In this document: positions 1 to 33,274 of the stretch, in pieces
How the letters are laid out: every line of letters starts with the position of its first letter
Position numbering within the stretch: the first letter of the stretch is position 1
Assembly (NCBI GenBank): GCA_005798335.1
Contig: SYJV01000015.1
Span: 1-33,274, forward strand
From: Planctomycetaceae bacterium
GTDB taxonomy: Bacteria > Planctomycetota > Planctomycetia > Pirellulales > Pirellulaceae
DNA length: 33,274 nucleotides
Reading direction: 5' to 3'
Program-made: the position numbers and the translations under genes
The notes under the pieces: generated by a model
Told to the model about the DNA's origin: nothing
The model's input: only the letters and a program-made list of their open reading frames with translations
Database searches by the model: none

Positions 1-70
1 GGCTGCGGGTTAAACGATTTCGCTGCAACGACTTGTTCTTTCCACTGCAAATGAAAGTGGCGCTGTCCAT

Positions 71-2038
71 CTAGATATAGTTGAACAGCGTCAATTGATT
101 GATGTTGCCCATGAGCTGCAGCGAGGCTTGCAAGGCGGCTTGACGGGCGGTCAAATCGGATATGGTTTTGGCTAAGTCGGCGTCCAGTTCGTTGGATTCG
201 ACTTCGGTGAGCTGGATGATTTGATCGTCCGTGGTTTGCTGTGCGGAGTCGAGCGATTGTTGGCGAGCTCCCATAACTCCGCGAGCCAGTGACATGCGCA
301 ACAGGTCATCGTCGATGGCCTGAGCGATGCGTTCAATATCTTCGAAGTTGTTGGAATCGATCGCTTCTTTGAAGCGAAACAAACTGGTAAACGCTCCTTC
401 TACTTCAACGCCGCTGACGTCCGTTCCTTGAATAACACTGTTCGTGCCTGACGCAACACCAACTGCGTCGATCGAACCACGCGGTACCAGACCGAGCCCG
501 ATGGCAGCTTGACTGCCACCGGGATTGGAAACGGAAATTTGTTGCGTACCGGAGACTGCGGTCAGGACCAGACCATTGCCGGTCGTGGCAAGCGAAGCGA
601 CCACGCGCAATGCGGGCGCGAAGTTATCGACGTGGTTGTTGATTCGATCCAGCACATCACCGACTGTTTGCACACCATCCAAGTTGATTTGTAGCAGCGA
701 TCCGTCGGTGCGCGTGATGCGGAGGTCGGGACCAGTATCCGTGGTGAAAATGCCTTGCCCAAAATTCAAGTCACTGACCAGAGTGGCCGTGTCAAAGGTG
801 CGAATGCCGAGCGCCGATGCAAGATTGGAACCATTTTCTCCGATGCTCAGCGTTGTACCGCTCTCCACGCTTTGTAAAGTGAGATGTTGCCCGTTGGAGT
901 CGATTTCTGCGATGACATTAGCACCAGTTCGATGGATTCCATTGATGAGATCTTCGACCGTCGACATACCGTTGGTGGCGATGGTATAAGTGCGATTGCC
1001 TTGCTGTAGACGAAAGCTGCTGCCGATCGTAATACCGCTGCCGTCTAATAACTGACTCAGAGGCGTCGCGGGGGTAACGATGGGGTTCAGGTCGGTACCT
1101 ACGACAGGCGCGGTACTCGTGGACACTGACGTCAAAATTCCCAGTTCTGCTGCGGCGAGGCCCGCGCCGCTTTCATTGACTCGCAAAATCCCACCCAGCC
1201 CGTCGGTATAGTCGATTTGCAAGCCATTTCCAACAACGCTCACCAGCAGATCGCGAGTCCCTAAAGGTTCCGCCTCGATGGCTCGTTTGATGTCGTCCAG
1301 GGTAAACGCATTGGACAAGTCAACTTCGATCGTCGTGCTGCCATCTGATAACACAATGCCGCTCAAGTTCACACCCTGGCCGCCGTTCAATTCGGAGATA
1401 CGTGTGTTCAGCGATGGAGTTGGGTTCAGGTCTACTCTACCGACAACGCGGGAGGATCGGACACCAAAGGCATCGTTGGCCGTAATGTTGGCGGCAACCA
1501 TTGAAGCGAAGTCGGTAAACGTTTGGAGTTCGTCGCGCGTTCCAGTAAACGCGATCGAATCGGATTGAATGTCCAAAGGCGGCCGACCGACGCGCGATCC
1601 AGAGAATAAGTACTGATCGTGTAGCTTCGTATTTCCAATGTCCACTAATTTGCTGATCGCGGCGTCGATCTGCGCGAGCATCGCCTGGCGTTCCTCGGGA
1701 GAATTGGTGTTGTCCGCCGCATTAACCGTCAATCCACGCATTTCGTTGAGTATGGACTGGCTTTGTGCCAACGAAGTTTCGGACGCGGTGAGAACCGTTT
1801 GCGCGCTCTTGATATTCTCCAGCAATTGACCCTTGTACTCCAACTGGCGCTGGGCGGCCAGCGCCCGAATCGCGGCGCTGGGATCTTCGCTGGCCTTATT
1901 AATGCGGCGTCCAGTGCTGAGCTGTTCTTCCAACTTGTGGATCGCCGTCTGATCGTGATTGATTTGAAACAGCAATCGATGGCCAGCCAGCGGCTGGCTG
2001 GATCGCGATGCAATCACCGGATAGAAAGAGTCTGACAT
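71..2038 (-). CDS. flgL: Flagellar hook-associated protein 3 (FlgL), enlarged
   Basis: FlgL is the second junction protein between hook and filament, exported by the flagellar type III system. The 655-residue product has a flagellin-like N-terminal helical domain (about residues 20-150, including QLSTGRRI and SEDPSAAIRAL) and a matching C-terminal helical domain (about 545-655, ending LMGNINQLTLFNYI). Most FlgL proteins are 300-400 residues. The extra length here is a central block of three related units (about 201-302, 316-412 and 422-517). Each has a GxGVNL/GSGI-type opening, a T(V/L)xD(V/L)(I/L) helix and a closing 'LGI/LGL', which resembles the flagellin hook IN motif. It lies 30 bp downstream of flgK in the same direction, so the two are probably co-transcribed. 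No gene is certain between its stop and the window edge. Confidence 0.93.
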   Translation of the reverse strand: MSDSFYPVIASRSSQPLAGHRLLFQINHDQTAIHKLEEQLSTGRRINKASEDPSAAIRALAAQRQLEYKGQLLENIKSAQTVLTASETSLAQSQSILNEMRGLTVNAADNTNSPEERQAMLAQIDAAISKLVDIGNTKLHDQYLFSGSRVGRPPLDIQSDSIAFTGTRDELQTFTDFASMVAANITANDAFGVRSSRVVGRVDLNPTPSLNTRISELNGGQGVNLSGIVLSDGSTTIEVDLSNAFTLDDIKRAIEAEPLGTRDLLVSVVGNGLQIDYTDGLGGILRVNESGAGLAAAELGILTSVSTSTAPVVGTDLNPIVTPATPLSQLLDGSGITIGSSFRLQQGNRTYTIATNGMSTVEDLINGIHRTGANVIAEIDSNGQHLTLQSVESGTTLSIGENGSNLASALGIRTFDTATLVSDLNFGQGIFTTDTGPDLRITRTDGSLLQINLDGVQTVGDVLDRINNHVDNFAPALRVVASLATTGNGLVLTAVSGTQQISVSNPGGSQAAIGLGLVPRGSIDAVGVASGTNSVIQGTDVSGVEVEGAFTSLFRFKEAIDSNNFEDIERIAQAIDDDLLRMSLARGVMGARQQSLDSAQQTTDDQIIQLTEVESNELDADLAKTISDLTARQAALQASLQLMGNINQLTLFNYI

Positions 2039-2068
2039 GAACGATTCCCGAACCTCTCAAGATCTGTT

Positions 2069-3766
2069 TTACAAGTTGACCAAGGTCTCCAACATTTCAC
2101 TGGACGCTCGAATGACGCGGCTGCTGGCCTGGAACGCACGTTGATAGAAAATCATTTTCACGGCCTCTTCGTCCAGGTTTACGCCCGTGACGGCCAGGTG
2201 TTGTCCTTCCAGCACTTTGTAGAAATTTCTAAGTCCGTCGGTAATGCCGTTTTGAATGTTGATGTCTTGTGTCGTACTCACAACGATTGTCTCGTACCGT
2301 TGCTTGATCGATTGCCCATCCAGCGAATCCAAGGGAGCATCGAAGGCTTCGGCCAGACGCAGCGCATTATCGGTTCCGCCATCGACGCCGTTCAAACTGG
2401 CGGCAAACAGCCGATCATTTTCGATAATTTGCTCATTCACACTGATCGTGTCCGCAGACGTTCCTTGAAAGAAGGTATTGATACCTGCCGCAGCAAGAAA
2501 TCCCGAGGTGTCGTTTTGAAATGCAAATCGCGTCCGCTGCGAATCGCTGACAATTGTCAGTTTACCTTCGGGCGATACCGACGCGGAAATCCCCGAGATC
2601 GCATTGATCTGATCGCGAACATCTTCCAATGAAGTATCGTCGGATTCTCCCAACAGTCTCACGCGAATGTTGTGGGTCTTGTTCAACCCAGTTTGCCGGT
2701 CGAGTACTTCGATTTCGAACGAGCCATTTTTGATCTCACCGAACAAACCCGCCAGGTCCAATGCGGCTGAAGAATCGTCCGTAGCGTTTGTACTGGTTAC
2801 TGAGCTGAACGCTTCGAGACCCTGGCCTTGCGTGTGAATTGCGTTGAATTCTCGGATTAAGAGTTCGGCAAAGTCATCGATCTCGCCAGATTTTTCGGTC
2901 AACGTTGAAACTCGCGCATCGTAGAGTCCTCTTAACTTGCCAGAGGAGACGATCAATGGCGAGTCGGTATCCACAATGCGAATTTCCGGTGCGACCGTAC
3001 TGTCCGACGACGCCAAGGCGTAAGCCACATCTCGCTGTAGGCTGTCTGAAACTAGAAATTCGCCGCCGACAAAAATCGAAACCGATCCGTTAGATTGTTC
3101 GACGGCCCGAATGTCGACCAACGAAGCTAACTGCTGCAATGACTGATATCGCTCGTCGCGCAATCCCACAGCATCGCTTCCAAGTGTTCGTCCTCCTTCG
3201 AGCTCGATGATGCGCTGGTTGAGCGCTGCGACACTCTTGGTTAGTCGATTGATTTCGTTGGCGGTACCGCGGATTTCACCGTCCAGCTCCTGTCCGATGG
3301 ACCCCAATTGACGCTTGACGCTTGCCAGACCCCCGGCAAGTTTCTTAGCGCGCTCGATCACCAACCTTCTCAGCGACGGATTGCCGGGCTGGTTCAGTAA
3401 GTCGTGAATGCTGTTGGAGAACTCAGAAATACTCGAACTGATATCGGTGTCGGACAATTCGTTAAATACGGATTCCAAGCGATTGTAGACGTCGCCCACG
3501 GCCTCGCTGGCAGCCAATTCGCTGCCCATATCGCGCAATCGTTCAGCAACAAATGTGTCGATTTTCTGAACGACACCTACGGCGCGGACGCCGTAACCCA
3601 TGAGAACCGAACCCACCAACACCGAAGGGCCGGACGTTTGTACCAGTTCCTGCCGAATGTACCCAGGAGTATTGGCATTGGCGACATTGTTGCCGGTGAC
3701 CTGCAGACCCAGATCCGCGACCGACAAGGCATTGGCCGAATTACGAATGGCTGCAAATAGTGACAT
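2069..3766 (-). CDS. flgK: Flagellar hook-associated protein 1 (FlgK)
   Basis: FlgK is the first hook-filament junction protein. The 565-residue product begins with the rod/hook-family signature (LGLQVTGNNVANANTPGYIRQ, about residues 18-38) in which NxANxxTPGY is typical. It has a long helical region (about 80-200) and a variable beta-rich middle. It ends with the standard C-terminal motif GVNLDEEAVKMIFYQRAFQA followed by SSRVIRASSEMLETLVNL. Length is normal for the family. It sits between a FlgN-like gene (62 bp upstream) and flgL (30 bp downstream), the usual flgN-flgK-flgL order for a chaperone with its two clients. The ATG at 3766 directly begins the conserved N-terminus. Confidence 0.96.
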   Translation of the reverse strand: MSLFAAIRNSANALSVADLGLQVTGNNVANANTPGYIRQELVQTSGPSVLVGSVLMGYGVRAVGVVQKIDTFVAERLRDMGSELAASEAVGDVYNRLESVFNELSDTDISSSISEFSNSIHDLLNQPGNPSLRRLVIERAKKLAGGLASVKRQLGSIGQELDGEIRGTANEINRLTKSVAALNQRIIELEGGRTLGSDAVGLRDERYQSLQQLASLVDIRAVEQSNGSVSIFVGGEFLVSDSLQRDVAYALASSDSTVAPEIRIVDTDSPLIVSSGKLRGLYDARVSTLTEKSGEIDDFAELLIREFNAIHTQGQGLEAFSSVTSTNATDDSSAALDLAGLFGEIKNGSFEIEVLDRQTGLNKTHNIRVRLLGESDDTSLEDVRDQINAISGISASVSPEGKLTIVSDSQRTRFAFQNDTSGFLAAAGINTFFQGTSADTISVNEQIIENDRLFAASLNGVDGGTDNALRLAEAFDAPLDSLDGQSIKQRYETIVVSTTQDINIQNGITDGLRNFYKVLEGQHLAVTGVNLDEEAVKMIFYQRAFQASSRVIRASSEMLETLVNL

Positions 3767-3828
3767 AGCCGCTTCTCACCGATCTGTTTCGAATCCCGAA
3801 GGATGCCGACGCAAGTTCCGCCGAGCGA

Positions 3829-4338
3829 TCATGCGCTGGCGTCCAAGAGCTGGCCTGTGCGATTATCCGCCATTGGCGAATCGATATAAACGCTTGCTTC
3901 TGGTTTACCGTGAATCATCAAGTGCACTGTTTCGTTGGTCATTCGCGCACATTGGCTGACCAGCACCCAAGTCGCCAAATTCAATCGTTTTAAATGCGTC
4001 ATTTGACGCTGAGCGGTTTGCACTAACTCGCGGAATTCCATCGACCGCCAGGCCGAGAGTGCTCGCGCGAGTTGGCTGACGCTGGACGATTGAGTCCCGA
4101 TTACGTATTGCGATTCTTCCAACAGCGTTTGCCGCTGCTGGGCAAGCCCAGTGATTTCCGCGAACAATTCTTGTGCTGAAGCCGCATGTGATTCCAACTG
4201 ACCATACTGACCTAACAAGAGTGTTTGCTCGTGTTCGGCTAACCATCTCGACCAACGCGTAGAAATTTCAATAACTTGCCCTAGGTAAGTTCGAACGGAT
4301 AACTCGATGGTCTGATCTTGAGGTCGAGTTGGTGTCAC
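3829..4338 (-). CDS. FlgN-like flagellar export chaperone (putative)
   Basis: This is a 169-residue, largely helical, hydrophilic protein (LGQVIEISTRWSRWLAEHEQ near the N-terminus, then long amphipathic helices) directly upstream of flgK. FlgN chaperones keep FlgK and FlgL unfolded before export. They are small, helical and poorly conserved, and typically lie next to flgK. The call rests on fold type, size and position, not on a sequence signature. The open frame extends to 4419, but a GTG at 4338 is preceded by a near-perfect Shine-Dalgarno (AAAGGAGG) 5 bases away. I take that as the start and drop 27 upstream residues, which look non-coding (Cys/Arg-rich, no helix). Confidence 0.62.
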   Translation of the reverse strand: MTPTRPQDQTIELSVRTYLGQVIEISTRWSRWLAEHEQTLLLGQYGQLESHAASAQELFAEITGLAQQRQTLLEESQYVIGTQSSSVSQLARALSAWRSMEFRELVQTAQRQMTHLKRLNLATWVLVSQCARMTNETVHLMIHGKPEASVYIDSPMADNRTGQLLDASA

Positions 4339-4343
4339 GCGAG

Positions 4344-4350
4344 CCTCCTT
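4344..4350 (-). promoter_or_regulatory. Strong Shine-Dalgarno fixing the GTG start of the flgN-like gene
   Basis: On the minus strand AAGGAGG lies 5 bases before GTG (4338). It is one of the strongest ribosome binding sites in the window and decides a GTG start over the longer upstream frame. Confidence 0.75.
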
Positions 4351-4615
4351 TGCTGGCGAATTTATACGATGCCGAGATTCGCATGGCCCAAATCTCGATT
4401 TTGTGCCCAGACTGCCCACAACTGATTTGCCTGAAATCGAGGCGTATCAGAGAGTCTGCCACATCTACTCAATCGGCTCGACCGACAAAGGTGGATCAAC
4501 TAAACCCGCTCGATCCCTTAGAATGCTAGCACTTTGCGATTGCAGTAATGCCAGCACTGTAGCGAGTCTCAATTATCCCTTGCCGAAGCTTTGCCGAGTT
4601 TTTCGTGAGTTGCGA

Positions 4616-5743
4616 ATGTTGCGCATAGGAGTTTTAGAGTGGATTTGTGGAGGTGGATTGGCCGCGATTCCCGTCCAACAGATCCCTACGTCGCTGCTAC
4701 GCGAAGGTTGGCTGATGCTCGCAGCCCTGAGCAGCGATTTGCAGTCAACTGAATTGCAAGTCGTAACCACGGTGGAACCACGGCTCGTCACCGCCCTACA
4801 AATTGATGCGCTGTCGAAAAGGGGTTGCCTGGTTCGACCATCACCTTGCGTCGGTGACGAAGCATTACCGTACTGGGCTGAAATCTTCCGCGAAGTTGAT
4901 TGGCTAATCACTATCGCTCCCGAATGCGACGGTGTATTGGAGAGCTTGCTCGCCGAATTAACTTCGCGCGGCCGTCACTGCGTCAATTGTTCGGGAGAAT
5001 TTCTCGCAAACTGCTGTGATAAACTTCGTACTAGCCAACGGCTATCGCTCGCGGGACTACCTCACCCCAAGACTATTTTATTGGGCGAGATCAGTCCAAG
5101 TTGGCTGCGCGAGCATGCAGAGCAAAGCGAATATTGGGCCGTGAAGCCTCGCGACGGAGCCGGATGCGGCGGATTGTTACGAGTCAACTCGAAGCAGCTC
5201 CAGGAACTGATCTCGTTGCCACACGATTTGAACCGATCCGGCAATTTGATCGTTCAACCCTGGCGAGCTGGGATTCCCTGTAGTCGATCAGCAATCGTAG
5301 ATCGCGCAGGAAAATGCCATTGGTTGCCACTAGTAACGCAGACGCTCAGCTTGGCGGACGTCCCAAAGTACCTCGGTGGGAGTGTGCTAGCGCTTGGGCC
5401 GGTTCATGCGCCAAATGGTGAGAATATTCCAATTGCTCAAGGCACCAGGGAGACTGAATTCATTTCTGATGCTCAGTCAATAGCGCTTGATGAAATGCTT
5501 ACGCAAGCAGTTAAGGCCATGGGTGCGACAGCCTTGGGCTGGATAGGCGTCGACCTACTCTACGACGACGCCTCGCCACATTGTCCCTTCACGATTATCG
5601 AATTCAATTCGAGGTTGACATCATCGTTCGTCGGCCTCACCGAATCCTGCGGTGGCGGCTTGGCGAAGCAGCTTGTCGCAGCAGCAACTGGCGAAGAAGT
5701 TAGGATTCCCAACCAGTGGTCAATTGTGCATTTCAACTGTTGA
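4616..5743 (+). CDS. ATP-grasp enzyme of the COG1821 / MfnD-like type
   Basis: The 375-residue product starts MLRIGVLEWICGGG, the opening typical of COG1821 ATP-grasp proteins. That family includes the archaeal tyramine-glutamate ligase MfnD of methanofuran synthesis and relatives in bacterial tetrahydromethanopterin gene sets. ATP-grasp elements are visible: the nucleotide-binding lysine strand YWAVKPRDGAGCGG, a second strand segment (WRAGIPCSRSAIVD), and the metal/ATP segment GWIGVDLLYDD followed by IIEFNSRLTSSFVGL (Glu and Asn ligands). Planctomycetes commonly carry C1-transfer genes of this set, so a role in methanofuran-like cofactor synthesis is a reasonable inference, but no other C1 gene is in view. 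The frame is open from 4403. The ATG at 4616 is chosen because it begins the family's N-terminus, although its ribosome site is weak. It is divergent from the flagellar operon, with 277 bp between. Confidence 0.72.
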   Translation: MLRIGVLEWICGGGLAAIPVQQIPTSLLREGWLMLAALSSDLQSTELQVVTTVEPRLVTALQIDALSKRGCLVRPSPCVGDEALPYWAEIFREVDWLITIAPECDGVLESLLAELTSRGRHCVNCSGEFLANCCDKLRTSQRLSLAGLPHPKTILLGEISPSWLREHAEQSEYWAVKPRDGAGCGGLLRVNSKQLQELISLPHDLNRSGNLIVQPWRAGIPCSRSAIVDRAGKCHWLPLVTQTLSLADVPKYLGGSVLALGPVHAPNGENIPIAQGTRETEFISDAQSIALDEMLTQAVKAMGATALGWIGVDLLYDDASPHCPFTIIEFNSRLTSSFVGLTESCGGGLAKQLVAAATGEEVRIPNQWSIVHFNC

Positions 5744-5753
5744 TGCGAACAGT

Positions 5754-6317
5754 TCACGCCGGTATCCACCGTAACTGAATGCTAAAAATTAAAGCCTCTT
5801 CAGAGGAATTCGTGGAGCTGCGATCACTGGCTTGGATACTATTAACTCCGTTGCCGGTTTCGAGATTGAGAGGTCCGCGAATCAGACTGAGATGACCGTT
5901 CGAATCGCCTGTCGAACTAACGACGATCGAGTCATTACCTCCATGTGTGTCAACGGAAGTAGTGATGACAGGCAACGTATTGATGACTTGAACACTATCG
6001 GAGAATTCTCCGGTGTGCACGGAAACTCCACCAGCGAATTTTCCTTCAGTAGAAACATAATTTACTCCCGGCAGCAGCTCGCTGGATATTACATCGCTGG
6101 TAACTTTGGTGTTCAGCGCGATGGAACTGGCGGTTTGATCGACGGTGAGCTTGTTGTTGCCACTTCCGGCTTCGACCATCAATGGATCCGAGTAATCTGG
6201 TGTCAGCACATCGGAACCGGGCGCGCCTGGGTCAGCAGCCAGTACTTTGATCCAATCATTGTCGGCGCCAGTATCGATGCGTGTTGGTCCCGACCTTGGG
6301 CGAATCGACGATTCACG
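5754..6317 (-). pseudogene. Remnant of a glycine/aspartate beta-strand-repeat surface protein
   Basis: The reading frame is open on the minus strand from a TAG at 6318-6320 down to 5754, about 188 codons, with no plausible ATG at its head. Four spaced copies of a motif of the form (D/E)TGxGxxxIxV are visible (DTGADNDWIKV, EAGSGNNKLTV, DTHGGNDSIVV, ETGNGVNSIQA). Such motifs are typical of RTX-like or planctomycete beta-strand-repeat giant proteins. It begins inside the 3' end of thpR and has no ribosome site, so it looks like the leftover 3' part of a much larger surface protein gene. A short intact gene starting at the GTG at 6209 is possible but less likely. Confidence 0.55.
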
Positions 6318-6879
6318 CTAACGACACGGTGTGCATGTTTTCGTGCGTTGGTCCCTGGCGATCAAGAATGCTGGCGACCAAATGGACTTCGTCGACTTCC
6401 ATTTCAGCCACCGTTTCTTGGTTGAAGTTGGCGAGGATCGCAGCCAGCTCTTCGCCCTCGACGTCGTTAGTCGGCCGTCCGATAGTGATGTGAGGACGAA
6501 ACGCTCGTCCCTCGCGTCGCACGCCGAATTCGCGCAGTGCTTCGTCGAGCCGTCCGTGGATCGTTAACAGTGGTTCGCAGTCCCCTCCAACTCCCAACCA
6601 CACGACGCGCGGTTTGCCACGAGCAGGAAAGGTCCCGACTCCGCCGAGCGATACCGTGAACGGTGCGATGCCTTGGCAAGCGTCTTCCATCGAACGGCAA
6701 ACGCTGGGTATATCTCGATTGTCGATGTCCCCTAGGAACTTGATGGTCAAGTGAGCTTGCGCCGGCTGAATCCACTTCACGTGGCGTACTTCGGACTGCA
6801 GCGAGCGAATGACTTGCGATATCGCTTCGATCGCCGGCGATATCGAGTTGATTGCGATAAAGGAGCGCGTACGTTCCAT
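6313..6879 (-). CDS. thpR: RNA 2',3'-cyclic phosphodiesterase (ThpR/LigT family)
   Basis: ThpR hydrolyses 2',3'-cyclic phosphate ends of RNA to 2'-phosphates. This is a 2H-phosphoesterase and both catalytic tetrapeptides are present: HLTI in AHLTIKFLGD and HITI in RPHITIGRPT. The N-terminus MERTRSFIAI matches the family's 'R.FIAI.' opening. The frame is open to 6951, but the ATG at 6879 gives 188 residues (the normal family size), has GAGGTG upstream, and lies 10 bp after the stop of the upstream kinase gene. The longer start would overlap that gene. The two are probably one transcript. Its stop lies within a decayed surface-protein frame. Confidence 0.9.
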   Translation of the reverse strand: MERTRSFIAINSISPAIEAISQVIRSLQSEVRHVKWIQPAQAHLTIKFLGDIDNRDIPSVCRSMEDACQGIAPFTVSLGGVGTFPARGKPRVVWLGVGGDCEPLLTIHGRLDEALREFGVRREGRAFRPHITIGRPTNDVEGEELAAILANFNQETVAEMEVDEVHLVASILDRQGPTHENMHTVSLA

Positions 6880-6889
6880 GTTGGGCACC

Positions 6890-7891
6890 TCAATCCTGTG
6901 TGGCGATGATTTCGTCCCAGAAAGTTCTGGTGCCATGATGTAAACGTGCACCGATTTGCGTGATTACTTTCATGCACAGATAATTGGCGCCTCGCGCGGC
7001 AGCCTGCGGCGCATAGCCATGCGTGATGCCGTACAAGAATGCTCCGGCAAACATATCGCCCGCACCGGTCAGGTCTTTGGGATGACATTTATAAGCGGGA
7101 ACGTGCGTCGTCACGCCATCGAACGACACGAACGCTCCACCCGGACCATCGGTGACGACGCTGTTGGGGACAAGCCGACGAATTTGTTCGAAGGCCTCGT
7201 TCGATGAATTTGCTTTGGATACCGCCTGTGCTTCGGGGGCATTGCAAAATAGCAAATCGCTGTCCGACAGTGCTTCGCGAAACGCTTCACCAAAAACCTC
7301 GGGAATAAAAGCGTCTGAGCATGTCAAAGCAACTCTAGTTCCGTTGGCTTTAGCGATCTTGATGGCATCACGGATCGCTGTCTGCCCAGTTTCTGGATTC
7401 GCAAATACATAACCTTCGATGAACAACCATTCCGAACGCGCGATGCGGCTGGCATCAACGTGGCGGGCCGATAACTGGCTTGAAACGGCCAAGCACGTGC
7501 GCATCGTGCGCTCGGCGTCGGGAGTAATGATGGCGATGCAAGTTCCCGTTGTCTCGCCTACCAATACCGGATTGCCGATATCGATGCCAAGCTGTTCAAA
7601 TTCTTCCGTGTAGTGCAGCCCATAACGGTCGTCGCCCACGCAGCCGATAAAGGCCGCGTTGCCACCCAACTGCGACAAGCCGATAATCGAATTAGCCACC
7701 GAGCCGCCACTGACCAATCGCAGATCGTGACTGTTGTCATGAAAGCGTTCCAGCAATGATCGCTGCACCTGGTTATCCACCAACTGCATCGTGCCCCGTT
7801 GGAATCCGAGCTTCGCAAACTCTTCGTCGTTGACCTCGAGAAAAATGTCCACGATCGCATTGCCCAGCCCACAGACATGAAACTCGCGCAT
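6890..7891 (-). CDS. PfkB-family carbohydrate/nucleoside kinase (adenosine kinase-like)
   Basis: This is a ribokinase-superfamily kinase that phosphorylates a sugar or nucleoside with ATP. The 333-residue product opens with VCGLGNAIVDIF, followed by the substrate-binding glycine motif SGGSVANSIIGLSQLGG. It carries the PfkB signature 2 DLTGAGDMFAGAFLYG near residues 272-290, where the Asp of GAGD is the catalytic base. The N-terminal lid with FLEV and the GGSxxNS pattern resemble adenosine kinase-like members, but substrate cannot be fixed from sequence. The ATG at 7891 is chosen because GGTGGAG lies 7 bases upstream; an in-frame ATG at 7912 lacks such a site. thpR follows after 10 bp. Confidence 0.88.
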   Translation of the reverse strand: MREFHVCGLGNAIVDIFLEVNDEEFAKLGFQRGTMQLVDNQVQRSLLERFHDNSHDLRLVSGGSVANSIIGLSQLGGNAAFIGCVGDDRYGLHYTEEFEQLGIDIGNPVLVGETTGTCIAIITPDAERTMRTCLAVSSQLSARHVDASRIARSEWLFIEGYVFANPETGQTAIRDAIKIAKANGTRVALTCSDAFIPEVFGEAFREALSDSDLLFCNAPEAQAVSKANSSNEAFEQIRRLVPNSVVTDGPGGAFVSFDGVTTHVPAYKCHPKDLTGAGDMFAGAFLYGITHGYAPQAAARGANYLCMKVITQIGARLHHGTRTFWDEIIATQD

Positions 7892-8101
7892 CTCTAGTCT
7901 CCACCATTCCAAGCACTAAGAACGGTCGGATTATGGTGCAACCGCTCTCGCTTGGCTAGGTCCCGAAAACCTCGCCGTGAAAACTCATCAATTCAAATTC
8001 GGGGATGGTTCGAAAATCGAGTGGCTTTAGTTCCGGCTTGCAACTTGAAAAACGAATATGGCTGCACAAGTTCCTCACTTATCCAAACTAATCGTCGGTA
8101 T

Positions 8102-8215
8102 TTACTGTTGATTGCGATTGATCATGATCACCAAGAAGATAATCAAACCGATCCCAATAGGTACCAGGATAAGCGCCGCTAGAATCAACAATTCCGCTAG
8201 TCCGATGCCCAACAT
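8102..8215 (-). CDS. 37-residue single-span membrane peptide
   Basis: This frame is too short for usual gene calling. ATG at 8215 is preceded by TAGGAG seven bases upstream, a good ribosome site. The 37-residue product is almost wholly hydrophobic (MLGIGLAELLILAALILV, then PIGIGLIIFLVIMI) with a short polar end NRNQQ. It would form one long or two tightly packed membrane helices. The GxxELLI opening recalls the TatA/TatB N-terminus, but the Phe-Gly hinge and amphipathic helix of TatA are absent, so I do not call it TatA. No function is recognised. It lies alone, on the strand opposite the SGNH hydrolase gene. Confidence 0.6.
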   Translation of the reverse strand: MLGIGLAELLILAALILVPIGIGLIIFLVIMINRNQQ

Positions 8216-8370
8216 TTCAAGGCTCCTAGTTTATGAGTGCATTTTTCAGCTTCAGGCAAACACGAGAATCGAAATGAGAATTCGACAATCGTTGTAGTTC
8301 GGTTGTGGCAACATTATATTTAGCAAACTCAAACAAACATTGGGTTGGCTTCTGCTCAGGGGAATTCGAA

Positions 8371-9501
8371 ATGCATGCAAAACTGGCTCGACGAGAGTTT
8401 CTGTGCACCAGTCTGTACGCAACTGTTTGTGCGGCGAGTTGGCAAGCCACTTGTGGGCAAGACAAAAGCCAAACCTCCGAAAACTTGAGTTGGTTCAACG
8501 CAACTCAAATCGGAGTTGAAGGGAAAGGCTGGCGCGATACCGAACGCTATTTCGATCGCCTGCCGGCGCGTGCCAAGGACAAAGTGCGCCCGGAAGTTTG
8601 GAATCTCAGTCGGCATTCAGCGGGCATGTCGGTCCGTTTTCGTACTGATGCTGCTTTAGTTCAAACCCGCTACGCGTTGCTTTCGCCTCGTCTGGATATG
8701 AACCATATGCCTGCTACGGGAGTCAGCGGATTGGATCTGTACGCCCAGGACGAACAAGGGCGTGAGACGTGGCTGGCAGTAACTCAGCCGACGGACCAGA
8801 AGGTCGATGTCACCATCGCGCGCGAGATCGATCAACTTTCTTCCGGTGGCTTGCGAACATTTTGCCTTTACTTGCCGTTGTACAATGGAGTCGATTCACT
8901 GGAGATAGGAATTCCGTCGTCTGCGAAGTTCGAAGCGTTGGCTCCACGCGTGGATAAACCGATCGTGTTTTATGGTACATCGATCATGCACGGAGCTTGC
9001 GCATCCCGACCGGGTATGTCGATCACCGGCATCGTTGGCCGGAGGCTGAATCGATCGACGATCAACTTGGGCTTTTCGGGCAACGGTCGGATGGAGTCGG
9101 AGGTCGGGCAATTCCTGGCCGAACTCGACGCGTCGGTGTTTGTCATCGATTGCTTGCCCAACATGAACGGCCCGCAAGTCGCGCAGCGCGCCGAACCGCT
9201 GGTCAAGCAGCTCAAGGCAGCGCAGCCGAGTACACCAGTCCTGTTAGTCGAGGACCGATCATTTACCAACGCACGATTCAACCGGTCAAGGCGAGACCAC
9301 CACAGTGCGAGCAGAGCGGCTCTTCAAACCGCCTACAAGCAACTGGTTGCCAGCGGCATCAAAGATATCTTCTATTTGGCAGGCGAAGATCTGCTGGGGC
9401 ACGATGGCGAAGCGGCCACCGATGGTTCGCATCCGAATGACTTGGGGATGATGCGGTACGCGGATGCCTACGAACGTGTGTTGAAACCGCTGTTGGGATG
9501 A
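8371..9501 (+). CDS. Exported SGNH/GDSL hydrolase with GxDLY N-terminal domain
   Basis: This is a secreted esterase-type hydrolase of 376 residues. The N-terminus (KLARREFLCTSLYATVCAAS) is a Tat-like signal with RRxFL. A jelly-roll N-terminal domain follows, containing GLDLY (residues 120-124), the hallmark of the domain found before SGNH catalytic domains. The catalytic domain has block I FYGTSIMHG (Ser204), block II GFSGNGR (about 234-240), a block III-like PNMNG and block V DGSHPND (Asp351, His354). The natural substrate is probably an acetylated or acylated polysaccharide, which is inference. The frame opens at 8305, but ATG 8371 begins the signal peptide and has AGGGGA upstream. A long inverted repeat follows its stop. 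Confidence 0.86.
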   Translation: MHAKLARREFLCTSLYATVCAASWQATCGQDKSQTSENLSWFNATQIGVEGKGWRDTERYFDRLPARAKDKVRPEVWNLSRHSAGMSVRFRTDAALVQTRYALLSPRLDMNHMPATGVSGLDLYAQDEQGRETWLAVTQPTDQKVDVTIAREIDQLSSGGLRTFCLYLPLYNGVDSLEIGIPSSAKFEALAPRVDKPIVFYGTSIMHGACASRPGMSITGIVGRRLNRSTINLGFSGNGRMESEVGQFLAELDASVFVIDCLPNMNGPQVAQRAEPLVKQLKAAQPSTPVLLVEDRSFTNARFNRSRRDHHSASRAALQTAYKQLVASGIKDIFYLAGEDLLGHDGEAATDGSHPNDLGMMRYADAYERVLKPLLG

Positions 9502-9541
9502 AAGCAAGAAGTTATCGCGCACATTTTCGCTCCACTAACCA

Positions 9542-9663
9542 CAATACCGTTCAACGAACGTGGGATAAGCTTCCAGCTTGTCAACCTGTAGCGGAGTTTC
9601 GCCATTGCTTGCACAAGATATTGACAAGCTGGAAGCTTATCCCACGTTCGTTGAACGGTATTG
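9542..9663. repeat. Perfect 43-bp inverted repeat between convergent genes
   Basis: Arms at 9542-9584 and 9621-9663 are exact reverse complements over 43 bases, separated by a 36-base loop. The arms begin CAATACCGTTCAACGAACGT and end CCAGCTTGTCAA. The element sits 40 bp after the SGNH hydrolase stop and before the convergent metallopeptidase. A transcript would fold into a very stable hairpin, so it may end transcription from both sides. Such perfect symmetry suggests a recently moved palindromic element (REP/MITE-like) or a repeat family rather than a simple terminator. Confidence 0.9.
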
Positions 9664-9896
9664 CCACTAACCAAGCGTCCCGTCGTAATTGATCTTCGAA
9701 AACTGCTCGCAAGGGTTACTCACAACACGCCCACGAAAGGACATTCTCCGTACTGTAGTGCGATGCACTCAAGTGAATCCGCTTTGGAATGAAGCAACCG
9801 ATCGGCTACGACCACCAACGTACAGTGCCGAGCCTGGAAAGGAATGGTAAACTCCCAGCGGCCGCTTGCCTTATATCTGCGCGCGTCGCTAGGATT
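9664..9896. other. Intergenic stretch without recognised content
   Basis: Between the inverted repeat and the end of the metallopeptidase gene I see no convincing reading frame, RNA gene or repeat. Confidence 0.5.
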
Positions 9897-10580
9897 TTAT
9901 GCGGAGCAAACGCGGTAGGAACCGCTTTGTGGCTCGGCAATGCGTTTGGCAGCGCGGGCGACGATACGTTCGATGACTCGTAGTTTGCGAATCACGTTGA
10001 CGCGATCTTCGAATCGGTCGAGCGAATTGCGATACTTCAAGTAGAACATGAAAGTTTCAGCAAAGTCTTCGCATGCATTTTGCGAAGCGTAATCGGTGAT
10101 AAATTCCTGGCGATAGTATGCTCGGTACAGTCGTTTACGGCCAGATTCCGTGCGGCATCTCCGCAGGTCGGACTGATAGCGTCGCGAACGATTTAGGGAT
10201 CGTTGCCATTCGCGCAGCGGCTTGGGGGACTCGGTGGTGTAGTTTGCTCCGAAGGTGCGTTCAAACCAACCTTCTCGAAAGTATCGAGGATCGAAGGTAC
10301 GCCAAGCGTGCGCGAATTCGTGCCGAACCGTATCGGTCAACGTCATGCCTGGAACGTATGGCAAACACGGTGCGTCACGTGGCACATAGATAACACCTGG
10401 CTTGAAACCATATTTGGCCCACCAGCCAACGTAATCGAAGACGTACCCCTGCTCTCCTTTGCTGGGATAATCCGAAATATGAAGCTCGATATGATCCAAA
10501 TACAATCCATCATCGAGCAGCCCAATTTCAGCGAGCTCGTTACGTACTGTTTGAAATGCGCGGTCAAAGTTCATGATCAT
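9897..10580 (-). CDS. Putative zinc metallopeptidase (gluzincin-like, HEFAH)
   Basis: The product is 227 residues from the ATG at 10580; a second ATG lies at 10574. It contains TVRHEFAHAW, an HExxH-type zinc site, and about 80 residues later DYASQNACEDFAETFMFYLK. The latter resembles the third-ligand helix (ExxAE) of the 'putative zinc-binding metallo-peptidase' families. The stretch between the two is rich in Arg, Tyr and Trp. There is no signal peptide with this start. The frame is open upstream to 10667, but those residues show no homology-like character. It is an orphan gene facing the SGNH hydrolase, with no obvious partner. Substrate is unknown. Confidence 0.68.
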   Translation of the reverse strand: MIMNFDRAFQTVRNELAEIGLLDDGLYLDHIELHISDYPSKGEQGYVFDYVGWWAKYGFKPGVIYVPRDAPCLPYVPGMTLTDTVRHEFAHAWRTFDPRYFREGWFERTFGANYTTESPKPLREWQRSLNRSRRYQSDLRRCRTESGRKRLYRAYYRQEFITDYASQNACEDFAETFMFYLKYRNSLDRFEDRVNVIRKLRVIERIVARAAKRIAEPQSGSYRVCSA

Positions 10581-11114
10581 TGCTTCAAGACTGTATGAAA
10601 ACTGAATTGTTCGCCAGGAAACCACAGGGCCATGACCCAGAAAGGCCAAGAAGATGCGACCCTGCACCTTACAAACCGATGGAGTGGTTCCTCACTCCAC
10701 AAGACTTAGTCTGTCTCATTGCCTCCTGCCAATCAAATGCCGAGTTTGAAAAATCGATTAAATCGATCCAGCCCCCACTAACGGAGATGCGTTGCCTGCT
10801 ACATTGGCTAGAAAAATCATAAAAAAACCAACTCAAACAGGTCTCATGAGGGGCTTGCAAAACTGATGCGATCGGTACGCTGGTCATGCCGGGTACTGAC
10901 AAAATGACAGATTGAACCAATTGGGGTTCCGGTTTTTTCTCGTTGAGACGTTTTTTCCGCGAGCTCTTTTGCCTGGCTCTTTTCCGCACATCACCCAAAT
11001 AGAGATGGGTTATGCCTCGTTCGAGCGAATCGCCTCGACGAAAGTAGAATGAGTCGTTAGACTACTTCCCTTTCTGTTCGGTGCTAAAAAGCGATGAAAA
11101 CTGGGTAATCGTTA
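10581..11114. other. Intergenic region upstream of aroF
   Basis: This 534-bp region has no convincing gene. It contains a terminator-like hairpin near 10914-10936 and two T-tracts. A minus-strand open frame (10669-10998) starts with TTG, has a Lys/Arg-rich head and no recognised domain. It is probably spurious. The promoter of the aroF-to-trpS run should lie here, but I cannot name clear -35 and -10 boxes. Confidence 0.4.
10914..10936 (+). terminator. Possible intrinsic terminator or small-RNA end
   Basis: GAACC (10914-10918) can pair with GGTTC (10925-10929) over a 6-base loop, followed by CGGTTTTTT. The stem is short and no plus-strand gene lies just upstream, so it would matter only for a small RNA or for read-through from the hydrolase. 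Confidence 0.25.
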
Positions 11115-12143
11115 GTGATTCTCGTCCTCAACAGCGGCGCTAGTGATGAGCAAATCGCCCACGTGGTCAGCCATGTGGAAGCGCTCGGTTTGAGTGCGCA
11201 TGTGAGCCGAGGAACCTATCGGACGATTGTTGGAATCATTGGCGACGAAGACAAAACTCGGGAGCAACCTCTGCAGGCAATACCGGGAGTCGCAGAAGTT
11301 ATACCCGTTCTTCCGCCGTTCAAGCTGGCCAGTCGGGACGCGCATCCGCAGGCAAGTATCGTGGACGTATCGGGCGTTAAGATTGGCGGAGGAAACCTCG
11401 CCATGATCGCAGGCCCGTGTTCGGTCGAAGAGCCTGATCGCATGGAACGGATTGCGGCGGCAATCAAGGCTAGCGGCGCGAACATTCTGCGCGGAGGTGC
11501 TTATAAACCGCGCACCAGCCCCTATGCGTTTCAAGGTATGGGTGAAGAGGGCCTGCGAGTTCTGCGCGACACGGGAAGAAAATTTAGACTGCCAGTGGTG
11601 ACAGAGATTACCGATCCTCGCAACGTTGAATTGGTGGCTCAGTACGCCGACTTGATTCAAATCGGCGCTCGCAATATGCAGAACTTCGTGCTCTTGACCG
11701 AAGTAGGTAAAACGCGGCGCCCCGTTTTGCTCAAACGTGGGATGGCAGCTTCCGTTAACGATCTATTGATGAGCGCCGAGTACATACTATCGCAAGGCAA
11801 TTCCGAGGTCGTCTTGTGCGAGCGCGGCATTCGCAGCTTTGACAATGCAACTCGCAATTTGTTCGATGTGGCAGCAGTTCCCTTGGTCAAGCGACTGAGC
11901 CACCTGCCGATTATTGTCGATCCCAGTCACGCCACGGGGCGTCCCGACTTGATCCCAGCTTGTGCCCTTGCAGGTCTAGCCGCGGGTGCAGACGGAGTGC
12001 ACATCGAAGTCCACGATTGCCCACAAGTTGCCAAGAGCGACGGACCTCAGGCGTTGATTCCCAGCCAATATCATGAGCTAATGGCTCAAATGCGCAAACT
12101 CGCGGGTCTCTTCGATAAGCGTATTTCTCTTGTACCGGAGTAA
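11115..12143 (+). CDS. aroF: 3-deoxy-7-phosphoheptulonate synthase (DAHP synthase, type I beta)
   Basis: This enzyme condenses phosphoenolpyruvate and erythrose 4-phosphate, the first step of aromatic amino acid synthesis. The 342-residue product has an N-terminal ferredoxin-like (ACT-like) domain (about 1-70), as in the Thermotoga enzyme, which usually gives feedback control by Tyr/Phe. The barrel follows with AGPCSVEE (metal Cys), [45 protein letters not shown] (metal His) and [11 protein letters not shown] (metal Glu, Asp). Start is GTG at 11115. It opens a compact rightward run; tpiA follows after 4 bp. Confidence 0.95.
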
Positions 12144-12147
12144 GAAT

Positions 12148-12903
12148 TTGAGAATCCCATTAATTGCAGGTAATTGGAAAATGAACCTGCTGCGCGAAAG
12201 CGGCCTCGTTTTGACACGTGGATTGATGGAGCGCATCCATGCGTCGAGCAACGTCGAAGTAGCGGTTTGCCCGCCGTCGATCTACTTGCGCGATGTGGGT
12301 GAAGCACTCAAAGGCAGTTCGATCGCACTGGGCGCCCAGAATATGTATCACGAAAAAGAAGGTGCGTTTACTGGCGAAGTCAGCTCGTCGATGTTGCTCG
12401 ACGTGGGTTGCAAATATGTCATCCTTGGCCACAGCGAACGGCGCCAGTTCTTTGGCGATACCGATTCGACGGTGAACGCCAAGACCGTCGCCGCAATCGC
12501 GGCGCAATTGACGCCTATCGTGTGCGTCGGCGAAACGCTCGCCCAGCGCGAGAATGGCCAAACAGACTCGGTGATCACCCAACAGACGCGTGGATCGCTG
12601 GCAGGTTTGACGGCTCAGCAAGCCAGCAAATTAGTGATTGCCTACGAACCAGTGTGGGCGATTGGAACTGGCAAGAACGCCACGCCCGAGCAAGCCGAGC
12701 AGGTGCATGCGCTGATTCGCGGACTACTGCAAGAACTGTTTGGCAAATCGGTCGCCGATTCGATCCGCATTCAGTACGGTGGCAGCGTCAAGCCAGAAAA
12801 TGCAGCCGAATTGCTAAGACAACCAAATATCGATGGTGCACTCGTAGGTGGTGCATCACTTAAAGCCGACGGATTCGCTGCGATTGTGGCGGCAGCTAAT
12901 TGA
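12148..12903 (+). CDS. tpiA: Triosephosphate isomerase
   Basis: TpiA interconverts dihydroxyacetone phosphate and glyceraldehyde 3-phosphate. The 251-residue product shows AGNWKMN (catalytic Lys), LGHSERRQ (catalytic His), AYEPVWAIGTGK (catalytic Glu) and the phosphate-binding GGSVKPEN and GALVGGASL. TTG at 12148 is chosen because CCGGAG lies 7 bases upstream and the protein then begins LRIPLIAGNWKMN, the normal family start. It begins 4 bp after aroF, whose last codons contain the ribosome site. secG follows after 22 bp, a widely conserved pairing. Confidence 0.96.
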   Translation: MRIPLIAGNWKMNLLRESGLVLTRGLMERIHASSNVEVAVCPPSIYLRDVGEALKGSSIALGAQNMYHEKEGAFTGEVSSSMLLDVGCKYVILGHSERRQFFGDTDSTVNAKTVAAIAAQLTPIVCVGETLAQRENGQTDSVITQQTRGSLAGLTAQQASKLVIAYEPVWAIGTGKNATPEQAEQVHALIRGLLQELFGKSVADSIRIQYGGSVKPENAAELLRQPNIDGALVGGASLKADGFAAIVAAAN

Positions 12904-12925
12904 AACATTTTTTAGGAAGTAACCC

Positions 12926-13687
12926 ATGTTGTTCGGAGCGTTCTCGCAATATTTCTTTGGTCCCTTGATTTTCCTGTTGTCAATCTTTTTGATCTTGCTG
13001 GTACTGGTCCAACGCGGTCGAGGCGGTGGATTAACGGGAGCGCTCGGAGGCGCGGGCGGCCAAAGCGCCTTTGGTACCAAAGCAGGTGATCTATTTACGC
13101 GCATCACGATCGGTGTGGCCAGCGTGTGGATTTTCCTATGCGCGGCGGCTGTATTCACAATGCGGGAACGGGAACTGCCCGATACCGGTGGCGGTGTCGA
13201 TGCCGTGCTAAACTCGCCCGGACCAGGCGCAAGCAGTGGCACAACAGAAACGCCCAGTGCAACCTCGACTACTGATGGCGCAGTTGGGACCGGCAGTGGC
13301 ACTGGTGCGGCAACAGTTCCGGTCACGCCAAGTACAACGACGCCGCCAACTGGCAGCGCGGAGGCTGGGAAAGCAACTGAGACTCCAAAAGTAGAGCCTG
13401 CCAAAACAGAGCCTGCCAAAGTAGATGCACCCTCAGAAGCGGCAAAAACTGATCCAGCACCGAAAACAGAACTACCAGCAACCGAACCGGCCAAAGTGGA
13501 GCCCGCCAAAGACGCGAATTCGACCGCAACTCCAGCTCCGACCGCCGCACCTGCTGCGGAAACAAAGGAAACGGCTCCGCCAGCTAATAGCGCAGCGCCA
13601 AAAACTGGCACTACCGACCAACCCACTGCAGGCGGTACTTCAACTCCACCCGCCGCACCAGTTGAAGCTGGGACTGAAAAGAAATAG
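12926..13687 (+). CDS. secG: SecG preprotein translocase subunit with long low-complexity tail
   Basis: SecG is the small membrane partner of SecYE. The first 90 residues are typical: a first membrane helix (FFGPLIFLLSIFLILLVLV), the cytoplasmic loop VQRGRGGGLTGALGGAGGQS with FGTKAGD, and a second helix (ITIGVASVWIFLCAAAVF). Usual SecG is 70-110 residues. This one is 253 because of a tail of about 165 residues rich in Ala, Pro, Thr and Lys, with repeating (K)xEPAK units. The tail probably faces the periplasmic side, if topology is as in E. coli, and may be disordered. ATG is preceded by TAGGAAG. It is in the tpiA-secG order, with a 136-bp gap before yicC. Confidence 0.92.
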   Translation: MLFGAFSQYFFGPLIFLLSIFLILLVLVQRGRGGGLTGALGGAGGQSAFGTKAGDLFTRITIGVASVWIFLCAAAVFTMRERELPDTGGGVDAVLNSPGPGASSGTTETPSATSTTDGAVGTGSGTGAATVPVTPSTTTPPTGSAEAGKATETPKVEPAKTEPAKVDAPSEAAKTDPAPKTELPATEPAKVEPAKDANSTATPAPTAAPAAETKETAPPANSAAPKTGTTDQPTAGGTSTPPAAPVEAGTEKK

Positions 13688-13762
13688 GAACCATAGCTAT
13701 CGATACCGATCGGGTGCATTTGAATAACAGGGAACGCGTAGGCAAGCTCGGGTTCGTTTTAG

Positions 13763-13795
13763 TTTCAACTGTGCGGAAGCAACGCACGGTTGAAA
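13763..13795. repeat. 13-bp hairpin between secG and yicC
   Basis: Stem 13763-13775 pairs with 13783-13795 (13 positions, one T-G wobble) over a 7-base loop. The run following on the plus strand is A rather than T, so it is not a classical intrinsic terminator. It might act as an mRNA stabiliser or processing site separating the aroF-tpiA-secG part from yicC onward. Confidence 0.55.
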
Positions 13796-13823
13796 AAAAC
13801 ATACATGTTAAAGGATTTTTAGT

Positions 13824-14711
13824 GTGTTATTGAGCATGACGGGCCAAGGGCAAGGACGCCGCATGCATGATCATTCCGATATTCGGGTGGAGGTTCGAGC
13901 AGTAAATAATCGGTTCCTGAAAGTTCAGCTCCGTACGCCAGACGGACTGACCAGTCTCGAACCGCAGATTGAAAACGTGGTGCGACAATCGCTGAAGCGA
14001 GGTTCGCTGCAGATGTCGGTGTTTGTAAGTTATGTAGCAACTGCGAGCGATTTTCGATTGCAAGAAGTTGCCATTGAAAGTTACCATCGGCAATGCCGAG
14101 GGCTGGCCGAACGCCTCGGGATTTCGGCTGATGTCAGCATTGGACAATTGCTGGTCTTGCCTGGAGTCATGCAAGAAAAAGATCGAGGGCTGAGTGAATC
14201 GAACGAGGAATTGGTTACGACTGTCCTGGCCACCGTGCGCGACGCACTCGAATGCCTGAATCGCATGCGCCACAGTGAAGGCGCGGCGATGGCCGACGAA
14301 CTGCTTCGGCAGCTTAGAATCTTGCAGGAGTTAATTCGGACGATTGAACTACGATTACCCTTGGTTGCTGAAGAATATCGGGAGCGATTGAGGAACAAAC
14401 TGCAACAAGCGTTGGCGGCTATCGGTGCTGATGTTCAGCCGAGCGATTTGATTCGCGAAGTGCAGTTGTTCGTCGAGCGCGCCGACATTCGCGAAGAAAT
14501 TGTGCGGCTACGCAGCCACAATCAGCAATTCGAATCCTTATTGCAGGAACCGGAAAGCCAAGGTCGTAAATTGGATTTTTTGGTGCAGGAAATGTACCGT
14601 GAAACCAACACGATCGGTTCAAAAGCAGCCGATGCAGAAATCACTCAGCGAGTGGTGGATGCAAAAGCCGTGATCGAACAAATGCGAGAACTGATTCAGA
14701 ACGCGGAGTGA
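13824..14711 (+). CDS. yicC: YicC family endoribonuclease
   Basis: YicC-type proteins are endoribonucleases involved in small RNA and mRNA turnover. The 295-residue product starts LLSMTGQGQG (family start 'SMTG(F/Y)'), with VEVRAVNNRFLKVQLRTPDG in the N-terminal domain. It ends with the strongly conserved C-terminal block: RADIREEIVRLRSHNQQF, GRKLDFLVQEMYRE and TNTIGSKAADAEITQRVVD. GTG at 13824 is preceded by AAAGGA. Its stop overlaps the region of the gmk start. The yicC-gmk-rpoZ-coaBC order is broadly conserved in bacteria. Confidence 0.95.
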   Translation: MLLSMTGQGQGRRMHDHSDIRVEVRAVNNRFLKVQLRTPDGLTSLEPQIENVVRQSLKRGSLQMSVFVSYVATASDFRLQEVAIESYHRQCRGLAERLGISADVSIGQLLVLPGVMQEKDRGLSESNEELVTTVLATVRDALECLNRMRHSEGAAMADELLRQLRILQELIRTIELRLPLVAEEYRERLRNKLQQALAAIGADVQPSDLIREVQLFVERADIREEIVRLRSHNQQFESLLQEPESQGRKLDFLVQEMYRETNTIGSKAADAEITQRVVDAKAVIEQMRELIQNAE

Positions 14712-14716
14712 GGTTT

Positions 14717-15289
14717 GTGACCAATCGAGGACGCCTGATCATCCTCTCGGGCCCGTCGGGGGCTGGCAAGTCCACGGTTCTACGCGAACTGCTGGGCACT
14801 TGTGATTTGCCGTTGGTCCTGAGCATATCGGCGACCACCCGAGCACCTCGACCGGGAGAGTTGGATGGTCGCGAGTATCATTTCGTCGATCAAGATACTT
14901 TTCACCGATTGCGTCAGGAGAACCAATTCCTGGAGTGCAAAGAAGTTTTCGGCAGAGGAGACTGGTATGGCACGATGCGCCGAGAAGTGAATCGAGGGTT
15001 GGAAGAAGGAAAATGGGTGATCCTAGAGATTGATGTGCAAGGTGCCTTAACTGTACAAGAGCAAGTACCCGAAGCGATCAGTTTTTTCGTGCACCCTGGA
15101 TCGCTGGACGAGTTGGAGATTCGTTTGCGAAGACGCGGAACCGATAGCGACGCCTCGATCACGCGGCGATTGGAAGTTGCGGCAGAGGAGATGAAAGCAA
15201 TTCCTAGATACGACCACGAGATAATCAATCTTCGCTTCGAAGACACTGTGAAAATAATCTGCGACAAATTACACCAATACGTTTCATAA
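14717..15289 (+). CDS. gmk: Guanylate kinase
   Basis: Gmk phosphorylates GMP to GDP with ATP. The product is about 190 residues with P-loop SGPSGAGKST, the GMP-binding segment SATTRAPRPGELDGREYHFV, then GDWYGT, EIDVQGA and the lid RLRRRGTDSDASITRRL. Two GTG starts are possible. The one at 14708 overlaps the yicC stop. The one at 14717 has GGAG 8 bases upstream and gives the more typical N-terminus. rpoZ follows after 12 bp. Confidence 0.95.
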   Translation: MTNRGRLIILSGPSGAGKSTVLRELLGTCDLPLVLSISATTRAPRPGELDGREYHFVDQDTFHRLRQENQFLECKEVFGRGDWYGTMRREVNRGLEEGKWVILEIDVQGALTVQEQVPEAISFFVHPGSLDELEIRLRRRGTDSDASITRRLEVAAEEMKAIPRYDHEIINLRFEDTVKIICDKLHQYVS

Positions 15290-15301
15290 AGGTAAGACGC
15301 G

Positions 15302-15562
15302 ATGCTGGAAGATCTAAAAGAAGAAGCGATCGTCAACAAAGTAGGCGGCCGTTTCAAACTCTCTACGTTGATTCAAAAACGATTAGTGCAGCTCAATCGC
15401 GGTAGCCGACCGCTGGTGGAGCACCCGCCGGAAAACAAAATGGAAGTAGTCCTGCAGGAGATTCTGCAAGACAAGATTTTTCTCAGCTCGGCCGGTGAGC
15501 TGTCGGTCGTTGGGGAACCAGAAGGTGGCGAACTGCTGGACATGGACAGCTTCGATCTATGA
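15302..15562 (+). CDS. rpoZ: RNA polymerase omega subunit
   Basis: The omega subunit helps assemble RNA polymerase by holding the beta' subunit. This 86-residue product has the family core [20 protein letters not shown] and [10 protein letters not shown] (residues 11-40). It lies between gmk and the coenzyme A genes, the standard place for rpoZ. ATG at 15302 follows AAAGGTAAG. Its TGA overlaps the ATG of the next gene (ATGA), indicating translational coupling. The C-terminal half is acidic and has no special motif. Confidence 0.92.
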
Positions 15563-16104
15563 GTTCCGCGCGGGTCGTCGTTGGAATCGCCGGAGGCATT
15601 GCGGCTTTCAAGACCGCGGCGGTGGTTAGTCGTCTGGTCCAGTCGGGCTGCGAAGTCGATGTTGTGTTGACTCGCGGCGCACTGCAATTCATCGGACCGG
15701 CAACGTTCGCCGCGCTGTGCGGCCGCGCTCCGGTCATCGATTTGTTCGACGCGCGATTTCCGCTGGGGCCACATATCGAGCTGGCCGACAGAGCTGACTT
15801 GATGCTGGTCGCCCCCGCGACAGCTCGAGTGCTCGCCAGTTGCGCACTGGGCTTGGCAGACGACCTACTGGCCACGCTCTATTTGAATTGCCATTGTCCA
15901 GTGGTCATGGCACCGGCGATGAGCAGTCCTATGTGGGAGAAAGCTGCTGTGCGGCGCAACGTCGAACAATTGCGCGCCGATGGCGTGCGCATCATCGGCC
16001 CTGCCAGTGGTTGGCTGAGCTGCCGCAAGACTGGCGAAGGACGCATGGTCGAACCCGACGAAATACTGGCGACCATCAACTCGATTTTGCAAGTCAACGC
16101 ATAA
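15559..16104 (+). CDS. coaC: Phosphopantothenoylcysteine decarboxylase (stand-alone CoaC)
   Basis: This flavoprotein decarboxylates 4'-phosphopantothenoylcysteine in coenzyme A synthesis. The 181-residue product has [13 protein letters not shown] (FMN-binding start), [20 protein letters not shown] (with the active-site His), the PAMSSPMW motif and the substrate-clamp [13 protein letters not shown]. Most bacteria have one fused CoaBC protein. Here the decarboxylase stops at 16104 and the synthetase starts 5 bp later as a separate gene. It overlaps rpoZ by 4 bp. Confidence 0.93.
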
Positions 16105-16109
16105 CGGCT

Positions 16110-16769
16110 ATGGCCAGAATACTCATCACGTCAGGGCCGACTCGCCAGTATCTTGACCCAGTGCGTTATTTAACCAATGCCAGCAGCGGTCGTATGGGCG
16201 CTGCGCTAGCGGCCGCTGCGCTTGCTCGTCACCACGACGTGATCATAGTTAGTGGCCCGGTCGCCGTGGAATATCCTGCCGCAGCGCGCGTCGTAGACGT
16301 GGATACCACTGACGATATGTTGCGCGCTGCTGCCGCGGAATTTCCTCGGTGCGATGGCTTGATCGGCGCCGCGGCCCCGTGTGACTATCGACCTCGCAAA
16401 GTTAGCGAGCAGAAAATTGCCAAGTCAGGCCAGCCGCTGCTATTGGAATTGGTCGAGACCGACGACATAGTCGCCACTATCGCCAAGCACAAGACAGCTA
16501 ATCAATGGGTTGTCGGATTCGCTTTGGAGACGGAAGACCAGCGATTTCGTGCCATCGTCAAAATGCAACGCAAATGTTGTGACATGATGGTTTCCAACAA
16601 TGTATCGGCAATTAATTCCCTGTCGAATGATGTCGAGATCCTGGCCGCGGACGGAACAACGATCGCTCGCGCGACGGGCGACAAGCAATTGGTTGCCGAT
16701 GCTATTTTGGCGGCCATTGACCAGCGATTAATAGCCGGAGGACGCAATGTCGGTTTCCACAATCAATAA
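16110..16769 (+). CDS. coaB: Phosphopantothenate-cysteine ligase (stand-alone CoaB)
   Basis: CoaB joins cysteine to 4'-phosphopantothenate before the CoaC step. The 219-residue product begins ARILITSGPTRQYLDPVRYL then TNASSGRMG, the nucleotide-binding core. It continues with GAAAPCDYRP (commonly AAVADYRP), the KI(A/K)K region, ELVETDDIVA and VGFALET. The frame is open upstream to 15840 only because it overlaps coaC. ATG 16110 begins the conserved N-terminus and lies 5 bp after coaC. Its last 23 bp overlap pyrD. The Pro-Cys in the AAxxDYRP motif is unusual compared with well-known enzymes. Confidence 0.92.
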   Translation: MARILITSGPTRQYLDPVRYLTNASSGRMGAALAAAALARHHDVIIVSGPVAVEYPAAARVVDVDTTDDMLRAAAAEFPRCDGLIGAAAPCDYRPRKVSEQKIAKSGQPLLLELVETDDIVATIAKHKTANQWVVGFALETEDQRFRAIVKMQRKCCDMMVSNNVSAINSLSNDVEILAADGTTIARATGDKQLVADAILAAIDQRLIAGGRNVGFHNQ

Positions 16770-17718
16770 CCCGGATGCGAGCGACTCAGCTAATCACAAC
16801 TCAACCGAAATGGATTTGACGGTTCGATTGGGAAGATTGGCACTCAAGAATCCTATCCTCGTTGCGTCAGGGACGTTTGGCTATGCTCGCGAAATGCAAC
16901 AATTGGTCGACTTGAGTTCGCTCGGGGGAATTATTCCCAAAACGATTACGGTCCAACCCCGACTTGGCAACGCGCCTTGGCGAACTGTGGAAACGTCCGC
17001 TGGATTACTGAATTCGATTGGCTTGGACAACGATGGAGTCGATGCCTTCATCGCGACGCACCTCCCATTCTTGAGTTCGCTGAATACAGCTCTGATTGTA
17101 AGTGTTGCTGGCAAGAGCCGAGACGAGTTCGTCGCGCTGGCACGCCACATTGATGAAGCGGGTGGAGCCGATGGCCTGGAACTGAACATTTCCTGCCCCA
17201 ACGTATCCGGAGGAGTGGACTTTGGCACCGATCCTCGATTGTGCTTTGAAGTGGTTAGCTCAGTGCGACAAGCATGCTCCTTACCCGTGATCGCCAAACT
17301 GACGCCCAACGTCACGCGTATCGTGGAAATTGCTCAAGCGGCCGCCGACGCTGGCGCCGATGCAGTGTCGTGCATCAACACGCTGCTCGGAATGGCCATC
17401 GATTGGCGCAAACGGAAACCGATGTTGGGAAACGTTGTCGGCGGTTTGAGCGGACCGGCTATTAAACCAGTCGCCTTGCGCTGCGTTTATCAGATTGCGT
17501 CCAGCGTCAAGATTCCCATCGTGGGAATTGGCGGAATCGCGACTATCGATGACGTTATGGAATTTCTCGTCGCTGGCGCAAGTTGTGTTCAGATTGGGAC
17601 TGCCAACTATTACGATCCCACGGTCAGCCAGCGGTTAGTAAATCAGCTTCCGGCGGCACTGGCGGAAATCGGCGCGACCCAAATCAGCGACGTTGTCGCT
17701 TCAATACGGAGGAACTGA
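16747..17718 (+). CDS. pyrD: Dihydroorotate dehydrogenase (class 1B-like catalytic subunit)
   Basis: PyrD oxidises dihydroorotate to orotate in pyrimidine synthesis. The 323-residue product has [16 protein letters not shown] near the start, [12 protein letters not shown] (active-site Cys typical of class 1 enzymes), an [20 protein letters not shown] loop (class 1B pattern), [14 protein letters not shown] and [12 protein letters not shown] with the FMN phosphate site. Class 1B enzymes work with a PyrK electron-transfer subunit, which is not in this window. ATG at 16747 has GGAGG 5 bases upstream and overlaps coaB by 23 bp. trpS begins 5 bp after its stop. Confidence 0.94.
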
Positions 17719-17723
17719 GTCAA

Positions 17724-18695
17724 ATGCGCGTACTTTCGGGAATACAACCGACCGGACGGTTTCATTGGGGCAATTACTTTGGCGCCATTCGACAATATAT
17801 CGATCTCCAGCACGCTCACGATGGTCTCTATTTCATCGCCAATTTGCACGCTTTGACAACGATTCGCGAACCCGAGTTGCTGCGCAAGTTGAGCCGCGAC
17901 GCGGCGCTGGACCTGTTGGCTTTGGGGCTCGATCCTGATAAAGCCACGCTGTTCTTGCAGTCGGATGTTCCAGAAGTCTCGCAGTTGTGCTGGATTTTAA
18001 TGACCGGCACGCCGCTGGGATTGCTCGAGCGCTGTCACGCCTACAAAGAGAAGAAGGCCAAGGGGCTATCGGCAGACGCGGGATTATTCACTTATCCTGT
18101 GCTGATGGCTGCGGACATACTGGCATATGACGCCAACTGGGTACCGGTCGGACAGGACCAAGTCCAGCACATCGAAGTTTGTCGCGATATCGCCACCAGT
18201 TTCAACCATCACTTCGGCGAAGTTTTTGTGTTGCCTGAAGCTCGCGTATTGGATTCCGCCGCAAAGGTACCCGGCATCGACGGTGAAAAGATGTCCAAAA
18301 GCTATGACAATACGATTTCGATGTTCGAGGATCCCAAAGCGATCCGCAAAAAGATCATGCGCATCCAGACGGACAGCCGCCCAATGGAATCGCCCAAGGA
18401 CCCCGAGACCGATCACCTGTACCAGCTATTCAGTTTGTTTGCTCCACCCGAAAAAGTCGCCGAGATGGCCGTGCTCTATCGGCGAGGCGGGTTTGGCTAC
18501 GGTGAGATCAAAAAAGCACTAGCAGACGCTGCCGAGCAATATTTCAAACCCTCACAAGATCGCCGCGCCGAATTGGAGACCAGGCCCGACACAGTCACCG
18601 ATATTCTCGTCGCTGGCGCTCAACGAGCCAGAAGCAAAGCCGCCGAAGTACTCGCCCGAGTCGAATCAGCCTGCGGGATTCGCGCTCCTAAATGA
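17724..18695 (+). CDS. trpS: Tryptophanyl-tRNA synthetase
   Basis: TrpS charges tRNA-Trp. The 323-residue class I synthetase starts [20 protein letters not shown], in which FHWGN replaces the usual 'HLGN' HIGH-type motif. It has the KMSKS loop [11 protein letters not shown], and conserved [12 protein letters not shown] and [15 protein letters not shown] segments. The frame is open from 17583 inside pyrD, but ATG 17724 begins the conserved N-terminus and GGAGG lies 11 bases upstream. It is the last gene of the rightward housekeeping run. No clear intrinsic terminator follows. Confidence 0.95.
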
Positions 18696-18890
18696 GCAAA
18701 AAAAATCGACTCGAATTAGTGTGCCTGGTAACGTTGTGAGGCGTTAACGAGAGCGGGCGTCGGCTGATTGAGGGTACGCCAGAATCAATTCGGGACGACT
18801 CTTTCGGCCTGCCCTAAAGTCGGCATTCCACACCAGGCTGCGGCTCAATAGGCACTGTAGGTCTCCGTCCAAGCCGCGAACTGACACACT

Positions 18891-18918
18891 TTGACGCCAG
18901 CGTTTGTGTTAGAATATG
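18891..18918 (+). promoter_or_regulatory. Possible promoter of the oxidoreductase gene
   Basis: TTGACG (18891-18896) is followed by an AT-rich GAATAT (18912-18917) at 15-base spacing, shorter than the ideal 17. A GGGAGGG ribosome site at 18954-18960 precedes the gene. Promoter strength is uncertain. Confidence 0.3.
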
Positions 18919-18968
18919 TGGTCGCATTAGGTAGGCTAGAACGGCTTGCTCTTGGGAGGGTGTAATTC

Positions 18969-20285
18969 GTGTCAACTACAATGAATCGGCGATCGATTGT
19001 GAAGGCTGCCACGGGCTTGGCAGCTGTGGGAATGCCGCGATGGTTCGTTGAAGATGCCGTATTTGCTCAGGATGTGAAACTACGCAGCGCGAATGACACT
19101 CTCGCGATCGCGCTGATTGGCTGTGGAGGCCGTGGGACCGGTGATGCTCGACAGGCGGCGAAACATGGCAAGATTGTGGCGCTCTGTGACGTTGACGACG
19201 AGCAGCTCGGCAGAGCCAAGCTGGCGTGGCCCGACGCGACCGCTTACAAGGATTTTCGCAAGCTGTTGGAACGCAAAGACATCGACGTTATCGTCAACGG
19301 TACACCCGATCATTGGCATACTTTGGTCAACATGGCGGCGATGAAATCCGGCCGAGATGTCTACAGCGAAAAACCGCTGACGCTGACAATCGACGAAGGC
19401 AAGCGATTGGTTCAAGTCGCACGCGCCACCAACCGCATTCTCCAGACTGGTAGTCAGCAGCGCAGCGATGCGAATTTTCGATTGGCCTGCGAGTTGGTCG
19501 TTAACGGGCGCATCGGGCAACTCCAGCACGTCGACGTCTGGCTGCCGCATGGCCGTCGCGAAGGTCCCTTCAAGCCGTCGGTGACACCGGGCAATCTCGA
19601 TTGGGAAATGTGGCAAGGGCAGACACCGAAGGTCGATTACGTCAAGGAGCGGACACACGTCACGTTTCGGTATTGGTGGGAGTATTCGGGCGGGACGATG
19701 ACTGACTGGGGCGCACATCATCTGGATATCGCATTGTGGGGAACCGGTTACGAGAGAAGTGGTCCTGTCAGCGTCGAGGCCAAGCCTCTGGTGAAAATGA
19801 TTCCGGGAGGCTTCACAGCGCACAGCGAGTACGAAGTCCACTACACCTATGCGAATGGAGTCACGCAGACTTGCATGAGCACGACTGCGAACGCATGGAA
19901 TGGAAGCGTTCTCAAACCCGATGGCCAACAGCACGGCGTACGCTTCAATGGCAGCGGTGGCTGGATCTTCGTCACGCGCGGCAAGATTGAAGCGAGTGAT
20001 CCGAGCCTGCTGAGCACACCTCTGCCGTCGTCTGCCCAGCGTTTGGTTGCGAGCGACGATCATATGCAGAATTTCTTTGACTGCGTTCGCTCGCGAAAGA
20101 GTCCCATTTGCGACGCCCAGATCGGCCATCGCTCGGTGAGCGTTTGCCATCTAGGTGTGATTGCCCTGCGTCTGGGACGCAAGCTAGCCTGGGATCCCGC
20201 CAAGGAAGAATTCGTCAACGATCCCGAATCCAATCAGTGGCTATCTAGAGAGATGCGCGCTCCGTGGACATATGACTTGACCTGA
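18969..20285 (+). CDS. Tat-exported Gfo/Idh/MocA family oxidoreductase
   Basis: This is an NAD(P)-dependent sugar-type oxidoreductase of 438 residues. The head NRRSIVKAATGLAAVGMP is a Tat signal (RRSIVKAA). The Rossmann fold follows with IALIGCGGRGTGDARQA, VALCDVD, and the family motif YSEKPLTLT (EKP with catalytic Lys). The C-terminal domain has TDWGAHHLDIALW. Planctomycetes have many such exported enzymes, probably for unusual sugars of polysaccharides, but the substrate is unknown. GTG at 18969 is supported by GGGAGGG 8 bases upstream; ATG 18981 is an alternative. It stands alone, with 273 bp upstream and a palindrome downstream. Confidence 0.9.
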   Translation: MSTTMNRRSIVKAATGLAAVGMPRWFVEDAVFAQDVKLRSANDTLAIALIGCGGRGTGDARQAAKHGKIVALCDVDDEQLGRAKLAWPDATAYKDFRKLLERKDIDVIVNGTPDHWHTLVNMAAMKSGRDVYSEKPLTLTIDEGKRLVQVARATNRILQTGSQQRSDANFRLACELVVNGRIGQLQHVDVWLPHGRREGPFKPSVTPGNLDWEMWQGQTPKVDYVKERTHVTFRYWWEYSGGTMTDWGAHHLDIALWGTGYERSGPVSVEAKPLVKMIPGGFTAHSEYEVHYTYANGVTQTCMSTTANAWNGSVLKPDGQQHGVRFNGSGGWIFVTRGKIEASDPSLLSTPLPSSAQRLVASDDHMQNFFDCVRSRKSPICDAQIGHRSVSVCHLGVIALRLGRKLAWDPAKEEFVNDPESNQWLSREMRAPWTYDLT

Positions 20286-20387
20286 CGAGGCCCAGTCGTG
20301 GCGCAATGGACCATTGATCACGACGTCTGATCAAACAAATGTGTCCTACCAATGCTCAATGATCGGAGTAATTGGCGTGGCTCATAG

Positions 20388-20516
20388 TAAGGCGAGCGGC
20401 AGATAGTTTCTTACCAATACAAGCCCGAAGCGCAAGCGAGTGTATGCCAGGATTGACGCACTCGCTTGCGCATCGGGCTTGTATTTCGCTTAGGCTCCCA
20501 TCTGCCGCTCGCCTAA
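20388..20516. repeat. Nested palindromic element (two-stem hairpin)
   Basis: The outer arms 20391-20404 (GGCGAGCGGCAGAT) and 20500-20513 are perfectly complementary and extend to 20388/20516 with one mismatch. The inner arms 20416-20442 and 20459-20485 pair over 27 positions with one mismatch around a 16-base loop. The inner arm contains AAGCCCGAAGCGCAAGCGAG. The element lies between the oxidoreductase and the NTF2-like gene, both rightward. It looks like a dispersed palindromic repeat rather than a simple terminator, as there is no T-tract. Confidence 0.88.
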
Positions 20517-20578
20517 GGCCGTAAGCACTTTCATCAGCCGGTCGGCTTTCACGAGTTGACCTTGTCCGAAGGGAAACC

Positions 20579-21166
20579 ATGAAGACAACAATAATATCCA
20601 CACTTCTAATTGCTGCGATTTTTTCCATCTCCTCGAATCATAGTTGGGCGCAGCAGACCGGGACGGCTAAGGAGATTGAAAAAGTCATCGAGGACTTCTT
20701 CAACGCAATCTCCGCTCGAGATGTTTCGGGGGTGCGTAACGTGTTAGGAAAGCGATTCGTGGCAATGGACGTGGTGACTGAGTCAGGAAAAAAGAACTCC
20801 AGAATCGAGGTCTTGGACACGGCCAACAGCGAGAAGATACTGCCGCCCGAAGGGAATACAGATATGGCTAACCTCCGCGTGTCATCGCTGAAAGCGGAGT
20901 TTTCAGATTCGAATCCCACTGTAGCGATTTCGTCATTCGTCGCGTCACGTCCACTGACGGAAACGGAGCTCGAAGGGCTTAGGAGTACCTTAGCAATTGA
21001 TCCCAAGAAATTGGATGATTTGGGAGTAGATCCCGCATTCTCTACAGTTCGGCGAGCACGCATCAAGAAGTGGGTGTCGGAAAAGAAATTTCAGGTTTCC
21101 ATGTTTGCCATGCTGGGACGGCAGGATGGCAAATGGAAGATTGTCTGCATGTCTTTTCCTGAATGA
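20579..21166 (+). CDS. Exported NTF2-like (SnoaL-type) protein
   Basis: The 195-residue product has a Sec signal peptide (TTIISTLLIAAIFSISSNHS, cleavage probably after WAQ). Helix EKVIEDFFNAISARDVSGVR and VLGKRFVAMD follow, the usual opening of NTF2-like/SnoaL folds. The end AMLGRQDGKWKIVCMSFPE is the closing strand pair common in this fold. Such proteins bind small ligands or act as accessory domains, and no catalytic residues can be assigned. It stands alone after a palindrome. ATG at 20579 has GAAGGGAAACC upstream. Confidence 0.66.
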   Translation: MKTTIISTLLIAAIFSISSNHSWAQQTGTAKEIEKVIEDFFNAISARDVSGVRNVLGKRFVAMDVVTESGKKNSRIEVLDTANSEKILPPEGNTDMANLRVSSLKAEFSDSNPTVAISSFVASRPLTETELEGLRSTLAIDPKKLDDLGVDPAFSTVRRARIKKWVSEKKFQVSMFAMLGRQDGKWKIVCMSFPE

Positions 21167-21335
21167 TCCGAGATGCACTGAAATTCGCAGCCGAACAAAG
21201 GCAGAAACGTTTCCCTGCGCCCTCGCCAGATCGCCGAGCTTGTCGATACCGTCTAAAGCGCGTCCGCAAACCGTTGATTAGCATATACTAATTGCTCCAG
21301 AGTGCCAGCAAACGGTTCCAGCAGGCGAGGCGATC

Positions 21336-21891
21336 ATTCCTACAACACGATTATCACTCCTGGAGCGATTGCGGACGCCTGGCGACGGTCAGGCCTGGGG
21401 GCAGTTTGTCGATCTGTATACTCCGCTGATGATATTGTGGGCCAAGCGACTTGGATTGCAGGACGCGGACTCAGGCGATCTCGTTCAAGATGTGATGACA
21501 CAGCTCGTGCGCGCCTTTCCGAATTTCCATTACGACCAGGACGCGAGCTTTCGAGCTTGGCTCAAGACAGTGTTTCTCAATAAGCACCGCGAGATGTCGC
21601 AAACGCATACCAACCACGATCGGCGAGCCAAACATGCTCGACCAAATCGCTGCTCCGGCCGATCAGGCTGAGGAAGCTGAGGACCGCAAGTTGCTTATTC
21701 AACGCGGACTCGAATTGATTCGCGACGAATTCTCGCAATCGGTATGGGAGGCGTTTTGGCAATACGCTGTCTGTGGCCGATCACCCACCGAAGTCGCTAA
21801 CGAACTTGGCCTGCGATTGGGAACCATCTACTCGTCAAAATCCCGAGTACTCAATCGATTGCGTTTAGAAATCGGATTCGTGCCGGAGTGA
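21336..21891 (+). pseudogene. ECF-type RNA polymerase sigma factor, frameshifted and without ATG
   Basis: Two frames together make a sigma-70 family protein of about 185 residues. The first (from 21336) reads PTTRLSLLERLRTPGDGQAW, then FVDLYTPLMILWAKRL and DLVQDVMTQLVRAFPNF (region 2). The second (to 21891) carries region 4, VWEAFWQYAVCGRSPTEVAN then ELGLRLGTIYSSKSRVLNRL. The join lies near 21592-21600. Omitting one base there (for example T21597) gives ...REM-RKRIPTTIGEP... in one frame. At the expected start the codon is ATT (21336), with GCGAGG 5 bases upstream. The first in-frame usable alternative is TTG at 21369, which would remove the first helix. Two lesions suggest a pseudogene, though ATT initiation plus frameshifting, or a sequencing error, cannot be excluded. 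Confidence 0.7.
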
Positions 21892-21947
21892 GATCTTGAT
21901 GGACGTAAACTGGCTTGGAAAAACTGGGTTGAGGCTTTTCCAAGCAT

Positions 21948-22349
21948 TCAAAGCAGGTATGCTTTGAATCCCGCCTGCTCAAAGTGGTGATCGGCAGTGA
22001 ATGCGTCCTTCAATCCAAGTTCTTCCAAAGCGATTATTGAAATGCAATCGGTCAGCGACCAGTCTTTGTCGGGACGATTTTTGAATCGTGCAACACCTGC
22101 GTTGAAGAGTTCATGACTGCTCGGGAGAATCGTGGTCTGAGGGTCAGCCCGAAGGCTTCGCAATAACTCAACGAAGATTGCCCGATCACTAGCTCGTGAT
22201 AAGAAGTTGCCGGTTTCAATCAGTACATATTCTGTGGTCACGAGCGGTCCCTGATACTGGCTCGCGAGTTCCACCGCCTTGGCGTGGAGCGAGTCACGCG
22301 GACTGACCAACGCCACATAGAATGACGTGTCGGCGAAGGTAGACGTCAC
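21948..22349 (-). CDS. PIN-domain ribonuclease toxin (VapC-like)
   Basis: The 133-residue PIN domain protein has the acidic active-site set: Asp7 (FADTSFYVAL), Glu45 (VLIETGNFL), Asp96/Asp101 (KDWSLTDCIS) and Asp120 (FTADHHF). VapC-type toxins cleave RNA, often tRNA or rRNA, until blocked by their antitoxin. The start overlaps the stop of the upstream antitoxin gene by 4 bp (ATGA), the standard toxin-antitoxin arrangement. The real RNA target is unknown. Confidence 0.85.
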   Translation of the reverse strand: MTSTFADTSFYVALVSPRDSLHAKAVELASQYQGPLVTTEYVLIETGNFLSRASDRAIFVELLRSLRADPQTTILPSSHELFNAGVARFKNRPDKDWSLTDCISIIALEELGLKDAFTADHHFEQAGFKAYLL

Positions 22350-22570
22350 TGTTTTGGATGCCGATAGAGATAATGATCGATGTTGCTCGCGGCATCTGGC
22401 GGCAATCCTTGGGCTGTCCCCACAACTGATTTGAGTCGATCGAGCAATGTCGTCGGTTTTGATTCGGTTTGGCTATCGACGATCTCAACGGAGACAGCCA
22501 AGCCTTCGGTCAACGGAATGGGGTCATCAAGTACAATCACACCGTTTCGGACGTGCCCGGATACCACCAT
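22346..22570 (-). CDS. AF2212-type antitoxin of the PIN toxin
   Basis: The 74-residue product has GHVRNGVIVLDDPIPLTEGL followed by AVSVEIVD, the pattern of the AF2212/PG0164 (DUF104-like) antitoxin family, a small beta-strand DNA-binding or toxin-holding domain. The C-terminal half (LLDRLKSVVGTAQGLPPDAA) probably wraps the toxin. ATG at 22570 is preceded by AAGG at 7 bases. It is translationally coupled to the PIN gene. Such operons are usually self-repressed, but I see no clear operator. Confidence 0.75.
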   Translation of the reverse strand: MVVSGHVRNGVIVLDDPIPLTEGLAVSVEIVDSQTESKPTTLLDRLKSVVGTAQGLPPDAASNIDHYLYRHPKQ

Positions 22571-22898
22571 GACTCTACCTTGTGTTCCATTGAGTTCTTG
22601 ATTTTCAACGGCGGACGATCACCGTTAGTATGTCAACTTGTTGTTGTCGTTGGCATTCGCCTAACGATTTCAAATACGACGCAGGCAGTGAGTTGATTCT
22701 ACCTTGACTGGTCCAATATACAACTTCCTTCGAATGACAATGATCGTGGGAAATCATTTGGACGCCTGCGAGTATTGCGCGCGGCTGGCTGAGGAAACTG
22801 GATACCATCCATGGAGAAGCCAGCATCAAGCCCTCGAACGGGCCGAAAGTATCCCAAATTGCGGGACAAGATCCGCGTTGTCATCGAGTAATTCGATC
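22571..22898. other. Intergenic region between antitoxin and decayed Calx-beta/RHS locus
   Basis: I see no convincing gene here. A 26-codon ATG frame (22811-22891) encodes a very basic peptide but has no clear ribosome site or recognised domain. This stretch may be eroded coding sequence of the giant gene that follows. Confidence 0.4.
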
Positions 22899-23080
22899 AT
22901 GCCAATAACGGCGACTACGGTCGACAGCGATTACGTGGCCGTGACAAACGGGACGGTTACCTTCGGTGCTAGCTCGACAGGCAACCAGACGGGTGAATGT
23001 AGCCGTCAACGGCGACTACAGGCTGGAACTCGACGAACAACTGCAAGTCCAACCAATACTATCCGAAGCCAACAGGCGTT
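22899..23080 (+). pseudogene. Decayed Calx-beta domain split over two frames
   Basis: One frame (22899 onward) reads TTVDSDYVAVTNGTVTFGAS. A second frame (22981 onward) reads RRVNVAVNGDYRLELDEQLQ. In order these match the closing half of a Calx-beta domain, whose typical form has 'SDYVAV..GTVTF' followed by 'V.V.VNGD...ELDE.F.V'. The following RHS frame is the third frame. So a surface-protein domain has been broken by at least two shifts directly before the YD-repeat gene. Confidence 0.65.
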
Positions 23081-23089
23081 TGGAAGCGA

Positions 23090-26000
23090 TTGGAGCGCAC
23101 ACCGACGCGTCAGGAAGATGCGGCCGAACAAGTTACTGCCGTTGTCGATCAACTGAACCGGCGCACGACGTTTGCATACGATTTGCTGGGCAATCGGACT
23201 CGCATTGTCAATGCAAAAGGGGATGCGACGGCGTTTGCCTATAATGCCCGCTCGGAAGAGATCTCGACGACCGACGCTCTTGGTCGCGTCTCACGCAAAG
23301 AATATGACTTGTTGGGAAGAATCACCAAATATATCGATCCGGTTGGCAAACTAGTTCTGTTGACTTACGACGACGAAGGGAACGAATTGTCCAGGACCGA
23401 TCGCCGAGGGAACACCAAACGCTTTGAGTACGACGCTCTCAATCGCCAGACGAAATCGATGGACGAACTGGGAGGAATCACACAATTTGTATACGACTCA
23501 ACCAGTCAACAACTCTCGCAATCTGATCCGCTCGGTCGCGTAACGCGCTTCGCCTATGATGCCTTGGCACGAGTTACCTCAGCTACAGACCCAAACAATC
23601 AGGTAACGAATTTTACTCACGATCCGGTTGGCAATCTGATCCGTACGGTCGATCCTCTTGGCCGCATCGAGACGTCTGAGTACGACGGTGCGAATAGAAT
23701 TGTCAAAAGGACCGATGCACTGGGTTTTGTTTCTCGCTTCGAACACGACCTCAATGGCAACCTCGTTCGCAGCGTCGATCCGCGCGGTAACGAAACTCGC
23801 CACCAGTACGATGCGCGCGACCTGCGCACCAAGAGCACCGATGCGCTGGGTAATGTTTATGCCATTGCGTACGATGCCGCCAGCCAAGTAACCAGCCAGA
23901 CCGACGCCCTCAATCGCACGACGAACTACGTTTACGATCTGCTCGGAAATGCCATTCGCATCACCGATCCGCTCGGAAATGCGGTCAACTACGAATACGA
24001 CGCCGTGGAGAATCGCGTTCGATCCATCGATGCTCGCGGCAACATTACCATGACCGAGTATGACGCGCTCGATCGCAGCATCCGGTTGATCGATGCCTTG
24101 GGTAACGCAACCACTCTCGCTTACGACGAGAGCGGCAATCAGACCAGCGTTACCGATCGACGTGGTCATACAACTAAGTACGCGTATGACGCTCTCAATC
24201 GGCAAGTCAGCCAAACCGATGCACTTGGCAATGCGCGGCAATTGACGTACGACGCTGCCAGCCAACTGACGCGTCTGGTGAACGAAATCGGTGAGAAAAC
24301 CGACTACGTCTACGATTCTCGTGGCAACGTTACCCGTATCACCGATAACGCCGGCAACGCAACTTCTTTCGCCTATGATGCGGTATCGAATCGTGTGAGC
24401 GTAACAAACGCCAGAGGATTTGCTTCACGCGCGGAATTTGATGCACTCAATCGCCCCGTGGCCACGGTCGATGCACTGGGAGGACGAGCGACGCGAGCTT
24501 ATGACGGTTCGAGCAACTTGATCGAAGCCATTGACGAAAACGGTAATCGTACGGTATCCACATACGATGTGCTCAACCGTGTTGCGACCGTAACCGATGC
24601 GTTGGGAGGTGTAGTACGTTACGCATACGATTCCGTTGGGCAACTTCTTCGTCAGACCAATGCGCTCGGCGACAATCGCAGCTTTACTTACGACACTATT
24701 GGTAACATCGTCTCGCTGGCGGACGAGGCGGGCAATACCAGTACCAGCACGTACGATGCTACCTATAACATGATCAGTACAACGAACGCCGAGAATCACA
24801 CCACGCGGTACGAATATGACGCTCTCAATCGGCGAACCAAGTCGATCGATGCACGAGGCAAAACCAGTCTCATAGCCTATGATGCGGAGGGCAATCAAGT
24901 TTCCTTTACCGATCCTCGCGGCAATACGACCCGAACGGAATACGATCAACTCAACCGAGCGTTTCGTTCGATCGACGCCGCCGGTGGTATCAGCTCGCAA
25001 ACGTTCGACGGGCTCGACAGAGTTTTGACTGCGACTGATGCTCTCGGCCGGGTTTCCAAGTTGACTTACGACGTCTTTGGCAATCCGCTAACGCAAACCG
25101 ACGCTCTCAATCAAGTGACGAACTTTACTTACGACACACTGGGTAATCGCATCTCGGTCACCGATCCGCTTGGTAGAAAAATAGAGTTTTCTTATGACGG
25201 CAATGACCGGCTAGCACGGACGACGGATCCGCTAGGGCGCACGACCGATCGAAATTACGACGCGAAAGGCAATGTTGTCGCGGTCACTGATCCACTGGGA
25301 GGTGTTGCGCGCACGACCTTCGATGCACTGGATCGAGTCACGCGGATTGTCGACGCGGCTGGAGGAACTACCACGCGGACGTACAACGCCGTTGGATTCC
25401 TGCTGTCGCGAACCGACGCTCGCGGAGCGGCATTTCAATTTACCTACGATCCGGTGGGAAACATTTTAACGGCGACGGACGCACTGGGTCGAATCACTCG
25501 CTTTGCATACAACAAGGTTTACAGCCAGTTACAAGCGACCGACGCATTGGGGCAAATTACTCGCAACGAATACGACGAACTCCAGCGACGAATTCGATCG
25601 ATCGATGAACGCGGTTTTGCGACAAACTACGCGTATGATGATAACGGTAACCTGCTGACGATCACCGATGCATTAGGAAACGCCACTAGTTACGTTTACG
25701 ATACGCTCAATCGGCAGGTCAGCGAAACGAACGCTCTGGGCAAGATCCGTGCGTTTACATACGACGCAGTGGGCAACGTAACGGCTCGGACGGATCGTCT
25801 CGGTCGGCGCATCGAGTTTACTCACGACGCTCTCAATCGTCAGGTCGCTGAAAAGTGGTTTAACCCGGGTTCGGCCACACCGGTCAATACAATCACCAGC
25901 ACGTTCGACTCCGCCGGTCAGTTGACGACGATTGCGGATGTTAACTCCAACTTTAGTTATACATATTCCAATGCGGGCGAGCGTACCAGCGTTTCCAACG

Positions 26001-27811
26001 CGGGAACTCCGAATCTACCGACCGTGGTCATGGAGTTTGCCTTCGACGCGCGCGGCAGCGCGGTCAAAATGACTGAAAAGATCAACGGAACTACGGGCGC
26101 GGTCACCGACTACGTGCGTGATGTGCTGAGTCGAGTTACGCGAATGACTCAGACCGGCACCGGAGTGACTACCAAGCGAGTTGACTTGGGGTACGATCCG
26201 CTGGGCTTGTTAACCTCGGTAGATCGCTTCAGCGATGCCGCCGGTAACAGCAGTGTGGCCAAGAGCAGTATCAACTACGATCTGGTTGGCGAAACCACCA
26301 ACATCCTTCACCAACGCGGCACTACGACGATCAACCAGTTCACCAACACGTTTGACAACCTCGGTCGGTTGACTCAGCAAAGCTCTAACGATGGTTCGAA
26401 CAGTTTCACGTATGACGCCACCAGCCAACTCGTCAGCTCCGATTTCGCCAACCAGCCGGACGAATCGTTTTCTTACGACGCAACGGGGAATCGCACTGGC
26501 GGCGGCAACACGGTTGGGACGAACAATCGTCAGTTGTCCGATGGCGCGTTTAATTACGAATACGATGATGAAGGAAATCGCATTCGCAGAACGGAAATAG
26601 CCACCGGTACAATGACGGAATATGGTTACGACCATCGCAATCGAATGATTTCGATGACGATTCGAGATTCGGCTGGCACCGTCCGCACGCAAGCGGCGTA
26701 TACCTACGACGTCTTCAATCGGCGCATGGCCAAGCGAGTCGACGCGGACGGTGCCGGTCCGCAAACTGCCACGACCACGCAGTTCATCCACAACGACGAT
26801 CAGATCGTATTGACCTTTGACGGCTCGGGCAATCAAACTCGCCGCGTTCTATCGGGAACGGTGATCGACCAGGTCTTTGCCGAGGAAACGCCAAGCGGCA
26901 CGCTATGGTCACTGGTCGACGAGTTGGGGAGCGTTCGTGACTTGGTCGATAACAGTGGCAACCTCGTCGACCATCACGTATTTTCCAGCTTCGGCGAGAT
27001 CACGTCGCAGACTGGTCCGTCGGTTGATCATCTGTTCAGCTTTACTGGCCGCGAGCTGGATGCCGAGAGTGGATTGTATTATTTCCGCAATCGTTACTTC
27101 GACTCCAAAGCCGGTCGATTCATCAGTGAAGATCCCAGTGGATTTGCTGGCGGCGACACGAATCTCAATCGGTATGTCGGTAACAACCCAACAAACGCCA
27201 CTGATCCACTTGGGTTGGCTGAGAGCAACTTGGTTCAAATCTTTAATGACCCAAAAGCGCTGGCCAGAGCGGGTGAATTAATTCAGCATCGCATAATTCT
27301 CGCGGACAGACTCGAAGCAACTGGACTGACCCAAGTTGGGATCCAAGAGTTGCTAAAGAAACTTGATGACCTGATTGTCGCTAATAGATTCAGCGATGCA
27401 CAGCACGAGCTCGACACAAAAAAATTCATAGTTGAAATTATAAAAAAACAACAAGAAGATACTGAGGACTTGGAGCAAGGTTATATTCGCAGTCGAAACA
27501 GATATGTTCGAAAAGCGGAAGCCAGGGCGAAAGAGTTGCAGAGAGCCACTGATGTTGCCAGCTTGGGAGATAACAGCAGTAATCGAATCGTCGCGGATGG
27601 CGGAGGAGACGGAGGCGGCGGTGGCCCAGGCTTCGGTGGTGGACAAGCAATTGGAATCGTTCAGGTTGACGGCGAGCAACAGCAGAACCAAGCGCAGGGC
27701 GACCTTCATTTGACGCCAGAGAAAGCGAAACAACTTGAGCGCGACAATTTGCTGGTTGATATTGAGTCCAGTAAAGCACGATTGGCGAATGAACAAGCGA
27801 TTGAGGAATGA
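23090..27811 (+). CDS. Giant YD-repeat / RHS protein, N-terminus lost, ends at in-frame TGA
   Basis: The 1,573-residue frame has no ATG before codon 124; a TTG lies at 23090 and a stop at 23000. From about residue 16 to 920 I count 43 regular 21-residue YD repeats of the form TDALGNxTxxxYDALNRxxS. More degenerate repeats follow to about 1270. The RHS-associated core (about 1276-1376) includes DELGSVRDLVDNSG, FTGRELDAESGLYYFRNRY, and the closing GGDTNLNRYVGNNPTNATDP with LGL. RHS proteins form a hollow shell that encloses a variable C-terminal domain, often a toxin. Here the tail (about 1377-1573) is hydrophilic and helical, with a Gly-rich linker near 1505. It matches no domain I know. The TGA at 27809 interrupts a coiled coil that continues in the same frame. 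It is probably a degraded gene, but the long open frame suggests recent loss. Confidence 0.82.
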   Translation: MERTPTRQEDAAEQVTAVVDQLNRRTTFAYDLLGNRTRIVNAKGDATAFAYNARSEEISTTDALGRVSRKEYDLLGRITKYIDPVGKLVLLTYDDEGNELSRTDRRGNTKRFEYDALNRQTKSMDELGGITQFVYDSTSQQLSQSDPLGRVTRFAYDALARVTSATDPNNQVTNFTHDPVGNLIRTVDPLGRIETSEYDGANRIVKRTDALGFVSRFEHDLNGNLVRSVDPRGNETRHQYDARDLRTKSTDALGNVYAIAYDAASQVTSQTDALNRTTNYVYDLLGNAIRITDPLGNAVNYEYDAVENRVRSIDARGNITMTEYDALDRSIRLIDALGNATTLAYDESGNQTSVTDRRGHTTKYAYDALNRQVSQTDALGNARQLTYDAASQLTRLVNEIGEKTDYVYDSRGNVTRITDNAGNATSFAYDAVSNRVSVTNARGFASRAEFDALNRPVATVDALGGRATRAYDGSSNLIEAIDENGNRTVSTYDVLNRVATVTDALGGVVRYAYDSVGQLLRQTNALGDNRSFTYDTIGNIVSLADEAGNTSTSTYDATYNMISTTNAENHTTRYEYDALNRRTKSIDARGKTSLIAYDAEGNQVSFTDPRGNTTRTEYDQLNRAFRSIDAAGGISSQTFDGLDRVLTATDALGRVSKLTYDVFGNPLTQTDALNQVTNFTYDTLGNRISVTDPLGRKIEFSYDGNDRLARTTDPLGRTTDRNYDAKGNVVAVTDPLGGVARTTFDALDRVTRIVDAAGGTTTRTYNAVGFLLSRTDARGAAFQFTYDPVGNILTATDALGRITRFAYNKVYSQLQATDALGQITRNEYDELQRRIRSIDERGFATNYAYDDNGNLLTITDALGNATSYVYDTLNRQVSETNALGKIRAFTYDAVGNVTARTDRLGRRIEFTHDALNRQVAEKWFNPGSATPVNTITSTFDSAGQLTTIADVNSNFSYTYSNAGERTSVSNAGTPNLPTVVMEFAFDARGSAVKMTEKINGTTGAVTDYVRDVLSRVTRMTQTGTGVTTKRVDLGYDPLGLLTSVDRFSDAAGNSSVAKSSINYDLVGETTNILHQRGTTTINQFTNTFDNLGRLTQQSSNDGSNSFTYDATSQLVSSDFANQPDESFSYDATGNRTGGGNTVGTNNRQLSDGAFNYEYDDEGNRIRRTEIATGTMTEYGYDHRNRMISMTIRDSAGTVRTQAAYTYDVFNRRMAKRVDADGAGPQTATTTQFIHNDDQIVLTFDGSGNQTRRVLSGTVIDQVFAEETPSGTLWSLVDELGSVRDLVDNSGNLVDHHVFSSFGEITSQTGPSVDHLFSFTGRELDAESGLYYFRNRYFDSKAGRFISEDPSGFAGGDTNLNRYVGNNPTNATDPLGLAESNLVQIFNDPKALARAGELIQHRIILADRLEATGLTQVGIQELLKKLDDLIVANRFSDAQHELDTKKFIVEIIKKQQEDTEDLEQGYIRSRNRYVRKAEARAKELQRATDVASLGDNSSNRIVADGGGDGGGGGPGFGGGQAIGIVQVDGEQQQNQAQGDLHLTPEKAKQLERDNLLVDIESSKARLANEQAIEE
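27809..27811 (+). other. In-frame TGA splitting the RHS C-terminal region
   Basis: The codons before the stop read NEQAIEE and those after it read NRKKLENSQLERFRNA, then the ATG at 27860, all in one frame. Both sides are charged helix with heptad character. A single-base change (for example from CGA, GGA or TGG) explains the stop. Confidence 0.7.
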
Positions 27812-27859
27812 AACCGGAAAAAGCTAGAAAATTCGCAACTGGAAAGGTTCCGCAATGCC

Positions 27860-29044
27860 ATGCGGCAAGAGGAATTGAAACAACAGCTCGAACAATTGGT
27901 GGCGGCTAATGCTCCAGGGTTTTTTAGTTTTCCTGGTCTGACGGCACTGTTTATCGATCCATTCACTAAAGGAATTCAGTTAGAGACATTGGACGAAAGA
28001 AATGCACGCATTCGTCGCGAAATGAGAGCCACATTCGGCGAGGTAGCGGACGATATCGCTCATCTATTGGTTCCTTTTTACACAACGGTTCGAAAACTGT
28101 CATCTGATTGCCCTGGGGATCGGTTGACCATCGAGGACTTGTTATTCGACACACTTGCCCGATACGCTACGGTCCGGTACGGCCAGCATCTTAAGCAGGT
28201 CGCAAAGGGAACCCCTCGCCGGGTAGAAACGATCAATGGTAAAAAATACTTTAACGGCAAACCTGTCACTCCAAAAATTCAATCCATTCTCAACGAATTG
28301 GACGAGTTGGAAGCAGCCGCCCGCCGCAAACGAAAAAATGAAGGAGAAATCGCCAGAGACCTTGAATTTGATTCCAAACAAGTGAGCAAGTTGGAACAGG
28401 AATTGGCAAGAAACATCGAGGAAGGTAAGAAGAAGTTCGGCGATGACCAGCAAGTACAGAACGCAATCGACGATGCACAACAACAAGTTAAAGACCCGAT
28501 GAAAGAAGCTCGAGCGAAATACCTGGAACAGGAACGGCTCAAGAAAGATCAGCGGGCTCAAGAGGATCAAGCCATACTGGACGAATATCAAGCGAAGGGA
28601 TTCAATAATTTCCAGGAAGTCCAAAAGGCCTTGATTGAGCAAAAGGTGCTCGATGATGCGGATCCCGCATTTAAAGATTCGCCAGCGCAAAAGAAGCTTG
28701 ACCAAGAAATCGCAGATGCGAAGAAAGCCAAAAAGGACCAAGCGTTTCAAGACCATTTGAACAAGAAAGTCCCAATTCCAGACATAGTCGACGAATTGGC
28801 CAGAGCGGCCAACGAAGGAAACTTGGCGGAATTCACCAGGAGCGCTAAAGTCGTCGAAGACATTCGTATTCTGAATCGAGTAGTCACTCCGCTGGTCGAG
28901 CAATTCGGTGCCAGTGCCAAGGACATAGGCACTGCCATGCGCCAAATCGCCAACGAAAAGTTTGGTGGAAACCTAGTCGAAGCCGCCCTTAAAGACCCCG
29001 ACGGCATCGCCTTGCGGTATTTCCGAAACCGACAAAAGCAGTGA
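27860..29044 (+). CDS. Coiled-coil protein in frame with the RHS tail (unknown function)
   Basis: The 394-residue frame directly follows the RHS TGA without frame change. Residues 1-150 are mixed (APGFFSFPGLTALFIDPFTK, then a helical region with TIEDLLFDTLARYATVRYGQ). Residues 150-300 are a long highly charged coiled coil (KNEGEIARDLEFDSKQVSKL and similar). The end (about 310-394) is helical: VPIPDIVDELARAANEGNLA. There is no signal peptide and no recognised toxin motif. A ribosome site before ATG 27860 is weak (GGAAAGG lies 19 bases upstream). I infer it is the C-terminal part of the original RHS protein, either cut off by mutation or made separately. It could instead be an independent gene. 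Confidence 0.6.
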   Translation: MRQEELKQQLEQLVAANAPGFFSFPGLTALFIDPFTKGIQLETLDERNARIRREMRATFGEVADDIAHLLVPFYTTVRKLSSDCPGDRLTIEDLLFDTLARYATVRYGQHLKQVAKGTPRRVETINGKKYFNGKPVTPKIQSILNELDELEAAARRKRKNEGEIARDLEFDSKQVSKLEQELARNIEEGKKKFGDDQQVQNAIDDAQQQVKDPMKEARAKYLEQERLKKDQRAQEDQAILDEYQAKGFNNFQEVQKALIEQKVLDDADPAFKDSPAQKKLDQEIADAKKAKKDQAFQDHLNKKVPIPDIVDELARAANEGNLAEFTRSAKVVEDIRILNRVVTPLVEQFGASAKDIGTAMRQIANEKFGGNLVEAALKDPDGIALRYFRNRQKQ

Positions 29045-29545
29045 GGAATGAGACTGGAGGCTGGAGACTGGAGTTTGAGTCTGAAATCTGAAAATTGAAA
29101 TCTGAATCTGAAATTTGATATTGATTTCTGGAGTAGTTTGGAGTTTAGAAAAATCCCGATGGGACGAAAGCGAGCTAAGAGCTGGATAGATTGATAAGTG
29201 GTTTGTTCGGTACCAACTCGCTTAGTACTCCAAATGAGAAAGTTGGTTGGTAACGCCCCGTAGGGCGCCAAATGGGAGAACGGGTTGGTGTCGCATGATG
29301 CCCCGTAGGACGCCAAATGAGATAATCGTTCGTACAACCAACACGATGCGCATCGAATGCGCCACGCCACTAGTGCCAAACAGAGTCGAGCAAACAAGCG
29401 TAAAACAAGCGCGAGGTAAATGCGAGTTACGATATTTAGGAAAGAGAGGCGGTTCTGCGATCAAAGCAGAGCCGGTAACACGTACAAACCCCAACGTCTA
29501 AATTTCCCTGAAACACTCAAGTCGAAGGCCAAGTAGCGTGTTACA
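29045..29545. other. Repeat-rich intergenic region
   Basis: There is no convincing gene in this 501-bp stretch. It begins with short-period low-complexity sequence (about 29050-29150, alternating GGAGACTGGAG-type and AATCTGAAAT-type units). It then holds imperfect direct repeats at about 29229-29322. Minus-strand frames over the repeats encode only repeated SHLAPYGAL-like peptides and are probably artefacts. Confidence 0.6.
29229..29322. repeat. Imperfect direct repeats containing GCCCCGTAGG
   Basis: Units at 29255-29277 and 29300-29322 match over 23 bases with two differences (GCCCCGTAGGGCGCCAAATG against GCCCCGTAGGACGCCAAATG, then GGA or AGA). A third, partial unit at about 29229-29239 (CTCCAAATGAG) precedes them. 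The two clear units are 45 bp apart. Confidence 0.7.
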
Positions 29546-29620
29546 ATGGCAGTTCGACCGCTGGAATCGGCCAGTGAATTCACAAGCCAGCGGGGTAACC
29601 ACGAAATCAGGAATGGTAGC

Positions 29621-30766
29621 ATGCATTCGAGATTCATATTGTGTTTGCCGCTGGTTCTAGCACTCCACGATTATTCAAGATTACCGGCCGCCAACCCTGC
29701 GCTTAACATTCAGCCGTTGGCGGCAGAATTGAAGGGAATCCCGCAAACTCTGTTAAGTCTAATTCACGCTCCCGAGGTACAGGCCGAACTGAAGCTCAAC
29801 TCCAAACAACTTGATTCCTTCTTGCCAACTTTGCAAAAGATCGACGGCCCGTGGTGGCGAGCCAGAATCCTGCCAGAACCGCAACGGCGAAACGTTACCG
29901 CTGAGCAAGAAAAGCTCTTGATCGCTGAGCTGCAGCGCCGGTTTGGCCCTACCGTAGTTCATCGCTTGCGTCAATTGGAATTGCAGGCGCAAGGTTATCG
30001 CATGCTGCTGCGACCCGAGATGATTTCGCATCTGGAGCTTTCAAAAGAGCAATTGGACAATTTAAAGTCCCTGTTTGATTCGACCGACAGCATCGGTGCA
30101 AAAATCCACGCCAATTTAGGGCAGGTCGATGCGGAGTTATCGAAGCAATTCGAGGAGGCTCGCCAAGCTGAACTTCAACTTGCTCCCAAGGCGCTCCGTC
30201 CCGACCAACAAGCCAAAGTGATCCAAGCGATCGGCAAAATCTTCGATGTTTCCAAACTTGAACGCATCTATCCTTTAGCTCCCGAGCTGATCGATAGTGA
30301 GAACTGGTTTGGTACAGATCGCCCCAAGCTGAGGCAGTTACGCGGCAAAGTCGTGTTAGTGCATTTTTATGCTTTCCAGTGTCATAACTGCATCGCAAAT
30401 TTTCGTATCTATAATCGCTGGCAAGAATCGCTCGCCAGCAAGGGAGTCCAACTGATTGGGATCCAAACGCCCGAGACCTCGACTGAGAGCGATCCGAACG
30501 CTGTATCGCAGGCAGCCCAGCGGGACGGTTTTAAGTTCCCGGTGTTGATCGATTTGAAGAAAGCGAATTGGGACGCTTGGTCCAACACGATGTGGCCAAC
30601 GGTTTACGTGATCGATAAACAAGGATATGTTCGTTTTTGGTGGCAAGGTGAATTGAACTGGCAGGGGGCAACTCACGACCAGACTATTGAAAAACTAGTT
30701 GATAAGTTGCTTCAGGAACAACCCACTTCGAGTGTCGCATTGGATTCCACGGCATCGGCCCGGTAG
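29621..30766 (+). CDS. Exported thioredoxin-like (TlpA/AhpC-TSA) protein
   Basis: The 381-residue product has a short signal segment (RFILCLPLVLAL) and then a helical region (about 40-230). That region holds units like LNSKQLDSFLPTLQKI and LSKEQLDNLKSLFDS, similar to the helical sensor-like repeats planctomycetes attach to redoxins. The C-terminal redoxin domain (about 240-360) has GKVVLVHFYAFQCHNCIANF with the CxxC active site CHNC. It continues with KFPVLIDLKKANWDAWSNTM and the cis-Pro region WPTVYVIDKQGYVRF. It probably acts in the periplasm on disulphides. ATG 29621 is chosen because it begins the signal and has AGGA upstream. A WYL regulator follows after 46 bp. Confidence 0.82.
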   Translation: MHSRFILCLPLVLALHDYSRLPAANPALNIQPLAAELKGIPQTLLSLIHAPEVQAELKLNSKQLDSFLPTLQKIDGPWWRARILPEPQRRNVTAEQEKLLIAELQRRFGPTVVHRLRQLELQAQGYRMLLRPEMISHLELSKEQLDNLKSLFDSTDSIGAKIHANLGQVDAELSKQFEEARQAELQLAPKALRPDQQAKVIQAIGKIFDVSKLERIYPLAPELIDSENWFGTDRPKLRQLRGKVVLVHFYAFQCHNCIANFRIYNRWQESLASKGVQLIGIQTPETSTESDPNAVSQAAQRDGFKFPVLIDLKKANWDAWSNTMWPTVYVIDKQGYVRFWWQGELNWQGATHDQTIEKLVDKLLQEQPTSSVALDSTASAR

Positions 30767-30812
30767 GTTCCCTGCACTGGCTCGCTCCTGCATCCACGGA
30801 AGGTGTTCAACT

Positions 30813-31856
30813 TTGGCGCGTAACGAACAACTGATTCGCCAGCACAAGATTCTACAAGTCCTCGAACGCTTGCGATTTGGTGCAACGCTGGAGGAATTGC
30901 GAGATACGATCGTCAACGAACTCGGATTGACGTCGCTGCATACGCGTAGCATTCGCCGCGATCTCGAAGCGCTCGTCGCAGCGGGGATGCCGATTGCCGA
31001 CGAAGAGACGCAACGCGGTCGCGTTTGGAAACTGTCCCGCGTGGACAAAGGACTACAAAAAGTAGCGATTACGGCCAGCGAATTAATCTCTTTATCCATG
31101 GGGCGTGAACTGTTGTTGCCGCTGGTGGGAACTCAGTTTTGGATCGGCATCGAATCGTTCTGGAACAAGATTCGCGAGCAATTGCCGACCGGAGTTTGGG
31201 AACATTATCAGCGCTATCGCCGAACGCTCTATTTACTGGGCACTCCTGCCAAGTCGTACGAGAAACAACAGGGAACTCTTAAAGCGGCCAATCGCGCTAT
31301 TCAAGAACATCGGTACTTGGAAATCGAATACGAATCATTGGGCAAACCTCCGTCGGTACGAGTGATTGAACCCTATGGTCTAGTAATCTATCAATCGAGT
31401 ATTTACGTTATCGCCACCGAACAACAGCGTGATGGGACAGACACCGATCGCTTGCGGCACTGGAAACTCGACCGGTTCCTCAGCGCCAAGCCGCTCGACA
31501 AATGGTTCAAGCCCAACGAAGCAATCGACCTGCAGTCGCACCTGGGACAAACGATCGGGATCTTTAGCGGCCAAGCACCCACGACTTACGTCATTCGACT
31601 CTCCGAGCAAGCCGCGCGGTGGGTACAAGAAGATCCCTGGCACGCCCAGCAAACTTTGGCAGTGCAATCTGACTCCAGTGTCCTGCTAACGGTTCCGGCT
31701 TATCACGACATGGAGATTATTCCCAAGGTCATGGCGTTGGGAACCGAAGCAGAAGTCATTGAACCAGCCAACTGCCGCAAGCTCGTCAAACAAACTCTCG
31801 GGCAATTGCTCGATCGCTACCAATCGGCACCTACCCACCAGCCTGACAAAAGGTAA
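30813..31856 (+). CDS. WYL-domain transcriptional regulator
   Basis: The 347-residue product has an N-terminal winged helix (about 1-75: ILQVLERLRFGATLEELRDT, then HTRSIRRDLEALVAAGMPI) and a WYL ligand/nucleic-acid-sensing domain (about 150-225: EIEYESLGKPPSVRVIEPYG and LVIYQSSIYVIA). It ends with a C-terminal WCX-like extension. WYL proteins often control defence, DNA-repair or mobile genes through DNA or nucleotide signals. TTG at 30813 has GGAAGGTG just upstream and begins ARNEQLIRQHKIL. The open frame from 30699 overlaps the redoxin gene and is not used. It is 46 bp downstream of the redoxin gene and may be co-transcribed. Confidence 0.85.
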   Translation: MARNEQLIRQHKILQVLERLRFGATLEELRDTIVNELGLTSLHTRSIRRDLEALVAAGMPIADEETQRGRVWKLSRVDKGLQKVAITASELISLSMGRELLLPLVGTQFWIGIESFWNKIREQLPTGVWEHYQRYRRTLYLLGTPAKSYEKQQGTLKAANRAIQEHRYLEIEYESLGKPPSVRVIEPYGLVIYQSSIYVIATEQQRDGTDTDRLRHWKLDRFLSAKPLDKWFKPNEAIDLQSHLGQTIGIFSGQAPTTYVIRLSEQAARWVQEDPWHAQQTLAVQSDSSVLLTVPAYHDMEIIPKVMALGTEAEVIEPANCRKLVKQTLGQLLDRYQSAPTHQPDKR

Positions 31857-31930
31857 TCGGCAGGGCGGCAACGCATCCAGCAATTGCGCGTCTCCCCAAC
31901 GCTGAAAAAAATCATCCCTTGACGAAGCTG

Positions 31931-32020
31931 TGCGTTATCGAAACAAAAATATCTCGATAACGCAATAACAATGTCGATCATTTGTGCGTTATCTCGTATT
32001 ATGTAGTACGATAACGCACA
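31931..32020. promoter_or_regulatory. Two palindromes with a TGCGTTAT core before the ATPase gene
   Basis: Palindrome 1 consists of TGCGTTATCGA (31931-31941) and its exact complement (31954-31964). Palindrome 2 consists of TGTGCGTTAT (31983-31992) and ATAACGCACA (32011-32020), with CGTA/TACG pairing further inside. All four arms share TGCGTTAT. A -10-like TATTAT (31997-32002) sits in the loop of palindrome 2, 35 bp before the ATG. This suggests a doubled operator over the promoter, or target sites of a mobile element. Confidence 0.7.
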
Positions 32021-32036
32021 ATTTGTAGGGACGAGC

Positions 32037-33152
32037 ATGGCAAAAAAACTTGAAAATCGAGCCGCGGAGCCGACTTCGTTTGTTGGGCGAGAATTCGAAC
32101 TGAACCGTTTCCGGGAGATTCGAAATAGTCAAGGACCAAACATCGTTGTTGTCTATGGACGACGGCGTGTTGGAAAAACAACTCTTATCCAACGAGCGAT
32201 CGAGGGCGAAAGAGTATTCTTCTTCGAAGGCTCTCAGTGGGAAATGCCGATCAGAGAACTCCCGTTCTGCGATGCAATCAAGCTGCTTGGCGCCAATAAA
32301 TCGGCGCTCGAACAACTGGATGGCTATCTTGCCGTGGGTGGCGTACCTGAGTACCTGCGGTTGCTCCACACGGAATCTTCTGTCTATCTGTCGCTTGCCA
32401 AGCACGGTTTTACGGAGGGCGGTTTCTTCGTGCATGAAGCGGAGCGCGTATTCGTGAGCAGTTTCGCAGAGCGTCCTGGATATCGCGCCATTCTCGAATC
32501 GCTCGCTAAGAAAGCATCGAATACGAAAAGTTCGATCCTAAAAATCACGGGAAACTCGAGCGGTGGTGGTGCCAAAAATCTCTTTGAAGACTTAGAGTTG
32601 TGCGGCTTTATCTATCCATACTCGCCGTTTGGATTTGGCGAATCGACCCGCGAATGTAGATGGATGATCTCCGATTCGTACCTGCAATTCTTTTTTCGCT
32701 TGATCGCACCCAAACTACCATCGATTCGACGGGGCGAATTCAATAAGAAACCATCGAATGCGTTAAGTCACGTAGAATACCGCAAGTGGATTGGATTGTC
32801 GTTCGAGCGATTCTGTCTCTTTCATCATCGACAAATTGCCTCGGTGCTCGGTTTTTCAGGAGTCGAATATCAAGTCGGCCCGTTCTATCAACGCAATGCC
32901 CCCAAAGCTGGACAACTCGACTTGGTATTCGATCGAAAAGATCGAGTCACTACGGTTTGTGAAATCAAATACCAGATCAATCCACCTGGCAACGAAGTTA
33001 TCAGACCATTCGAAACGGCGATTCAACTGCTCCCTCCCAATAAACAGCGTTCAATGCAAAAGGTTCTCATCAGCCCAAACGGAGCATCACCATCGCTCGT
33101 CAAGTCAGGCTATTTTGATCAAGTTATCGACTGGCTGTCATTGGGCGCTTGA
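32037..33152 (+). CDS. AAA ATPase with DUF234 PD-(D/E)XK domain, internal deletion in the ATPase
   Basis: The 371-residue product begins with FVGREFELNRF and Walker A VVYGRRRVGKTTLI (residues 38-51). Family members then have about 100-plus residues with Walker B and sensor 1 before the 'GGVPEYL' region. Here FFFEG (61-65) is followed at once by SQWEMPIRELPFCDAI and GYLAVGGVPEYL (96-107), so the catalytic middle is missing in frame. The C-terminal DUF234 part is intact, with GQLDLVF (about 296) and VCEIKYQ (about 308-313), the D...ExK of a PD-(D/E)XK nuclease. ATG 32037 has AGGGA 7 bases upstream. The 3' end lies inside a direct repeat. The product is probably unable to hydrolyse ATP normally. 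Confidence 0.8.
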   Translation: MAKKLENRAAEPTSFVGREFELNRFREIRNSQGPNIVVVYGRRRVGKTTLIQRAIEGERVFFFEGSQWEMPIRELPFCDAIKLLGANKSALEQLDGYLAVGGVPEYLRLLHTESSVYLSLAKHGFTEGGFFVHEAERVFVSSFAERPGYRAILESLAKKASNTKSSILKITGNSSGGGAKNLFEDLELCGFIYPYSPFGFGESTRECRWMISDSYLQFFFRLIAPKLPSIRRGEFNKKPSNALSHVEYRKWIGLSFERFCLFHHRQIASVLGFSGVEYQVGPFYQRNAPKAGQLDLVFDRKDRVTTVCEIKYQINPPGNEVIRPFETAIQLLPPNKQRSMQKVLISPNGASPSLVKSGYFDQVIDWLSLGA

Positions 33153-33187
33153 AAAGGTACCAGCGATGGGCGCTTGAAAAGGTACCA
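33142..33187. repeat. Two 21-bp direct repeats at the ATPase 3' end (possible transposon end)
   Basis: TGGGCGCTTGAAAAGGTACCA occurs at 33142-33162 and 33167-33187 (25-bp period), with a partial copy TGGGCGCTTTGGTA at 33261-33274. Multiple short repeats at an end are a habit of IS21-family elements, but no transposase is visible in the window. The ATPase stop codon lies inside the first copy. Confidence 0.75.
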
Positions 33188-33274
33188 ATTTGGGTTTGAG
33201 GTGGGGTATAAGTTAGAGAGTGGTATCTTTTGCCCTATTGTTCATCGGCATCCGAGCCGGTGGGCGCTTTGGTA

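What the first reader, a model, noticed from the sequence alone, without database searches (positions are those of the whole stretch)
23003..29044. One giant RHS gene probably split by an in-frame TGA, with an unrecognised C-terminal region
The YD-repeat frame and the 394-residue coiled-coil frame are in the same frame with only a TGA and 16 codons before the next ATG. The helical, charged character runs across the stop. Together they would make about 2,000 residues: 43 regular repeats, an RHS core and a C-terminal region of roughly 600 residues that fits no toxin family I know. This could be a new RHS cargo with a long coiled coil, or a recently inactivated one. No immunity-like gene follows.
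Basis: partly seen in the sequence, partly recalled or inferred. Interest (0 to 1): 0.72.

Follow-up and report, generated by a model that had tools for sequence, protein, structure and literature searches.

The report
Truncated RHS gene, stop-split helical tail
A large repeat-rich surface-protein gene of a planctomycete-like bacterium seems to have lost its front end and carries a premature-looking stop inside a long helical tail for which no relative was found; it is most likely a recently dead member of a common family.

Summary
An RHS frame (23003-27811) has 43 uninterrupted 21-residue repeats, a core and PxxxxDPxGL, then 197 largely helical residues and a TGA. A 410-codon frame in the same register follows (first ATG 27860).

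My reading is a recently broken RHS gene whose private helical tail was one frame across the TGA. Evidence: the best-matching paralogue in the same genome (C147, 57% identical core) has a 489-residue helical tail in one frame. The 16 codons after the TGA are unusually helical and polar. Among other RHS loci whose same-frame run after the stop could be seen whole, the longest of 46 is 265 codons.

Paralogues C93 and C147 carry long export and adhesion regions there.

Neither tail piece has a convincing relative in the collections searched. That is not exceptional: the C147 tail is equally private. Direct proof of one ancestral frame is missing because no homologue spans the stop. A separate downstream gene in the immunity position remains a live rival. 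Interest is modest: a decaying new member of a known kind.

The parts
22922..23046 (+). Remnant of a Calx-beta-like domain, continued in a different frame after a one-base gap; possible relic of the lost front part or of a neighbouring gene
   Evidence: 71% DNA identity over 125 aligned positions (89 of 125, one gap) to G000:C95; that C95 frame scores Calx-beta E 4.9e-05, below the curated cut-off, while the two 30-residue window pieces alone match nothing in Pfam
23003..27811 (+). RHS frame with stop (1602 codons open); only ATG/GTG/TTG start before the repeats is TTG 23090, first ATG 23459
23177..25885 (+). 43 YD repeats of 21 residues in unbroken register
26984..27217 (+). RHS-associated core ending in PTNATDPLGL, which fits the PxxxxDPxGL autocleavage motif
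27212..27808 (+). Tail 1 as searched: 199 residues, beginning with the last two residues of DPLGL; mainly helical in a low-confidence model, with a glycine-rich linker; no convincing relative
27809..27811 (+). TGA stop in the RHS frame
27812..27859 (+). 16 same-frame codons between the TGA and the next ATG; strongly helical and polar
27860..29044 (+). Second frame with stop: 394 residues, helical and charged, coiled-coil-like; no convincing relative

Best explanation
This is the remnant of a giant extracellular RHS (YD-repeat) protein gene of a planctomycete-like bacterium. Its ancestor had an export and adhesion front part, a YD shell, a self-cleaving core and a private helical C-terminal tail of roughly 600 residues. 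Two lesions now mark it: the front part is gone (deletion and frame decay upstream of 23090), and a TGA cuts the tail after about 200 residues. Shown here: the frame, the stop, the lack of an ATG or front domains before the repeats, the paralogue with a comparable one-frame helical tail, and the absence of tail relatives in what was searched. Inferred: that the tail was one frame across the TGA (about 0.75), that the gene no longer works (about 0.7), and that the tail acted as a coiled-coil extension or cargo released by core self-cleavage. If dead, it died recently, since the RHS frame and second frame carry one stop and no visible frame break.
For: The best-scoring core relative in 98 genomes, G000:C147 (57% identity), is an uninterrupted 4050-codon frame with a planctomycete export motif (below the curated cut-off), a dockerin and FG-GAP repeats before its main repeats, and a 489-residue helical, charged tail in one frame. 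On a simple helix-and-polarity measure the C147 tail scores 0.65, tail 1 of the window 0.66 (0.68 as counted in the census) and the second frame 0.60; the highest of the other 57 tails is 0.48 (seven of the tails are cut at 500 residues). Long one-frame tails are not rare: 13 of 58 other loci have 430 residues or more. The gap codons are as helical and polar as the most extreme 6% of the second frame. Codon-position composition is alike on both sides of the TGA. Of 50 other RHS loci with a stop in view, 46 show the whole same-frame run after it: median 14.5 codons, 2 of 100 or more, longest 265; the window has 410. Front loss: no ATG before 23459, 14 stops in the three frames of 22600-23100, and a frame-broken Calx-beta-like remnant. 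A neighbouring sigma-factor gene at 21300-21890 also looks frame-broken.
Against: No homologue spans the TGA, so continuity is indirect. Tail 1 alone (198 residues as counted in the census) is an ordinary length: of 50 others with a stop in view, 19 are shorter and 2 equal, median 240. Tail 1 and the second frame share no significant sequence with each other or with the C147 tail. The repeat array is perfectly preserved, which suggests recent or present function. One upstream frame stays open for 150 codons from TTG 22704 to 23156, so upstream decay is not equally clear in every frame. The TGA could be an assembly error; no reads are available. The Calx-beta-like remnant may belong to another gene; none of the 5 RHS paralogue frames scanned, one of them only the front part of C152, has that domain. 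4 of the 50 same-frame runs are cut off by the end of the stretch, one of them at 154 codons.
Confidence: 0.6

Rival explanations
1. Two genes: the RHS protein really ends at 27811 with a roughly 200-residue cargo, and the 394-residue frame is a separate gene 48 bases downstream in the position of an immunity or partner gene.
For: Position and strand fit; [quoted passage not shown] Tail 1 length is ordinary. A GGAAAGG stretch ends 12 bases before ATG 27860.
Against: 394 coiled-coil-rich residues do not fit the 'small single domain' immunity proteins described in that passage; the gap is stop-free in frame and coil-like; no convincing relative of it was found in any genome searched; no promoter-like site in 27500-29545 beyond the shuffled expectation (1 found, mean 1.4, and it lies at 29095; the scan covers sigma-70 types only).
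Confidence: 0.2
2. The stop is leaky or recoded (read-through, or selenocysteine at TGA), giving a short and a long product.
For: A SelB-type factor is encoded in the genome (302 bits, above the 242 cut-off), so TGA decoding machinery may be present; both frames look maintained.
Against: The TGA region folds no better than shuffles (z -0.75, 43 of 200 at least as stable); no Rfam match at gathering score in the window; I recall no selenocysteine in such a polar helix; the front end seems lost anyway. SelA and the selenocysteine tRNA were not looked for.
Confidence: 0.05
3. Assembly artefact: the TGA, or the junction near 23050, is a consensus or joining error in a fragmented assembly, and the organism has an intact gene.
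For: 558 contigs; other frame breaks within about 6 kb upstream.
Against: A lone substitution error giving a stop is rare in polished assemblies (general knowledge); the upstream remnant is widely diverged from its C95 relative, as in true decay.
Confidence: 0.12

Closest known systems
Giant planctomycete-type extracellular RHS/YD proteins (paralogue G000:C147, also C93)
   Same: YD array, RHS core, DPxGL end, a private C-terminal tail; C147 has a long helical tail
   Different: The window copy lacks the long front part and has a TGA within its helical region
RHS polymorphic toxins (T6SS RhsA, Tse5, Tse15)
   Same: Core matches chains of solved structures (8cp6 Tse5 E 2.8e-23, 7q97 Rhs family protein 3.2e-22); PxxxxDPxGL present
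   Different: No Pfam PAAR match, no recognised toxin domain, no recognised immunity gene; the combined tail would be far larger than the roughly 15-30 kDa cargo described in PMC8765631 (passages seen)
Teneurins
   Same: Core matches teneurin-like protein (E 2.9e-12) and teneurin-2 (best E 3.7e-06)
   Different: No other teneurin domain was matched in the window frame by Pfam

Membership tests
RHS/YD-repeat protein | YD repeat array and RHS-associated core | tested here: met
RHS/YD-repeat protein | PxxxxDPxGL at core end | tested here: met
   PTNATDPLGL at 27188; motif definition from a passage of PMC8765631
RHS polymorphic toxin | Recognisable C-terminal toxin domain | tested here: not met
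   No Pfam match above cut-off and no NCBIfam, PADLOC or PHROGs match at E 0.1 for either tail piece
RHS polymorphic toxin | Adjacent immunity gene | tested here: inconclusive
   The only close downstream frame is the 394-residue one; no family
RHS polymorphic toxin | Delivery or export part at the N-terminus | tested here: not met
   No ATG before 23459, and the repeats begin about 30 residues after TTG 23090; no signal-peptide predictor was available
Intact extracellular RHS gene of this lineage | Export motif, adhesion domains and one frame to the C-terminus | tested here: not met
   Present in C93 and C147 (the planctomycete export motif is below its curated cut-off in both), absent here
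Selenoprotein | SECIS-like stem-loop just after TGA | tested here: inconclusive
   No stability beyond shuffles and no Rfam match at gathering score

The most novel reading that the evidence does not exclude
The gene is still expressed and the TGA is partly read through, so that one locus makes an RHS shell with a short private tail and a longer form ending in a roughly 600-residue coiled-coil stalk: a new class of non-enzymatic RHS tail, with C147 as its intact counterpart.
Probability: 0.06. Interest if true: 0.55.

Novelty: new member of a known kind. Interest (0 to 1): 0.3.

Why it matters
It suggests how fast RHS tails turn over: two paralogues in one genome share a core but carry long helical tails with no detectable sequence in common and none found elsewhere. 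Long coiled-coil tails are not the enzyme cargo usually discussed for RHS proteins, so the uninterrupted C147 copy is the better object of study than the broken one here.

Tried and rejected
Relatives of the tails. The second frame was searched in 197 relatives (E limit 0.001), 392 genomes of the phylum and 241 of the family (E limit 0.01). Beyond itself it gave 0, 1 and 2 weak hits, at E 0.002-0.008. Tail 1 was searched in 197 relatives (limit 0.001) and 241 of the family (limit 0.01): 1 and 17 weak hits, the one being among the 17, best E 3.3e-4. In several of these searches the tool scored only part of its first-look candidates per genome (for example 4 and 7), so a miss is possible. I rejected the weak hits as composition matches. 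The frames around the and one search hits (L003, L004) were read and are not RHS; L003 shares coil and a glycine-rich stretch. 11 weak-hit loci were scanned for YD motifs and none had more than one in a frame; L004 was not in that scan, and 8 weak hits gave no locus and were not inspected. Scans of genome contigs with each piece and of viral contigs with the second frame found none; these use six short peptides and reach only close relatives. tblastn of the second frame in plasmids and phages found none; tail 1 was not run there, nor in viral contigs.

Pfam SLIDE (E 6.3e-05) and DUF3461 for the second frame, and YxzE for tail 1, are below their curated cut-offs; with PDB keratin hits at E 0.006-0.3 I read them as coiled coil or composition only. 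ULD_2 and PADLOC hits inside the YD array were taken as chance or repeat matches.

Structure: both AlphaFold2 models from single sequences are poor (mean pLDDT 47.2 for core end plus tail 1, 49.3 for the second frame). They show mostly helix in the tails, but confidence is too low, so no fold search was made. Synonymous codon scores did not separate true from shifted or reverse frames and are not used as evidence.

A first tail census read minus-strand loci in the wrong direction and is discarded; one search replaces it, and recounts it. The census covers 59 loci including the window, out of many more RHS matches for which no locus was given; loci that repeat a gene were dropped. 50 others had a stop in view; 8 ran off the stretch and were left out of the medians. 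My first count, that none of 50 had a same-frame run of 400 codons, was not a fair test, because only about 500 codons after the core are in view; one search counts the 46 runs that end in view.

Full report
The window is contig C74 of an 8.46 Mb genome in 558 contigs. A planctomycete origin is inferred from weak planctomycete extracellular export motifs in two RHS paralogues (E 0.005 and 0.0009, both below cut-off); no name is given.

Observation. The RHS frame opens at 23003 after TAG 23000 and ends with TGA at 27809-27811. The same register stays open from 27812 to the stop ending at 29044, with the first ATG at 27860. In the part read from TTG 23090, 43 repeat units lie exactly 21 residues apart from residue 30 to 912. 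Pfam RHS_repeat (E 6.4e-177) and the RHS core model (E 7.3e-21) match. The core matches chains of solved Rhs structures, best Tse5 at E 2.8e-23, and ends in PTNATDPLGL, which fits the PxxxxDPxGL autocleavage motif (motif from passages of PMC8765631).

The 5' end seems lost. The only ATG, GTG or TTG before the repeats is TTG 23090; the first ATG is 23459, inside the array. I see no export signal before the array, but no predictor was run. Paralogue frames in the same genome are 4136 (C93) and 4050 (C147) codons long. Before their best RHS_repeat stretches (residue 3073 and 2132) they carry a planctomycete export motif (below cut-off) and dockerin, with beta-helix and Ig-like regions in C93 and FG-GAP repeats in C147. 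Upstream of the window array, 22600-23100 has 5, 6 and 3 stops in its three frames. The third frame is open from TTG 22704 to 23156 and matches no Pfam family. The stretch 22922-23046 is 71% identical in DNA to C95, where the matching frame scores as Calx-beta (E 4.9e-05, below cut-off). The alignment needs a one-base gap, so the window remnant is split over two frames. Whether this remnant belonged to the RHS gene is not shown: none of five RHS paralogue frames scanned has the domain.

One frame or two. The best-scoring core relative in 98 genomes is the paralogue C147 (57% identity). After its DPFGL end it has a 489-residue, helical, charged tail in a single frame. By a simple helix-and-polarity measure, tail 1 of the window (0.66), the C147 tail (0.65) and the second frame (0.60) lead the list; the highest of the other 57 tails is 0.48. 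The 16 codons between TGA and ATG are extreme on the same kind of measure: 0 of 1975 overlapping 16-mers from stretches taken as intergenic and 2 of 8279 stop-free shuffles reach it. This score was chosen after seeing the peptide. Among 50 other RHS loci with a visible stop, 46 show the complete same-frame run after it: median 14.5 codons, 2 of 100 or more, longest 265; the other 4 are cut off by the end of the stretch. The window has 410. One-frame tails of 430 residues or more occur in 13 of 58 other loci. Against this, tail 1 alone has an ordinary length: 19 of 50 others are shorter, 2 equal, median 240. The tails share no significant sequence with each other or with C147. I put one ancestral frame at about 0.75.

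Age. Between the window and C147, 475 aligned codons of repeats and core differ at 36%, 30% and 60% of first, second and third positions, as expected of a lineage long under protein-level selection. In the RHS frame and the second frame, about 2.9% and 4.2% of possible single substitutions (transitions weighted double) would make a stop. By my arithmetic, 1% neutral divergence over these 5.9 kb would give about two stops. One stop and no visible frame break therefore mean that decay of this part, if any, is recent. The upstream remnant looks older. The array may have been brought next to old remnant sequence by a recent deletion or rearrangement; this is inference.

Orphan status. Neither tail piece has a convincing relative in 197 relatives or 241 family genomes; the second frame also has none in 392 genomes of the phylum, plasmids, phages or a viral-contig pattern scan, and pattern scans of genome contigs with each piece found none. 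The C147 tail is equally alone: found in 1 of 241 family genomes, its own. So private tails are probably usual here, and the tail is not evidence for a new toxin family. Tail pieces match no toxin or immunity family. PDB sequence hits for the second frame are keratin coils at E 0.006 or weaker.

Mechanism. An intact ancestor would have been exported, displayed a YD shell, and self-cleaved after DPLGL. The cargo of known Rhs cocoons is about 15-30 kDa (PMC8765631 passages). By my arithmetic a 600-residue coiled coil would exceed that, so I think it lay outside the shell as a stalk or partner-binding extension. This is inference, not tested.

Read-through. A SelB-type factor is present, but the TGA context has no unusual structure and no Rfam hit. 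I rate recoding at 0.05.

Literature. Five library searches were made. The three that paired planctomycete terms with RHS terms returned 2, 1 and 2 papers. PMC3482391 was seen in passages only; it describes C-terminal diversity by cassette recombination and adjacent immunity genes. PMC8765631 was seen in passages only; the other papers only as listings. I saw no paper on this locus in those searches.

Verdict. The locus is best read as a recently broken, front-truncated member of a well-known protein kind.

Noticed in passing
window 21300-21890: An ECF-type sigma factor appears frame-broken: Sigma70 region 2 in one frame (E 2.4e-09) and a plausible C-terminal half in the next frame, though the latter alone gives no Pfam match.
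   Followed up: partly
window 21948-22620, minus strand: PIN-domain protein (E 1.9e-08) with a small upstream frame, resembling a VapBC-type pair by position; the upstream frame was not scanned.
   Followed up: partly
L019 5950-13839 (G000:C239): A 2630-residue SpvB/TcdB-type RHS gene (Pfam SpvB E 6.8e-112) in the same genome; described only.
   Followed up: no
G035, G135, G140, G010 (rows): Many short RHS-core frames close together on single contigs, like arrays of displaced RHS ends.
   Followed up: no
L020/L021 (G000:C152): A 9199-codon open frame with RHS core and a tail of about 1,476 residues, the longest of the 8 paralogue tails measured.
   Followed up: no
window 29045-29140: Low-complexity run of near-repeats (tctgaaatctgaaa-like) just after the second frame's stop.
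   Followed up: no
window 71-3766, minus strand: Flagellin (Flagellin_N E 2.5e-18) and FlgK-like genes, so the organism is probably flagellated.
   Followed up: no
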